A stretch of DNA of 64,000 nucleotides, taken from the NCBI RefSeq assembly GCF_001636345.1, contig NZ_KV440945.1, positions 1,775,631-1,839,630 on the forward strand, written 5' to 3'. Numbering within the stretch: the first letter of the stretch is position 1; every line of letters begins with the position of its first letter. Below are positions 1 to 64,000 of this stretch, piece by piece. The stretch is from Cytobacillus gottheilii (GTDB lineage Bacteria > Bacillota > Bacilli > Bacillales > Cytobacillaceae). A program made the translations under genes and the position numbers. The notes under the pieces were generated by a model that was not told the DNA's origin, did not search any database, and saw only the letters and a list, made by a program, of their open reading frames with translations.

Positions 1-524
1 AGCTGGCTGTATAACTGATTAGACTTTTCAATGAGATTGGCATGGAATTTTTCAATGGCTTTCTTCCATACAAACGTGAATTTATTAGCGTTCGCCTCAA
101 TTTTTGTGCCATCAATAAAGATCGCTTCTTGATCAATCAGGTTCTCCTGAACCAGCTGACATCGGAATTGGACGAAACATTGGCGTATTAATTCTTTCAT
201 TTCGGGGTGTACACGGAACCGGTTGATCGTGCGGTAGCTTGGCTCATATCCTTGTGCGAGCCACATCATGCGGATACTATCTTTCAATAATCCTTCTATT
301 TTACGACCAGAGAAAGTAGATTGCGTGTAGCCGCATAAAATAATTTTCAGCATCATGCGTGGATGATAGGATGGACAGCCAGTCTGTCGGCTAAAGGAAT
401 GAAAAGCTTCTTGAGGAATACTTTCGACTAAATGATGGATGGAAAAGGCGATATCATTTTCTTGTAATTTCACTGCTAAATCTAAAGGCAAAATAATTTG
501 ATTCATGTTATAATCTTTAAACAT
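1..524 (-). CDS. IS1182-family transposase, N-terminal part
   Basis: The minus-strand frame starts at ATG 524-522 (MFKDYNMNQIILPLDLAVKL) and stays open for 174 codons to the window edge. The N-terminal part has the IS1182/DDE pattern: 'HPRMMLKIILCGYTQ' then 'SYRTINRFR' and 'IFIDGTKIEANANKFTFVWK', the last carrying the first catalytic Asp of the DDE domain (FIDGTKIEA). A weak Shine-Dalgarno (GAAGGG) lies just upstream. The function is DNA transposition of its own element. The C-terminal catalytic residues are outside the window, so activity cannot be assessed. No frameshift is seen in the visible part. Confidence 0.85.
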   Translation of the reverse strand, partial: MFKDYNMNQIILPLDLAVKLQENDIAFSIHHLVESIPQEAFHSFSRQTGCPSYHPRMMLKIILCGYTQSTFSGRKIEGLLKDSIRMMWLAQGYEPSYRTINRFRVHPEMKELIRQCFVQFRCQLVQENLIDQEAIFIDGTKIEANANKFTFVWKKAIEKFHANLIEKSNQLYSQ

Positions 525-604
525 AAGGACCCTTCTTTCTGATTGAATTTGTTGTGGTGACTTTATTTTATCAGAAGTGGTCCTTATTTTTATTTAAAAA
601 TGAT

Positions 605-652
605 AAAAGCCGGTGAAATTTTACAATGAGTAAAATTTCACCGGCTTTTTTA
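605..652. terminator. Perfect hairpin terminator inside the IS end
   Basis: Two perfectly complementary 20-base arms (605-624 and 630-649) enclose a 5-base loop and are flanked by A and T runs, so it could terminate in both directions. It lies between the IS end and the transposase start and probably shields the transposase from transcription entering from outside. Confidence 0.8.
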
Positions 653-665
653 TCTTGGAGGTAGG

Positions 666-680
666 TTTTGTCCCAGCCTC
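666..680 (-). repeat. Terminal inverted repeat of IS1182-like element
   Basis: The sequence reads GAGGCTGGGACAAAA inward on the minus strand, resembling IS1182-family termini. Intron sequence starts at the very next base. The partner repeat is outside the window. Confidence 0.55.
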
Positions 681-811
681 TGGGTTAAAAAGTATTTCTG
701 CTAGATATGACTTACTGCGTTCGACTTAATCGGAACCGCCGTATACGGAACCGTACGTACGGTGGTGTGAGAGGGATAAATGGAGGTTAATCGCCTCCCC
801 CTATCTCAATT
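681..811 (+). mobile_element. 3' remnant of a group II intron
   Basis: These 131 bases are identical by eye to 15085-15215, the 3' end of the complete intron downstream of spoIVB. The remnant keeps the last 15 codons and stop of the intron-encoded protein, domain V (paired arms ACCGCCGTA / TACGGTGGT) and domain VI. Everything 5' of it is missing, and the IS end abuts it at 680/681. It is therefore a second intron insertion broken by the IS or by an associated deletion. It cannot splice on its own. Confidence 0.9.
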
Positions 812-921
812 AAGAGAAAATAGGCAAATTTAAACCGTATTCACCATAAATTAAGGAATTTACAAACACCAAAGGAATCATGATAGAAAATAGAGAAAAT
901 AATAAGAGAACAATAATACAG

Positions 922-951
922 TTGAATTAACATAAGGTCTTATCGTATGAT
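922..951 (+). promoter_or_regulatory. Candidate sigma-A promoter for accB
   Basis: TTGAAT (922-927) and TATGAT (946-951) are separated by 18 bases, 84 bases upstream of accB. The 223 bp between the intron remnant and accB hold no other recognisable gene. With the IS and intron upstream, accBC likely depends on this local promoter. Confidence 0.5.
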
Positions 952-1034
952 TATAGTAGCTAGTCATAAATTATGCACTTCTTCTTTAAGCTTTTGATTG
1001 AAGTGAAGTGCCAAGTGAACAAGGGGTGCATTAA

Positions 1035-1538
1035 ATGTTAAAAGTAGAAGAAATTCGCGAATTAATTAAGCTTGTTGACGATTCAACGATTGATGAGTTT
1101 GTATATGAGCATGAAGGCTCCAAAATAAAAATGAAGAAAAATACATCTGAAACGATTGTTTCTGCCGAGTCTTTCAAACCAATTGCGCAAGCCCCGCAAG
1201 TACATACTCAGCCATCTGTACAGCCTGCAGCAGCTGTTGAAGCACAAACTGCGAAAGAAGCTGAACAGCAAAGCGCACCAGCAGGAAATGAAGGAAATCT
1301 TCATAAAATCGTTTCTCCAATGGTTGGTACATTTTATCAATCCTCTTCACCAGAAGCTGGTCCATATGTAAGTGCCGGCAGCAAAGTGTATAAAGAAACG
1401 GTTGTATGTATCGTTGAAGCAATGAAGTTATTTAATGAAATCGAAGCAGAAGTTAATGGTGAAATTGTTGAGATTCTTGTAAAAGACGGACAATTAGTAG
1501 AATACGGTCAGCCATTATTTTTAGTGAAGCCTGAGTAA
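1035..1538 (+). CDS. accB: Biotin carboxyl carrier protein of acetyl-CoA carboxylase
   Basis: AccB carries the biotin that shuttles carboxyl groups between biotin carboxylase and carboxyltransferase in the first step of fatty-acid synthesis. The 167-residue protein has a helical N-terminus, a Pro/Ala/Gln-rich linker (about residues 45-85) and a C-terminal biotinyl domain with EAMKLFNE, whose Lys131 is the biotinylation site. Length is normal for the family. An AAGGGG ribosome site precedes the ATG. accC follows after 14 bp, so the two form an operon as in other Bacillaceae. The upstream spoIIIA operon expected in B. subtilis is not in view because mobile elements occupy that position. Confidence 0.98.
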
Positions 1539-1552
1539 GGGGTGCTGACAGG

Positions 1553-2920
1553 ATGAATACAATGATTAAAAAATTATTAATTGCAAATAGAGGGGAAATT
1601 GCTGTTCGGATTATTCGCGCCTGCAGAGAAATGGGCATCGAGTCTGTTGCCGTATATTCAGAGGCAGATAAGGAAGCATTGCATGTACAGCTTGCAGATG
1701 AAGCTTACTGTATTGGTCCAACATCGTCTAAAGACAGCTATTTAAACTTTACAAATATAATAAGTGTGGCTAAGCTGACGGATTGTGACGCAATTCATCC
1801 GGGCTATGGATTCTTAGCAGAAAATGCTGACTTTGCTGAACTCTGCAGAGAGTGCAACATTATATTTGTTGGACCGACACCAGAAGCCATTTCAAAAATG
1901 GGCACAAAGGATATTGCCCGTGAAACAATGAAAGCAGCTGGGGTTCCTATTGTTCCGGGTTCGAACGGGATTATTAAAGATGAAAAAGATGCGATAGAGC
2001 TGGCTAATCAAATTGAATACCCAGTGATCATTAAGGCAACTGCCGGCGGCGGAGGTAAAGGGATCCGTGTAGCTAAAAATGAGCAGGAGCTTATTAAAGG
2101 AATTACGATCACCCAGCAGGAGGCACTTACAGCCTTCGGTAATCCTGGCGTTTATATCGAGAAATACATTGAAGACTTCCGTCATGTGGAGATCCAGGTG
2201 CTTGCTGACTCCCATGGAAATACGGTTCACTTAGGAGAACGTGATTGCAGTATTCAGAGAAGGCTGCAAAAGCTGCTTGAAGAAACGCCTTCACCTGCAT
2301 TAGATGGTGAAACACGTGAAGAGATGGGGAATGCTGCAGTTAAAGCTGCACAGGCAGTTAATTATACTGGAGCGGGAACAATCGAGTTTATTTATGACTA
2401 TAAAAATAGAAAATTCTATTTTATGGAAATGAATACGCGTATTCAGGTGGAACACCCCGTAACTGAAATGGTAACCGGTGTAGATTTAATTAAAGAGCAA
2501 ATTAAAGTGGCATCTGGAGAAAAACTGGCATTTAATCAGCAGGATATCACGTATTCCGGCTGGTCGATTGAATGCAGAATCAATGCGGAGAATCCGGAAA
2601 AGAACTTTATGCCTTCAGCTGGAAAAATAGATATGTATCTTCCTCCAGGCGGTTTAGGTGTTCGTGTAGATTCTGCTGCTTATCCTGGTTATGTGATTCC
2701 GCCATTTTATGACTCAATGATTGCAAAAGTGATCACTTACGGCGATACTAGAGAAGAGGCAATATCCCGAATGAAAAGAGCACTGAGTGAATTTATTATT
2801 GAAGGTGTTCACACAACCATTCCATTCCACTTAAAGCTTTTAAATCATGATCAATTTGTGGAAGGAAATTTTAATACGAAATTCTTGGACATTTATGATG
2901 TAATGGGTGGTAAAGAATAA
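1553..2920 (+). CDS. accC: Biotin carboxylase subunit of acetyl-CoA carboxylase
   Basis: AccC carboxylates AccB-bound biotin with ATP and bicarbonate. The 455-residue protein shows the N-terminal pre-ATP-grasp fold ([13 protein letters not shown]), the glycine-rich ATP loop [10 protein letters not shown] at residues 161-170 and the ATP-grasp/catalytic segment [14 protein letters not shown]. The start at 1553 fits the ribosome site AAGGGG (1537-1542); an internal ATG at 1562 would match the N-terminus of the B. subtilis protein more closely but has poorer spacing. The carboxyltransferase genes accA and accD are normally elsewhere in Bacillus and are not in this window. Confidence 0.98.
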
Positions 2921-2936
2921 TTGGAGGTGCTTTAGA

Positions 2937-3344
2937 TTGAGTGAAAATCAAATGCTGGAAATGAATCAAGAGCATACGGGTTTAGGCAAAGTAGAGATTG
3001 CACCAGAGGTAATTGAAGTAATTGCCGGGATTGCAGCAGCAGAGGTTGAAGGAGTTGCACAAATGCGCGGCAACTTTGCAACTGGTGTCGTTGAAAGACT
3101 GGGCAAGAAAAATCATGGCAAGGGTGTCAAAGTAGATTTGACTGAAGCTGGCATTAAGGTGGATATTTATTGCTTAATGAAGTTCGGCATATCTATCCCA
3201 AATGTCGCTCAAAAGATTCAAGATAACATTCGGCAAGCCCTCCTGAATATGACGGCACTTGAAGCAAGTGAAGTAAATATTCACGTTGTTGGTGTATTAT
3301 TCGAAAACCAAAAGCAAGAGCCGGAATACGATCAGGAAATGTAA
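2937..3344 (+). CDS. yqhY: Asp23/Gls24 family envelope stress protein YqhY
   Basis: This is a DUF322/Asp23-family protein of about 135 residues. In B. subtilis YqhY is linked to acetyl-CoA carboxylase: its loss is compensated by acc mutations, consistent with its place behind accBC here. I choose the TTG start at 2937 because GGAGGTG (2923-2929) is well spaced before it and the resulting MSENQMLEMN matches the family; a longer frame from 2907 would overlap accC. The Asp23 core (KVEIAPEVIEVIAGIAAAEV to VNIHVVGV) is complete and no membrane segment is seen. How it acts on the carboxylase is not known from sequence. Confidence 0.92.
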   Translation: MSENQMLEMNQEHTGLGKVEIAPEVIEVIAGIAAAEVEGVAQMRGNFATGVVERLGKKNHGKGVKVDLTEAGIKVDIYCLMKFGISIPNVAQKIQDNIRQALLNMTALEASEVNIHVVGVLFENQKQEPEYDQEM

Positions 3345-3350
3345 GATCCC

Positions 3351-3383
3351 GAAAGCCAAGGACCAATAGTGTCTTTGGCTTTC
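3351..3383 (+). terminator. Terminator after yqhY
   Basis: Arms GAAAGCCAAGGAC (3351-3363) and GTCTTTGGCTTTC (3371-3383) pair with one G-U. The T-run is poor, so efficiency is uncertain. It closes the accB-accC-yqhY unit. Confidence 0.65.
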
Positions 3384-3540
3384 ATTATGTTATTAAACAA
3401 ATAACGTTATGCTAAAAATCATAATCATGGAGAAATTAAGTACATAAGTGCGCATAATGGTGACATATGCTATTATCTTGTTATGTGTTTTTTTCGATGA
3501 CGCGTAAATTATGTGAAATAAAAGGGGTTAATGATATTAA

Positions 3541-3933
3541 ATGAAAAGAAGAACAGCAAGGGAAAAAGCTTTACAGGCATTATTTCAAATAGATGTTAGT
3601 GAAACGGATATAAACGAAGCAATTGAACATGTACTTGATGGAGCCCCTCATGATCAATATTTAACGATGGTTGTTGAAGGAGTTATAAAACATCGTGATG
3701 AAATTGATCAGCTGATTCAGAAGCATCTTGAGAAATGGACGATTGAAAGGCTGGCAACTGTTGATCGCAACATCTTAAGAATAGCTATTTTTGAATTCAA
3801 ATATACGGAAGAAGCGGTTCCTGTTAATGTAGTACTCGATGAAGCCATTGAAGTAGCTAAATTATTTGGTGATGACAAATCACCTAAGTTTATTAATGGT
3901 GTCTTATCAAAAGTTAAAGCAGATATGCAGTGA
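3541..3933 (+). CDS. nusB: Transcription antitermination factor NusB
   Basis: NusB binds boxA RNA together with S10 (NusE) and supports antitermination of rRNA operons. The 130-residue all-helical protein starts MKRRTAREKALQALFQID and ends with GDDKSPKFINGVLSKV, both diagnostic. AAAGGGG lies about 14 bases before the ATG, a long spacing, but no alternative in-frame start exists nearby. In B. subtilis folD follows nusB; here only about 120 noncoding bases separate nusB from xseA. Confidence 0.96.
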   Translation: MKRRTAREKALQALFQIDVSETDINEAIEHVLDGAPHDQYLTMVVEGVIKHRDEIDQLIQKHLEKWTIERLATVDRNILRIAIFEFKYTEEAVPVNVVLDEAIEVAKLFGDDKSPKFINGVLSKVKADMQ

Positions 3934-4052
3934 CACGTATGCTGATGTTTGAGGGTGTCGGCCATAAATGTAAAATGATACCCCAAATATCTGCTTTTGT
4001 GGGCTGAATTTGTGCCAGGTAAGGCGATCATTACTTATGCCAGGAGGGTATG

Positions 4053-5402
4053 ATGGGTACAGAGCGTTATTTAACTGTCATTGCATTAACAAAATATATT
4101 AAGAGAAAGTTTGACAAGGATCCTCATCTCCAGAACGTGTTTGTAAAAGGTGAAATTTCTAATTTTAAACAGCACTCGAGCGGGCATATGTATTTTACGC
4201 TAAAGGATGAAAAAGCACGGATTTTAGCTGTCATGTTCTCCCGCTATAATCAAAATATGAAGTTTCAGCCTGAAAACGGGATGAAAGTTCTTATTAAGGG
4301 CGATCTGACGGTTTATGAGCAGAGCGGCCAATACCAAATTTACATAAAAGAAATGCAGCCGGACGGAATTGGAGAATTGTATTTAGCATATGAACAGCTA
4401 AAAGAAAAGCTTGAAACAGAAGGCCTATTTTCTCCAAAAGCGAAGCAGGATATTCCGAAATACCCTGAATGTGTAGGAGTCATTACTTCACCTACAGGAG
4501 CGGCAGTAAGGGATATTATAACGACGATAAGAAGGCGCTATCCAATTGCAAAAATCATTGTGTATCCTGCCTTGGTTCAAGGAAATCAAGCTGCGCCATC
4601 AATCGTTAACTGCATTAAACAAGCAAATGCAGACGGACAAGCTGATGTTCTGATTGCTGGAAGAGGCGGCGGTTCGATTGAAGAGCTATGGGCATTTAAT
4701 GAGGAGATTGTGGCTCGTGCGATCTATAAGTCAGAGCTTCCGATAATCTCTGCAGTAGGGCATGAGACAGACTTTACGATTGCTGATTTTGTTGCTGATC
4801 TTCGGGCTCCAACACCAACAGGTGCGGCAGAATTAGCTGTTCCGCATATAGATGAGCTGGCTGAAAGAATATGGAATCGGCAATCAAGGCTTATTAGAAC
4901 GATGAGAGAAAGCATGTCGCGGCAAAATATCAGACTAACAAGGATTCGTAAATCCTATGCTTTCAGGAATCCTCAAAAGTTGTACGAGCAAAAATTAGAG
5001 CAAGTTGATAAATATGCTGAACAGCTAAAACGCGGGGCAGAAAAACTGTTTCTTATAAAACAGGAAGAACAAAAGCTCCTCCTTAAAAGGCTAGATCGTG
5101 CCAGACCGCAAGAACTGCTGCAGGAAGCAAAACAGCGCTATGAAAACTCAAATAAATACTTAACGAGAAATATGACAGCTATTTTGCATTCTAAGCAGAA
5201 GGACTTTAAACATATCCTATCCTCTTTAGAGGCGATGAGCCCGCTGAAAATTATGGATAGAGGCTATAGTCTCGTATATTCTGAAAACGGCGAGTTAGCA
5301 AAATCGGTAAAGGCAGTAAATGTGAATGACAAGGTGAAAATTCAATTTTCGGATGGATCGGCAGAGTGTACTGTCGTTGATACGGAGGGGAAATCCATAT
5401 GA
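4053..5402 (+). CDS. xseA: Exodeoxyribonuclease VII large subunit
   Basis: XseA is the catalytic subunit of ExoVII, which degrades single-stranded DNA in either direction. It has an N-terminal OB-fold ([25 protein letters not shown]), the catalytic domain with [14 protein letters not shown] and [16 protein letters not shown], a long helical region (about 265-380) and the C-terminal RGYSLVY motif. Two adjacent ATGs occur at 4050 and 4053; the ribosome site AGGAGGG (4042-4048) is better spaced for 4053. The stop overlaps the start of xseB by 4 bases, indicating translational coupling. Length (449 aa) is typical. Confidence 0.97.
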
Positions 5403-5632
5403 CAGCTGATAAAAAGGTAACATTTGAAGAAGCAATGGAACAGCTTGAGGAGATTGTCGAACAGCTCGAAGAAGGCGATGTTCCTCTAGAGGAAGCCATC
5501 GACATCTATAAAAAAGGCATGGAGCTTTCTAAGCTATGCCATGATAAGCTGAAAAATGTAGAAGCTCAAATAGCAGAAATGATTACCGAGGATGGAAAGA
5601 GAGAGCCATTTGCCATCGCTGAGGAGGAATAG
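5399..5632 (+). CDS. xseB: Exodeoxyribonuclease VII small subunit
   Basis: XseB is the small accessory subunit of ExoVII. The 77-residue acidic protein has the family signature [18 protein letters not shown] followed by [14 protein letters not shown], predicted to form two helices that bind XseA. ATG overlaps the xseA stop. Its 3' end contains GAGGAGG, which serves as the ribosome site of ispA. Confidence 0.96.
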
Positions 5633-5636
5633 TTTT

Positions 5637-6527
5637 ATGGGGGAAACGTTTAAGGAGTTTTCTAAACAATATAAAGAACTGCTGGAGAGCAATCTCCGGG
5701 CAGAAATGCAAACACTGGAAACACCGCAGATTTTAAAGGATGCAATGATCTACTCTTTAGAAGCTGGAGGAAAAAGAATCCGTCCTCTTTTACTTTTTGC
5801 CACATTGGCTGCTTTTAATAAGGATCCTAAAATGGGTCTTGAGACAGCTTCAGCAATAGAGATGGTACACACTTATTCGCTTATTCATGATGATTTGCCA
5901 AGTATGGATGATGATGACTTGCGCAGAGGTAAGCCAACAAATCATAAAGTTTTCGGAGAAGCAGCCGCTATTCTGGCCGGTGATGCATTATTAACATACA
6001 GCTTTCAGTTAATCTCTACCATTCAATCTGCGCAGACAACTGCAGACACGAAACTTGCTTTAATTGCTGAATTTGCTAAAGCTGCTGGTGCTGAAGGCAT
6101 GGTTGGCGGACAAGTAGCCGATATGCAGGGGGAAGAAAAGCAATTAAATCTTGAAGAACTTGAATATATTCATGTACACAAAACAGGGAAGCTGCTTGCT
6201 TATAGTGTAATTGCTGGCGCATTGCTCGCTGAAGCTGATGACAGTTTAATTGATAAGCTAAGATCCTTCTCCTTCCACTTAGGACTGGCTTTCCAAATCC
6301 GTGATGATATTCTTGATCTCGAAGGAACCGAAGAAATGATTGGGAAACCGGTTGGCAGTGATGAAGATAACCATAAAAGCACTTATCCTTCTCTTTTATC
6401 AATGGAAGGAGCAAAAAAAGCCCTAGAGGAACACATTAGTGCAGCGAAAAAATATCTAAAGGAAACAGCTCTAGACACAGCTTATCTCGAAGACATTACC
6501 GACTTAATTGCTGTAAGAGACAACTAG
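5637..6527 (+). CDS. ispA: Polyprenyl (farnesyl) diphosphate synthase
   Basis: IspA condenses isopentenyl diphosphate with allylic diphosphates to make farnesyl diphosphate, feeding undecaprenyl and quinone side-chain synthesis. The 296-aa protein has the first Asp-rich motif DDLPSMDDDD (residues 85-94) and the second, DDILD. The start at 5637 is chosen because GAGGAGG (5621-5627) lies 9 bases upstream and the protein then has the normal family length; a longer frame from 5592 runs through xseB. It is followed by dxs, so chain elongation and precursor synthesis genes are grouped. Confidence 0.96.
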   Translation: MGETFKEFSKQYKELLESNLRAEMQTLETPQILKDAMIYSLEAGGKRIRPLLLFATLAAFNKDPKMGLETASAIEMVHTYSLIHDDLPSMDDDDLRRGKPTNHKVFGEAAAILAGDALLTYSFQLISTIQSAQTTADTKLALIAEFAKAAGAEGMVGGQVADMQGEEKQLNLEELEYIHVHKTGKLLAYSVIAGALLAEADDSLIDKLRSFSFHLGLAFQIRDDILDLEGTEEMIGKPVGSDEDNHKSTYPSLLSMEGAKKALEEHISAAKKYLKETALDTAYLEDITDLIAVRDN

Positions 6528-6689
6528 TATAAAAGTTTCTATTTGGAAATTGAAGCGAAATCATGTAATCTAATGATACTGAATCTATATAAACACTCTG
6601 TGGAACTTGTTTATTCAACGTAATGAAAAAGTGAATAGCAGAAGCCCGGATACTGTATGAATAAGATGATGAAAGTGAGTGATCCATAC

Positions 6690-8582
6690 ATGGATCTTTT
6701 AGACATTAAAGACCCAAAATTCCTAAAAGACCTTTCTATTAAGGAACTCGAGGCGTTAAGCGAAGATATTCGTTCATTCCTTATTGAAAAGCTTTCTGTA
6801 ACAGGAGGGCATATTGGCCCCAACCTGGGAGTAGTTGAATTAACGATTGCCCTGCACAAGTGCTTTGACAGCCCTAAGGACAAATTTCTATGGGATGTTG
6901 GACATCAATCGTATGTTCATAAAATTCTTACCGGGCGCGCTGGTCAATTTGATACGTTAAGACAATATAAAGGACTGTGCGGCTTTCCGAAAATGGTTGA
7001 AAGTGAGCATGATGTATGGGAAACAGGACATAGTTCAACTTCACTTTCTGCTGCAATGGGAATGGTCATTGCGCGTGACCTGAAAAAGGAAGATTCACAC
7101 ATCATACCTGTCATTGGTGATGGAGCGCTAACAGGCGGAATGGCTCTGGAAGCATTAAATCATATTGGGCATGAACAAAAGAATATGATTGTAATCCTAA
7201 ATGATAATGAAATGTCCATTGCACCAAACGTGGGAGCGCTTCATAATGTGCTTGGGCGTCTGAGAACAGCCGGCAAATATCATTGGGTGAAAGATGAGCT
7301 TGAAATGCTCCTTAAAAAAGTACCTGCTGTTGGCGGGAAATTAGCTTCCACCGCTGAAAGGCTAAAGGATAGCTTAAAGTACTTGTTCGTTTCTGGTATG
7401 TTTTTTGAAGAGATGGGTTTCACTTATTTAGGACCAATTGACGGGCATAATTATGAAGAACTGTTTGAAAACTTAAGATATGCTAAGAAAACGGAAGGGC
7501 CAGTCCTTTTGCACGTCATTACGAAAAAAGGGAAGGGCTATGACCCAGCTGAAAGTGATACCGTTGGAACATGGCATGGTACAGGCCCATATAAAATCGA
7601 GACAGGTGATTTTGTAAAGCCTGTAAATCCTCCTCCGGCATGGAGCAAGCTTGTCAGTGAAACGGTTCGGAAGCTGGCTCGCAAGGATGAAAGAATTGTA
7701 GCGATTACGCCTGCAATGCCTGTCGGTTCAAAGCTAGAAGGGTTTGCCAGTGAGTTTCCTGACAGAATGTTTGATGTAGGAATTGCAGAACAGCACGCGG
7801 CAACTGTTGCAGCTGGGCTGGCTACGCAAAAAATGAAGCCATTTTTAGCGATATACTCAACATTCCTGCAGCGTGCTTATGATCAAGTGCTGCACGATAT
7901 CTGCCGTCAGAACTTAAATGTCTTTATTGGCATTGACCGTGCCGGCTTGGTTGGAGCTGATGGTGAAACACACCAAGGTGTCTTTGATATAGCTTTTATG
8001 CGCCATTTGCCAAACGTGGTATTGATGATGCCGAAAGATGAAAATGAAGGACAGCATATGGTTAATACAGCTCTTTCCTATGAAGATGGCCCAATTGCAA
8101 TGAGATTTCCCCGTGGAAACGGCATTGGAGTACCAATGGACGAAACCTTAAAGCAAATCCCAATTGGCTCTTGGGAAGTTTTGAAGGAAGGAAAAGATGC
8201 AGCCATCCTAACGTTTGGAACGACCATTCCGATGGCGATGGAAGCAGCAGTTCTCCTTGAAAAACAAGGCTATTCGATTAAAGTAGTGAATGCACGATTC
8301 ATTAAGCCGCTTGATGAAAAAATGATGTCCGGGCTATTGGGCAGCAATATGCCAATTTTAACGATAGAAGAAGCTGTGCTGCAGGGCGGATTTGGAAGTG
8401 CTGTGCTTGAATACGCACATGAACAAGGATTCCATCATGCTGAAATAGATCGTATTGGAATTCCGGATGAGTTCATTGAGCATGGAAGTGTGAATGAACT
8501 CTTAAAGGAAATTGGCATGACTACCGATGAAGTAGTGAAGAGATTAGTGATGCTTGCCGGAAAAAAACAAAAAAGGGCTTAA
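6690..8582 (+). CDS. dxs: 1-deoxy-D-xylulose-5-phosphate synthase
   Basis: Dxs makes DXP from pyruvate and glyceraldehyde 3-phosphate, the entry step of the MEP isoprenoid pathway and a precursor of thiamine and pyridoxal. It carries the thiamine diphosphate motif GDGALTGG...NDNEMS, the transketolase central domain ([15 protein letters not shown]) and the C-terminal domain. I place the start at 6690 ([15 protein letters not shown]), which matches family N-termini; an upstream in-frame ATG at 6657 would add 11 residues. Neither has a strong ribosome site. Length is 630 residues, normal. tlyA follows after 3 bases. Confidence 0.96.
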
Positions 8583-8585
8583 CGG

Positions 8586-9431
8586 ATGAAAAATAAAAAA
8601 GAGCGTTTAGATATACTTCTTGTTGAAAGAGGTCTTGCGGAAACAAGAGAAAAAGCCAAACGGTCAGTAATGGCAGGTCTTGTTTTCAGCAATGAAACCC
8701 GGCTCGATAAACCCGGGGAAAAAGTGGACTCAGAGATCCCGCTGATGATTAAAGGCAAAGCGATGCCTTATGTCAGCCGCGGCGGATTAAAACTCGAAAA
8801 AGCATTGCAAGTGTTTGATTTAGATGTGAAAGACAAAATTCTTTTGGATATCGGTGCTTCAACAGGCGGATTCACAGATTGTGCATTGCAAAATGGGGCG
8901 GTTATGTCCTATGCCTTAGATGTCGGTTATAACCAGCTCGCATGGAAACTGCGTCAGGATGAACGGGTACATGTTATGGAGAGAACCAATTTCCGTTATG
9001 TGACCCCTGCTGACCTTCCAAAAGGAATGCCGAATTTTGCATCTATTGATGTTTCATTTATATCTTTGGAACTCATTTTGCCTGTTCTTAAAACTCTCCT
9101 TGTTCAGGGCAGTGACGTTGTGGCTCTTGTAAAGCCGCAATTTGAGGCTGGCCGAGATCAAGTGGGCAAAAAAGGCATAGTCCGGGATCCGAAGGTACAC
9201 AAAAGTGTCGTTGAAAAAATCATTCAATTCGCTTTAAATATTGGATATGATGTTAAGGAATTATCCTTCTCGCCTATAACGGGCGGAGATGGCAACATTG
9301 AATTTCTGCTTCATTTGTATTGGTCAGGCGAAAAAGAAACTGGACAAAATGACTTAATGACAAATGTAGAAGAAGTAGTTAAAACTGCACATGACGAACT
9401 GAAATCTAAGAAGAAGAGTGATGAAGGATAA
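8586..9431 (+). CDS. tlyA: TlyA-family rRNA (2'-O-)methyltransferase (YqxC)
   Basis: Members methylate ribosomal RNA ribose 2'-OH using S-adenosylmethionine; mycobacterial TlyA does this and sets capreomycin sensitivity. The 281-residue protein has an N-terminal S4 RNA-binding domain (about 6-65: RLDILLVERGLAETREKAK) and a FtsJ-like methyltransferase domain with the SAM loop LLDIGASTGGFTDCAL. The start lies 3 bases after dxs, so it is co-transcribed. Its stop codon is part of the terminator stem. Substrate specificity in this organism is inferred from the family. Confidence 0.93.
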   Translation: MKNKKERLDILLVERGLAETREKAKRSVMAGLVFSNETRLDKPGEKVDSEIPLMIKGKAMPYVSRGGLKLEKALQVFDLDVKDKILLDIGASTGGFTDCALQNGAVMSYALDVGYNQLAWKLRQDERVHVMERTNFRYVTPADLPKGMPNFASIDVSFISLELILPVLKTLLVQGSDVVALVKPQFEAGRDQVGKKGIVRDPKVHKSVVEKIIQFALNIGYDVKELSFSPITGGDGNIEFLLHLYWSGEKETGQNDLMTNVEEVVKTAHDELKSKKKSDEG

Positions 9432-9455
9432 GCCGTCTAGGGCTTATCCTTTTTC
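9424..9455 (+). terminator. Terminator of the xseA-tlyA unit
   Basis: Perfect arms AAGGATAAGCC (9424-9434) and GGCTTATCCTT (9441-9451) are followed by T residues. The tlyA stop codon lies in the left arm. The remaining 265 bases before argR hold its promoter region and no gene that I can see. Confidence 0.88.
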
Positions 9456-9720
9456 ATGCTATAAGAAAAAATAAAGATAAGATGAAATTTCTAATTAGAA
9501 AATAAAGCAAAGAGCAGTTAAGTCTTTTTTTCAACTTGCTGTTGTCCAATCGGCCATTTTTTTATCTTGCACTCTTGAATAGTTTCCCTTCTTGTTCTTT
9601 AATATTATTGTACAATATTGCTAAAATCGGCTAACATATGTAAGAAAGGCAACGATCTTTACTTGTACACAATACAGTTTATATATAGAAAAATTTCAAG
9701 AACCTTGAGGTGGTAGTTTC

Positions 9721-10170
9721 ATGAATAAAGGACAGCGCCATATAAAAATACGGGAAATCATTACCATGAATGATATTGAAACACAGGATGATTTAGTGGA
9801 TGAATTAAAGAATGCAGGGTATAACGTAACACAGGCAACTGTTTCAAGAGATATTAAAGAACTGCATCTTGTGAAAGTGCCATTGTTAGATGGACGATAC
9901 AAGTACAGTCTGCCGGCTGATCAGCGCTTTAATCCGCTGCAAAAACTCAAAAGGAACCTAATGGATGCTTTTGTACGAATTGATATGGCAGGACACCTTC
10001 TGGTCATGAAAACATTACCGGGTAATGCCATGGCGATCGGTGCCTTAATTGATAATCTTGATTGGGATGAAATTCTCGGCACCATTTGTGGAGATGATAC
10101 GTGTTTAATCATTTGTAGAACTCCTGAAGACACAGAAGCGATTTCAAATCGCTTTTTAGATATGCTGTAA
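9721..10170 (+). CDS. argR: Arginine repressor ArgR/AhrC
   Basis: This hexameric arginine-dependent regulator represses arginine synthesis and activates catabolism in Bacillus. The 149-residue protein has the N-terminal winged helix (about 1-70; [29 protein letters not shown]) and the C-terminal oligomerisation and arginine-binding domain ([27 protein letters not shown]), where GTICGDDT binds arginine. The ribosome site GAGGTGG precedes the ATG. It is followed by recN after 16 bp, the conserved Bacillus arrangement. An arginine-type importer lies about 18.5 kb downstream (artPQM) and is a plausible target. Confidence 0.96.
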
Positions 10171-10186
10171 TTTGGGGTGAGGTTAC

Positions 10187-11875
10187 ATGTTAAATGAGCT
10201 TTGTATAAGAAATTTTGCTATTATTGAAGGCTTGGAAATTTCGTTTGAAAAAGGGTTAACCGTACTATCTGGAGAAACAGGAGCAGGTAAATCAATCATA
10301 ATTGATGCTATTCACTTGCTGGTTGGAGGCAGGGGTTCGAGTGAATTTGTCAGACACGGGGAAGATAAAGCCGAAATTGAAGGACTCTTTCTTCTCGATG
10401 ACAAAAATCATCCCAGCTACAAAAAAGCAGCCGAATTTGGGATCGACATTGACGATGGCATGGTTGTTTTGCGCCGTGATATTTCTAAATCCGGCAAAAG
10501 TGTGTGCCGTGTAAACGGTAAGCTTGTGACGATTTCCACATTAAGAGAATTCGGAAGTGCATTAATTGATATACATGGACAGCATGAGCATCAGGAGCTT
10601 ATGGACGAATCCTTGCATTTGAACTTGCTGGATCAATTTGGCGGAGAAAAAATCCGTGCAGCCATTCATGAATATGAGGACATCTACCACTCATATGAGG
10701 AGACAAATAAAAGACTAAAAAGTCTGAATGAAAATGAACAGCAGATGGCCCATCGTCTGGATTTAATTCAGTTTCAATTAGAAGAAATTCAATCAGCGAA
10801 TTTAAAATTAAATGAAGATGAAGAACTGATTGAAGAGAAAAGGAAGCTGGCCAACTTTGAAAGCATTTACGATGCCATGCAGACTGGCTATAATGCACTG
10901 CAGGGAGAGCAAAGAGGAATTGACTGGCTGAGCCTTGCTGTCAGCAATTTGGAGACTGCTGCTGAATTAGAGCCGAAATACAAAGAGTTAGCAGAATCTG
11001 TTTCAAGCAGTTTTTATCAAATGGAAGACGCGGTCAGAACCATTCGCAATGAATTGGATTATCTTGAATTTGATCCTGGACGGCTCAATGAAATTGAGGA
11101 AAGATTAAATGAAATTCATCAATTAAAGAGGAAATATGGCAAAAGTGTCCTTGATATTTTAGAATATGCCTCCAAAATTGAAGAAGAAATTGAAACGCTC
11201 CTCAATAAAGAAACACATATTGACCAGCTCGAAAAACAAGCTGCCATGCTTAAAAAAGATCTCTTAGTGGAAGCGGCAGAACTAAGTAAACTGCGAAAAA
11301 ATGCAGCTGTCCAGCTAACAAAATTAATTCATAAGGAATTAAAAGAGTTATATATGGAAAAGACTGTATTTGAGGTTGTTTTTTCAAATGAAGAAGACCG
11401 ATTTTATAAAAATGGCATAGATGAAGCTGAATTTTATATATCAACAAATCCTGGCGAGCCTTTAAAGCCGCTCTCAAAAATTGCTTCAGGCGGAGAACTG
11501 TCGCGAATTATGCTGGCATTAAAAAGCATCTTTTCCAAACATCAGGGCGTTACCTCGATCATTTTTGATGAGGTGGATACCGGTGTAAGCGGAAGGGTTG
11601 CTCAATCGATTGCTGAAAAGATCCATCATGTTGCAATTGGATCACAGGTGCTCTGCATATCCCATCTTCCGCAAGTAGCGGCGATGGCAGATACACATCT
11701 CTTTATTGCGAAGAATACAAAAAATGGACGAACCAAAACAACGGTAAAGCCTTTAACTGATGAAGAGAAGGTAAAAGAAATTGGAAGAATGATTTCAGGT
11801 GTTGAAATTACGGATTTAACGAAGGAACATGCCAAGGAATTACTGAAGCTTGCCCGTCAAATTAAAATACCATGA
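10187..11875 (+). CDS. recN: DNA repair protein RecN
   Basis: RecN is an SMC-like ATPase recruited early to double-strand breaks. The 562-aa protein has Walker A GETGAGKS near residue 30, central coiled-coil helices (about 150-370) and the C-terminal ABC part with signature SGGELSR and Walker B IIFDEVDTGVSG. Length agrees with the family. The start has GGGGTGAGG upstream. No LexA box was recognised directly in front, and argR lies only 16 bases upstream, so it is probably read from the argR promoter. Confidence 0.96.
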   Translation: MLNELCIRNFAIIEGLEISFEKGLTVLSGETGAGKSIIIDAIHLLVGGRGSSEFVRHGEDKAEIEGLFLLDDKNHPSYKKAAEFGIDIDDGMVVLRRDISKSGKSVCRVNGKLVTISTLREFGSALIDIHGQHEHQELMDESLHLNLLDQFGGEKIRAAIHEYEDIYHSYEETNKRLKSLNENEQQMAHRLDLIQFQLEEIQSANLKLNEDEELIEEKRKLANFESIYDAMQTGYNALQGEQRGIDWLSLAVSNLETAAELEPKYKELAESVSSSFYQMEDAVRTIRNELDYLEFDPGRLNEIEERLNEIHQLKRKYGKSVLDILEYASKIEEEIETLLNKETHIDQLEKQAAMLKKDLLVEAAELSKLRKNAAVQLTKLIHKELKELYMEKTVFEVVFSNEEDRFYKNGIDEAEFYISTNPGEPLKPLSKIASGGELSRIMLALKSIFSKHQGVTSIIFDEVDTGVSGRVAQSIAEKIHHVAIGSQVLCISHLPQVAAMADTHLFIAKNTKNGRTKTTVKPLTDEEKVKEIGRMISGVEITDLTKEHAKELLKLARQIKIP

Positions 11876-11906
11876 AAAGCTATCCAAAGGTGGGTAGCTT
11901 TTTTTA
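11875..11906 (+). terminator. Terminator after recN
   Basis: Arms 11875-11885 and 11892-11902 (AAAAGCTATCC / GGGTAGCTTTT, one G-U pair) are followed by a T-run. Confidence 0.85.
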
Positions 11907-11997
11907 TCGGCTTGGGGGTTATAAATGCAAGTGAAGCAGGCAAAATTATAGATGTAGCCATTTCGTGTTGGACTAGAAGCGAGGAGAGTGAATTAAA

Positions 11998-13287
11998 TTG
12001 TCATATGATGTTTTGCGAAAAATAGTTGGTGGAATTCTCCTTGTTTCATTAATTGCAATTGGTTTCTCTAAACCCTTTCAGGAGTATATTCAAATTCCAA
12101 AAAGCATCACCATGTTTGAAGGAGATCAATTGGAATTTTCAAAAGCAAGACCTGTTTCCGGAACATTGGCACAGCCACAGAATAGTGTCTCCATTGAGCA
12201 GAGTACTGATTCAATCGCTATAAATGGGCTGGAAAACGGCAAAAATGAAATGCTGCTTGAACTTGCAGGCTTTCCGGTTAAAAAAGTTGATGTAAACGTC
12301 TTAAAGGATTTTAAAGTAATACCTGGCGGCCAATCCATCGGTGTCAAACTCAATACGGTAGGCGTATTAGTTGTTGGACATCACCAGGTTAACACTAGCA
12401 ATGGCAAAACGTCTCCAGGCGAACTAGCAGGAATTAAGGTTGGAGACATTATCACTGAAATTAATGGCAAAACAATTGAAAAAATGGCTGATGTAGCTCC
12501 ATTTGTTCAAGAAGCCGGTAAGTCGGGCAACCCTTTGCAGATCATTGTAACTAGAGAAGATGGTAAGGTAAAAACACAATTAACTCCTCTTAAAGAAGAA
12601 AATGAAGAATTGTATAAGCTGGGCCTTTATATAAGAGATTCAGCAGCAGGAATTGGAACAATGACATTCTTTCATCCTCAATCAAAAAAATATGGCGCAC
12701 TTGGCCATGTCATATCAGATATGGATACAAAAAAGCCAATTGTAGTTGATGATGGCCAGATTGTTCGATCAACGGTCACATCCATTGAAAAAGGAAGCAA
12801 TGGAAATCCTGGTGAAAAGCTGGCCAGATTTTCCTCAGATAAAGAAGTAATTGGTAACATTGTCAGGAATAGTCCATTTGGCATCTTTGGTGAACTGAAT
12901 CGCGGCATTAAAAATGGCATTATGGATAAGCCGATGCCAATTGCTTTATCACACCAAGTAAAAGAAGGACCTGCTAAAATTCTGACGGTTGTTGAAAATG
13001 ATGAAGTGAAACTTTTTGATATTGAGATCGTTAGCACCATTCCGCAGAAATTTCCAGCTACAAAGGGTATGGTCATTAAGGTTGTTGATGACGAACTCTT
13101 AAATAAGACAGGCGGAATTGTTCAAGGAATGAGCGGAAGTCCCATTATCCAAAATGATAAAGTAATCGGAGCGGTCACACACGTATTCGTTAATGACCCA
13201 ACAAGCGGGTATGGTGTTCACATTGAGTGGATGTTAAATGAAGCAGGCATTAACATATACGAACAGCCTGAAGAAAAGGCTTCATAA
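11998..13287 (+). CDS. spoIVB: SpoIVB serine peptidase (forespore signal for sigma-K activation)
   Basis: SpoIVB is made in the forespore, secreted across the inner forespore membrane, and cleaves SpoIVFA to trigger pro-sigma-K processing. The 429-aa protein has an N-terminal membrane segment (about 8-25), a PDZ domain (about 105-200) and the S55 peptidase domain. Catalytic His237 lies in LGHVISD and the nucleophile Ser379 in GMSGSP. The TTG start at 11998 is preceded by GAGGAG about 11 bases upstream. In Bacillus it is followed by spo0A; here a group II intron separates them without disturbing either coding region. Confidence 0.96.
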
Positions 13288-13320
13288 AAATAACGGGGAA
13301 TAATCCCCGTTATTTTTATT
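13286..13320 (+). terminator. spoIVB terminator, target of the group II intron
   Basis: Perfect 14-base arms (13286-13299 and 13304-13317) enclose a 4-base loop and are followed by T-rich sequence. The intron begins a few bases after the stem. Class C group II introns characteristically insert just downstream of such terminators. Confidence 0.92.
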
Positions 13321-13870
13321 ATTGTGTGCCCGGCATGGGTGCAGGCTCTAGGGTGCGAGTCCCGAACGGCGAAGGCAGTAGTAGTCGTAGCTTAAGACAA
13401 GGATATGCGGGGTGACCCTCCTATCTGAAGGAAGTCGGCGGCAAACTTCCGCTCTGAGGAACACGAATCTCATATGAGGCTAGATGACATTGGGTGAGTC
13501 TGCAATACAAGACAAAGTCCATACTGCCAAAGGTGTCACAGAGTAAATGAGGCGGAGACATGGAAGGAAAGTCTGTACTCTTACCCGGGGAGAACCTGTC
13601 GATATGCCGTACTCATGCGGTAAGCCTATCCGTGAGGATAAGTTGAACGACAGGCGTCAGCAGAAGCCATAGTACTTATTCGCTTAAGAGGATAAGGAAG
13701 GGCTGAACCGGTTATGGAAAATAGGAACTAGGCGTATCTTTCCATTCGATGAAACAGAAAACATAGTACCTGTTTAATGAAAGAAACGGTGAATCCGCGG
13801 GGGTCATTAAACAGGGTGGAGAATGAAAAGGACACAAACAGAACACCTATTTACGCGGGAGGTTATATCA

Positions 13871-15133
13871 ATGTTAATGGAACGAATCATGTCACGGGAA
13901 AACCTACTTAATGCGATTAAAAGAGTAGAAAAGAATAAGGGAAAACATGGAGTGGACGAAATGCCCGTCACTGCTCTTCGTGGACATATTATGCTCAACT
14001 GGAGCGAACTGCGAAAATCCCTCTTCGAGGGAACCTATATCCCATCCCCCGTCCGTCGAGTCGAAATCCCGAAACCAGACGGCAAAGGGAAGAGGAAACT
14101 GGGAATCCCAACCGTGACAGACCGTTTCATTCAACAAGCAATCACCCAAGTGCTTACCAGAATGTATGACCCTAGTTTCTCTGAATGTAGCTTCGGCTTT
14201 CGCCCTAACAGGCGAGCGCACCAGGCTGTTAAATTAGCCCAAAGCTATATAGAAGAGGGTTATCGATGGGTAGTCGACATTGACCTTGAAAAGTTCTTTG
14301 ACAAGGTTAACCACGATAGATTAATGAGTAAATTAGCCATGAGGATAAAGGATAGTACTCTCCTCAAACTAATAAGACGGTTCTTAACCTCTGGTGTTAT
14401 GGAAGGCGGACTTGTCAGTCCTAACCTTGAGGGGACACCGCAAGGTGGACCTTTAAGCCCTTTACTTTCGAATATTGTGTTGGATGAACTGGATAAAGAA
14501 CTGGAGCGCAGAGGACATCGCTTTGTCCGCTACGCCGATGATTGTAATATCTATGTGAAATCTAAAAGAGCTGGAGAAAGAGTTATGAAGGCAATGACCC
14601 ATTTTATCGAGAGGAATCTTAAACTGAAGGTTAACAAGGATAAAAGTGCTGTAGACCGCCCTTGGAAAAGGAAATTTCTTGGGTTCAGTTTTACAAGTAA
14701 TCTAAAACCGAAGGTGAGAATATCTCCCCAATCAGTTAAACGGTTTAAAGATAAAATAAGAAAGCTTACAAGCAGACGAAGGTCAATTGCCATGGAAGAT
14801 AGGATTCATAACCTTAACCAATATCTAGTGGGATGGGTTAATTATTATCATTTAGCAGATACCCGTTCAGTAATCGCAAAACTCGAAGGATGGCTTAATC
14901 GAAGGTTAAGAATGATTCGATGGAAGGAATGGAAACTTCCCCAAACGAAGGTCAAGAAACTTATTAAACTAGGTGTTTCGAAAGGGAAAGCATATGAATG
15001 GGGAAATACAAGAAAGGCTTATTGGAGGATATCCAAAAGTCCAATTCTTCATAAAACATTAGGGAAAGCCTACTGGCTTTCCCTTGGGTTAAAAAGTATT
15101 TCTGCTAGATATGACTTACTGCGTTCGACTTAA
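13871..15133 (+). CDS. ltrA: Group II intron-encoded reverse transcriptase/maturase
   Basis: The protein helps the intron RNA splice and copies it into DNA at new sites. It has reverse transcriptase motifs including FSECSFGFRPNR, VVDIDLEKFFDKVNHD, QGGPLSPLLSNIVLDELD and the catalytic YADD in RYADDCNIYV, then a maturase (X) region with LNQYLVGWVNYY. There is no C-terminal HNH endonuclease, as in class C proteins. I choose ATG 13871 because GGGAGG (about 8 bases upstream) is a strong ribosome site and gives the usual length of about 420 residues; an in-frame ATG at 13823 would add 16. No frameshift is present. Confidence 0.93.
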   Translation: MLMERIMSRENLLNAIKRVEKNKGKHGVDEMPVTALRGHIMLNWSELRKSLFEGTYIPSPVRRVEIPKPDGKGKRKLGIPTVTDRFIQQAITQVLTRMYDPSFSECSFGFRPNRRAHQAVKLAQSYIEEGYRWVVDIDLEKFFDKVNHDRLMSKLAMRIKDSTLLKLIRRFLTSGVMEGGLVSPNLEGTPQGGPLSPLLSNIVLDELDKELERRGHRFVRYADDCNIYVKSKRAGERVMKAMTHFIERNLKLKVNKDKSAVDRPWKRKFLGFSFTSNLKPKVRISPQSVKRFKDKIRKLTSRRRSIAMEDRIHNLNQYLVGWVNYYHLADTRSVIAKLEGWLNRRLRMIRWKEWKLPQTKVKKLIKLGVSKGKAYEWGNTRKAYWRISKSPILHKTLGKAYWLSLGLKSISARYDLLRST

Positions 15134-15137
15134 TCGG

Positions 15138-15214
15138 AACCGCCGTATACGGAACCGTACGTACGGTGGTGTGAGAGGGATAAATGGAGGTTAATCGCCT
15201 CCCCCTATCTCAAT
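15138..15214 (+). ncRNA. Group II intron domains V and VI
   Basis: Domain V is formed by ACCGCCGTA (15139-15147) pairing with TACGGTGGT (15162-15170), with an inner TACGG/CGTA helix and a two-base CG bulge. The triad position reads CGC. Domain VI follows (GAGAGGG pairing with CCTATCTC, with GGAGG/CCTCC inside) and would carry the bulged branch-point A. Domain V starts 5 bases after the reverse transcriptase stop codon. Confidence 0.8.
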
Positions 15215-15377
15215 TCATATTAAATTTGTTGCTTTTAGAGAATATGCTGTTAGGTGGACGTGTGGACTTCAGTGAGAACATGGAACCGCAAAGGAGAATG
15301 GGGTAATTTGATTTGAGGTTATATCAGCAGGCATCTATTCAATTTATTCCACCTATGCTATGATTAAATAAAGATTT

Positions 15378-15384
15378 TTCGACA
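15378..15384 (-). promoter_or_regulatory. Candidate Spo0A box upstream of spo0A
   Basis: TTCGACA on the plus strand is TGTCGAA on the minus strand, an exact match to the 0A box (TGNCGAA). It lies about 330 bases upstream of spo0A, in the region that holds autoregulatory boxes in B. subtilis. Confidence 0.5.
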
Positions 15385-15489
15385 AAGTGTTAATCGTTTT
15401 GAATTAAATAGCGAATAAGGTCGAAAATAAGAGAAAATAGAAGGAAATAAAAGATTTTATAGGTTTTTTAAGAAATATTAAAAAAACTA

Positions 15490-15517
15490 GAGGATTTTAT
15501 GTTGCATTGTCGAAATT
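15490..15517 (+). promoter_or_regulatory. Candidate sigma-H promoter with overlapping 0A box (Ps-like)
   Basis: AGGATTT (15490-15496) and CGAAAT (15511-15516) are spaced as in sigma-H promoters, and an exact 0A box TGTCGAA (15508-15514) overlaps the -10 element. In B. subtilis spo0A is read from a sigma-H promoter controlled by Spo0A~P through nearby boxes. The rest of 15215-15714 is AT-rich noncoding sequence with one small hairpin (GTGCAG/CTGCAC near 15590). Confidence 0.5.
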
Positions 15518-15714
15518 GTACTTTAGAATAAAATATATAAATAAAAAAACTTGCCGTCTGCTTTTTGCATACTGCTCAAACAGTGGTGCAGGTTTAACTG
15601 CACTTTATACGAAAATAAATTAGCTACTTCCCAGTTTTGCTTCTGCGCTGCTAATCACAATATTTATAAAGTGTAAAAAAAGAGACCACAAATGGATCGA
15701 GGAGGAAACAAGTA

Positions 15715-16512
15715 GTGAAGAATATTAAAGTGTGCGTAGTTGACGACAACCGCGAGCTTGTCGCTTTATTAGAGGAGTATATGTCATCTCAGGAAGATAT
15801 GGAAGTGGTAGGAGTAGCCCATAATGGCCAAGATTGTCTAAATATCATTGAAGATACAGAAATTGATGTTCTTGTTCTTGACATCATTATGCCTCATTTA
15901 GACGGATTAGCAGTTCTTGAAAAAATGCGTGAGCTGAATAAGCCGCTTCCCAATGTCATTATGCTGACAGCTTTCGGCCAAGAGGATGTAACAAAGAAAG
16001 CAGTTGATCTTGGAGCATCTTACTTTATATTAAAGCCTTTTGACATGGATTATCTTGCGAGTCATATTCGTCAGGTCAGCGGAAAAACAAGCCCTGTGAT
16101 GAGAAAGCCTTCATCGTCATCAGTACTCCGTTCTTCACACCAGACAGAAGCAAAGCCAAAAAATCTTGATGCAAGCATTACAAGTATCATCCACGAAATT
16201 GGTGTCCCTGCTCATATTAAAGGATACTTATATCTACGTGAAGCCATTTCCATGGTTTACAATGATATTGAACTGCTTGGATCAATTACGAAAGTTCTTT
16301 ATCCTGATATTGCAAAGAAATACAACACAACGGCTTCACGAGTGGAACGTGCGATCAGACACGCGATTGAAGTTGCATGGAGCCGCGGTAACATCGATTC
16401 TATTTCTTCCTTATTTGGCTATACAGTGTCAATGTCAAAAGCGAAACCAACGAATTCAGAATTTATTGCGATGGTCGCTGATAAGCTGCGCCTGGAGCAT
16501 AAAGCTTCATGA
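15715..16512 (+). CDS. spo0A: Sporulation master response regulator Spo0A
   Basis: Spo0A~P commits the cell to sporulation and controls biofilm and competence genes. The 265-aa protein has an N-terminal receiver domain with acidic pocket VVDDN and phosphorylated Asp56 (VLVLDIIMP), a variable linker (about 125-145) and a C-terminal DNA-binding domain that is nearly invariant ([40 protein letters not shown]). The GTG start at 15715, preceded by GAGGAGG, is conserved in Bacillus. It sits downstream of spoIVB but is separated from it by the intron. Confidence 0.98.
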
Positions 16513-16565
16513 GAGGGTAAGAATTAATCATACACAAAAATTGTCTTTATATTTTTATACGTACT

Positions 16566-16615
16566 AAAAAAGCATCATGCTCCATCTTCTGATGGAAGCA
16601 TGATGCTTTTTATAT
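16566..16615 (+). terminator. Terminator after spo0A
   Basis: A long stem (16567-16586 with 16591-16611, one bulged A) is flanked by A and T runs. Bidirectional use for the convergent gene ending at 16650 is possible. Confidence 0.88.
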
Positions 16616-16649
16616 CCTTTGAGTGAAAGTAAGCAGAAGAAACTTTATC

Positions 16650-16808
16650 TTACTCTTTCGGATCGATTTGTTCAGAGGCTTCTTTGTTTAGTTCTGCCAG
16701 CTTTTGAATTAAGATATGCTGAGGCATATGCATAATTTGTTCGAGCGGCAGATTTAGCCTTTCTGCCAGCTTTAAGGCAGTACTCGGACTGATTTGCAGT
16801 GGTCTCAT
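16650..16808 (-). CDS. YycC-like small protein
   Basis: This is a 52-residue minus-strand frame beginning MRPLQISPSTALKLAERLNL and containing EQIMHMPQHILIQKLAELN, which resembles the YycC family of small Bacillus proteins of unknown function. Its ATG overlaps the stop of the upstream DUF2627 gene as ATGA, so the two are translationally coupled. The sequence is predicted helical, without membrane segment or Cys cluster. The frame is short but well supported by the overlap and family resemblance. Confidence 0.75.
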   Translation of the reverse strand: MRPLQISPSTALKLAERLNLPLEQIMHMPQHILIQKLAELNKEASEQIDPKE

Positions 16809-17062
16809 GAATTGCGCTCCCTTCCGCTAGGTCTTTGAAAGCGGGTTTGAACTTTATTTTTTTTGCGGTCACGATGCAGGATAAAACCTGCCACAAACCC
16901 AAGACCTAGTATAAAAAGGATGAGACCGGCAATAAACTGCATCCATAAATACGGAAATGGAGCTTGCAGGATTCCAAAAACCATATCCCGCATCAGTTTG
17001 ATTCCATAGGCAGCTAACGCGCCAGGTATGAGCAGTACGATAAGTGCAATTATTCGGATCAT
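16805..17062 (-). CDS. DUF2627 membrane protein (YqzF-like)
   Basis: This 85-residue protein has two predicted membrane segments (IIALIVLLIPGALAAYGI and IAGLILFILGLGFVAGFIL) and a basic C-terminal tail (HRDRKKNK). It matches the DUF2627/YqzF type found next to bkdR in many Bacillus. GAGGG precedes the ATG at 17062. It is divergent from bkdR and upstream of the YycC-like gene. Function is unknown. Confidence 0.8.
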   Translation of the reverse strand: MIRIIALIVLLIPGALAAYGIKLMRDMVFGILQAPFPYLWMQFIAGLILFILGLGFVAGFILHRDRKKNKVQTRFQRPSGRERNS

Positions 17063-17221
17063 ATCGATATTCCCTCAATTATCATCTAGAATTTTTCTAT
17101 ATAGTAAAAATGATAAATCAATGCTGTCATTTGTCAAGTGCCTGCTAAAAGGATACAATATACTGTGAAAAGATTTGCGCAGCATCTTGAAAAAAATTTC
17201 AAGCTGGAGGATCGTGCATTT

Positions 17222-19291
17222 ATGCAAAAGGTATTGATTGTAGGGGCCGGTAAAGGCGGAACAGCCATATTGAAATTGATTAAATCACTCAGTGTCCTTC
17301 AAGTCGTCGCAGTGATTGATAAGAATCATGATGCACCGGGTATTCTGCTGGCAAAAAGCGAAAATATTTCTACGGGTACAGATTGGAAAGCATATATTCA
17401 TCAGGATATTGACATTATTGTAGAAGTGACTGGGGATGAAAAGGTGTTCACTGATTTGCGTGATGCCCGCAGCAGGAATACAGTATTGATCCCTGGTACG
17501 GTAGCTTTTCTCATTTCGCAGCTTTTGGAAGAAAAAGAAAGTTTAATTACAAGGCTGAAAAATCAAACACATAAATTTGATTTAATCTTCAACTCAACCG
17601 ATAATGGGATGATTGTCATCAATAGAGACGAAGAAATCATTCTCTTTAATAAAAGTGCAGCCACTATGACTGAAGTTAAGCAAGACACCGTTATTGGCAA
17701 GAAAATAACGGATGTGATTAAAGAAAGTCGATTGCCATACATACTGAAAACTAGAAAAGCGGAAGTAAATCAGGAATTTACACTTAATAATGGGCAGAAA
17801 ATTATCACAACCAGAATTCCGATTATTGGAGATGAACAAGAATTAATTGGTGCCATTGCTATTTTTAAAGATATTACCGAGATGGTTAGTCTGGCTGAAG
17901 AAATAACGGATCTAAAAGAAATAAAGACAATGCTCCAGGCGATTATTCAATCTAGCGATGAAGCCATATCTGTTGTTGATGAGAATGGAAAAGGGATGAT
18001 GATTAATCCTGCCTATTCCCGAATAACGGGACTGTCAGAAACAGAGATCATTGGCAAACCTGCAACTGCCGACATATCTGAAGGAGAAAGTGTTCATATG
18101 AAAGTTCTCCAAACTAGAAGAGCAGTTAGAGGAGTTGCGATGCGGGTTGGACCGAAGGAAAAAGAAGTAGTTGTGAACGTGGCTCCAGTTATTGTTGATG
18201 GAGTTCTAAAGGGAAGTGTCGGTGTCCTTCATGATGTATCTGAAATGCAGAATCTTAATAGAGAGCTTTCAAGAGCAAGACAGCTGATTCGTACTCTGGA
18301 AGCCAAGTATTCGTTTCAGGATATTATTGGGAGCTCAGAGGAAATGACAATAGCGATTGAACAGGCAAAGCTAGGGGCGAAGACTCCGGCTACTGTTCTG
18401 CTCAGGGGAGAATCAGGAACAGGAAAAGAGTTATTTGCACATGCCATACATAACGCAAGTGATCGGAAATATAACAAATTTGTACGTGTAAATTGCGCGG
18501 CAATTTCTGAGTCACTGCTGGAAAGTGAACTATTTGGGTATGAAGAAGGAGCATTTTCCGGTGCAAAAAGAGGCGGAAAGCGAGGCCTTTTTGAAGAAGC
18601 AGATAAAGGCAGTATCTTTCTGGATGAAATTGGCGAGTTAACAGCCAATACCCAAGCCAAACTATTGAGAGTACTGCAAGAGGGTGAAATTACTCGAGTA
18701 GGAAGTACAAAGCCTATTCAGATTAATGTTCGGATCATAGCCGCAACAAACGTTAATCTGGAAAAAGCCATTGCTAATGGAGCCTTTCGTGAGGACCTCT
18801 ATTATCGGTTAAACAGAATGCCTATTCATATTCCTTCTTTAAGAAAGAGAAAAGAGGATATTCCGCAATTATGTGAACATTTGCTGCAAAAGATCAATCA
18901 GGAATATGGCCGCAATGTTGAAGGATTGACAGAGGGGGCCGTTGCTAAACTTATGGCTTATGATTGGCCAGGAAATGTGCGGGAGCTAGATAATATCCTG
19001 GGCAGAGCCATTATTTTCATGGGTTATCATGAAACCGAAATTGATGCTTCCCATATCCCCGTGCTGGTCAGCTTTTCTAAATCACAGGGCAAGGAAGTAT
19101 ATCATGAATCAATTGATCAAAAATTGACCTTATCACAGCTTGTAGAGGACTTTGAAGCCAAACAAATCAGGCTAACCCTTTTGAAGGCCAATGGCAATAA
19201 AACACTTGCGGCCAAAATGCTTGGTCTGTCAGTCCGTAATCTGTATTACAAGATGGAAAAGTATAATCTTGCAAATAATAGCATGCAATAA
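17222..19291 (+). CDS. bkdR: Sigma-54-dependent activator of branched-chain amino acid catabolism
   Basis: BkdR activates the bkd operon from a sigma-54 (SigL) promoter. The protein (689 aa from the ATG at 17222) has an N-terminal nucleotide-binding-like region ([15 protein letters not shown]), two PAS domains (about 125-235 and 240-350), an AAA+ domain with Walker [15 protein letters not shown] and FLDEIGEL, and a C-terminal Fis-type helix-turn-helix ([20 protein letters not shown]). GGAGG lies 11 bases before this start; a longer frame opens at 17138 but fits family length less well. The usual GAFTGA sigma-54 contact loop reads GAFSGA here. Confidence 0.93.
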
Positions 19292-19296
19292 TTTGC
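19271..19296. promoter_or_regulatory. Candidate BkdR upstream activator site
   Basis: GCAAAT (19271-19276) and ATTTGC (19291-19296) form an inverted repeat with interior TGCA steps, centred about 75 bases upstream of the -24 element. This is the position expected for an enhancer site of a sigma-54 activator. It overlaps the end of bkdR. Binding is inferred. Confidence 0.45.
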
Positions 19297-19331
19297 GTAC
19301 CGTGCAAAAAACTTCATGGAATTTAAGTGGA

Positions 19332-19347
19332 TATAAAGCGTTTTCAC
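19332..19347 (+). promoter_or_regulatory. Weak cre-like sequence before bkd promoter
   Basis: TATAAAGCGTTTTCAC matches the CcpA cre core (AANCGNWWNCA) but deviates at the outer TG. It lies between the putative activator site and the sigma-54 promoter. It may mediate catabolite control, but the match is imperfect. Confidence 0.25.
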
Positions 19348-19358
19348 TGATTTTTAAG

Positions 19359-19375
19359 TTGGCACGCTTCTTGCA
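19359..19375 (+). promoter_or_regulatory. Sigma-54 (SigL) promoter of the bkd operon
   Basis: TTGGCACGCTTCTTGCA is an exact match to the -24/-12 consensus TTGGCACN5TTGCW. It lies 95 bases upstream of ptb and downstream of the cognate activator gene bkdR, as in B. subtilis. Confidence 0.93.
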
Positions 19376-19469
19376 TATTATTTTAATGGTGATAACAACC
19401 TCTCGTTTTTTCTCATAAGATATGCACAACAAAAACTGATACTTATTTTCATGTTAGGGGTTGAAGCAA

Positions 19470-20375
19470 TTGAAATTGGATGTGCTTTTAACAAAGGCAG
19501 CCCAAATTGAAGGGAAAACTGTAGCTGTTGCTGCTGCAGAGGACCACGAAGTATTGCAGGCTGTTGCAGATGCGCTTGAAAGGAACCTTGCTCATTTTTT
19601 GCTTTTTGGTAATCAAGATAAGATCGCAAATATTCTCAGTCAAATAGACGACAGGCTGATTACGAATGACAAGGTGAAGATCATTCATGCTGATACACCT
19701 TCTATAGCATCAGATCTTGCTGTAAGGGCAGTAAGCCAAAAAGATGCAGATGTGCTTATGAAGGGTCATGTCAGTACAGCAGTTATTTTAAAGTCTGTAT
19801 TAAACAAGGAGTTTGGTCTTAGAACAGGTAGTGTTCTTTCCCATGTAGCACTCTTTGAAGTGCCAGGGTTTCAATCTTTAAAAATTGTTACAGATGCTGC
19901 GATGAATCTTGCTCCAGATCTAAATCAGAAGGTGCAGATCACAAATAATGCTGTAAGTATTGCTAGAAGTATTGGAATTGAATTGCCTAAAGTGGCAGCC
20001 ATTGCAGCAGTTGAAGTTGTCAACCCTGCTATGCAAGCAACACTTGATGCTGCAGCATTAACGCAAATGAATCAGCGCGGACAAATAAAAAATTGTCTGA
20101 TTGATGGTCCGCTTGCACTCGATAATGCTGTTTCACTGCAGGCAGCCGAACAAAAGGGCATTCAAAGTGGTGTAGCTGGTCAGGCTGATATTTTGCTTGT
20201 ACCGACCATTGAAGTTGGGAATACTCTTTATAAATCACTTATTTATTTTGCGCAGGCCAAGGTTGGCGCCATCATCGCAGGAGCAAAAGCTCCAATTGTT
20301 CTGACTTCAAGAGCAGATTCAGCTGAAAGCAAGCTCTATTCATTAGCTCTTGCCATTTGCTCTGTACAAAAATAA
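19470..20375 (+). CDS. ptb: Phosphate butyryltransferase
   Basis: Ptb converts branched-chain acyl-CoA (isobutyryl-, isovaleryl-CoA) and phosphate into acyl phosphate and CoA, the first step of energy recovery after BkdAB. The 301-residue protein belongs to the phosphate acetyl/butyryltransferase family (VLMKGHVSTAVILKSVLN, LVPTIEVGNTLYKSLIYFA, PIVLTSRADSAESKLYSLAL). I choose the TTG at 19470 because AGGGG (19456-19460) is 9 bases upstream and the product MKLDVLLTKA aligns with family N-termini. It is the first gene of the sigma-54-dependent operon. Confidence 0.95.
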   Translation: MKLDVLLTKAAQIEGKTVAVAAAEDHEVLQAVADALERNLAHFLLFGNQDKIANILSQIDDRLITNDKVKIIHADTPSIASDLAVRAVSQKDADVLMKGHVSTAVILKSVLNKEFGLRTGSVLSHVALFEVPGFQSLKIVTDAAMNLAPDLNQKVQITNNAVSIARSIGIELPKVAAIAAVEVVNPAMQATLDAAALTQMNQRGQIKNCLIDGPLALDNAVSLQAAEQKGIQSGVAGQADILLVPTIEVGNTLYKSLIYFAQAKVGAIIAGAKAPIVLTSRADSAESKLYSLALAICSVQK

Positions 20376-20463
20376 AATTTAAAATGCTTTGCTGAACATA
20401 AGGTTGATACACAATTTTTTGTTCTTAAATACTTAATAAAACTTCCTGGGGAGGATTTTACAA

Positions 20464-21558
20464 ATGGAAATTTTCAAATATCTAGAAAAATATGATTATG
20501 AACAAGTCGTTTTTTGTCAGGATAAGCAATCAGGATTAAAAGCTATTATTGCTATACATGATACAACACTTGGTCCAGCACTTGGCGGAACGCGGATGTG
20601 GACATATGCATCCGAAGAAGATGCAATTGAAGATGCATTGCGTCTTGCAAAAGGAATGACTTATAAAAACGCTGCAGCTGGATTAAACCTTGGCGGAGGA
20701 AAAACAGTTATCATTGGAGATCCTCGCAAAGATAAAAACGAAGAAATGTTCCGTGCTTTTGGCCGCTATATTCAAGGACTGAATGGCCGCTATATTACGG
20801 CAGAGGATGTTGGTACTACGGTTGCAGATATGGATTTAATTCATGAAGAAACAGATTACGTAACAGGTATTTCTCCAGCTTTCGGTTCTTCAGGAAATCC
20901 TTCTCCTGTAACGGCATATGGCTGTTATGTGGGCATGAAGGCGGCTGCTAAAGAAGCGTTCGGATCAGATTCATTAGAAGGCAAAGTTGTAGCTGTACAA
21001 GGCGTTGGAAACGTTGCTTATCACTTATGCAAGCATCTTCATGAAGAAGGCGCACAATTAATCGTAACAGATATTAATAAAGAAGCAGTTCAGCGTGCAG
21101 TAGATGATTTTGGAGCTAAAGCGGTTGAGCCAGATGAAATTTATGGTGTTGACTGTGATATTTATGCACCTTGTGCACTTGGTGCAACAATCAACGATGA
21201 AACGATTCTACAGCTGAAAGCGAAAGTGATTGCTGGTTCTGCCAATAACCAACTGAAAGAAGAACGCCATGGTGACCTGATTCACGAAATGGGCATCGTT
21301 TATGCTCCGGATTATGTTATTAATGCTGGCGGAGTTATCAACGTTGCAGATGAGCTATATGGCTACAACGCTGAGCGTGCGATGAAAAAAGTAGAAGGTC
21401 TTTATGACACGATCGCCAAGGTAATGGAAATTTCTAAACGTGATGGCATTCCAACATATAAAGCTGCAGATCGCATGGCGGAAGAAAGAATTGAAAGAAT
21501 GCGTAATTCCCGCAGCCAATTTTTGCAAAATGGCCACAATATCTTAAGCCGTCGCTAA
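20464..21558 (+). CDS. bcd: Leucine dehydrogenase
   Basis: Bcd deaminates leucine, valine and isoleucine to 2-oxo acids with NAD+, supplying substrate for the branched-chain 2-oxo acid dehydrogenase. The 364-residue protein has the catalytic Lys in [14 protein letters not shown] near residue 80 and the Rossmann loop [19 protein letters not shown] precedes the ATG. It lies 88 bp after ptb and is followed by a hairpin at 21578-21620 before buk. Confidence 0.96.
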
Positions 21559-21577
21559 TTGGGCTAGCTTCAAGATT

Positions 21578-21620
21578 AAAATACAAAGCGCTGAACTAAA
21601 TTTCAGCGTCTTTGTATTTT
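21578..21620 (+). terminator. Intra-operon terminator-like hairpin after bcd
   Basis: A 17-bp stem with one bulge (21578-21595 with 21602-21620) and a T-rich 3' arm lies between bcd and buk. It may cause partial termination or stabilise the upstream mRNA, lowering buk-bkdB relative to ptb-bcd. Confidence 0.7.
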
Positions 21621-21668
21621 GAATAAATAAATGCGGATTATTGCCGCGAATTCACTGGAGGTTTAACC

Positions 21669-22778
21669 GTGCAGGAGCATATAAATCGAATCCTCGTCAT
21701 TAATCCGGGATCTACATCTACGAAAATTGGCGTTTTCGATAATGATCAATCTATTTTTGAAAAAACTATTCGGCATGACACTGAACAAATCAGTGCGTTT
21801 GAACAAATTATAGATCAATATGAATTTCGCAAAAATGCCATATTAGAATCCTTAGATAGCGAAGGAATGAATATTTCCAAGCTTAGCGCAGTATGCGGGC
21901 GCGGGGGATTATTGCGTCCAATTGAGGGCGGAACATATTCTGTTAACGACGAAATGTTAAAAGACCTGCGTGCAGGATTTGCGGGACAGCATGCCTCAAA
22001 CCTGGGCGGAATTTTAGCGTTTGAAATTGCTTCAGGCTTGAATATTCCATCATTTATCGTTGATCCGGTTGTTGTGGATGAATTAGAACCAATTGCAAAA
22101 ATCTCAGGCTTCTCCCTGATTGAAAGAACAAGTATTTTTCATGCTCTGAATCAGAAAGCAGTTGCACGCAGAGTGGCAAAGGAGCTTGGAAAGCCTTATG
22201 AGCAGTTAAATTTAATTGTGACACATATGGGCGGCGGGATAACGGTTGGCGCACATAAAAACGGCAGAGTTATTGATGTAAATAACGGACTGCATGGAGA
22301 TGGTCCATTTAGCCCGGAACGTGCCGGTACGGTGCCGGCTGGTGATCTTATTTCTTTATGCTATTCCGGCAGCTATTACCGCGAGGAAGTTATGAAAATG
22401 TTAGTAGGTCAAGGCGGACTTGTGGGTTATTTAGGTACAAATGATGCCATTAAAGTTGAAGACATGATTAAAAATGGCGATGAAAAGGCTAAGCTTGTAT
22501 ATGATGCCATGGCTTATCAGGTTGCGAAAGAAATTGGATCTGCCGGTGCTGTGCTCAGCGGCAAGGTTGACGCCATAATTATTACAGGCGGCTTGGCTTA
22601 CGGCAAGGATTTTGTGAAGGAAATAAGCAATCGCATCAGCTGGATTGCAGATGTGATTGTTAAACCGGGAGAAAACGAACTGCAGGCTCTGGCAGAAGGG
22701 GCATTGCGGGTATTGCGCGGGGAAGAGAGAGCGAAAGATTATCCTGGTACAATATCAAGCAGAACGGCTGTAAAATAG
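21669..22778 (+). CDS. buk: Butyrate kinase (branched-chain fatty acid kinase)
   Basis: Buk transfers phosphate from branched-chain acyl phosphate to ADP, giving ATP and the free acid. It is an acetokinase-family protein of 369 residues with ASKHA motifs: [13 protein letters not shown] near the N-terminus, [12 protein letters not shown] and [10 protein letters not shown]. The GTG start at 21669 has GGAGG 7 bases upstream. The stop is 11 bp before lpdV, whose ribosome site begins right after the stop. Confidence 0.95.
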
Positions 22779-22789
22779 GAGGAACGAAC

Positions 22790-24208
22790 ATGGCACAAGA
22801 ATATGATCTGGTCATTCTTGGCGGAGGTACAGGCGGTTATGTAGCAGCGATCCGCGCATCTCAGCTTGGTTTAAAGACAGCGTTAGTTGAAAAAGGAAAG
22901 CTTGGGGGTACATGTCTGCATAATGGATGTATTCCGAGCAAGGCTTTGTTAAGAAGTGCTGAAGTATATGCTACGGCAAAGCGCAGCGATGAATATGGTG
23001 TTATGACAAGTGATGTAACAGTAGATTTCGGCAAAGTACAAGAACGTAAAGGGAAAATTGTTGAGACTCTTCATAAAGGGGTTCAGCATTTAATGAAGCA
23101 AGGAAAAATTGATGTGTATGAAGGTCTTGGCCGTATACTGGGACCATCGATCTTCTCACCGATGCCTGGGACCATTTCCGTAGAGATGAACAATGGCGAA
23201 GAAAATGAAATGCTGATTCCTAAGAATGTGATTGTCGCTACAGGTTCCCGTCCACGCACATTGCCAGGATTAGAAATTGGCGGAAATGTTATGACATCTG
23301 ATGAGGCGCTTAAGCTGGAGGAAATTCCTTCTTCTATTATCATCGTCGGCGGCGGTGTAATCGGGATTGAGTGGGCATCGATGTTATCGGATTTTGGGGC
23401 TGAAGTGACGGTTATTGAGTATGCAGACCGCATTATTCCGACAGAAGATAAAGAGATTTCAAAAGAAATGCAGCGTCTGATGAAGAAAAAAGGCGTTAAA
23501 ATCGTAACAAATGCTAAAGTATTGCCTGAAACACTTTCACAAGGTGATCAAGTAACCATCTCTGCTGAAGTAAAGGGCGAACAGAAACAATTTTCGGCTG
23601 AAAAACTGCTGGTTTCTGTCGGCAGACAGGCAAATACTGAGGGAATCGGCATTGAAAATACCGATATTCAGGTTGAAAAAGGTGCTATTCTTGTCAACGA
23701 ATACTATCAAACAAAAGAATCACATATTTATGCGATTGGAGATGTCATCGGCGGCTTGCAGCTTGCACATGTTGCTTCACACGAAGGCATTACTGCAGTT
23801 GAACATATTGCCGGAGAAAATCCTTCACCGCTGGATTACCGTTTGATTGCGAAATGTATTTATAGTTCACCGGAAGCGGCAAGTGTTGGTTATACAGAAG
23901 ATGAAGCGAAGGAAAAAGGATATAAAGTGAAAACCGGCAAGTTCTCTTTCCGTGCGATTGGAAAAGCGCTCGTATATGGTGAATCAGATGGCTTTGTCAA
24001 AATCATTGCTGATGAAGAAACAAACGATCTTTTAGGCGTGCATATGATTGGGCCGCATGTGACAGATATGATTTCTGAAGCTGGTCTTGCAATGGTATTA
24101 GATGCAACACCATGGGAGGTTGCACATACGATTCATCCGCATCCAACATTATCAGAAGCAATCGGGGAAGCTGCTCTTGCTGTTGAAGGCAAGGCTATTC
24201 ACGGCTAG
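22790..24208 (+). CDS. lpdV: Dihydrolipoyl dehydrogenase of branched-chain 2-oxo acid dehydrogenase (E3)
   Basis: E3 reoxidises the dihydrolipoyl group of BkdB and passes electrons to NAD+. The 472-aa flavoprotein has the FAD loop VILGGGTGGYVAAIRASQLG, the redox disulfide in GGTCLHNGCIPSK, an NAD-binding segment (IIVGGGVIGIEWAS) and the C-terminal His-Glu pair in HTIHPHPTLSEA. Its place in the bkd operon assigns it to this complex rather than to pyruvate dehydrogenase. Confidence 0.96.
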   Translation: MAQEYDLVILGGGTGGYVAAIRASQLGLKTALVEKGKLGGTCLHNGCIPSKALLRSAEVYATAKRSDEYGVMTSDVTVDFGKVQERKGKIVETLHKGVQHLMKQGKIDVYEGLGRILGPSIFSPMPGTISVEMNNGEENEMLIPKNVIVATGSRPRTLPGLEIGGNVMTSDEALKLEEIPSSIIIVGGGVIGIEWASMLSDFGAEVTVIEYADRIIPTEDKEISKEMQRLMKKKGVKIVTNAKVLPETLSQGDQVTISAEVKGEQKQFSAEKLLVSVGRQANTEGIGIENTDIQVEKGAILVNEYYQTKESHIYAIGDVIGGLQLAHVASHEGITAVEHIAGENPSPLDYRLIAKCIYSSPEAASVGYTEDEAKEKGYKVKTGKFSFRAIGKALVYGESDGFVKIIADEETNDLLGVHMIGPHVTDMISEAGLAMVLDATPWEVAHTIHPHPTLSEAIGEAALAVEGKAIHG

Positions 24209-24241
24209 TACCGACATTACATATATTTAGGAGGTTATATA

Positions 24242-25234
24242 ATGGATAAAAACCGTCATAAAGCATTAGGGTTAAGTGATGAACAAGTTCTTGAAATGTA
24301 TGAAACAATGCTGCTTGCTCGCCGAATCGACGAGCGGATGTGGCTTTTAAACCGTGCAGGTAAAATTCCTTTTGTTATTTCATGTCAGGGGCAGGAAGCT
24401 GCACAAGTTGGAGCCGCATTTGCCTTAGATCGTGAAAAAGATTATGCACTTCCTTATTATCGCGATATGGGCGTGGTATTAGCTTTTGGAATGACTGCAA
24501 GAGAGCTTATGCTTTCAGGATTTGCTAAGGCAGAGGATCCGAACTCAGGCGGCCGCCAGATGCCAGGACACTTTGGACAAAAGAAAAATCGAATTGTTAC
24601 AGGATCTTCGCCTGTTACAACTCAAGTGCCGCACGCAGTCGGAATCGCATTGGCAGGCAAAATGGAAGGCAAAGATCTTGTTACGTTCGTAACCTTTGGA
24701 GAAGGTTCTTCCAACCAGGGTGACTTCCATGAAGGCGCCAATTTTGCAGGTGTACACAAACTTCCTGTCATTTTTATGTGCGAAAATAACAAATATGCAA
24801 TTTCTGTTCCAATTGAAAAGCAATTGGCATGTGAAAAAGTATCTGATCGTGCTATTGGCTATGGGATGCCAGGCGTTACGGTTGATGGAAATGATCCATT
24901 AGCGGTTTATGAAGCTGTAAAAGAAGCAGCTGACAGAGGACGCCGCGGAGAAGGGCCAACATTAGTTGAAACTGTTTCTTATCGTTTAACACCGCACTCT
25001 TCGGATGACGATGACCGCAGCTACCGCGCACCAGAAGAAGTAGCTGAAGCGAAAACAAAGGATTCTATCATTACTTTTGGTGCGTATTTAAAAGAAAATG
25101 GCATCATGGATGATGCAAAGGAAAAAGAAATCAATGACCGTATTATGGAACTGGTGAATGAAGCAACGGATTACGCGGAGAATGCGCCATATGCAAATCC
25201 AGAAGATGCATTAAAATACGTTTACGCTGAATAG
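24242..25234 (+). CDS. bkdAA: Branched-chain 2-oxo acid dehydrogenase E1 alpha
   Basis: With BkdAB this forms the thiamine-diphosphate E1 that decarboxylates 2-oxo acids derived from Leu, Val and Ile. The 330-residue protein has the cofactor motif FGEGSSNQGDFHEGANFAGV...ENN and the phosphorylation-loop-like segment RLTPHSSDDDDRSYR. AGGAGG precedes the ATG. The acyl-CoA products prime synthesis of branched-chain membrane fatty acids in Bacillus. Confidence 0.96.
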   Translation: MDKNRHKALGLSDEQVLEMYETMLLARRIDERMWLLNRAGKIPFVISCQGQEAAQVGAAFALDREKDYALPYYRDMGVVLAFGMTARELMLSGFAKAEDPNSGGRQMPGHFGQKKNRIVTGSSPVTTQVPHAVGIALAGKMEGKDLVTFVTFGEGSSNQGDFHEGANFAGVHKLPVIFMCENNKYAISVPIEKQLACEKVSDRAIGYGMPGVTVDGNDPLAVYEAVKEAADRGRRGEGPTLVETVSYRLTPHSSDDDDRSYRAPEEVAEAKTKDSIITFGAYLKENGIMDDAKEKEINDRIMELVNEATDYAENAPYANPEDALKYVYAE

Positions 25235-25249
25235 CAGGGGGGAGAAAAC

Positions 25250-26233
25250 ATGGCTGTTATTTCTTATATTGATGCGGTAACAATGGCAATCCGCGAAGAA
25301 ATGGAAAGAGATTCAAAGGTATTTGTATTAGGTGAAGATGTAGGGTTAAAAGGTGGAGTTTTTAAAGCGACTCAAGGATTGTATGATCAGTTTGGCGAAG
25401 AGCGTGTAATTGATACACCTTTGGCTGAATCTGCTATTGCAGGGGTTGGGATTGGCGCAGCAATGTATGGCATGCGTCCGATTGCTGAAATGCAGTTTGC
25501 TGACTTTATTATGCCTGCTGTTAACCAAATTATTTCGGAAGCTGCCAGAATTCGTTATCGTTCTAATAACGATTGGAGCTGTCCAATGGTTATCCGTGCT
25601 CCTTATGGAGGCGGCGTGCATGGTGCATTATATCATTCTCAATCCGTTGAAGCGGTTTTTGCTAACCAGCCAGGATTGAAAATTGTCATGCCTTCTACTC
25701 CTTACGATGTGAAAGGCTTGCTCAAGGCAGCCATTCGAGATGAAGATCCAGTTTTATTCTTTGAACATAAGCGTGCGTACCGTTTGATCAAAGGTGAAGT
25801 GCCTGCTGATGATTATGTATTGCCAATTGGCAAAGCAGACGTAAAACGCGAAGGTGAAGACATAACGGTTATTACATATGGTTTATGTGTCCACTTTGCA
25901 CTGCAGGCGGCTGAAAGATTGGCTAAGGACGGCATTTCCGCTCATATTCTTGATTTAAGAACCATTTACCCGCTCGATAAAGAAGCAATCATCGAAGCTG
26001 CTTCGAAGACTGGGAAAGTGCTTCTTCTTACTGAGGACAATAAAGAAGGAAGCATTATGGGTGAAGTGGCTGCTATTATCGCAGAAAACTGCTTATTTGA
26101 ATTGGATGCGCCGATTAAACGATTAGCAGGTCCAGATGTACCGGCAATGCCATATGCTCCAACAATGGAAAAATACTTTATGGTAAACCCAGATAAAGTA
26201 GAAAAAGCAATGAGAGAGCTAGCTGAATTTTAA
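25250..26233 (+). CDS. bkdAB: Branched-chain 2-oxo acid dehydrogenase E1 beta
   Basis: This is the beta subunit of E1, 327 residues, with transketolase pyrimidine-domain features (VFVLGEDVGLKGGVFKAT, DTPLAESAIAGVGIGAAM, MQFADFIMPAVNQI) and the C-terminal domain (DLRTIYPLDKEAI). It starts 15 bp after bkdAA with GGGGGGAG upstream. Confidence 0.96.
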   Translation: MAVISYIDAVTMAIREEMERDSKVFVLGEDVGLKGGVFKATQGLYDQFGEERVIDTPLAESAIAGVGIGAAMYGMRPIAEMQFADFIMPAVNQIISEAARIRYRSNNDWSCPMVIRAPYGGGVHGALYHSQSVEAVFANQPGLKIVMPSTPYDVKGLLKAAIRDEDPVLFFEHKRAYRLIKGEVPADDYVLPIGKADVKREGEDITVITYGLCVHFALQAAERLAKDGISAHILDLRTIYPLDKEAIIEAASKTGKVLLLTEDNKEGSIMGEVAAIIAENCLFELDAPIKRLAGPDVPAMPYAPTMEKYFMVNPDKVEKAMRELAEF

Positions 26234-26281
26234 ATAGATCGGATTGCAGGTCAAATACAAGCGGTATAGGAGGTCAAAGCA

Positions 26282-27598
26282 TTGGCAATCGAACAAATTA
26301 AAATGCCTCAATTAGGGGAAAGTGTAACCGAAGGAACAATCAGCAAGTGGCTGGTTGCTGTTGGGGACAAAGTAAATAAATATGATCCATTAGCAGAGGT
26401 CATGACAGATAAAGTAAATGCAGAGGTGCCTTCATCCTTTGCAGGAGTGATTAAAGAACTTATCGCAGAAGAAGGCGAAACATATGAAGTCGGGCAAGTA
26501 ATTATGACGATTGAAACAGAATCTGCAGGAAGTTCAGGTGCTTCTCCAAATCACTCAGAACCAGTAAAGGAAGAATCTAAAACCGAAGCGGCAGCAGAGA
26601 AAGCGCCAGCTGTAAAACAGGATCGTTCTGCTGGAAGCAAGGTCCGTTATTCTCCAGCCGTTTTAAAGCTTTCACAGGAACATGGCATTGACTTAAATCA
26701 AGTAGCTGGTACGGGTGCAGAAGGAAGGATTACAAGAAAAGATTTAATGAAAATCATTGAATCCGGCCAAATTCCAACTCAGACTGCAGCGAAAGAAGAA
26801 GTGAAGGAACAGCAGCAGGCTGCAGAGACAAAAGCAGAAGCTCCTGCTCCGGCACCAAAAACAACTGCACCAGCAGCCAATGTGCCTGTTGTCCCTGGGG
26901 ATATTGAAATTCCTGTTACTGGTGTCAGAAAAGCAATTGCTGCTAATATGCTGCGCAGCAAGCATGAAGCACCACACGCTTGGACAATGATGGAAGTAGA
27001 TGTTACAAATCTTGTAGAATATAGAAACTCTATTAAAGATGAGTTCAAAAAGAAGGAAGGCTTTAATTTAACATTCTTCGCCTTCTTTGTAAAAGCAGTT
27101 TCACAAGCACTGAAGGAATATCCACAAATGAATTCCATGTGGGCAGGCGACAAAATCATTCAAAAGAAAGATATCAATATTTCAATTGCCGTTGCCACAG
27201 AAGATGCTTTGTTTGTGCCGGTTATTAAAAATGCCGATGAAAAAACGATTAAAGGAATCGGCCGCGAAATCGGTGAACTTGCAGGAAAGGTTAGATCCGG
27301 CAAGCTTACATCAGCTGAAATGCAAGGCGGCACATTTACAGTTAACAATACAGGTTCTTTTGGCTCTGTCCAATCAATGGGCATCATTAATTACCCTCAA
27401 GCTGCCATCTTACAGGTTGAGTCGATTGTCAAACGTCCAGTAGTCATGAACAATGGCATGATCGCTGTTCGTGACATGGTTAACCTATGTCTGTCACTTG
27501 ATCACCGTGTACTAGATGGTCTTGTATGCGGAAGATTCTTACAGCGTGTGAAAGAAATTCTTGAAAACATTTCAAAAGAGAATACGTTTGTTTATTAA
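26282..27598 (+). CDS. bkdB: Lipoamide acyltransferase E2 of branched-chain 2-oxo acid dehydrogenase
   Basis: E2 transfers the branched acyl group from E1 to CoA through its lipoyl arm. The 438-residue protein has one N-terminal lipoyl domain (lipoylated Lys in EVMTDKVNAEV, near residue 45), a charged Ala/Pro linker, a peripheral subunit-binding domain (RYSPAVLKLSQEHGIDLNQV), a second Ala/Pro-rich linker and the catalytic domain ending in SLDHRVLDGLVCGRFLQ with the active His-Asp pair. The TTG start has AGGAGG 8 bases upstream. It is the last gene of the operon. Confidence 0.95.
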   Translation: MAIEQIKMPQLGESVTEGTISKWLVAVGDKVNKYDPLAEVMTDKVNAEVPSSFAGVIKELIAEEGETYEVGQVIMTIETESAGSSGASPNHSEPVKEESKTEAAAEKAPAVKQDRSAGSKVRYSPAVLKLSQEHGIDLNQVAGTGAEGRITRKDLMKIIESGQIPTQTAAKEEVKEQQQAAETKAEAPAPAPKTTAPAANVPVVPGDIEIPVTGVRKAIAANMLRSKHEAPHAWTMMEVDVTNLVEYRNSIKDEFKKKEGFNLTFFAFFVKAVSQALKEYPQMNSMWAGDKIIQKKDINISIAVATEDALFVPVIKNADEKTIKGIGREIGELAGKVRSGKLTSAEMQGGTFTVNNTGSFGSVQSMGIINYPQAAILQVESIVKRPVVMNNGMIAVRDMVNLCLSLDHRVLDGLVCGRFLQRVKEILENISKENTFVY

Positions 27599-27605
27599 TA
27601 GAAAT

Positions 27606-27632
27606 GCCGCTGCTTTCTGCAGCGGTCTTTTA
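27606..27632 (+). terminator. bkd operon terminator
   Basis: CCGCTGC (27607-27613) and GCAGCGG (27619-27625) form the stem, followed by a short T-run. Confidence 0.8.
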
Positions 27633-27697
27633 TTATTCAAAGTAAAAAACCCCTTATTCATTTATCAGTCTTGTCAGTCTTAAGTTTCCTTAAATGC

Positions 27698-27730
27698 AAA
27701 AAAAGACCAGTGCCTCTGCAAGCACTGGTC
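27698..27730 (-). terminator. Leftward terminator without an obvious gene
   Basis: GACCAGTGC (27705-27713) and GCACTGGTC (27722-27730) pair perfectly, with seven A residues on the left that become a T-run on the minus strand. It would stop leftward transcription arising in the brxB promoter region, but no minus-strand gene lies there. Confidence 0.6.
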
Positions 27731-27824
27731 AATCTAGGGAGTATTAGGGGTATGGATCTTGATGTACATATATACTTCCCCGATCAAGAGGATGTTAAAC
27801 TTTTGTGGCAAAAAACTCTCTTCA

Positions 27825-27854
27825 TTGTAAAAACAGTTGTTAAATTGGTATGAT
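27825..27854 (+). promoter_or_regulatory. Candidate sigma-A promoter of brxB
   Basis: TTGTAA (27825-27830) and TATGAT (27849-27854) are separated by 18 bases, about 50 bases before brxB. Confidence 0.5.
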
Positions 27855-27902
27855 AGATAATGTAAATAAGCATATATATTTTATTAAAGGAGTGCTGGAG
27901 AT

Positions 27903-28340
27903 ATGAATATGGATTTTAACTTTTTAATGAATGACGTCGTTCAGCAGGCTCGCAAAGAAATTGCTGCTGCAGGATATACAGAATTAAAGACGCCTGAAGA
28001 AGTAAAAGAAGCGTTTGCTAAAGAGGGCACAACACTTGTTATGGTGAACTCTGTCTGCGGCTGTGCTGGCGGCATCGCTCGTCCTGCTGCTGCTCATTCT
28101 GTGCATTTCGATCAGCGTCCAGATCATCTGGTAACTGTATTTGCGGGTCAGGATAAAGAAGCAACAGAGCTTGCGCGCACTTATTTTACAGGTTATCCCC
28201 CGTCCTCACCATCATTTGCATTATTAAAAGATGGCAAGCTATGTACAATGGTTGAGCGTCATGAAATCGAAGGACACCAGCCAATGGAAGTTGTGCATAA
28301 ACTGCAAAGTGCATTTGAAACACATTGCTCAGAACTTTAA
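27903..28340 (+). CDS. brxB: Bacilliredoxin BrxB (YqiW)
   Basis: Bacilliredoxins remove bacillithiol from S-bacillithiolated proteins after oxidative stress. This 145-residue DUF1094 protein has the active site CGC in [16 protein letters not shown] and a thioredoxin-like fold ([27 protein letters not shown]). The start at 27903 matches the BrxB N-terminus. It lies upstream of the artPQM-type genes as in B. subtilis, but a strong terminator separates them. Confidence 0.95.
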
Positions 28341-28348
28341 TATTGGTA

Positions 28349-28386
28349 AACAAAAAAAATCTCTGTATGGAGATTTTTTTTGTTAT
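28349..28386. terminator. brxB terminator
   Basis: Arms 28349-28363 and 28370-28384 are perfectly complementary, with eight-base A and T runs forming the stem base. It could act in both directions. Confidence 0.88.
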
Positions 28387-28601
28387 TTCATTTACAGAAA
28401 GCAGAAATAAGCATAACAGTAGAAAATTCCTAGTCAACTTTTCATTTATAAGAGACTATAAGGCATTCCTTCATTCTCAACTTCTTTCACTTTCCAATCA
28501 GAAAAAAGTTCTTAAATGATGAAATTTAAACATATAAATAGAAAGGATTTTGCTTGCTATTATCTGAATGTTCAATTATTATTTATATTATTAAAATTAT
28601 A

Positions 28602-28671
28602 TTGCATAAATATAAACATGTGTTAAAATACACTTAGATGTATATTTATTACATGTTTATGCATAAAAATT
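28602..28671 (+). promoter_or_regulatory. artP promoter with ArgR-box-like inverted repeat
   Basis: TTGCAT (28602-28607) and TAAAAT (28624-28629), spaced 16 bases, form a promoter. Overlapping it are ATAAACATGT (28612-28621) and its inverted copy ACATGTTTAT (28651-28660), and two TGCATAAA motifs (28603-28610, 28660-28667) that resemble half of the ARG box consensus. Control by ArgR, encoded in this window, is inferred. The remainder of 28385-28707 is AT-rich with no gene that I can recognise. Confidence 0.45.
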
Positions 28672-28707
28672 ATTTTAATCATATAATATTTAGGGGGAAA
28701 ATAAAAA

Positions 28708-29496
28708 ATGAAAAAGCTATTATCATTAATGCTAATGTGCGTATTATTTGCAGGCATTTTAGCTGCATGTGGAACTGATGAAGGAGATTCTAGCAACGGT
28801 ACAAATGGCGATGATGCTGAAAAGAAAGAATTAGTTATGGGAACATCAGCTGACTATCCGCCGTTTGAGTATATTGACACAGCTGAAGGCGATGATATCA
28901 TTGGTCTTGATGTTGATATTGCAAAGGCAGTGACAGAAAAGCTAGGTTATGAGTTTACAGTTAAAGATATGGACTTTGCTGGTCTTATTCAAGCATTGCA
29001 ATCTGGTCAGGTTGATTTTGTTCTTTCTGCCATGTCAGCAACAGATGAGCGTAAAGAAAGTGTTGATTTCAGTGAAATCTACTATACTTCTAAGCATATG
29101 ATCGTATCTCAAGCTGGAAGCGGCATTGAATCAGTAGAGGATTTAGCAGGTAAGACGGTTGGTGTACAGTTAGGTTCTATCCAGGAGGGCAAAGGGGATG
29201 AGCTGGCTGAAGAAGTAGATATGACGATTGAAAGCAGAAACCGTATCCCTGAGCTTATTCAGGAAATCAAAGCGGGCCGCTTTGATGCTGCAATTATTGA
29301 AGATACTGTAGCACAAGGCTACTTTGAGGAAAATGAAGATCTTGAAGGATTTACAGTAGAAGATGCAGATGGCGGTTATGCAATTGCTCTTCCAAAGGAT
29401 AGTGAATTAACAGAAGAATTTAATGGTGCTCTTCAAGAAATGATCGATAACGGTGAACTTGATGAAATCATTAAAAAATGGTTTGAAGGGGAATAA
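28708..29496 (+). CDS. artP: Amino-acid ABC transporter substrate-binding lipoprotein (arginine type)
   Basis: This is the extracellular receptor of a polar amino-acid importer; the B. subtilis counterpart YqiX/ArtP, at the same position after brxB, is linked to arginine uptake. The 262-residue family 3 solute-binding protein has a lipoprotein signal (LAAC lipobox, Cys21), the first lobe with MGTSADYPPFEYID and the typical FDAAIIEDTVAQGY. GGGGG precedes the ATG. Substrate is inferred from synteny; the sequence alone shows only a polar amino-acid binder. The following hairpins may set its level above that of the permease. Confidence 0.88.
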   Translation: MKKLLSLMLMCVLFAGILAACGTDEGDSSNGTNGDDAEKKELVMGTSADYPPFEYIDTAEGDDIIGLDVDIAKAVTEKLGYEFTVKDMDFAGLIQALQSGQVDFVLSAMSATDERKESVDFSEIYYTSKHMIVSQAGSGIESVEDLAGKTVGVQLGSIQEGKGDELAEEVDMTIESRNRIPELIQEIKAGRFDAAIIEDTVAQGYFEENEDLEGFTVEDADGGYAIALPKDSELTEEFNGALQEMIDNGELDEIIKKWFEGE

Positions 29497-29506
29497 TAAT
29501 CAGCAG

Positions 29507-29538
29507 CGTTCAGGAGAGTTTTCTCTTCTGAACGTTTT
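29507..29538 (+). terminator. Terminator-like hairpin after artP
   Basis: CGTTCAGGAGAG (29507-29518) and CTCTTCTGAACG (29523-29534) pair with one G-U around TTTT and are followed by TTTT. Partial termination would give binding protein in excess over permease. Confidence 0.78.
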
Positions 29539-29588
29539 CCCTTGAAAGAAAGAATGCTGGTTTTGGTAATTCCTATATAAACAGTCCG

Positions 29589-29637
29589 GCTCAAATCCTA
29601 TGCAAATTCGAATGCAGCATTTATATAGGATTTGAGC
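29589..29637 (+). other. 13-bp stem-loop in the artP-artQ spacer
   Basis: GCTCAAATCCTAT (29589-29601) and its exact complement (29625-29637) enclose a 23-base loop. There is no T-run, so it is not a simple terminator. It may stabilise mRNA or act as a binding site. Confidence 0.6.
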
Positions 29638-29686
29638 TGTCATAGAATTTCTAATTACATTATTTCAATATGAGAGGATTCTTAAC

Positions 29687-30346
29687 ATGACATTAGATTT
29701 TACATCTATCCTCCCATCCCTGCCGTTTATCTTAAAGGGAATTTTGGTTACACTTCAAATTGTCCTTTTGGCAGGCGTAATTGGGTTTATACTCGGTATT
29801 ATTTTATCGTTATTTAAAATTAGTTCTATTAAAGTTCTTGGTGTCATCGCAGATATTTATACATCCATCTTTCGGGGTACTCCATTAGTACTTCAGCTGA
29901 TGATTATTTATTTTGGCTCGCCGCAAATATTCGGCTATCAAATTGAACCAGTTACTGCTGCAGTAGCTGCTTTTGCACTGAATTCAGCTGCATATATCTC
30001 AGAGATTATTCGTGCAGGCATTCAAGCTGTGGACAAGGGACAAAGCGAAGCCGCAATGGCGCTTGGAGTGCCTTATCGTCCGATGATGCTGAATATTATC
30101 CTGCCGCAGGCTATGAAAAACATTTTACCTGCTCTAATGAACGAGTTTATTACACTGACAAAAGAATCAGCTATTGTCACAACAATCGGTGTAATGGATA
30201 TCATGCGTAGAGCTTATATTATTGGTGCTGATAAATTCAGATTTATTGAGCCGTTATTATTAGCTGGCTTGATTTATTATATTATGGTTATTACGTTAAC
30301 CTTCCTCGGCAAACTCGTCGAAAGGAGAATGAAGCGCAGTGATTAA
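29687..30346 (+). CDS. artQ: Amino-acid ABC transporter permease
   Basis: This membrane subunit of the importer has 219 residues, several hydrophobic segments ([20 protein letters not shown] and others) and the cytoplasmic EAA loop ([20 protein letters not shown]) that contacts the ATPase. The HEQRP-type N-terminal pattern is seen in [17 protein letters not shown]. It overlaps the ATPase gene by 8 bases. Confidence 0.92.
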
Positions 30347-31061
30347 AATTGAAAATTTGCATAAAAGTTTCGGATCTCTGGATGTTTTAAAAGGGATTTC
30401 AACGACTATTAATGATGGAGAAGTTGTCGCGATTATCGGGCCATCTGGATCTGGGAAATCGACGTTTCTTCGCTGCATTAATTTATTGGAAACACCAACA
30501 AGCGGAAACATTTGGATCAACGATCAGGATATTACAAACAAAAAAACTGATATTATGAAGGTACGCGAGAATGTAGGAATGGTATTTCAGCATTTTCACT
30601 TGTTCCCTCATAAAACAGTACTTGAAAACTTAACATATGCACCAATGAAGGTAAAAGGGAAGTCCAGGCAGGAAGCAGAAAAAAAAGGACTACAGCTGCT
30701 TGAACAAGTTGGCTTGGCAGCAAAGGCAAATGAATATCCAAACCGTCTTTCAGGCGGACAAAAGCAGAGGGTTGCCATTGCACGGGCGCTTGCTATGGAG
30801 CCGGATTTCATGCTGTTTGATGAACCAACATCTGCACTTGATCCAGAGATGGTAAAAGAGGTGCTAGATGTAATGAAGTCACTTGCACATACAGGTATGA
30901 CAATGGCCATTGTGACGCATGAAATGGGATTTGCGCGTGAAGTTGCAGACCGGGTTCTGTTTTTAGATGGAGGCAATCTTGTTGAAGATGCTCCACCTTC
31001 ACAATTTTTCTCAAATCCTGTAACAAATCGTGCAAAAGATTTCTTGCAAAAAATGTTGTAA
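30339..31061 (+). CDS. artM: Amino-acid ABC transporter ATP-binding protein
   Basis: This energising subunit of 240 residues has Walker [14 protein letters not shown], the Q-loop, signature [15 protein letters not shown], Walker [15 protein letters not shown] and the switch His in VTHEMGFA. The GTG start at 30339 overlaps the permease stop, with AAAGGAG upstream. Together with artP and artQ it forms one importer; B. subtilis calls it ArtR/YqiZ. Confidence 0.93.
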
Positions 31062-31080
31062 TGGTTATATGCTTATAGTA

Positions 31081-31111
31081 AAAGATGGTCAGATGATGAT
31101 CATCTTTTTGC
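31081..31111 (+). terminator. Terminator after artM
   Basis: AAAGATGGTC (31081-31090) and GATCATCTTT (31098-31107) pair with one G-U and are followed by T residues. Confidence 0.82.
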
Positions 31112-31289
31112 TTTTTGTTGCAATAATGCAACCTTAATTGTAGGTTTTTAACTGAACAATAGGCTAATTTCTGTAATTAATCATAAAATATACAAAAGGT
31201 TATCCTTTGCAAAAATAGTGTGGTCAAACATTTGACTTCAGTTATAAAATACATAAATACATCATTAATGAACATATGGGAGTTTTGCT

Positions 31290-32285
31290 ATGAAGTTTCG
31301 AATTGGCTACAGAACGATTAAAACGGCTGTTGGCACATCAATTGCAATCATGATCGCGCAAATGTTTGGGTTGGAAAATTATGTATCGGCCGGCATTATA
31401 ACTATTCTTTGCATTCAAGTGACGAAGAAAAAATCATTAATGGCTTCCTGGGCTAGATTTTTTGCATGCCTGATGTCAATGGTTTTTGCTTCCCTCTTTT
31501 TTGAATTGATCGCGTTTCATCCGCTGGTCATTGGACTGCTGCTGCTGTTATTTATTCCTATTACGGTCATGATGAAAGTAAATGATGGGATTGTTACAAG
31601 TTCAGTTATTATTTTGCATATTTACAATGCGGGTGAAGTCACAAGGGAACTGTTAATCAATGAACTAGGACTTATTACAATTGGTATTGGAGTTGCGTTG
31701 CTCGCAAACCTGTATATGCCAAGCTTGGATGGAAAGCTGATTGAGTATCAGCAGCAAATTGAAGAGAACTTCAAAATCATCTTTGAAGAAATTGTAAAAT
31801 ATTTACGGACAAATGAAAGCAATTGGGATGGAAGTGAACTGACCGAGACCTATGCCCTCATTGAAGAAGCTCGAGCACTAGCCAATAGAGACACAGAAAA
31901 TCGATTTATTCAGCAGGAGAATTTATATTATAGTTATTTTCGCATGAGGGAAAAGCAATTTGAAATTATTGAACGGGTATTGCCAAGTATCACCTCTATT
32001 TCGCTTCAGCTTGAGCAGGGGGAAATGATCGCTGATTTCATTGAAGAGCTTTCAGAGCATATTCATCCAGGCAATACGGCGATTGTATATATCGAAAAGC
32101 TGCTGCGCATGAGACTGCAATTTCAGAATATGGAGCTTCCAAAAACACGTGAAGAATTTGAAGCACGTGCTGCCTTGCTTCATTTTACCCAAGAAATGGA
32201 ACAATATTTAATCATTAAAAGTAACTTTAAAGGGTTAAAAATGAAAAAGGAGCTGAATCAAAAACAGGTGACTGAAGCAAACTAG
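31290..32285 (+). CDS. yqjA: Aromatic acid exporter family protein YqjA
   Basis: This 331-residue protein has an N-terminal membrane half (about residues 10-145, with segments such as VVIGLLLLLFIPITVMM) and a soluble helical C-terminal half, the pattern of the UPF0421/ArAE_1 family. Related exporters pump aromatic acids, but the substrate of YqjA is not established. It starts the yqjA-to-yqjE gene order of B. subtilis. The transpeptidase gene follows 26 bp later. Confidence 0.85.
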   Translation: MKFRIGYRTIKTAVGTSIAIMIAQMFGLENYVSAGIITILCIQVTKKKSLMASWARFFACLMSMVFASLFFELIAFHPLVIGLLLLLFIPITVMMKVNDGIVTSSVIILHIYNAGEVTRELLINELGLITIGIGVALLANLYMPSLDGKLIEYQQQIEENFKIIFEEIVKYLRTNESNWDGSELTETYALIEEARALANRDTENRFIQQENLYYSYFRMREKQFEIIERVLPSITSISLQLEQGEMIADFIEELSEHIHPGNTAIVYIEKLLRMRLQFQNMELPKTREEFEARAALLHFTQEMEQYLIIKSNFKGLKMKKELNQKQVTEAN

Positions 32286-32311
32286 GAGAAAAATGGATGG
32301 AGTGAAAACGT

Positions 32312-32824
32312 ATGATGAAATTCCTTACATCCTTGCTTCTATTAGGAGTAATTTCACCTCTATGGCCTCTTGGGCAGAATCCGCTTCCAGGCGATCCTTT
32401 TGTTATTGTTAATAAAGAAACGAATGAGGCAGCTTATATAAACGAAAATAAAGTCCAAACTGTATATCGTGCTGCCACAGGCAAAACAGAGGAATTAACA
32501 CCCGAAGGTTTATTTACCATAACAGTTAAAGCCTCAGATCCTTACTACCGGAAAAAAGATATACCAGGCGGCGATCCGAACAATCCGCTTGGAACACGCT
32601 GGATTGGCTTTGACGCAGAAAATTCAGATGGGCGAACATACGGTATTCATGGCACAAATAATCCTTCGTCAATTGGGACCTATGCTTCTTTAGGCTGTAT
32701 ACGGCTGCAAAATGAACATGTTGAAGCACTTTATGATGTCGTGCCAATAGGAACAAAAGTGCTGGTACTTTCAACAGATCTAAGCTTCGAAGACATCGCG
32801 AAGGAATATGGAGCAATAGAATGA
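32312..32824 (+). CDS. Secreted L,D-transpeptidase (YkuD domain)
   Basis: The 170-residue protein has a short signal sequence (MMKFLTSLLLLGVISPLWPL) and one YkuD catalytic domain with the HxxxN...GCIR motif: HGTNNPSSIGTYASLGCIRL, the Cys being the nucleophile. Such enzymes form 3-3 cross-links or attach proteins to peptidoglycan. No LysM or other wall-binding domain is present, so it is a minimal exported form. ATG 32312 is used with GGAG 9 bases upstream; a second ATG follows at 32315. It probably shares a transcript with yqjA. Confidence 0.9.
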   Translation: MMKFLTSLLLLGVISPLWPLGQNPLPGDPFVIVNKETNEAAYINENKVQTVYRAATGKTEELTPEGLFTITVKASDPYYRKKDIPGGDPNNPLGTRWIGFDAENSDGRTYGIHGTNNPSSIGTYASLGCIRLQNEHVEALYDVVPIGTKVLVLSTDLSFEDIAKEYGAIE

Positions 32825-32842
32825 TAGTGCAGATACTACACG

Positions 32843-32876
32843 AAAAAACCGCTTGAGGCTCTAAGCGGTTTTTTAT
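32843..32876. terminator. Bidirectional terminator between convergent genes
   Basis: AAAAAACCGCTT (32843-32854) and AAGCGGTTTTTT (32863-32874) pair perfectly. It serves the transpeptidase on the plus strand and the lipoprotein gene on the minus strand. Confidence 0.92.
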
Positions 32877-32920
32877 TTCTTTAGTTTATGTACCAAATGT
32901 CAGCTTTCACGAGAAAAGAT

Positions 32921-33313
32921 TTACTCTTCTTGAACGTCCAGGTTTTTATAGAAGTCATTTACAATTGGAAATATATCTGGCTCTGTATAATAATAATGGT
33001 CATTTACTGAACTAAGCGAAAATATAAAAGGGGCTTCTCCATCTTGATGCAGTGACAAAGAATACGTAAAACCACTTCGATCTTCTTGGTTTTTATCAGG
33101 TATAAACTTAGTATCTTTAATCTCACTTAAAAACTCATCTATCAATTCTTTATCCTTTATGATTTTTTTATATCCCGTACTTCCATCAAGAATGTTAATT
33201 TGATTTACATCTTCCAGACTGTTCTCATAAAATTCGGAAAGTGTTTTTGTTTCTAATCCACATCCTGTAATGAAAGAGCAAAATATAAGCAATAGAATTA
33301 ATTTGCTTTTCAA
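32921..33313 (-). CDS. Hypothetical lipoprotein
   Basis: This minus-strand 130-residue protein has a lipoprotein signal (MKSKLILLLIFCSFITGC; Cys18 in ITGC) followed by a soluble domain with alternating strands and charged segments. I do not recognise a family. GGAGGG lies upstream of the ATG at 33313. It sits, with the next gene, in an insertion between the transpeptidase and mce that is absent from the B. subtilis order, so both are probably accessory genes. Confidence 0.75.
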   Translation of the reverse strand: MKSKLILLLIFCSFITGCGLETKTLSEFYENSLEDVNQINILDGSTGYKKIIKDKELIDEFLSEIKDTKFIPDKNQEDRSGFTYSLSLHQDGEAPFIFSLSSVNDHYYYTEPDIFPIVNDFYKNLDVQEE

Positions 33314-33372
33314 ACGGAACCCTCCCTTCTATTTATAGACGGAAAATCATGGGTTTAGTTACACTTTCTGAG

Positions 33373-33861
33373 CTACCATTGAAACCGATCTGGAACCCAA
33401 AAGGCAATTTCATTTCCTGGTGCAGCAACAACAAGCCATAACTCCTCTTCATCTTCCACACCAGCCTGCCAGCATTCATACATATCATTACAACCGTTTA
33501 TAAAAATCGTATAGCCGTTCTCTAGTGTAAGCAGCAAATGGGGAGCTGTTTCTCCTAATTGTACATTGGTCACTTTCTGCCTTCGGATCTGGTAAATCCT
33601 ATTATATTGTTCAGCCTCAGTATAATCTTCTATTTCATTTTCATTAGCTGGGTATTCTATAGGCGAATTCTCGAATAAGCACCATTTTGTTTCAATATTC
33701 AAGTATAATTGGCCGCCAATATCCTCAATCTCCTTGTAGTTTGTAAAATAAAGCTTATTTGTCGAAGAGGACAAGCCAAATTGTAATCCGTCCACTTGCG
33801 TCCCCATAAAAAGATGCTTTAATACTTGTTCAGCCTGAACTTTCTCCTGTGCATTCAACAT
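33373..33861 (-). CDS. Hypothetical acidic, Trp-rich protein
   Basis: The protein has 162 residues, no signal peptide or membrane segment, and is acidic with eight scattered Trp/Cys-containing strands (TKWCLF, CWQAGVEDEEELWLVV, IAFWVPDRFQW). Predicted mostly beta. The look resembles immunity or antitoxin-like single-domain proteins, but no toxin partner is nearby and no family was recognised. AGGAG precedes the ATG at 33861. It shares the minus strand with the lipoprotein gene 59 bp downstream. Confidence 0.7.
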   Translation of the reverse strand: MLNAQEKVQAEQVLKHLFMGTQVDGLQFGLSSSTNKLYFTNYKEIEDIGGQLYLNIETKWCLFENSPIEYPANENEIEDYTEAEQYNRIYQIRRQKVTNVQLGETAPHLLLTLENGYTIFINGCNDMYECWQAGVEDEEELWLVVAAPGNEIAFWVPDRFQW

Positions 33862-33883
33862 TACAGCACTCCTTTATTTCAGA

Positions 33884-33920
33884 ACAAAAATAAAGCGTGA
33901 TTCAAATGTGAATTCACGCT
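33884..33920 (-). terminator. Terminator after the Prli42-like gene
   Basis: Arms 33894-33904 and 33909-33920 (AGCGTGATTCA / TGAATTCACGCT, one bulge) are followed on the minus strand by TTTATTTTTG. Confidence 0.75.
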
Positions 33921-33969
33921 CCTTACATACGAGTATTTTCATTTAGTTCCGGCAGTGAAATTGCCTTTA

Positions 33970-34062
33970 TTAAAATAGCATCGATAATCCCATAAGTAAT
34001 GTGGATGCGAGCATGATAAAGATCATAACGTAAACGATAATTTTTTGTGCTTTTTTAGACAA
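33970..34062 (-). CDS. prli42: Prli42-like stressosome membrane miniprotein
   Basis: A 30-residue frame starts with TTG at 34062 and reads MSKKAQKIIVYVMIFIMLAS then TLLMGLSMLF. The strong AGGAGG site lies 7 bases upstream, and the gene has its own terminator. The short basic N-terminus followed by a single membrane helix with conserved STLLMG matches Prli42, the Listeria miniprotein that anchors the stressosome to the membrane and transmits oxidative stress. The gene is easily missed because of its size and TTG start. Confidence 0.8.
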   Translation of the reverse strand: MSKKAQKIIVYVMIFIMLASTLLMGLSMLF

Positions 34063-34238
34063 CGGTCATCCTCCTATCATTATGATAATTATATTTTACT
34101 AGGTATTGAGAAAATCGCAAGAGTTGTGGGCAAAACTTATTCTGTTTATGTCTGGATGAATGATATTGGCTGTTTTGGTACATATTAACATAATTGTAAT
34201 AAACTTTTTCTCCAACTGGCATAAAGAGGTGACTAGAC

Positions 34239-34643
34239 ATGATTAAGAAGATCGATCACATCGGCATTGCCGTGTCATCACTGGAAAAAATATTACCTTT
34301 TTATATAGACATTATGCAGCTTGAGCTTTTGCATATTGAGGAAGTGGAGAGCGAAGGAGTAAAGATTGCTTTTATCGCGGCTGGTGAAACAAAAATAGAA
34401 CTTTTAGAACCGATAAATGAAGAATGTGCTGTTGCGCGTTATATTCGTAAATATGGTGAAGGAATGCATCATATTGCGTTTGTGGTAGATTCAATTGAAG
34501 AAAGAATAGAAGAAATAAATGAAAAAGGAATCAAAATGGTCAGCAGCCAGCCAAAAACAGGAGCCGGGGGAGCTGCTGTTGCGTTTATGCATCCGCAATC
34601 TACTGGCAGAGTATTAGTTGAGTTATGTGAGAGAAAGGAATGA
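34239..34643 (+). CDS. mce: Methylmalonyl-CoA epimerase
   Basis: Mce interconverts (R)- and (S)-methylmalonyl-CoA in propionate metabolism. The 134-residue VOC-fold protein has the metal-binding pattern IDHIGIAVSSLE at the N-terminus, MHHIAFVVDSIE in the middle and RVLVELCERKE at the C-terminus. AGAGGTG precedes the ATG. It lies 9 bp before the carboxyltransferase gene, the yqjC-yqjD arrangement of B. subtilis, so the pair likely handles propionyl-CoA from valine, isoleucine and odd-chain acids. No methylmalonyl-CoA mutase lies in the window. Confidence 0.93.
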   Translation: MIKKIDHIGIAVSSLEKILPFYIDIMQLELLHIEEVESEGVKIAFIAAGETKIELLEPINEECAVARYIRKYGEGMHHIAFVVDSIEERIEEINEKGIKMVSSQPKTGAGGAAVAFMHPQSTGRVLVELCERKE

Positions 34644-34652
34644 AATCGTCCA

Positions 34653-36203
34653 TTGGCTGACATCTATGAAAAAATCCGCGAACTAAACAAGCGCCGCCAA
34701 GAAACGGAGCTAGGCGGCGGTGAAGAACAATTGTCCCGCCAGCAGGCAAAAGGGAAGCTTACTGCCCGTGAGAGAATCAAGTTACTAGTAGATCCCGGCA
34801 CATTAGTAGAGTTGAATCCTTTTATGGAGCATCGGAGCCAGGAGTTTGGCTTAGATCAGCAGAAGATATCAGGTGATGGAGTAGTGACCGGATATGGAAA
34901 GGTAAATGGCCGCCCTATTTTTTTATTTTCTCAGGATTTTACTTGTTTTGGCGGTGCTCTTGGAGAAATGCATGCCAAGAAAATCGCTCATGTAATGGAT
35001 TTAGCTGCTGAAAACGGGGCACCAATTATTGGATTAAATGATTCAGGAGGAGCGCGAATTCAAGAAGGAGTAATGGCGCTTGATGGCTACGGCCAGATTT
35101 TTAAAAGGAACGTACTGTATTCTGGAGTCGTTCCGCAAATTTCTGTCATATTGGGGCCTTGTGCAGGTGGAGCTGTTTATTCGCCGGCTCTTACAGATTT
35201 TGTGTTTATGGCAGAAAAGATCAGCCAAATGTTTATTACAGGTCCTAAGGTCATTGAAACCGTTACAGGGGAAAAAATTTCAGCAGACGACTTAGGCGGT
35301 GCATATGTTCATAATTATATTAGCGGCAATGCGCATTTTTGTGGAGAAACAGAAGCAGAAGTCATTGGACAGGTGCGTTGTCTTTTAAGCTATTTGCCGC
35401 AAAATCATACGGAAAAGCCAGTACAATTGCCTTATCACGAATCTGATGAATATCGTAAGCAGCTGACAGAGATCATTCCTTCTGATTGTACAAGAACGTA
35501 TGATGTTAAAGCTGTGATTCAAGAAATAGTGGATGCTCAATCCTTTTTCGAAGTACAATGCGGTTTCGCCAAGAACTTGGTCATTGGCTTTGCACGAATT
35601 AAAGGGCAAACAGTGGGGATGGTATGTAATCAGCCGAAAGTAATGGCTGGGAGTCTTGATAATGATTCCTCTGATAAAGCAGCAAGATTTATCCGTTTTT
35701 GTGATTCGTTTAATATCCCGATTATCACACTTGAAGATGTAACAGGATTTTTTCCAGGAGTTAAACAGGAACACGCAGGCATTATTCGCCATGGCGCAAA
35801 AATTCTATATGCATATGCAGAAGCTACGGTTCCGAAAATAACGGTGATCCTGAGAAAAGCCTATGGCGGAGCCTATGTAGCTCTAAACAGCAAGTCCATT
35901 GGTGCAGATTTGGTTTTTGCATGGCCAAATGCTGAGGTAGCTGTTATGGGTCCTCAGGGGGCAGCTAATATCATTTTCTCTAAAGAAATATATGAAAGTA
36001 AGAACCAGGCAGAAACAAGAGAACAAAAAATTGAAGAATATCGGGAGACGTTTGCTAATCCATATATTGCAGCAAAAAGAGGAATGATTGATGACGTGAT
36101 TGACCCTCGAGAAACGCGGATTAAGCTCATTCAGTCCTTGGAAATGCTTCAGCATAAGAAAATACAGAGACAAAATAAAAAGCATGGGAATATCCCATTA
36201 TAA
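34653..36203 (+). CDS. mmdA: Acyl-CoA carboxylase carboxyltransferase subunit (propionyl/methylmalonyl-CoA type)
   Basis: This 516-residue carboxyltransferase has N- and C-terminal crotonase-like halves with oxyanion loops (GLNDSGGARIQEGV; VTGFFPGVKQEHAGIIRHGA; YGGAYVALNSKSIGADL). It is the MmdA/PccB/YqjD family that moves a carboxyl group between carboxybiotin and acyl-CoA. The TTG start at 34653 has AAAGGA about 12 bases upstream. The paired epimerase argues for propionyl-CoA carboxylation rather than acetyl-CoA. The partner biotin carboxylase and carrier must come from elsewhere. Confidence 0.92.
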   Translation: MADIYEKIRELNKRRQETELGGGEEQLSRQQAKGKLTARERIKLLVDPGTLVELNPFMEHRSQEFGLDQQKISGDGVVTGYGKVNGRPIFLFSQDFTCFGGALGEMHAKKIAHVMDLAAENGAPIIGLNDSGGARIQEGVMALDGYGQIFKRNVLYSGVVPQISVILGPCAGGAVYSPALTDFVFMAEKISQMFITGPKVIETVTGEKISADDLGGAYVHNYISGNAHFCGETEAEVIGQVRCLLSYLPQNHTEKPVQLPYHESDEYRKQLTEIIPSDCTRTYDVKAVIQEIVDAQSFFEVQCGFAKNLVIGFARIKGQTVGMVCNQPKVMAGSLDNDSSDKAARFIRFCDSFNIPIITLEDVTGFFPGVKQEHAGIIRHGAKILYAYAEATVPKITVILRKAYGGAYVALNSKSIGADLVFAWPNAEVAVMGPQGAANIIFSKEIYESKNQAETREQKIEEYRETFANPYIAAKRGMIDDVIDPRETRIKLIQSLEMLQHKKIQRQNKKHGNIPL

Positions 36204-36380
36204 ACTTTATTACAAGAATTGTATGAAAACTGGAATTTTGTATAGGAGTTAAAAAGGGTTTTGCCTGTAAATCTATTTGCTGACATGTTTTGATAAGAGT
36301 ATACTTAATAGATAAGAAGCTTGAATCTCTTTTTTTAGATTCATCTTTACATAATCATAAGCTTACTTGGAGGTTGGAGA

Positions 36381-37499
36381 ATGATTAACGAGGAAAGATT
36401 GTTAAATGAATTTTTGGAGCTTGTTCAAATTGATTCAGAAACAAAATTTGAAACGCAAATAGCAAAGGAATTAAAGAAGAAGTTTCGTGACCTTGGGGTA
36501 GAAGTGTACGAAGATGATACAACAGATCAAACCGGTCATGGAGCAGGAAACTTAATTTGTACGCTTCAAGGAACAAAAGAAGGAGTAGATCCCATTTACT
36601 TCACTTCTCATATGGATACTGTCGTCCCTGGCAACGGGATCAAGCCAGCCATTAAGGATGGTTATGTGGTAACAGATGGTACCACAATCCTTGGAGCGGA
36701 TGATAAGGCAGGACTTGCTGTTATGCTTGAGATTGTAAAAGTGCTGAAAGAGCAAAACATTGAGCATGGTACGATCCAATTCATTATAACTGTTGGGGAA
36801 GAGTCTGGTTTAGTCGGTGCAAAAGTGCTGGACCCAGCTCTTTTAAAAGCGAAGTTTGGCTATGCGCTTGATAGCGATGGAAAAGTCGGCAATATCGTTG
36901 TTGCTGCTCCTACACAAGCAAAGGTAAAAGCAAGAATTATTGGGAAAACAGCACATGCTGGAGTTGCTCCCGAAAAAGGAATTTCTGCGATTACCATTGC
37001 GTCTAAGGCGATTGCAAGAATGCCGCTTGGCAGAATTGATGAAGAAACAACTGCAAACATCGGCCGCTTTGAAGGCGGACAGCAGACAAACATCGTATGT
37101 GACCGTGTTGATATTTTAGCGGAAGCTCGTTCCTTAATTGGTGAAAAGATGGAGCAGCAGGTTGCTAAGATGAAGGACGCTTTCGAAAGTGCTGCTGAGG
37201 AAATGGGCGGAAAAGCGGAAGTGGAAATCGAGGTTATGTATCCTGGCTTTAAATTTGCTGCTGGTGATCATGTAGTTGAAGTGGCACGCAAAGCTGCAGA
37301 AAAGATCGGCAGAAGCTGTGAACTGCTTCATAGCGGCGGCGGAAGTGATGCCAATGTCATTGCAGGCTTTGGTGTTCCAACAGTAAATCTGGCTGTAGGC
37401 TATGAAGAAATTCATACAACAAATGAGCGCATGCCAGTTGAAGAATTAAACAAATTGGCAGAGATGGTCATTGCGATTATTGAAGAAGTATCCGCGTAA
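36381..37499 (+). CDS. M20-family peptidase (PepT-like, YqjE)
   Basis: This 372-residue zinc peptidase has the metal ligands in YFTSHMDTVVPG, GADDKAGLAVMLE, catalytic EE in VGEESGLVGAK, and the late His in the C-terminal region (GYEEIHTTNERMP). A dimerisation domain lies between about 180 and 290. It resembles YqjE, annotated as tripeptidase-like; substrate is not proven. The 177 bp upstream hold an AT-rich stretch with a weak stem near 36325-36345. GGAGG precedes the ATG. Confidence 0.9.
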   Translation: MINEERLLNEFLELVQIDSETKFETQIAKELKKKFRDLGVEVYEDDTTDQTGHGAGNLICTLQGTKEGVDPIYFTSHMDTVVPGNGIKPAIKDGYVVTDGTTILGADDKAGLAVMLEIVKVLKEQNIEHGTIQFIITVGEESGLVGAKVLDPALLKAKFGYALDSDGKVGNIVVAAPTQAKVKARIIGKTAHAGVAPEKGISAITIASKAIARMPLGRIDEETTANIGRFEGGQQTNIVCDRVDILAEARSLIGEKMEQQVAKMKDAFESAAEEMGGKAEVEIEVMYPGFKFAAGDHVVEVARKAAEKIGRSCELLHSGGGSDANVIAGFGVPTVNLAVGYEEIHTTNERMPVEELNKLAEMVIAIIEEVSA

Positions 37500-37525
37500 A
37501 AGATAAAGATCCAGCCGATAAAAAC

Positions 37526-37575
37526 CCGAACAATCAGCAGATATTCGACTATCTGTCTAATTGTTCGGTTTTTTT
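37526..37575 (+). terminator. Terminator after the YqjE-type peptidase
   Basis: CCGAACAAT (37526-37534) and ATTGTTCGG (37560-37568) form the stem, with an inner AGATA/TATCT helix and a following run of seven T. Confidence 0.85.
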
Positions 37576-37691
37576 GAGTTTTGGAGAGGGTGTACGTCTT
37601 TTGCAGAGAAGTACAGGAAAGCTTCTTAGGGTATGCACCGTAAGGGAATAACCGGTATTATCTCACATGAAAAATGAGTATTCATATAAAC

Positions 37692-37721
37692 TTGCTTTTA
37701 GGTATTTTTACCTAAAAGCAA
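37692..37721. promoter_or_regulatory. Perfect 13-bp palindrome upstream of the cheW-like gene
   Basis: TTGCTTTTAGGTA (37692-37704) is followed by TTTT and its exact complement (37709-37721). No T-run follows, so termination is unlikely. A promoter-like TTGTAC-N16-TATGGT (37731-37758) starts 9 bases downstream, so the palindrome may be an operator. Confidence 0.45.
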
Positions 37722-37796
37722 TGACCCTATTTGTACTGCTTTAGGTGTGAAATATGGTATATTGGAAGTAACATCATTCAAGCAGGGGGATATGAA

Positions 37797-38273
37797 ATGG
37801 CTGAAAACAGAAAAGTTGTTGTGTTTCGAATTCAAGGGGAAGAGTATGCTATTCCTATTGAATTTGTCATATCTATTGAGAAAATAGCAGGGATTACGCC
37901 AATTCCCCATTTGCCTCATTATGTGAATGGAATTGCGAAGGTAAGAGACGAGCTGATCCCAGTCATTGACTTAAAGCAAGTTCTCTACCATCAAGGCACA
38001 AATCTTGAAGAAGCTTCAAGGAAAATAGTTTTGCAGACAGAGGAATTGTCTGTTGGAATCATTGTCGACGAGGCGAAAGAAATTATTGATATTCCCAATG
38101 AAGCTGTGAAACCTTTAGGGCTTGCAGCCTACCAAAAAACATCCTATTTTTCAGGTGTGGCGAACCTAAACAGCAAGCTGATTACCTTGATTGATCCTTC
38201 TGTACTTGTTGAATCACTGGAAGGGATTAAGGATATTAAGGAATATATGAATAGCCAAACACAATTGCAATAA
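37797..38273 (+). CDS. cheW: CheW-domain chemotaxis coupling protein
   Basis: CheW couples chemoreceptors to the CheA kinase. The 158-residue single-domain protein has VVFRIQGEEYAIPIEFVISI, HLPHYVNGIAKVRDELIPVIDL and GIIVDEAKEIIDI, all typical. ATG 37797 is chosen because AGGGGG lies just upstream and the N-terminus then matches CheW. It stands alone, with its own terminator, between peptidase and dinB genes; the main chemotaxis operon is not in view. It may be an additional CheW or the organism's only one. Confidence 0.88.
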   Translation: MAENRKVVVFRIQGEEYAIPIEFVISIEKIAGITPIPHLPHYVNGIAKVRDELIPVIDLKQVLYHQGTNLEEASRKIVLQTEELSVGIIVDEAKEIIDIPNEAVKPLGLAAYQKTSYFSGVANLNSKLITLIDPSVLVESLEGIKDIKEYMNSQTQLQ

Positions 38274-38282
38274 GGTGAAGTG

Positions 38283-38311
38283 GAGGAGATCAGTATATCT
38301 CCTCTTTTTCT
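38283..38311 (+). terminator. Terminator after cheW-like gene
   Basis: GAGGAGAT (38283-38290) and ATCTCCTC (38297-38304) are followed by TTTTTC. Confidence 0.85.
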
Positions 38312-38394
38312 ATCCTTAAACGCTTTAGTTTGTATGTAAAGAGGTCTGCTATTTGATAAAATAATGATAAACAAGAAACCGGGAAGTGTGATAG

Positions 38395-39660
38395 ATGTAT
38401 CCAAAAAACGGAAGGGTCATTTTGCATGTCGATATGAATAGTTTCTATGCCTCTGTTGAAATGGCTTTTGACCCTTCATTAAAGGGAAAGCCATTGGCGA
38501 TTGCGGGCAATCCAGAGGAAAGGCGGGGCATTATTGTAACATGCAGCTATGAAGCTCGTAAATATGGCGTAAAAACGACGATGCCACTTTGGGAGGCTAA
38601 AAAGCTTTGTCCGCAGCTTATCATTATGAGACCCAATTTTGAGCGTTATCGGGCGGCATCTATTGGCATGTTTGAAATTCTTGGACAATATTCTGATCTT
38701 GTAGAACCCGTATCCATTGATGAAGGCTATGTTGATATAACCGATAGTCAGGAATATGGAAATCCTGTACAGATTGCCGAAACCATTCAAAAGAGAATAT
38801 ATGAACAGCTGGACTTGCCGTGCAGTATTGGAATCGCACCAAATAAGTTTTTGGCAAAGATGGCATCTGATATGAAAAAACCGCTAGGCATAACGATCTT
38901 GCGAAAACGGGATGTTCCGCAGATTTTATGGCCGCTGGAAGTGGAAGAGATGCATGGAGTCGGCAAGAAAACAGGTGAAAAGCTGCGGAGTTTTGGCATT
39001 CAGACGATCGGAGACCTTGCAAAGGCGGATTCCATACAGCTGAAGGCGAAATTAGGCATTAATGGGCCGAGGCTTAAGGAAAAGGCGAATGGGGAAGATA
39101 GACGGCGGGTAGATCCAGAAGCGGCAGCAGAATTTAAAAGCGTTGGGAACTCAACGACACTACCGAGAGATACAACCAATCAGCAAGAGCTATTTACCGT
39201 GTTTGCCGGTTTAGCTGAAAAAGTGTCAGTGCGGTTAAAAAGGAAGAAGGTATTAGCCACAAGCATCTCCATTATGATCCGATACAAGGATCGAAAAACG
39301 ATTACAAGAAGCAAGCAGCTGGACCAGCCTATTGTACAAGTGGAGGAGATCGCAGATCAGGCCAAAGCGTTATTCAGAAAGCATTGGAACGGCAACGCCG
39401 TCAGATTACTTGGAATAACTGGCGGAGATTTAGTAGAACAAGGTTCTGCGGTTATGCAGCTGGATTTATTTAATTTTGAAAAAGAAGCCAAGAAGGAGCC
39501 TCTCTTAAAAGCAATGGAGGAGCTTAAGCTTAAATTCGGAGCGGATATTATTGATCATGCAGGTGCAATCAATGAAATGAAGAATAAAAAAGATGATGTT
39601 GGAACAGCGACTAGTTTTAATAAGGATTTTTTGCAGATGAGAAATCATACTGAGCGATAG
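38395..39660 (+). CDS. dinB: DNA polymerase IV (Y-family, PolYA/YqjH)
   Basis: This translesion polymerase has the palm with first acidic residue in LHVDMNSFYASVE and the catalytic pair in VSIDEGYVDIT, a helix-hairpin-helix thumb (EMHGVGKKTGEKLRSFGI), little finger domain and a clamp-binding QLDLFNF near residue 358. The 421-residue length is normal. GGGAAGTG precedes the ATG. No LexA box was seen in front, in contrast to the second Y-family polymerase at 58851. Confidence 0.95.
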   Translation: MYPKNGRVILHVDMNSFYASVEMAFDPSLKGKPLAIAGNPEERRGIIVTCSYEARKYGVKTTMPLWEAKKLCPQLIIMRPNFERYRAASIGMFEILGQYSDLVEPVSIDEGYVDITDSQEYGNPVQIAETIQKRIYEQLDLPCSIGIAPNKFLAKMASDMKKPLGITILRKRDVPQILWPLEVEEMHGVGKKTGEKLRSFGIQTIGDLAKADSIQLKAKLGINGPRLKEKANGEDRRRVDPEAAAEFKSVGNSTTLPRDTTNQQELFTVFAGLAEKVSVRLKRKKVLATSISIMIRYKDRKTITRSKQLDQPIVQVEEIADQAKALFRKHWNGNAVRLLGITGGDLVEQGSAVMQLDLFNFEKEAKKEPLLKAMEELKLKFGADIIDHAGAINEMKNKKDDVGTATSFNKDFLQMRNHTER

Positions 39661-39683
39661 TTTATATTTTATTCTCCTAAGAA

Positions 39684-39725
39684 AAAGGGCGAGTGTGTTA
39701 TACCTAATTCACTCACTCTTTTTTT
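39684..39725 (+). terminator. Terminator after dinB
   Basis: AAGGGCGAGTG and CACTCACTCTT pair (one mismatch, one G-U) around a 14-base loop, followed by a T-run to 39725. Confidence 0.78.
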
Positions 39726-39784
39726 CTATTTTTAATAGCTTGTTTATAAAGCAGGCTTTTTTATGAGGAGGGTTAGATAATAAA

Positions 39785-43213
<3,429 letters not shown>

Positions 43214-43223
43214 AGATTTACTC

Positions 43224-43268
43224 AAAAACCCTTTAAACTTCTGCAATCAGTTTAAAGGGTTTTTAATA
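43224..43268. terminator. Terminator after the collagen-like gene
   Basis: Perfect 16-base arms (43224-43239, 43249-43264) with A/T runs. The next 260 bases before gndA are AT-rich; I see no gene there. Confidence 0.92.
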
Positions 43269-43528
43269 GTTCAGTTCAGAATAAAAAATTATTCTTATCA
43301 CAGAAAAAAATCTATTTTATGAGTTTTTCTCTATAGATTAGTAAACGTTAAGAAACAAACAATATTAACTTTTTTAAGATTAAGCACAAGTTTGTGTCCG
43401 CTTTCATTTGGTGAATATCTAGAATGACTCCTGTTTCGCTCTTTTTTATTTGCACATTACATGTCTTATTGCTAAAGTAAAGTGGGATTAATACATTATT
43501 GATAATGTAAGAAGGGAAGATATAAAAT

Positions 43529-44938
43529 ATGGCAAAATCACAATTTGGTGTCATAGGTTTAGCTGTAATGGGAAAAAATCTCGCAATGAATATTGAAAGC
43601 AGAGGCTATACGGTTTCTGTTTATAATCGTTCATCAGAAAAAACAGATGAAATGCTGAGTGAAGTTGAAGGCAGACAGTTCACTGGTACATATTCAATGG
43701 AAGAATTTGTAGGTTCTCTTGAGAAGCCTCGTAAAATCATGCTTATGGTCAAAGCAGGCGGACCAACAGATGCAACAATTGAACAACTAAAACCTCTTTT
43801 AGATAAAGGAGATATCTTAATCGATGGCGGAAACACGTTTTTCGCAGATACACAGCGCCGTAATCAAGAGCTGAGCGAGCTTGGCATTCATTTTATCGGC
43901 ACAGGTGTATCCGGCGGTGAAGAAGGAGCTTTAAAAGGTCCATCCATCATGCCTGGCGGTCAAAAGGAAGCATATGAACTTGTGGCTCCTATTTTCAAGG
44001 ATATTTCTGCTAAAGTAAACGGAGAGCCTTGTACAACATACATCGGTCCAGATGGCGCGGGACACTATGTGAAAATGGTCCATAATGGGATCGAATATGG
44101 CGATATGCAGCTGATTTCTGAAGCATATTTCCTTTTAAAAAATGTTCTTGGTCTAAATGCGGATGAATTGCATGAAGTATTTGCTGACTGGAATAAAGGC
44201 GAACTTGACAGCTATTTAATCGAAATTACAGCTGACATTTTTACGAAAAAAGATGAAGAAACAGGCAAGCCGCTTGTAGATGTTATTTTAGATACAGCTG
44301 GTCAAAAGGGAACAGGAAAATGGACAAGCCAAAGTGCTCTAGATCTTGGTGTGCCGCTTCCAATCATTACAGAGTCTGTATTTGCCCGTTTCATTTCTGC
44401 TATGAAAGAAGAACGTGTACATGCAAGCAAAATCCTTTCTGGTCCTGAGCAACAGGAATTTAAAGGCGATAAAAAAGCGTTCATTGAAGCAGTTAGAAAA
44501 GCACTATACATGAGCAAAATCTGTTCATATGCCCAAGGATTTGCCCAAATGCGTGCAGCTTCTGAAGAATACAACTGGGATCTGCAGTATGGTGAGATCG
44601 CGATGATCTTCCGCGGAGGCTGTATCATCCGTGCACAATTCCTGCAAAAGATTAAGGATGCTTATGATCGTGATGCTGGCTTGAAAAATCTTCTTCTTGA
44701 TCCTTACTTCAAGGAAATTGTAGAAGGCTATCAATCAGCAACTCGTGAAATCATTGGTGTTGCAATCCAGAACGGTATTCCAGTACCAAGTTTCTCGGCT
44801 GCTCTAGCTTATTATGACAGCTACCGCACAGAAACATTGCCTGCCAACCTGCTTCAAGCACAGCGTGACTACTTTGGTGCACACACATATCAGCGTGTTG
44901 ATAAAGAAGGAGTATTCCATACAAATTGGATGGAATAA
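43529..44938 (+). CDS. gndA: 6-phosphogluconate dehydrogenase, NADP-dependent
   Basis: GndA oxidatively decarboxylates 6-phosphogluconate to ribulose 5-phosphate in the pentose phosphate pathway, making NADPH. The 469-residue protein has the Rossmann loop [15 protein letters not shown], cofactor-discriminating [10 protein letters not shown], the substrate motif [21 protein letters not shown] and catalytic Lys-His region [17 protein letters not shown]. The C-terminal helical domain is complete. AGAAGGG lies upstream. zwf, encoding the first enzyme of the pathway, is convergent downstream. Confidence 0.97.
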
Positions 44939-44948
44939 TCACTCAGAC

Positions 44949-44990
44949 CCCCGATAAGAACTATTTATGTTCATTATCGGGGTTTTTTTA
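44949..44990 (+). terminator. gndA terminator
   Basis: CCCCGATAA (44949-44957) and TTATCGGGG (44974-44982), with an inner GAAC/GTTC helix, are followed by seven T. Confidence 0.92.
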
Positions 44991-45026
44991 TTTCTTTTGA
45001 TTGAATAATTGTTAATTTCTAGATAT

Positions 45027-45062
45027 AAAAAGATACGCAAACTAATCTGCGTATCTTTTTTA
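45027..45062. terminator. Bidirectional terminator between gndA and zwf
   Basis: AAAAAGATACGCA (45027-45039) and TGCGTATCTTTTT (45048-45060) pair perfectly. Confidence 0.85.
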
Positions 45063-45113
45063 AGTTTCTTCATTTCAAATGGGCTGCTATGATCTCCTGA
45101 GAAAAAATATGCA

Positions 45114-45149
45114 TAAAAAACAGCACGCTTCAGTGAATAAGCGTGCTGT
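45114..45149 (-). terminator. zwf terminator
   Basis: ACAGCACGCTT (45120-45130) and AAGCGTGCTGT (45139-45149) pair perfectly; on the minus strand the stem is followed by a T-run. It lies 22 bases after the zwf stop. Confidence 0.9.
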
Positions 45150-45170
45150 ACCAATTGTGGAGATTAAAAT

Positions 45171-46673
45171 TTAACAATTCTCTACATCTAAATCTGTCAC
45201 TGGCCACCAGAAGAACCCATCTTTTTCGAGAAGGAGATCCGCTCCGCGCGGGCCCATTGTGCCTGATTCATAATTCGGGAAGTTTTCTGCTTTTGTGTTT
45301 TCCCAAACCTCAGAAATGTTATCAACGAAGCTCCAGGAAAGGGCAACCTCGTTCCAATGTGTGAAGTTTGTGGCATCACCGCGCATACAGTCATAAAGAA
45401 GACGCTCATAAGCCTCAGGTGTGTTCATGCCTGCGGTGCCTTTGTTCGCAAAGTTAAGCTTAACAGGTGTTGCTTCCATGTTCTGTCCTGATTTTTGGGC
45501 ATTTAAATATAAGGTAATGCCTTCTTCAGGCTGAATATGAATGACAAGCAAATTTGGATTTAATGTTTGTTCTGTTCCGTAGTACAAATTCATTGGTATA
45601 TCTTTAAACTGGATGACAATCTTCGTTGACTTGGCAGCCATTCTTTTTCCTGTTCGGATATAGAATGGGACGCCAGCCCAGCGGAAATTATCAATTAAGA
45701 GCTTGCCTGCTACAAATGTTTCTGTGTTAGACTCTGGATTTACCATTGTCTCTTTACGGTAAGCAGGGACAGCATTTCCATCCATTTCTCCTGCTCCATA
45801 TTGTCCGCGCACAAAAGCATCCTTAACTTCGTCGCCCTTAATGGTGCGCATGGCTCTAAGCACCTTTACTTTTTCAGAACGGATTTCATCTGTATTGAGG
45901 CGAATTGGCGGCTCCATTGCCAGCAAGGCAACCATTTGCAGCATATGGTTTTGCACCATATCGCGGAGCGCTCCGCTTGTTTCATAATATCTGCCGCGTT
46001 CCTCTACCCCAAGCACTTCGCTTGATGTTACCTGGATATTGGAAATATAACGGTTATTCCAGAGCGGTTCAAAGATGGCGTTAGCAAATCGGATAACTTC
46101 AATATTTTGTACCATTTCTTTTCCTAAATAATGGTCAATCCGATAGATCTCGTCCTCAGAGAATGCTTTTCGAATACGCTCATTAAGCTCTTTGGCTGAT
46201 TCTAAATCATGTCCAAACGGCTTCTCGATCACCAGTCTTTTAAAACCAGAAACATCTGTCAGGCCATCTGTTTTTAAATGTTCAGCAATTGTTCCGAAAA
46301 ATTCAGGAGCCATTGCCAAGTAAAAGATCCGATTTCCTTCTAACGAATAGTGGCGATCTAAATCAGATGCGATTCCTTTTAATGTCTGGTAGGAACTTGA
46401 ATCTGTCACATCATGTGAATGGTAATAAAAATGAGAGACAAAGTCATCGAGATCTTTGTGATCTTCTATTGCATTCTCTACTGATGTTTTGACGCTAGCT
46501 TGAAACTCCTCGTTCGTAAGCGGCCGGCGGGCAACACCAACGACTGCAAATTGCTCGGAGAGATTCCCTTTTTTATATAGCCTGTATAGTGAAGGAAACA
46601 GCTTTCGTTTCGCCAAGTCACCTGTTGCCCCGAAAATCATAATTAACCCGGCTGGTTTTTCCGTATGTTTCAT
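45171..46673 (-). CDS. zwf: Glucose-6-phosphate 1-dehydrogenase
   Basis: Zwf catalyses the first, NADPH-producing step of the oxidative pentose phosphate pathway. The 500-residue protein has the N-terminal NADP loop IMIFGATGDLAKRKLFPSL, the substrate and catalytic motif RIDHYLGKEMVQN and the C-terminal domain. GAGGT lies upstream of the ATG at 46673. It is convergent with gndA and divergent from rnz, the same local order as in B. subtilis. Confidence 0.97.
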   Translation of the reverse strand: MKHTEKPAGLIMIFGATGDLAKRKLFPSLYRLYKKGNLSEQFAVVGVARRPLTNEEFQASVKTSVENAIEDHKDLDDFVSHFYYHSHDVTDSSSYQTLKGIASDLDRHYSLEGNRIFYLAMAPEFFGTIAEHLKTDGLTDVSGFKRLVIEKPFGHDLESAKELNERIRKAFSEDEIYRIDHYLGKEMVQNIEVIRFANAIFEPLWNNRYISNIQVTSSEVLGVEERGRYYETSGALRDMVQNHMLQMVALLAMEPPIRLNTDEIRSEKVKVLRAMRTIKGDEVKDAFVRGQYGAGEMDGNAVPAYRKETMVNPESNTETFVAGKLLIDNFRWAGVPFYIRTGKRMAAKSTKIVIQFKDIPMNLYYGTEQTLNPNLLVIHIQPEEGITLYLNAQKSGQNMEATPVKLNFANKGTAGMNTPEAYERLLYDCMRGDATNFTHWNEVALSWSFVDNISEVWENTKAENFPNYESGTMGPRGADLLLEKDGFFWWPVTDLDVENC

Positions 46674-46904
46674 TTAGGCCGTACCTCTTTTCATTAAAAT
46701 TGGCTGTGGTATATGTATGACAATTTAGTAGCCTAAAATAATGTACCCACTCAAGTATAAAATTTTAGCCTTTTCTTGCAAAAACAGCAACCATTATGAT
46801 CTTAGTTTTTGCATAATCTGATGAACTATCCGTAACACTGCCGTGAAATGCCTTTGCAATTATAGTATGATAATTATAAAGAAAGGTACAAGGGAGGAGT
46901 TTAT

Positions 46905-47843
46905 TTGGATATTTTTTTCTTGGGCACTGGAGCAGGAGTCCCTGCAAAGCCCCGAAATGTGACGGCCATTGCCTTAAAGCTTCTCGAGGAAAGGGGAGCC
47001 ATCTGGCTTTTTGACTGTGGAGAAGCGACACAGCACCAGATCCTGCACACAAGCATAAAGCCGCGCAGAATTGAAAAGATTTTCATCACGCATCTGCATG
47101 GTGATCATATCTACGGCCTTCCTGGATTGCTTTCGAGCAGATCTTTTCAAGGCGGAGAAACGGAAGTCGTTGTATATGGTCCTAAGGGTTTGAAGGAATA
47201 CATACAAATATCACTTGCGATCAGTCAAACATATTTGAAATATCCGCTTTCCGTTGTTGAAATCGAGCAGGGAACCGTGTTCGAAGATGATGAATTTAAA
47301 GTGGAAGCAGAGCTATTGGAACATGGAATACCCTCCTACGGTTACCGGGTAACGGAAAAGGATCGCCCGGGCACATTGCTGGCGGATAAGCTGTTAGAGG
47401 ACGGAATAAAGCCTGGTCCGATTTATAAAAAAATTAAAGCAAAAGAGAGCGTTGAGCTGGAGGATGGCCGTCTTATTAATCCACATGATTATATTGGTCC
47501 TGATCAAAAAGGAAGAGTCATCGCCATCTTGGGTGATACAAGAAAATGCGATGCAGCAGTTCGGCTGGCGCAAAATGCAGATTTATTAATTCATGAAGCC
47601 ACGTTTTCTGCCGGAGAAGAGCAGCTCGCATATGACTATTTTCATTCAACCACCACCCAGGCAGCCGAAATCGCCGAGCGTGCGAATGTCTCAATGTTAT
47701 GTTTAACACATATTAGTTCCCGTTATGAACGCAGCGAATGGAGAACACTCGAAAAAGAAGCTCAGGAACTCTTCCCAAACACGGTCATTTCTGAAGATTT
47801 TAAAGAAATCCATATCGAAGCGAAAAAGGAGCAGATCCTATGA
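46905..47843 (+). CDS. rnz: Ribonuclease Z
   Basis: RNase Z cleaves tRNA precursors lacking an encoded CCA at their 3' end. The 312-residue metallo-beta-lactamase protein has the motif [15 protein letters not shown]-terminal [17 protein letters not shown], exosite arm region (about 150-185), [10 protein letters not shown] and the late HIS motif. The TTG start has AGGGAGGAG 5 bases upstream. The stop overlaps the next gene by 4 bases. Confidence 0.96.
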
Positions 47844-48388
47844 AAACCATTTATGTTGTGAGACATGCAAAAGCAGATGGTCAGCACTTTGATGCAAAGC
47901 TTACAGAAGGCGGCCAGGAACAGGCTCATTTGCTTAAAAATTTTTTCAAGGATAAACAGATTGAGGTCATTTACAGCAGTCCTTTTATACGTGCAATCGA
48001 AACGATTAAGCCACTGGCACAAGAACGCGGATTGCAGATCGTGGAGGATGCGAGGCTGGGAGAGCGGGTCCTTAGTTCCGAAATGTTTCCGGATTGGCAG
48101 GACAAATTACAAAAGAGTTTTGATGATTTTGAGCTTGTGTATGAAGGGGGAGAATCACAAACCTCTGGCATGAAAAGGGCTCAAGAGATGATTCAGCATG
48201 TTTTAAAACTGGAAGTAAACAACATTGTCCTTGTCAGTCATGGCAATCTAAGCACCTTGCTGCTTCGGTATTTTGACCAAAAAATTGGTTTTAAAGATCT
48301 AATGAAGATGAGCAATCCAGATGTATTTGAAATTACTGTAGAGAATGAGAAAACGGCACTGCGCAGACTGTGGGAGGAACAGCGATAG
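47840..48388 (+). CDS. Histidine phosphatase (phosphoglycerate mutase-like) family protein
   Basis: This 182-residue protein has the phosphohistidine motif VVRHAKADG near the N-terminus and the second His in [10 protein letters not shown]. The family covers phosphatases and mutases with many substrates, and none can be assigned here. It starts within the rnz stop (ATGA), so it is translated with RNase Z; whether the two act together is unknown. Confidence 0.88.
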
Positions 48389-48437
48389 TCAATAACCTAT
48401 GCCGCCTAAATATGACAGTTACGGGAGTGATTGATTT

Positions 48438-48803
48438 ATGGCAGAAATGAATACAATTATGGCTTGGACCTTTCATGAAGAAGTACCCGTGCCCGAAGAT
48501 GTCCAGCATCTATTAGTTGAGGGTGAATATGTAGAGACGGCGTATAAAACCATCCGCGATGTTGCCGTTATCACAAACAAACGGCTGATAATTGCAGATC
48601 GCCAAGGAATCACAGGCAAGAAAACAGAGATTTATACCATTCCTTTTAAATCAATTGTCATGTATTCCACCGAAAACGCTGGCAGGCTCGACTTTAATGC
48701 CGAGCTTGAGCTGTGGACCAGAGCGGGGCATTTTAAATTGAATTTAAACAAAAAAGTAGATATTCGAAAGCTCGATAAGCTGATTGCCAAATATATTTTA
48801 TAA
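48438..48803 (+). CDS. Bacterial PH-domain protein
   Basis: The 121-residue protein looks like one bacterial pleckstrin-homology domain (ITNKRLIIADRQG, IPFKSIVMYSTENAG, LELWTRAGHFKLNLNK). Such domains bind other proteins or form oligomers; function here is unknown. GGGAGTG lies upstream of the ATG. It follows the phosphatase gene by 49 bp and may share its transcript. Confidence 0.85.
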   Translation: MAEMNTIMAWTFHEEVPVPEDVQHLLVEGEYVETAYKTIRDVAVITNKRLIIADRQGITGKKTEIYTIPFKSIVMYSTENAGRLDFNAELELWTRAGHFKLNLNKKVDIRKLDKLIAKYIL

Positions 48804-48908
48804 AAAATGATTTTGAAATAAACTTTTTATTGTATCTGTATTCATATAGGGGCATCAAACTCGTTTGTATTTTTATTAAAAGAATCGAATATTTTCAAAA
48901 TTTTATCA

Positions 48909-48937
48909 TTGACTCTTACTGCACTCCATACTATAAT
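48909..48937 (+). promoter_or_regulatory. Strong sigma-A promoter for the T-box transcript
   Basis: TTGACT (48909-48914) and TATAAT (48932-48937) are separated by 17 bases. Transcription would start near 48944, just before the T-box leader. Confidence 0.85.
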
Positions 48938-48968
48938 CACACTTATACTTTAAAACATCATATGATTT

Positions 48969-49211
48969 AAGCGATGATAAGAATCCTATTAAGTCTTATT
49001 TCCCTGTTATAGAGAGCCGGCGGTTGGTGAAAGACCGGCACATAAATAAGATGAATTTCACTCTTTGAGCTTTCCTTGTCTATTACGCGCGTGTTATTTC
49101 AGACAAGGCGGTTTTAACCGTTATATTTTCGAGTGGAAAGTCACATGCTTTCAAAAAGGGTGGTACCGCGTGCAATTTGCACGTCCCTTTCAGGATGCAT
49201 GTGGCTTTTTT
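48969..49211 (+). ncRNA. T-box riboswitch with phenylalanine specifier
   Basis: The leader contains the AGAGAG...GG(C)GGTTGGTGAAAGACC pattern of Stem I, an upper helix TCTTATTT/AAATAAGA, and the specifier loop side GAATTTCA; codon TTC (49057-49059), or TTT if read one base earlier, both specify Phe. The T-box sequence AAAAAGGGTGGTACCGCG lies at 49153-49170. The terminator arms GTCACATGC and GCATGTGGC end in TTTTTT at 49211. Uncharged tRNA would stabilise the antiterminator and switch on the transporter gene downstream. Confidence 0.9.
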
Positions 49212-49315
49212 GTGTTTTCAGAAGTATAAATACAACTAGGCCATTGGCATTGCCCTTTTAGGCTAGCCAGAGGCAGTTTTAAAAAAGATAGAGGAATAAT
49301 CAAGGAGGAACACAC

Positions 49316-50659
49316 ATGCAGCAAAATGAGCAATGGTCATCAAGAATTGGATTTATTTTAGCTTCTGCAGGATCAGCCATCGGGCTTGGAGCGATATGGA
49401 AGCTTCCGTATGTAACGGGAATGAGCGGTGGAGGCGCATTTATTCTTTTATTTGTATTGTTTTCTGTTTTAATCGGGTTGCCGCTGCTGCTTGCAGAGTT
49501 TATCGTTGGACGAAGCACTGGTAAGGAAGCCATTTCAGCATATAAGCAAATTGCTCCAAATACGAAATGGCATTGGATTGGCTATTTAGGAGTGTTTGCC
49601 TGTTTTCTTCTTTTGTCCTTTTATAGTGTAATTGGCGGCTGGATTATTCAATATTTGTATTATGCAGTGACCGGAGTGGGAAGCAGCTATGAAAATGGGT
49701 ATGAGGAATTGTTTAATCAAGCTGTTTCGAATCCATACACTGCGATCGGAGCTCAAGCTCTGTTTCTAATCTTAACCGTTCTTGTTATTTCAAGAGGAGT
49801 GCAAAATGGAATTGAAAAAATGAATAAAGTGTTTATGCCTGCTTTATTTATTTTATTTGTCATTTTAATTGTACGCTCTTTAACATTAGAGAATGCAATG
49901 GAAGGTGTGTCTTTCTTTTTAAAGCCAGACTTTTCAAGTATTACGTCTGAAAGTGTTCTATATGCAATGGGTCAATCATTCTTCTCGTTAAGTGTCGGGG
50001 TATCGGTTATGGTGACGTATAGTTCGTACTTATCGAAAAAAGAGAGCCTTGTACAGCCGGCTGTTTCTGTAGTAGGGATGAATTTATTTATTTCAATTTT
50101 ATCTGGTTTAGCGATTTTTCCAGCGGTCTTTTCGTTAGGCTTCGAACCCGCACAAGGTCCAGGACTATTGTTTATTGTTCTGCCATCTGTCTTTAATGAA
50201 CTGATGTTTGGGCAAGTATTTTTACTTTTATTCCTTCTATTATTCTTGTTTGCTACGCTTACCTCTGCGTTTTCCATGCTGGAGATCGTCGTCGCGGCGT
50301 TCACAAGCAAGAACCCTGGCAAGTCGAGAGGGAAAATGGCCTGGTTAATGGGAGCAGCCATTTTTATTGTCGGTATTCCGTCGGCGCTATCTTATAGTGT
50401 GTTATCAGACTTTATGATTTTTGGAAAAACTATTTTTGACGGTGCTGATTTCCTTGTCAGCAATATACTGATGCCAATTGGTGCTTTCCTTATCTCTATT
50501 TTTGTATCCTTTAAAATGAAGAAGGATCTTTTGACAAGCGAAGTCGTTCAAGGATCAAAATCTTTACATGGCCTGTTTAAGGTTTGGTTTATCCTTATTC
50601 GATATGTTGTTCCACTCGTTATTATTGTTGTATTTTTGGATGTGCTTGGAGTCATTTAA
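49316..50659 (+). CDS. NSS-family sodium-dependent amino-acid transporter
   Basis: This 447-residue protein of the neurotransmitter:sodium symporter family has about 11-12 membrane segments and the N-terminal sodium/substrate site [20 protein letters not shown]. The family imports amino acids such as Trp, Tyr or Leu with Na+. Transcription control by a T-box reading a Phe codon predicts uptake of phenylalanine or a related aromatic acid. AAGGAGG lies 7 bases before the ATG. A terminator follows, so the gene is monocistronic. Confidence 0.92.
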
Positions 50660-50678
50660 TACGGTTATCAACATTACG

Positions 50679-50711
50679 GCGTACCAATTCTGTAGAATTG
50701 GTGCGCTTTTT
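50679..50711 (+). terminator. Terminator after the NSS transporter
   Basis: GCGTACCAATTC (50679-50690) and GAATTGGTGCGC (50695-50706) pair with one G-U and are followed by T residues. Confidence 0.88.
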
Positions 50712-50844
50712 GATTTATCTGGTTTCCTGTGATGTACTAATGGTAATTTGAAGCAACAAAATTTACGAAAAAGTAAAACATTTTAAAGGATATTTGATTT
50801 GTTTGGAGAAACAAACTGCGATAGTCAATATAAGGAGGCACATT

Positions 50845-51150
50845 ATGAGCAAACACAGTTTGTTTGGCAAGTTTACTGTAAAAGAAGGCGAGCGTAATAC
50901 GATGGTGGGAATTTTGCTGGAAGCAGCAGAGTCGATGAGGGATTTGGATGATTGCGAAATCTATCTAGTGAACACTGCTGACGGCGAGCCTGATTGTGTA
51001 TACGTGTATGAAGTATGGAGCAGCGAAAACGCTCATCAAGCCTCTCTAAAGCTTGAAGCAACTCAAACGTTAATAAGCAGAGCGAAACCAATTATTACCG
51101 GAATGGAGAGAATCAGCACGTTAAAGACAATGGGCGGCAAAGGAATCTGA
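50845..51150 (+). CDS. Antibiotic biosynthesis monooxygenase (ABM) domain protein
   Basis: The 101-residue protein has the ABM/YgiN ferredoxin-like fold pattern (SLFGKFTVKEGERNTMVGIL, VYEVWSSENAHQASL). Members oxidise quinols or degrade haem, but many have no known substrate. I choose ATG 50845, with AAGGAGG 6 bases upstream; an in-frame ATG at 50794 lacks a ribosome site. Confidence 0.85.
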   Translation: MSKHSLFGKFTVKEGERNTMVGILLEAAESMRDLDDCEIYLVNTADGEPDCVYVYEVWSSENAHQASLKLEATQTLISRAKPIITGMERISTLKTMGGKGI

Positions 51151-51254
51151 ATGTAGCCGGCTGTTATAGCCTTGCGGCTGAGGTGCTGTTTCGAAAAACT
51201 TTATTATCGCTTTCATATACATTACGCCTTTGAGGGAATAGAGATGATCATTGA

Positions 51255-52115
51255 ATGTTAGACAAAATAATAAGCCAATTTGGTTTGCAACTATTGTCTG
51301 TTAATGAAGCTGCTGATTCTTTTAGTTCGACCGTATATAAATGTACGCTGCTTAATAGAGAGAATGTTTTTATAAAAATTCCATATACCCAATTGAAATT
51401 TCAGCGGGAATTGGAGGCCTATGAAATTCTGAAAGGTCAAGTTGCTATTCCAGAAATGCTTAATTATTGGCCGGGAGATGAGGAATGTCCTGGCGCTTTT
51501 TTATTATCGCAATTAAAAGGGAATGTATTAACTGCGGAAGCTTCACCTCAAGTTGCCTTTCAGGTGGGAGTCATTCATGCCGAAATGCATTCCGTACAGC
51601 CTCCTCCTGGGAAAGTGCTGACTGGTTTGAAAAATGAATTACCAGACTGGCCGATTTTTATTGAAAAGCAATTTAATAGTTTTGCTGAGGATGTAAGAGA
51701 AGTGCTGGATAATGATTTATATAATAAAGCTATCGCAAGGTTTCTGAAAATGAAGCAGGAACTTCCTTCACCAGATGGACCAAGCTTTATACATATGGAC
51801 TTTCGCCCAGCTAATATTATAGTAGATCATGATAAGGTTTCAGGCATAATCGATTTTGAAAGTGTACGATTTGGTTCCACCGAAATTGATTTTACTAAAC
51901 TATACCGTGATTTTTTAAGTTTGGATTCTGCGAAATACAAAGCATATAAAGACGGCTACAATAGTGTCAGAACCTTGATTGATTTAGAGGCAGTATTGCC
52001 TTTTTATCGTTTTACAGATGCGTTTAATAGCATCGGCTGGTGCAAACGGCGCGGGATGAAGAAGAATGCTGCTTTTTATGAGGAAAACCTGGAAATCTTA
52101 AAAAAGCTACTGTAA
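51255..52115 (+). CDS. Aminoglycoside phosphotransferase-fold kinase
   Basis: This 286-residue protein has the APH/choline kinase fold: the catalytic loop FIHMDFRPANIIVD and metal-binding IIDFESVRFG are clear. The family phosphorylates small hydroxylated substrates; antibiotic resistance cannot be inferred. The ribosome site is weak (GAGATGA). It stands alone between the ABM gene and the convergent namA, outside the usual B. subtilis order. Confidence 0.85.
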   Translation: MLDKIISQFGLQLLSVNEAADSFSSTVYKCTLLNRENVFIKIPYTQLKFQRELEAYEILKGQVAIPEMLNYWPGDEECPGAFLLSQLKGNVLTAEASPQVAFQVGVIHAEMHSVQPPPGKVLTGLKNELPDWPIFIEKQFNSFAEDVREVLDNDLYNKAIARFLKMKQELPSPDGPSFIHMDFRPANIIVDHDKVSGIIDFESVRFGSTEIDFTKLYRDFLSLDSAKYKAYKDGYNSVRTLIDLEAVLPFYRFTDAFNSIGWCKRRGMKKNAAFYEENLEILKKLL

Positions 52116-52133
52116 TACCATTTTTTGAAATAA

Positions 52134-52170
52134 GATAAACGCACAGCAATGTTTATACTGTGCGTTTATC
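52134..52170. terminator. Stem between convergent kinase-like gene and namA
   Basis: GATAAACGCACAG (52134-52146) and its perfect complement (52158-52170) enclose an 11-base loop. The T-run is weak on both sides. Confidence 0.7.
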
Positions 52171-52202
52171 TATGTAATCAACTATTTTACTGATCAATTA
52201 TT

Positions 52203-53222
52203 TTACAGCCAGCCTCGCTCATACTGCTTCGGCGATTCAATCTCTGCGCCAAGTTCTTTGGCAGCTGTACGCGGCCAATAGGGGTCGCGAAGCAATTCAC
52301 GTGCAATAAAGATCATGTCTGCTCGTTCATTTTGCAGTATTTCTTCTGCTTGGATGCCGGTCGTGATCAGGCCGACTGCTCCAGTTGCAATGTTTGCAGC
52401 GTTTTTAACCGTTTCAGCAAATTTCACCTGATAACCTGGATAGCTATGGATCCTTGCAGGAACCACTGCACCTGAGCTAACATCAATTAAATCTGCACCT
52501 TGCTCTTTCAGCCATGTACAGAATGTGACATAATCTTCAGGTTTCAGCCCTTCCTCATGGTAATCAGAAGCGGAAATACGGACGAGGAGAGGTCCATCCC
52601 AGACTGTATTAACAGCTTCCATAATTTCTTTCAGGAATCGGTAGCGGTTTTCAGCACTGCCGCCATATTCATCTGTTCTTTTGTTGGATAGAGGAGAAAG
52701 GAACTGGTTAATTAAATATCCATGTGCTGCATGAATTTCAATCACATCAAATCCAGCTTGCTTGGCGCGCTCTGCACCCTTGCGGAACGCGTCAACAGTC
52801 TCAACAATATCTTCTTTTGACATTTCCAGCGGCTGCTTCATTTGATCATTAAAGGCAAGCGGTGATGGAGCAATAATGTCACCATCAATGACAGCTTTTC
52901 TGCCTGCATGTGCTAGCTGAATGCCTGAAACAGCACCATTTTCCTTCATTAATGATGTTAGCTCCCGCAATCCTTCGACCTGTTCATCATTCCAGATGCC
53001 TAAATCCTGCTGAGAAATTCTGCCTTGCGCCGTTACGGCTGTTGCTTCAATAATGATTAAGCCAACCCCGCCGACTGCTCTCGTTGTATAGTGAGTACGG
53101 TGCCAGTTTTCTACCTTGCCGTCTTCATTATGGCTTGAATACATGCACATTGGTGCCATGACAATGCGGTTTTTCATCGTGACATTTTTAATTGTAATTG
53201 GTGAAAAAAGCTTTGTGCTCAT
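52203..53222 (-). CDS. namA: NADPH dehydrogenase NamA (old yellow enzyme, YqjM)
   Basis: NamA is a flavoenzyme that reduces activated double bonds of enals, enones and nitro compounds with NADPH. The 339-residue TIM-barrel protein shows APMCMYSS with the flavin-tuning Cys, QLAHAGRKA, the substrate-binding [19 protein letters not shown] and [10 protein letters not shown]. The start at 53222 follows AAGGAGG 7 bases upstream; an earlier in-frame ATG at 53246 lacks a site. The bacillar type (YqjM) is confirmed by these motifs. Confidence 0.96.
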
Positions 53223-53299
53223 TGCTTTGCCTCCTTTTTCCTTCAATAATCCAAGTATAGCAGGAGGGCGTGCAATTGGAAAAAATTCAGCTCTGCCGT

Positions 53300-54130
53300 C
53301 TACACTTTTACTTTGCTGCTAAAGTTTTCACCAAGCTGCTTTGACCGCTCCGCAGCTGTTTTAATACAATCAATAACCGATTGCTGCACCTCATTTGCCT
53401 CGAGCACCTGTATCCCAGCTTCTGTTGTGCCTCCTGGACTTGTAACGGCTTTGCGCAATTCTGCTGGTGTTTTGTGTGATTTTGCCAGCATTTCGGCTGC
53501 GCCGATCAGCGTTTGGATAATGAGTCCTTTTGCCATTTCATTATCAAGTCCAATTTCTTTTGCGCTTTTTTCCATCGCCTCAGCCAGATAATAAACATAA
53601 GCTGGGCCGCTTCCTGATAACCCTGTAACAGCATCCAGCTGTTCTTCTTCCACGATCGCAGTGAAGCCAATGGTTTCAAAGATTTTTTTGCATTTTTGCA
53701 TTTGCTGTTCCGATACACGTTCATTGATGGCCAATGCGCTTGCTGATTTTCCGATGGCGGCAGATGTGTTTGGCATCGTTCTTACAACAGCAAGCTCTTT
53801 CCCGGCCAGCTGCTCGATGCTGCTGATGGATACACCTGCTAAAACAGAGATAATCAGCGTATCAGAGGTTAAATGGTCTTTAATCGCACGAATTGCGTCT
53901 GCCGCATCCTTTGGTTTCATGGCTAACATGATAGCGTCAGCATCTGTAAAGATCTGCTGCATGTCATACCCTATCTTTACATGATAGTTTGAACTCAATT
54001 CCTCTAACTTTTCCTGATTGCATTTATTCGTTACATAGATTTGCGAACTCTTTAAAAGGTTACTTTCCAAAATGCCCGCGATAATGGCTTCTGCCATTGA
54101 TCCAGCACCTACAACAGCAAGCTTTTTCAT
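53300..54130 (-). CDS. proC: Pyrroline-5-carboxylate reductase
   Basis: The enzyme catalyses the last step of proline synthesis. The 276-residue protein has the N-terminal NAD(P) loop [16 protein letters not shown] and the C-terminal signature [17 protein letters not shown]...[18 protein letters not shown] 54130 is preceded by AAAGGAG; longer in-frame starts lie inside the T-box leader and are not used. A proline-specific T-box controls it, as for proI of B. subtilis, so it is the starvation-induced isoform. Confidence 0.96.
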
Positions 54131-54159
54131 AATTTTTGCTCCTTTCGTTTGCTTGATAA

Positions 54160-54396
54160 AAATAAAAAGTCCCTTCATCCTGTAAAGGACGAAAGGACTG
54201 ATCTTCCGTGGTACCACCTTCATTTGCTTTTTACCATGCAGCATGTAAAAAGCATCTCAATTTCGTTAACGCCGAAACACGGTAGCAGGTTTCCCTGACA
54301 GCTCATAAGCAGGTTCAATGGTCAAGGGGGCAATGAAGCCTTTCAGCCGGTGGGCTCCACTCTCTTTTGCGCTTTTCCATTTACTAGTCTTATTCA
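54160..54396 (-). ncRNA. T-box riboswitch with proline specifier
   Basis: On the minus strand the leader shows the AGTA loop motif (ACTAGTAAATGG), AGAGAGTGGAGCCC and a CCGGCTGAAAGG stretch, the specifier loop GAA-CCT-G with proline codon CCT, the T-box AAGGTGGTACCACGG and a terminator stem AGTCC...GGGACT followed by TTTTTATTTTT. It would sense uncharged tRNA-Pro and control proC directly downstream. Confidence 0.93.
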
Positions 54397-54528
54397 TTGC
54401 TTTTGTTATTTAGTTTTAGGGTGTTAGTGTATTCTGCAGGTATTCTTTATAGAAGTTCTTCAGAAGTTTTTTATATAGCTTCTGTTTTGAAGTGTTTAAT
54501 TTTTATAATATTGTGGATTTTTACAGTG

Positions 54529-54557
54529 ATTATCTAAGAAACCACTTAAGTTGTCAA
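54529..54557 (-). promoter_or_regulatory. Promoter of proC T-box transcript
   Basis: On the minus strand TTGACA (54557-54552) and GATAAT (54534-54529) are spaced by 17 bases, giving a leader of about 390 bases. The stretch 54558-54777 between divergent promoters is AT-rich and shows no convincing gene. Confidence 0.85.
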
Positions 54558-54777
54558 GGGATAAATGGTTAATTAAATGTAAATGCTTACTTCATACCTT
54601 TTATTATTATGTGAAAATAATGACAATTACTCGGAAGAAAGGTAAACTAATTTCATACATAAAATTTATAAGAGTAAATATGTTGTAATGTATTTGGACC
54701 AGAAACAAGACATAGAGATTCTGCGCATGGTTCCCCAAATGAACCAAATTATATAACCATAATAAAGGGTGATGATC

Positions 54778-55746
54778 GTGATAGGATGGAAAAATGGAGT
54801 GGCTAAACTTACAGTGCCAACACCTTTTCCTGTTGGTGATGTTCATGTTTATGCTATTAGGGGAGAGAGGATGACTTTAGTTGATGCCGGCCCAAAGACA
54901 GAAGAGGCATGGCAGATTTTGAAAAGCCAGCTGTGGGAGCTGGGTCTTACACCAGATGATATTGATCAAGTAATACTGACACATCATCATCCTGATCATG
55001 CGGGGATGCTTGATTTCTTCCCTAAGGATCTCCCGGTCTATGGGCACTTTTTAAATGAAAGATGGCTTAATCGTACAGATGAATTTTTGCAGGCACATGA
55101 TGATTTTTATTTTAAATTATTTGCAGAGTTTGGAATTCCTGAGAAATATAAAATGGTGATTCCTTTATTAAAAAGATCATTGCGCTTTGCATGCAGCCGC
55201 TCTTTAACAGGCGTGCTGGAAGAGGGAGATTCCATTCCGGGACTTGAAGGCTGGACTGTCATTGAAACACCAGGCCATGCACAAAGCCATATTGGCTTAA
55301 TCCGCGAAAAAGATGGAATTTTTATTGGCGGTGACCACTTGCTTGCACATATTTCAGCCAATCCATTATTAGAGCCTCCGCTTCTGGGCAGCAATGAGCG
55401 CCCCAAGCCACAGCTTCAGTTTAATGAATCTCTTGAAAAATTGAAGCAGCTGCCGATTTCATTGGTCTATCCTGGTCACGGTGAAAATATTGAGAATGTA
55501 AATGAATTAGTTGATAAACGCCTAAGACGTCAGCATGAGCGTGCTATGATGGTAAAAGAATGGCTTGAAGAGGAAGCGCTTACGGTTTTTCAAGTGTGTA
55601 AACGGCTTTTTCCTTCTGTTTATGAAAGAGAGCTTGCCCTAACTCTTTCCGAAACCATTGCCCAGCTTGACTATTTGCAAGTATTAGGGGAAATTAGTAT
55701 TAATAAAGAAGCAGCAGCATTTCTTTATACTTGTGTGAAAGGATAA
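54778..55746 (+). CDS. Metallo-beta-lactamase-fold hydrolase (YqjP-like)
   Basis: The protein of about 322 residues has the metal motif LTHHHPDHAGM, a second His in TPGHAQSH and GGDHLLA, and a C-terminal helical winged domain (LTVFQVCKRLFPSV), the layout of the YqjP/LACTB2-like group. Substrate is unknown. Three in-frame starts exist: GTG 54769, ATG 54772 and GTG 54778; AAAGGGTGA is best spaced for 54778. The gene lies divergent from proC and upstream of the dehydrogenase gene, as in B. subtilis. Confidence 0.85.
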   Translation: MIGWKNGVAKLTVPTPFPVGDVHVYAIRGERMTLVDAGPKTEEAWQILKSQLWELGLTPDDIDQVILTHHHPDHAGMLDFFPKDLPVYGHFLNERWLNRTDEFLQAHDDFYFKLFAEFGIPEKYKMVIPLLKRSLRFACSRSLTGVLEEGDSIPGLEGWTVIETPGHAQSHIGLIREKDGIFIGGDHLLAHISANPLLEPPLLGSNERPKPQLQFNESLEKLKQLPISLVYPGHGENIENVNELVDKRLRRQHERAMMVKEWLEEEALTVFQVCKRLFPSVYERELALTLSETIAQLDYLQVLGEISINKEAAAFLYTCVKG

Positions 55747-55842
55747 TTTAGCTGCACAAGGAAAAAAATCAGTGCATTGGCTAACTAAGCCTGTGGTTTT
55801 GCTGGCTTGTTTCTTTACTATGCTAATTGAGGTGATTTACTT

Positions 55843-56631
55843 TTGAGTTTAAAACATAAACATATTGTCATAACAGGAGCTTCTGGCGGCATCGGCGCTA
55901 AAATGGCTGAGCTTTGTGCAGAGCAGGGAGCCCGTCTTGTTTTACTTGCCCGAACTGTCAGCAAGCTTGAGCAAATGAAAGCAGATTGGGAAGCGAAATA
56001 TGGTGCAGCTATATCTGTTTTTGCTTTAGATGTTTCCGATACAGATCAAGTTCAGGCTGTTTTTGAGCAAATACATAAGGAAATTGGCCATGTAGACATT
56101 CTTGTAAACAATGCTGGATTTGGCGTTTTTCGCCATGCGCATGAAGTGCCGATGGATGAAGTAAAGACCATGTTTGCTGTAAATGTCTTTGGACTGATCT
56201 CTTGCACAAACGCAGTGCTTCCTGCCATGCGGGCAAGGAGAAGCGGGCATATTATCAATATTGCATCACAGGCCGGCAAAATTGCGACACCAAAATCCAG
56301 TGTTTATTCTGCAACGAAACACGCAGTCTTAGGGTTTACAAACAGTCTGCGGATGGAAGTAGCGGAAGCTGGCATCCATGTCACAGCTGTTAATCCTGGA
56401 CCGATTGCAACCGATTTTTTTGCAACAGCTGATACAGAGGGCACATATGTAAAAAATGTCCAAAGATATATGCTGAAGCCTGAGTATGTTGCACAAAGAA
56501 TTGTAGCCGCAATGGAAATGCCTGTCCGTGAAATTAATCTGCCAGGCTGGATGAATCTCGGCAGTAAAATATTTGCGCTCTTTCCGGGATTATTTGAAAA
56601 AGCCGGCAGGCGTGCCTTTAATAAAAAGTAA
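55843..56631 (+). CDS. Short-chain dehydrogenase/reductase (YqjQ-like)
   Basis: This 262-residue Rossmann oxidoreductase has the cofactor loop TGASGGIGAKMAEL, the NNAG motif (VNNAGFG), catalytic Ser (INIASQAG) and YSATKHA. C-terminal hydrophobic residues (SKIFALFPGLFEKA) suggest membrane association or a lipid-like substrate. The TTG start at 55843 has GAGGTG upstream. Substrate is unknown. Confidence 0.88.
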   Translation: MSLKHKHIVITGASGGIGAKMAELCAEQGARLVLLARTVSKLEQMKADWEAKYGAAISVFALDVSDTDQVQAVFEQIHKEIGHVDILVNNAGFGVFRHAHEVPMDEVKTMFAVNVFGLISCTNAVLPAMRARRSGHIINIASQAGKIATPKSSVYSATKHAVLGFTNSLRMEVAEAGIHVTAVNPGPIATDFFATADTEGTYVKNVQRYMLKPEYVAQRIVAAMEMPVREINLPGWMNLGSKIFALFPGLFEKAGRRAFNKK

Positions 56632-56697
56632 TGCATCTGTATGAACTTCCCTAATCAGGATACATTAAAAATGAATTCTGAAAAGGGGGACTTTCAT

Positions 56698-56817
56698 ATG
56701 GATAATACACACGAATTTGTTGAAAAACTGCACGAAAGACAGGAAAAAGCCAAAAAGAACGAAGAGCGTCAAGGTAAGAAGCATGCTAGCGAAAAGCTTC
56801 CGAATAAGCAGCACTAA
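56698..56817 (+). CDS. DUF4023-like small protein
   Basis: A 39-residue frame starts MDNTHEFVEKLHERQEKAKK and ends SEKLPNKQH. It has AAAAGGGGG 8 bases upstream, and the His/Lys-rich hydrophilic sequence with LPNKQH at the end resembles the DUF4023 family of small Bacillus proteins. Function is unknown. A hairpin terminator follows. Confidence 0.78.
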   Translation: MDNTHEFVEKLHERQEKAKKNEERQGKKHASEKLPNKQH

Positions 56818-56851
56818 TCATGAAGGTAAATAAGATCTCATAAATTCCACC

Positions 56852-56883
56852 TGAAAAGACCGCATTTATATGTGGTCTTTTCA
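56852..56883. terminator. Terminator after the DUF4023-like gene
   Basis: TGAAAAGACCGCA (56852-56864) and TGTGGTCTTTTCA (56871-56883) pair with one G-U. The T-run is part of the stem. Confidence 0.75.
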
Positions 56884-56976
56884 CATTTAGAATTATATAG
56901 TGAAGAAATTGGTATTTATAGTAAAATGATTATAAGGATTTTGACATGATATTTGGAATTTATAAGAGGTGAACTC

Positions 56977-57690
56977 GTGAAGAAAAAGGTGGTTTTAGGA
57001 AGTTTATTGCTTATTTTAATTTTGGTTATTTTCTTGAATGCTTTTCAATTTTTTACACGCAGCGCCAATTCAGATTTATTGTCTGATTTAGAAGGGACGA
57101 TTTACTTTACCGAAAGAGTTGATGGTGTATTAACATTATTTAAATCGGATGCCTCTTTACAACACAAAGTCTTAGTATATAGCCATAACGGGAAAGGAAA
57201 TGATGGTTACGGAGATTTTAATCATAATATTATCGATTTTCATTATGATCGTATAAGTGAAACGTTTACTTTTATTGCAATGAATAACGGCTCTTGGAGC
57301 TTGTTTTCCCTAAAAGAAGGAGAAAGCAATCCGACTGTACTCCAAGCAGATGTAATGGAAATGGACACGGACTATCTGCAGAACGAGAATCAGGATCTTT
57401 CTGTTGCTTCCAAAAAAGGGTCCCTTTATCTTTCTGAGAACGGAAACGAAAGCATACTTAAGAAATTTAACGGAATTTATGATGAAAAATATACAGGCTA
57501 TGACTCTATTGGATTTTCACCAAATGGAAACTATTTAGTCTATCGTTCGATGGAACACTTTACGCCAATCGGGACCATTTTAGAAGGGATCTTTGCTGAC
57601 TCTGTGGGCAATACTTATATATTGGATCTATCGACAAGAGAGAGTACTAAATTTATAGATGCCCATCAAATTCAATGGGTTATGGATTAA
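56977..57690 (+). CDS. Membrane-anchored hypothetical protein with beta-propeller-like repeats
   Basis: The 237-residue protein has one N-terminal membrane segment (VVLGSLLLILILVIFLNAF) and an extracytoplasmic part with repeated strand motifs (IYFTERVDGVLTLFKSD; FTFIAMNNGSWSLFSLKEG; IGFSPNGNYLVYRSME) suggestive of TolB/WD40-like blades. I recognise no family. The GTG start at 56977 has AGAGGTG upstream. It lies in a stretch not found at this position in B. subtilis and may be accessory. Confidence 0.72.
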   Translation: MKKKVVLGSLLLILILVIFLNAFQFFTRSANSDLLSDLEGTIYFTERVDGVLTLFKSDASLQHKVLVYSHNGKGNDGYGDFNHNIIDFHYDRISETFTFIAMNNGSWSLFSLKEGESNPTVLQADVMEMDTDYLQNENQDLSVASKKGSLYLSENGNESILKKFNGIYDEKYTGYDSIGFSPNGNYLVYRSMEHFTPIGTILEGIFADSVGNTYILDLSTRESTKFIDAHQIQWVMD

Positions 57691-57895
57691 TGAAGAGTAG
57701 AATTTGAAAAAAGTATTGCACACAAAGCAGTGCTTTTTATCTTGCGTGATTTAATAGAAAAGTGATTTTTTAATCATTGCGCTGAATGTTCGATATTTAA
57801 TCAACATTCTAGGTTGGTGTTGCAAGTGGAGACGCATGAAAAATAAGTGAAACTTTAAAAAGTAACATTCGTCAAATCAGTAAAGGAGGGATATT

Positions 57896-58378
57896 TTGAG
57901 ATTAAAAACGATTTTAGCATTATTTATCATTTTAATAATGGGTTGTTCAAATAATGTTGCAGATATAGGAACTGAAGACTTAAACAGTGAATTTCCTCCA
58001 ACTATGACAGGGCTAATTATCATTAACGGGATAGAGCATCAGATGGAAGAGGGAGGTTATTACTGGGAAAGAAAAAAAGGTTTAGAAACAGAAGTAGTGG
58101 CAACAGACCACGCCTCGCCTTATCAAATCGCAGACCACATGAAACCAATTAGCGTTAACCCTAATGAAAAAGTGGAGATTATGATTGAGGAAAATCCAAC
58201 TATTACAGTTTATTTATGGAATGAAAATGGAAGAGAAAAAGAAATCGAACAAAATGCTAATCAGATAATTGTGCCCTCAAGTAAAGGGAAGTATATCTAT
58301 GAAGCCTTAGCAGAATGGGCTAACGGAACGGTTTCCTACACATTTGTTATAGACATTCAGGTAGATGCAAAAAGATAA
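57896..58378 (+). CDS. Hypothetical lipoprotein
   Basis: This 160-residue protein has a lipoprotein signal (MRLKTILALFIILIMGC; Cys17 in IMGC) and a soluble domain with strands such as GLIIINGIEHQMEEGGYYWE and AEWANGTVSYTFVIDIQV. The TTG start is well supported by AAAGGAGGG 5 bases upstream. No family recognised. The 205 bp in front contain no gene that I can see. A hairpin terminator follows. Confidence 0.78.
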   Translation: MRLKTILALFIILIMGCSNNVADIGTEDLNSEFPPTMTGLIIINGIEHQMEEGGYYWERKKGLETEVVATDHASPYQIADHMKPISVNPNEKVEIMIEENPTITVYLWNENGREKEIEQNANQIIVPSSKGKYIYEALAEWANGTVSYTFVIDIQVDAKR

Positions 58379-58392
58379 GTCTATAAGTGAAG

Positions 58393-58422
58393 GGGAAACC
58401 TTATTCATGGTTTCCCTAATTT
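58393..58422 (+). terminator. Terminator after the lipoprotein gene
   Basis: GGGAAACC (58393-58400) and GGTTTCCC (58409-58416) pair, followed by TAATTTTG. Confidence 0.72.
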
Positions 58423-58459
58423 TGTTTAAAATCCCACCCGCATTAAAATGCATCAGATC

Positions 58460-58666
58460 TTAAAAATACGGCGAACCCGTTACATATCCATACACAATAT
58501 CGCTGACAATATCATGCAAATCCGTTTCAGGTTCATCTTTTTTTACTGTCATAACCTTCTCATAAATCTCCGCAAATTCTGTGCTTTCGCAGGGAATTGA
58601 ATCCTTCTCCCAGTTATATTGTCCAAGGCAGCTTTGCACCATTTTATATACATACCGTCTTTCCAC
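58460..58666 (-). CDS. yqzH: YqzH-like small protein
   Basis: The 68-residue minus-strand protein (RRYVYKMVQSCLGQYNWEKD; TDLHDIVSDIVYGYVTG) resembles YqzH, which also lies next to the second Y-family polymerase in B. subtilis. The GTG start at 58666 has GAGGTG upstream. Function is unknown. It is divergent from the polymerase gene and shares the region containing two LexA boxes. Confidence 0.75.
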   Translation of the reverse strand: MERRYVYKMVQSCLGQYNWEKDSIPCESTEFAEIYEKVMTVKKDEPETDLHDIVSDIVYGYVTGSPYF

Positions 58667-58754
58667 TTTGTGTCACCTCTTGTTTATTATAACGGCTTTC
58701 TGTCTGGCAGCAGAGGGGGATATAAGAAATTCGTCGTAAAATTTCCATTGAAAA

Positions 58755-58768
58755 CGAACGTATATTCG
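58755..58768. promoter_or_regulatory. LexA (SOS) box 1
   Basis: CGAACGTATATTCG has one mismatch to CGAACRNRYGTTYG. It overlaps the spacer of a promoter TTGAAA (58748-58753)-N17-TATCAT (58771-58776). Confidence 0.78.
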
Positions 58769-58793
58769 CTTATCATAATGGGTATATATAAAC

Positions 58794-58807
58794 AGAACGA
58801 GTGTTCG
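58794..58807. promoter_or_regulatory. LexA (SOS) box 2
   Basis: AGAACGAGTGTTCG has one mismatch to the consensus, in the first base. It lies just downstream of the promoter, so LexA at either box would block transcription of the polymerase operon. Confidence 0.82.
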
Positions 58808-58850
58808 TTTTAAAAAGTATTGTATGTGTAAGCAAGGTGGAGGGACCTCT

Positions 58851-60110
58851 ATGGTGGATTATCGTTCATTGCCGCAAGGGCAAATCTTATGCATTGATAT
58901 GAAGAGCTTTTATGCAAGCTGTACGGCTGTCATGCTGGGGCTTGATCCGCTGAACTGCTATCTTGTGATTGCCGGCAACCATGAGCGCAAGGGAAGTGTT
59001 GTACTTGCAGCATCTCCAAAGGTCAAGAAGGAATTCGGCATCAAGACGGGTTCGAGACTTTTTGAAGTTCCGAACGATCCGCGCATCAGGATTGAAGAGC
59101 CGAAGATGGCAACGTACCTGCGGGTTTCGACTGAAATTACACGTGTATTTAACCGTTATGTGCCAAAGGAGGACATTCATACGTACAGTGTGGATGAAAG
59201 CTTTTTGAAGGTTGACAGTGTCTTGCATTTATGGGGAGACGCAATCACCATTGCGGAAAAGATCAAGGATGACATTGAACGGGAATTTCAGCTTCCATCC
59301 GCAATTGGGATTGGTCCCAATATGCTGATGGCAAAGCTATGCCTTGATCTCGAAGCAAAAGGAAAAGGCATAGCAGAGTGGACGTACGATGATGTGCAAA
59401 CGAAGCTTTGGAATGTCTCTCCTTTAAGAGAAATGTGGGGAATTGGCCGCCAAGTAGAAAAAACACTGAACAGCATGGGGATTTTTTCAGTCGGCCAGCT
59501 GGCTCGCTATGATTTGAAAAAGCTTGAGAAGAAATTTGGTGTTATGGGCAATCAGCTTTATTTTCATGCATGGGGTGTTGATTTGTCTGAGATTGGGGCT
59601 CCGATTATGGAAGGGCAGATTAGCTTTGGCAAAGGTCAAATTTTATTAAGAGATTATAAAGAAGAGCATGAAATTAAAAATGTGATACTGGAAATGTGCG
59701 AAGAAGTAACAAGACGGGCACGTGCACACCGCAAAACAGCCCGGACGATCAGCTTTGGAGTTAGCTATAGCAAGGATGAACTCGGAGGTGGCTTTTATCG
59801 TTCAAAGACGATTGAGCGGCCGACAAATATCACGATGGATGTTTATCATGTTTGTCTGGAGCTATTTCAGCAGTTTTATGAAGGGAAAACGGTGCGGAAG
59901 ATTACGATGTCACTAAGCAATATTGAGGATGATCATGAATTGCAGCTGAGCTTATTTGATTTGGATGAATGGCGCAGAAAAAAGCTTGGCTACACAATGG
60001 ATGGAATCCGCAGGCGCTTTGGATCGGCTTCTCTTCTTCGGGCGGTTTCCTATACAGAGGCTGGCACAGCAAGGCATCGCGCAAAACTCGTAGGCGGGCA
60101 TAAAATGTAA
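58851..60110 (+). CDS. yqjW: Y-family DNA polymerase (YqjW/UvrX, PolYB)
   Basis: This SOS-inducible translesion polymerase has the palm motif CIDMKSFYASC, the catalytic SVDESFLKVD, a helix-hairpin-helix thumb region (EMWGIGRQVEKTLNSMGI), a little finger and clamp-binding QLSLFD near residue 385. The 419-residue protein starts at ATG 58851 with GGTGGAGGG upstream; an earlier in-frame start at 58824 lacks a site. The next gene is a YolD-like partner, the B. subtilis yqjW-yqjX pair. Confidence 0.93.
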   Translation: MVDYRSLPQGQILCIDMKSFYASCTAVMLGLDPLNCYLVIAGNHERKGSVVLAASPKVKKEFGIKTGSRLFEVPNDPRIRIEEPKMATYLRVSTEITRVFNRYVPKEDIHTYSVDESFLKVDSVLHLWGDAITIAEKIKDDIEREFQLPSAIGIGPNMLMAKLCLDLEAKGKGIAEWTYDDVQTKLWNVSPLREMWGIGRQVEKTLNSMGIFSVGQLARYDLKKLEKKFGVMGNQLYFHAWGVDLSEIGAPIMEGQISFGKGQILLRDYKEEHEIKNVILEMCEEVTRRARAHRKTARTISFGVSYSKDELGGGFYRSKTIERPTNITMDVYHVCLELFQQFYEGKTVRKITMSLSNIEDDHELQLSLFDLDEWRRKKLGYTMDGIRRRFGSASLLRAVSYTEAGTARHRAKLVGGHKM

Positions 60111-60131
60111 CAAGGACAAGGGGTGTTTGAC

Positions 60132-60467
60132 ATGATTCGGGATCGGGGAAGAATTAAATGGACAGCCATGATGCTGCCAGAACATGTGAAGATGTTGCGT
60201 GACTGGGCAGATGAGGATCAATACGAACAAAAGAAAGAGCTTGATGAACAAGAAGTGGAAAGGCTGAATGAAGTGCTGGCGGAAGCGATGGAATTTAACA
60301 GCAATGTGGTAATCACGCATTATCGGCGCCAGAAGTATGAGCTGACAATGGGAACCATCCACTTCTGGGATGAAATGAACAAACGCCTTCACATTGCTGA
60401 CCGATTTCATGAAATTCACCGCATCGATCTAAGCAGTGTAGTTGACGTGCGATTAGCGGATGACTAG
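60132..60467 (+). CDS. yqjX: YolD-like protein (YqjX)
   Basis: The 111-residue YolD-family protein (DRGRIKWTAMMLPEHVKMLR; NVVITHYRRQKYELTMGTIHF) lies 21 bp behind the Y-family polymerase. The family is regularly paired with UmuC-like polymerases in Bacillus and is proposed to act like UmuD, but its mechanism is unproved. ATG 60132 is chosen with AAGGGGTG upstream; GTG at 60123 is the alternative. Induction with yqjW by DNA damage is inferred from the two LexA boxes. Confidence 0.9.
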   Translation: MIRDRGRIKWTAMMLPEHVKMLRDWADEDQYEQKKELDEQEVERLNEVLAEAMEFNSNVVITHYRRQKYELTMGTIHFWDEMNKRLHIADRFHEIHRIDLSSVVDVRLADD

Positions 60468-60532
60468 AAAAGCGGAGGCGGCTTGCTCAGGGACGACAAG
60501 CTTAAGACAAGATATTAGCTGCCTGATCGTAT

Positions 60533-60578
60533 GAAAAAATGCATATGCCTTCAGAAAGAATACTGAAAACATATGCAT
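60533..60578 (-). terminator. Terminator of the CDGSH gene
   Basis: ATGCATATG (60539-60547) with CATATGCAT (60570-60578), and inner TTCAG/CTGAA, form the stem. On the minus strand it is followed by a six-T run. Confidence 0.8.
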
Positions 60579-60586
60579 GTGGAATC

Positions 60587-60805
60587 TTATTCTTCTGAGC
60601 CCTCTGGCTTTGGTGCGCGAACGGCAGATTCAAACTTGCCTTTATGGCTCCCATCACAAAATGGAGCTTTTGCGCTTAACCCACAGCGGCAAAGCGAAAA
60701 TGCTGGCTTTGTCTCAAACGGGTTTCCTTCTGCGTCAACTAACTCCACGTCACCAGTAATGCGGAGCGAACCATTATCATTTACTTTAATTTGTACTTTT
60801 TGCAT
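60587..60805 (-). CDS. CDGSH iron-sulfur domain protein
   Basis: This 72-residue protein has the full CDGSH signature CRCGLSAKAPFCDGSHKG, whose three Cys and one His bind a redox-active, pH-labile 2Fe-2S cluster. GGGGGATGAG lies upstream of the ATG at 60805. Bacterial members are linked to iron or redox handling; a precise role is unknown. It is divergent from the HesB-like YqkB gene, also an Fe-S type protein. Confidence 0.92.
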   Translation of the reverse strand: MQKVQIKVNDNGSLRITGDVELVDAEGNPFETKPAFSLCRCGLSAKAPFCDGSHKGKFESAVRAPKPEGSEE

Positions 60806-60938
60806 ACTTTCTCATCCCCCTCGCAATAATGGTATAAGGAAGAGAGACAGAAAGCAACAGGCAAAAGCAAAATAGCAGAAGCAGCGGCAAGAAATATGTT
60901 AAAATAACGTATTCAGCCATGAAAGGAGAGAAGAATTC

Positions 60939-61277
60939 ATGGAAATTAAAATTACAGAAACAGCAGCCGTTAAATTAAAAGAGCGACTAGAGGGAAAAGA
61001 AGGGTTTTTGAAACTGAAATATGATACAGAGGGATGCGGCTGTGTTGTCAGCGGTGTGGCAGCATTATGGCTTGTAGACGAACTCGATAGCGATGATCTT
61101 GAGGTTATAACTTCTTCAGGCAGTATATATATAGAAAAGTCTAAAATTGTCTTTCTTGATGAAAAACTCATCATTGATTTTTCTGAAGCAGCTAACTGCT
61201 TTCAGCTGAAAAGTCCTAATCAGTATTTAAACCCGCGTATGAGTCTGATTGATCAAACGAAAAAAGCAAGTGTATAA
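60939..61277 (+). CDS. yqkB: HesB-like iron-sulfur family protein YqkB
   Basis: The 112-residue protein matches the HesB/IscA-like fold (EIKITETAAVKLKERLEG, LKYDTEGCGCVVSGVAALW). The three-Cys pattern of A-type carriers is reduced: a CGC pair near residue 38 and a later Cys in AANCFQL are seen. The B. subtilis YqkB type has an unestablished role. GAAAGGAGAG precedes the ATG. Confidence 0.85.
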   Translation: MEIKITETAAVKLKERLEGKEGFLKLKYDTEGCGCVVSGVAALWLVDELDSDDLEVITSSGSIYIEKSKIVFLDEKLIIDFSEAANCFQLKSPNQYLNPRMSLIDQTKKASV

Positions 61278-61283
61278 AAAGAC

Positions 61284-61316
61284 CGGCATGAAGGAACTCT
61301 TCATGCCGTTTTTTAT
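61284..61316. terminator. Terminator between yqkB and yqkD
   Basis: CGGCATGAAG (61284-61293) and CTTCATGCCG (61299-61308) pair perfectly and are followed by TTTTTT. It serves convergent genes. Confidence 0.88.
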
Positions 61317-62263
61317 ATATCTGCCTGTGCAAATGCTTCATCTCTTACTTTTTTTTCACCGACATACTCATCCAAGAATTCATCAATAACACGCTCATAG
61401 TCTTCCTTATTTTCATTATACGATTGGGCATGGATGCCGTTTGTCGCCAAATAGAGTTTTTTGGGTCCTTGTTTGCGCTGAAAAAGTTCTTCAGTCATTG
61501 TTGGAAGGATAAAGTCATCCAGTTGGCTGTGAATGAAAAGGATAGGCTTTTGAATATTTTCAATCACCGATATTGGAGAGACATCCTTTATGGAATACCG
61601 CTGGCGCACTCGTATAAATAAATCCGCAAGTGGAATGAACAATTTCGGCGGCAGCAGCTTCATTTCCGTTTTCAGTCTATGAGAAAGCTGTTCCTCAAAG
61701 TCGGAAAAAGGGCAATCAGCGATATAAAAGTCCGCCCCGTCCTCAAGCATACCCGCGTATAGCAGCATAGTCGCAGCTCCCATCGATTCACCATGAATGC
61801 CGATTTGAACATCTGGGCCCTTCTCCGCTTTCAGCCACTGAACAACAGCCTGAAGGTCGAACTTTTCGTAATGTCCATAGCTCGTTGTTTTTCCTCCTGA
61901 TTCACCGTGGCGCCGATGGTCATAAATGACCGCATTATAGCCGCGCTTCAGAAAGATATTCATATATTTAACCGAGTTCATCTTATTTTCGGTCACTCCG
62001 TGTGCAATAATGATGTACTTTTTCCGGTCATGTGGTTCAGCTATAATCGTTTTTAATGGATAGCCGAAAGGGGAAGAGATGGAAACTTCTCTTTTAGGAA
62101 GATTTTCGAAGGCAAGGGGATCAAATCGGCCAGCCTCTTTTTCACGATTTAAAATAAAATTTTCATCCTTCTTCTTCATATACATTAGGCGATTTGAAAA
62201 ATAAACCCCCAGAGTAGTCAAAAAGAGAATGAAAGAAAGTAAAAAACGGAGAAGTCGTCTCAT
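61313..62263 (-). CDS. yqkD: Membrane-anchored alpha/beta hydrolase YqkD
   Basis: This 316-residue hydrolase has an N-terminal membrane anchor (LLRFLLSFILFLTTLGVYF), the nucleophile elbow GESMGAA, oxyanion region KYIIIAHGVTENK and HGESGGKTTSYGHYEKFD, with late Asp (SQLDDFILP) and His (NGIHAQSY). It is a DUF-type serine hydrolase of unknown substrate. ATG 62263 is chosen because AAGGGG is 8 bases upstream; ATG 62269 is the alternative. Region 62270-62475 beyond it is AT-rich with no gene that I can see. Confidence 0.9.
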   Translation of the reverse strand: MRRLLRFLLSFILFLTTLGVYFSNRLMYMKKKDENFILNREKEAGRFDPLAFENLPKREVSISSPFGYPLKTIIAEPHDRKKYIIIAHGVTENKMNSVKYMNIFLKRGYNAVIYDHRRHGESGGKTTSYGHYEKFDLQAVVQWLKAEKGPDVQIGIHGESMGAATMLLYAGMLEDGADFYIADCPFSDFEEQLSHRLKTEMKLLPPKLFIPLADLFIRVRQRYSIKDVSPISVIENIQKPILFIHSQLDDFILPTMTEELFQRKQGPKKLYLATNGIHAQSYNENKEDYERVIDEFLDEYVGEKKVRDEAFAQADI

Positions 62264-62451
62264 ATTCATTTCCCCTTAATGTTTTTTTCTTTTATTTTAC
62301 CATTACCAAGAAAAAATAAACTATCGATTAGCCTAAAAATGTAAAATTACACAATATATTCATATTAATAAAGATATGTGATCTCTTCACATATAGTCTT
62401 ATGCAAAGGGATAACAGATATGTAGAAAAGGAAAAAACTTAACATAAATTT

Positions 62452-62643
62452 ATGCCTGATAGGAAGAAGGGGTCGTTTGATAGGAAAACGAAAAATTTTG
62501 ATAGGAAAGCGATTTTGTTTGATAGGAAAACGAAAAATTTTGATAGGAAAGCGATTTTGTTTGATAGGAAAACGAAAATTTTTGATAGGAAAGCAGTTTT
62601 ATTTGATAGAAAAATGAAAATTTTGATAGGAACCAGGCTGAAT
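62452..62643 (+). repeat. 21/42-bp tandem repeat tract (TTTGATAGGAAA units)
   Basis: A 42-base unit made of two 21-base variants (TTTGATAGGAAAACGAAAAA and TTTTGATAGGAAAGCGATTT) occurs at 62476-62517 and 62518-62559, then in diverged form to about 62640. All forward repeats share one frame encoding the heptads FDRKTKN and FDRKAIL, and the opposite strand is open too. A 69-codon frame (62452-62661) spans it but has no good ribosome site, so coding status is doubtful. Confidence 0.85.
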
Positions 62644-62724
62644 ATGTTGGAAAGCAACTGAAGAAGTGCATAGGAGTTTCCATTTTTCTCATATAGAGCA
62701 AGGTTTAGAAACAAAGGTATATGA

Positions 62725-62753
62725 TAAAAAAAGCCGTCTGCTAAAGCAGCGGC
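62725..62753 (-). terminator. Terminator of the small minus-strand gene
   Basis: GCCGTCTGC (62733-62741) and GCAGCGGC (62746-62753) pair with one bulge; the minus strand then has a seven-T run. Confidence 0.8.
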
Positions 62754-62774
62754 CCTAACTTGTTAAAGAACAAA

Positions 62775-62906
62775 TCACTGTTGTGAATTTTGTCTTTTGG
62801 TGGGATGAATTGCCTTTTCTAATTCTTCAGCGGCTATTGTGTTATTGACTGTATCGCTGTTTGGTTTTCCTTTTTGGCTGTTTCCTTTATCGCGCTTTTG
62901 GCTCAT
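62775..62906 (-). CDS. Hypothetical small hydrophilic protein
   Basis: A 43-residue frame starts MSQKRDKGNSQKGKPNSDTV and ends IHPTKRQNSQQ. AAGGAG precedes the ATG at 62906 and a good terminator follows. It is rich in Lys, Gln, Asn and Ser and lacks hydrophobic stretches, a composition like small spore proteins, but I recognise no family. Confidence 0.65.
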   Translation of the reverse strand: MSQKRDKGNSQKGKPNSDTVNNTIAAEELEKAIHPTKRQNSQQ

Positions 62907-62990
62907 TTCATAAGCTCCTTCCTAAATAAGGTCTTCTTTTAAGATGGATAAAATGTGCGGCACTTATTCATGGAAGTATTTAAAATAAGT

Positions 62991-63887
62991 TTAAGTATGA
63001 AGTTTATAATACATGCTTTCAATCGGCCGAGTAAGATAGGGCTTGACGGCGTCAACAGCACGAAGCAGCTTATTTAAATCTATATTCGTTTGAATATTCA
63101 TGCGCTCGAGCATGTAAACAACATCCTCGGTGGCTGCATTTCCAGAAGCTCCAGGTGCAAACGGGCAGCCGCCAAGACCGCCTGCAGATGTATCAAAGCG
63201 GCTGATGCCTGCCTGAAGGGCAGCGTAGATATTGGCGAGAGCCATTTTGCGGGTATCATGAAAATGAGCAGTCAATAATGTATTCGGAAATTCCTTGACC
63301 AGCATGGAAAAGAGCTGATAGGACTCTGAAGGAACAGCCATGCCAATTGTATCTGCCACACTGAGCTCATCAGCGCCGGCTTCAGCAAATTGGCGGCAAA
63401 GCTTTAGCGTATCCTGAAAGTCGATCTTTCCCTCATATGGACAATAAAAGGCGGTGGAAATACAGGCGCGCACAAAATATCCCTTTTCCTTTAATTCAGA
63501 AATCAGCGGAACAAGTTCGGTCATGCTTTGTTCTGTTGTTTTGTTTATGTTTTTTTGATTAAACGAATTGCTGACTCCAACAAATACAGCAGCAGCCTTG
63601 CAGGATGTTTGATAGAGCCTGAGGATTCCCTTTGTATTTGGCACAAGGATGATCTCCCTTGTATGTTCTGTCAGACAGGAGAAGGCAATGTCATCAGCAT
63701 CCTGCATTTGCGGCACCCATTTTGGAGAGACAAATGAAGTGATCTCCATTTCTGTAATGCCAGCCTCTTTTAATCTAGCAATAAATTCCTTTTTGACGTC
63801 TGTTGGAACAAATTCCTTTTCATTTTGCAAACCGTCCCGCGGGCCAACTTCAATAATTTTCACTTCGGCAGGAAGACTGTCCGTCAT
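62991..63887 (-). CDS. mvaB: Hydroxymethylglutaryl-CoA lyase
   Basis: The enzyme splits HMG-CoA into acetyl-CoA and acetoacetate, the last step of leucine breakdown. The 298-residue TIM-barrel protein has VGPRDGLQNEKEFVPT, catalytic His in TAHFHDTR and the signature GLGGCPFAPGASGNAATED with active Cys. ATG 63887 has AAAGGAG upstream; the frame extends to 63956 without a site. It agrees with the branched-chain catabolic theme of the bkd operon. B. subtilis YngG is the counterpart. Confidence 0.93.
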   Translation of the reverse strand: MTDSLPAEVKIIEVGPRDGLQNEKEFVPTDVKKEFIARLKEAGITEMEITSFVSPKWVPQMQDADDIAFSCLTEHTREIILVPNTKGILRLYQTSCKAAAVFVGVSNSFNQKNINKTTEQSMTELVPLISELKEKGYFVRACISTAFYCPYEGKIDFQDTLKLCRQFAEAGADELSVADTIGMAVPSESYQLFSMLVKEFPNTLLTAHFHDTRKMALANIYAALQAGISRFDTSAGGLGGCPFAPGASGNAATEDVVYMLERMNIQTNIDLNKLLRAVDAVKPYLTRPIESMYYKLHT

Positions 63888-63961
63888 GTTTTCAGCTCCT
63901 TTTTCATAAAGTAAAAAAGTATAGTCTTTAACATAGAAAATAGCGCATTTCTGCACGCTTT

Positions 63962-63977
63962 AAGAAAGCGTTTTCTT
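63962..63977. promoter_or_regulatory. Candidate CcpA cre site upstream of HMG-CoA lyase
   Basis: AAGAAAGCGTTTTCTT is a near-palindrome that matches the cre core (GNAANCGNWWNC) with two outer mismatches. It lies about 75 bases upstream of the minus-strand start, consistent with catabolite repression of leucine degradation. Confidence 0.4.
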
Positions 63978-64000
63978 CATTGTATGGCAGGCTTTTTAGT

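Follow-up and report, generated by a model that had tools for sequence, protein, structure and literature searches.

T-box control of genes of the neurotransmitter:sodium symporter (NSS) family has a precedent in the Bacillus cereus group, where Wels et al. (2008) described three NSS genes under Leu, Trp and Phe T-boxes, predicted substrates from the specifiers and inferred a broad NSS specificity (passages of PMC2494555). The same passages derive the Phe leader from a Tyr-tRNA ligase leader, as inferred for B. anthracis. Another member of the family, MhsT, has Trp, Tyr, Phe, Val, Leu and Ile as substrates (excerpts of PMC9350835). In the canonical T-box, the terminator takes its 5' strand from the 3' strands of antiterminator helices A1 and A2 (passages of PMC7583486 and PMC10907184), and Stem III has been called indispensable for function (passages of PMC7583486).

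We analysed a 64,000-nucleotide stretch of Cytobacillus gottheilii DNA (the window), in which the gene of a lone, MhsT-like NSS amino-acid importer is very probably under the transcriptional control of a tRNA-Phe-responsive T-box. The sequence itself shows a promoter-like site, a T-box with its specifier and bulge, a strong hairpin with a U tract, and the gene family; the switching, its direction and the substrate of the transporter are inferred.

The leader and its transporter gene

A sigma-A-type promoter-like site, TTGACT-N17-TATAAT, lies at 48909–48937 on the forward strand; it matches 11 of 12 consensus positions and is the best of 7 such sites in the 521-base region, where 2.0 were expected. 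It is followed by a T-box leader RNA at 48965–49191 (+), which matches RF00230 over positions 1–219 of the 219-position model (score 128 bits, gathering score 93; E = 4.5e-28) and comprises Stem I, the II/IIA-B region, Stem III and the antiterminator. Stem III, formed by GAAAG with CUUUC plus a loop, was placed at 49136–49152 (+) from the sequence and from where the Rfam match puts this stem, and helices A1 and A2 at 49156–49189 (+) from the Rfam match and the fold. The T-box bulge, UGGUACC, occupies 49161–49167 (+), its UGGU being complementary to the tRNA end ACCA (A73). A predicted terminator hairpin at 49135–49210 (+; minimum free energy −37.4 kcal/mol, z −4.5, with further support from pair counts) contains the antiterminator and is followed by a U tract. 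Because a plain fold of the whole leader was no better than shuffles (z −0.44), we base the leader structure on conservation and the covariance model. The leader terminator is absent from the list of a simple terminator scan because loops in that scan were limited to at most 8 bases. A second hairpin, downstream of 49216 and ahead of the gene, was rejected as a terminator (−17.5 kcal/mol, z −1.0, only four U after it).

Downstream, a ribosome-binding site (AAGGAGGA, 49302–49309, +) ends 6 bases before the ATG of an NSS (SLC6-type) transporter gene of 447 amino acids (49316–50659, +). An intrinsic-terminator-like hairpin of 13 pairs lies 3' of the gene (50678–50707, +; 0.1 such sites expected), so the gene looks monocistronic. 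The protein matches PF00209 (2.4e-51; 175.5 bits against 27) and the NCBIfam sodium-dependent transporter family NF037979, and its nearest solved relative by sequence is MhsT (4us3; E = 1.6e-104, 353.7 bits over residues 4–444), the next structure scoring 117.2.

The binding-site residues are conserved in part. The window protein has Ala26, Lys29, Phe46 and Asn256 at LeuT positions 27, 30, 47 and 286, where MhsT has Asn, Arg, Tyr and Asp; we take these to be Na1, gate and chloride-site positions. Na2 positions, presumably LeuT 20, 351, 354 and 355, are kept as Gly19, Ala313, Thr316 and Ser317; MhsT differs here in having Ser at LeuT 354 and is otherwise alike. Ala replaces Asn27, which we assume to be a conserved Na1 ligand of LeuT, in 109 of 110 aligned rows, Asn being found in one paralogue from the window's own genome and in MhsT. 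The Ala/Lys pair at LeuT 27 and 30 is likewise present in 109 of 110 rows, the exception being that genome's 504-amino-acid paralogue, and Tyr47 is mostly replaced by Phe in the subfamily. We took Asn27 as a variable trait that is no bar to NSS membership. Since the subfamily has Ala where LeuT has this Na1 ligand, textbook two-sodium coupling is uncertain, and ion coupling may differ from that of both LeuT and MhsT. A narrow literature search on the B. subtilis relatives (YocR with YhdH) returned no paper.

Under the proposed mechanism, transcription would start just after the TATAAT at 48937, and Stem I would hold tRNA-Phe by UUC–GAA codon–anticodon pairing. When Phe is short, the 3' end (ACCA) of uncharged tRNA-Phe would pair with UGGU in the antiterminator bulge, stabilizing the antiterminator/Stem III domain so that polymerase reads into the transporter gene. 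With tRNA-Phe charged, the hairpin at 49135–49210 would form and stop transcription before the gene. The product would import Phe, probably with other large hydrophobic amino acids, on the sodium gradient.

The preliminary description of this locus, whose start at 48909 coincides with the promoter-like site, is partly supported. Its complete T-box leader is borne out by the full-length RF00230 match, and its lone NSS symporter by the PF00209 match and the hairpin after the gene; taking both together, a full T-box leader preceding a lone NSS gene is confirmed. Starvation-induced uptake stands as a prediction. What was presented as a new substrate assignment adds to one already known, given the Phe T-box of Wels et al. 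and Phe transport by MhsT (PMC2494555 and PMC9350835, in the parts cited above), and the substrate range of MhsT also makes Leu or Trp as the usual substrates an overstatement.

The genome with this window has 24 T-boxes at E = 0.001 or better, and a second one falls within the window itself (54182–54406, −; 95.2 bits), with a CCU (Pro) specifier, upstream of a gene reading as proI. Elsewhere in the window, group II intron pieces were found at 734–810 and 13406–15214, with RF00029 matching at two places and the D1–D4 models RF02001 and RF01998 matching at 13406–13703, and the reverse strand at 27698–27767 matches the Listeria sRNA sbrA (52 bits).

Related transporters and the breadth of the substrate

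An upstream antiterminator motif is carried by 34 of 41 loci with a related transporter; the 7 without it are L038, five loci of Oceanobacillus, Paucisalibacillus or Ornithinibacillus type (57–59% identity) and one 31% relative. Using cmscan on 20 of the 41 loci, we found an upstream T-box above the gathering score in 16. On a tree of 110 NSS proteins, the leader was of Phe type in 49, of Leu type in 3 and decayed in 1, and 57 had none; this tree, built by a quick method with SH-aLRT only, leaves 26 of its 106 inner branches open, the 31% relative was omitted from it, and the leader state of the window was set by hand. The state 'none' means no motif within 750 bases, and cmscan of 20 such loci was empty.

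The leader state changes at least 8 times on this tree. The clade of the window (39 rows, support 95) contains 37 Phe leaders, and the other 12 fall in three places: L086 alone; L118, L119 and L121; and a group of eight rows. Seven of those eight (L093, L099, L101, L117, L120, L122 and L123) have two tandem Phe T-box motifs, both GAA-UUC, and cmscan on four of the group recovered two T-boxes in three (L093, L099 and L122) and one in the fourth. Matches to the BsrF sRNA, cut by the stretch end, were seen near two of the Phe-T-box NSS genes (L118, 1–100; L119, 2039–2138).

Three related NSS genes carry Leu leaders (CUC). When paralogues with Trp or Phe T-boxes were sought in three genomes with three NSS matches, only Leu leaders were found, and cmscan of six paralogue stretches was empty, so these genes could not be paired with the trio of leaders in Wels et al. 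None of the 24 T-boxes in the window's genome precedes either of its two other NSS genes, and cmscan of L142 and L146 was empty as well. Separately, L217 has a Trp-type T-box (specifier UGG, bulge UGGC) ahead of a gene reading as an NSS transporter in which the Asn (GLGN) is kept.

It is quite possible, though we lean against it, that the leader reads Phe while the transporter accepts hydrophobic amino acids broadly and mainly carries one other than Phe, in which case the specifier would set only the timing. MhsT takes six hydrophobic amino acids (PMC9350835, in part), Wels et al. suggest broad specificity for the family on the same ground (passages of PMC2494555), and the Leu leaders, together with the repeated changes of leader state, indicate that specifier and substrate may be loosely linked. 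However, Phe leaders, some differing in architecture, occupy four separate places in the tree, a pattern less expected if specifier and substrate were only loosely paired. This recurrence, compatible with separate gains or with repeated losses, strengthens the substrate prediction, and a Phe importer under a Phe T-box remains our preferred reading.

It is very unlikely that the leader is a decayed T-box, merely inherited and no longer switching. Decay does occur nearby, as L058 is without everything upstream of the antiterminator and L038 without a T-box motif, but all T-box parts are present in the window leader. Moreover, compared with L025, a Cytobacillus gottheilii locus whose transporter is 98% identical, identity is 93.7% across 252 aligned columns of the leader, against 38.5% across 174 columns of the stretch after it (gaps counted as differences). 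In L058, a promoter-like TTGACA/TATAAT upstream of 1461 leads almost directly into the antiterminator, everything from Stem I through Stem III being gone.

Specifier register, tRNA match and leader origin

The specifier UUC (Phe) was placed at 49057–49059 (+), in the loop UGAA-U-UUC-A-C, from the Rfam alignment and from its register against relatives and the genome's other T-boxes. Among the 41 related-transporter loci, 33 retain GAAUUUC; the remaining 8 are without an intact specifier region, 7 showing no T-box motif and L058 keeping the terminator end only. In further genomes, UUC is the triplet common to Phe leaders with U, A or no spacer after GAA. A pattern allowing only UUC and CUC, preceded by GAA and 0–1 base, fits 51 of 52 aligned rows with the antiterminator motif, window excluded (48 UUC, 3 CUC), the one failing row being L058. 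In the matched leaders of relatives (61 matches, 58 UUC and 3 CUC, a few loci counted twice, the window not included), the triplet ends 6 or 7 bases before GAG and is followed by A, G or C, the pattern not admitting T there.

The same spacing of 6 or 7 bases before GAG holds for the specifiers of the 12 leaders, out of the genome's 24, that were tabulated by hand. The specifier directly follows GAA in the serS (UCC), trpS (UGG) and proI (CCU) leaders, comes one base after GAA in the two tyrS (UAC), ileS (AUC) and argS (CGC) leaders, and lies further downstream in the pheS (GAACAUUC) and thrZ-like leaders; the window fits the GAA-plus-one-base kind. These gene names come mostly from translated starts, synthetase identity having been checked for the two tyrS, pheS and proS only. 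One further T-box of the collection, L016 (G000:C1:2610232-2610495, −), precedes a SAM hydroxide adenosyltransferase gene; its loop holds GAACAAUGGCC, its bulge is UGGU, and its specifier is possibly Met (AUG).

Two tRNA-Phe genes with anticodon GAA and A73 were found in the genome, so that UUC is complementary to the host anticodon and the UGGU bulge fits the discriminator. Two tRNA-Ser genes have G73, which fits UGGU only by wobble; because TBDB permits G–U wobble at the discriminator (PMC7778990, in part), UGGU by itself leaves room for Ser. As the specifier loop holds one extra C after the A, counting 2–4 bases back from the loop end gives UCA, which corresponds to the first TBDB frame by our own reading and count of the rule (passages of PMC7778990). 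A Ser (UCA) or His (CAC) specifier 1–3 bases downstream, with the gene answering to another amino acid, is nevertheless so improbable that we set it aside: this frame and the presence of a tRNA-Ser with anticodon UGA speak for UCA, but UUC is constant while the next base varies (A or G in relatives, C in the leaders of another group), it is the triplet shared by GAAUUC and GAAAUUC leaders, and UGGU forms no Watson–Crick pair with G73 of tRNA-Ser, the genome's own serS leader using UGGC, although the discriminator argument covers Ser and not His, which TBDB exempts.

The Phe reading is thus retained. Of the two Phe triplets first suggested, TTC or TTT, the comparison of relatives favours UUC over UUU, and the TCA (Ser) case named there as refuting is disfavoured by conservation, spacing and the bulge. 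UUU directly after GAA, a possible reading of the window sequence by itself, was set aside since it does not occur in leaders whose spacer is A or missing, and either codon means Phe; an AUU (Ile) register was disfavoured by conservation and spacing. Among Phe specifiers in TBDB, UUC accounts for 0.99 and UUU for 0.01 (PMC7778990, in part).

Among the genome's 23 other leaders, the window leader is most like those of the two tyrS genes (identity 0.599 and 0.582), followed by serS (0.559), with reversed-sequence controls at 0.16–0.42. Origin from the pheS leader was rejected (identity 0.449, 13th of 23, below both tyrS leaders). UAC and UUC differ by a single base change. As far as leader similarity indicates, this agrees with the inference of Wels et al., in another lineage.

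Terminator topology and comparison with known systems

In the predicted fold, the arm before the U tract (49197–49210) pairs with 49135–49148, the 5' arm of Stem III, enclosing A1, A2 and the bulge. The energy of this hairpin compares with −20.4 for the best fold with Stem III forced. A canonical terminator was tried and rejected for the window leader: when the 5' strands of Stem III, A1 and A2 were kept from pairing, the best fold had −5.8 kcal/mol and did not reach the U tract, whereas the same treatment gave −22.8 for the genome's tyrS leader L004 and, for two leaders of Mesobacillus type, −27.2 and −31.1. The predicted terminator is exclusive with Stem III and not with helices A1 and A2; the family match stands.

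By automatic classification, this nested topology is found in all 22 leaders from the window's subclade, which comprises Cytobacillus and neighbouring genera, while all 15 intact leaders of the sister Mesobacillus-type subclade are canonical; across 60 T-box copies overall, 22 were nested, 36 canonical and 2 unclear. Three of the genome's 24 T-boxes are nested, namely the NSS leader, one tyrS leader (L002) and the proS leader. From 115 T-box loci of other genomes, a sample favouring high-scoring T-boxes in which two loci were fetched twice, 109 were classified as 100 canonical, 5 unclear, 1 without a U tract and 3 nested, two of the last being orthologues of the NSS leader and the third weak (−12.6).

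Pair counts over the 22 leaders (21 distinct) showed 97.2% of outer-helix cells paired, against at most 66.3% when slid. Three pairs changed on both sides and the covariation score was 0.082, neither value being reached in 500 shuffles; further pair types numbered 7, reached by 62 of 500 shuffles. Because no double change is seen in more than one sequence and the rows are close relatives, these counts are support for the outer helix and not proof of it.

We tentatively propose, with the balance tipping slightly towards doubt, a T-box variant whose off-state would keep the antiterminator, the off-hairpin using the 5' arm of Stem III and enclosing A1 and A2 with the bulge exposed. Topology would then differ between orthologous leaders, nested in the window's subclade and canonical in its sister. 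Within this model, Stem III and the outer helix likely compete, uncharged tRNA deciding the contest by latching Stem III. The parts of PMC7583486, PMC10907184 and PMC7778990 drawn on here contain no description of a Stem III terminator, subscription journals being largely uncovered. If real and functional, a nested terminator would separate antiterminator formation from the prevention of termination in T-boxes, and would make the role of Stem III directly testable.

The locus resembles the B. cereus group system in having a Phe-specific T-box before an NSS-family gene, and in both the leader is related to a Tyr-tRNA ligase leader, a likeness seen here independently (passages of PMC2494555). 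It differs in belonging to another genus, within a clade in which 37 of 39 rows have Phe leaders; the passages on the B. cereus group give no terminator topology. What this analysis adds, as judged from sequence comparison, is the wider distribution, the tyrS-like leader and the predicted Stem III terminator enclosing an intact antiterminator, this apparent build of the stop signal being the one unusual feature. The window locus is one more well-supported case of reading the substrate of a transporter from its T-box. With the canonical T-box, for example B. subtilis glyQS, it shares the Stem I specifier, Stem III, the UGGN-bulge antiterminator and the U tract; in the canonical form the 3' strands of A1 and A2 pass into the terminator, whereas here Stem III is predicted to be used and A1 and A2 to stay paired inside (passages of PMC7583486).
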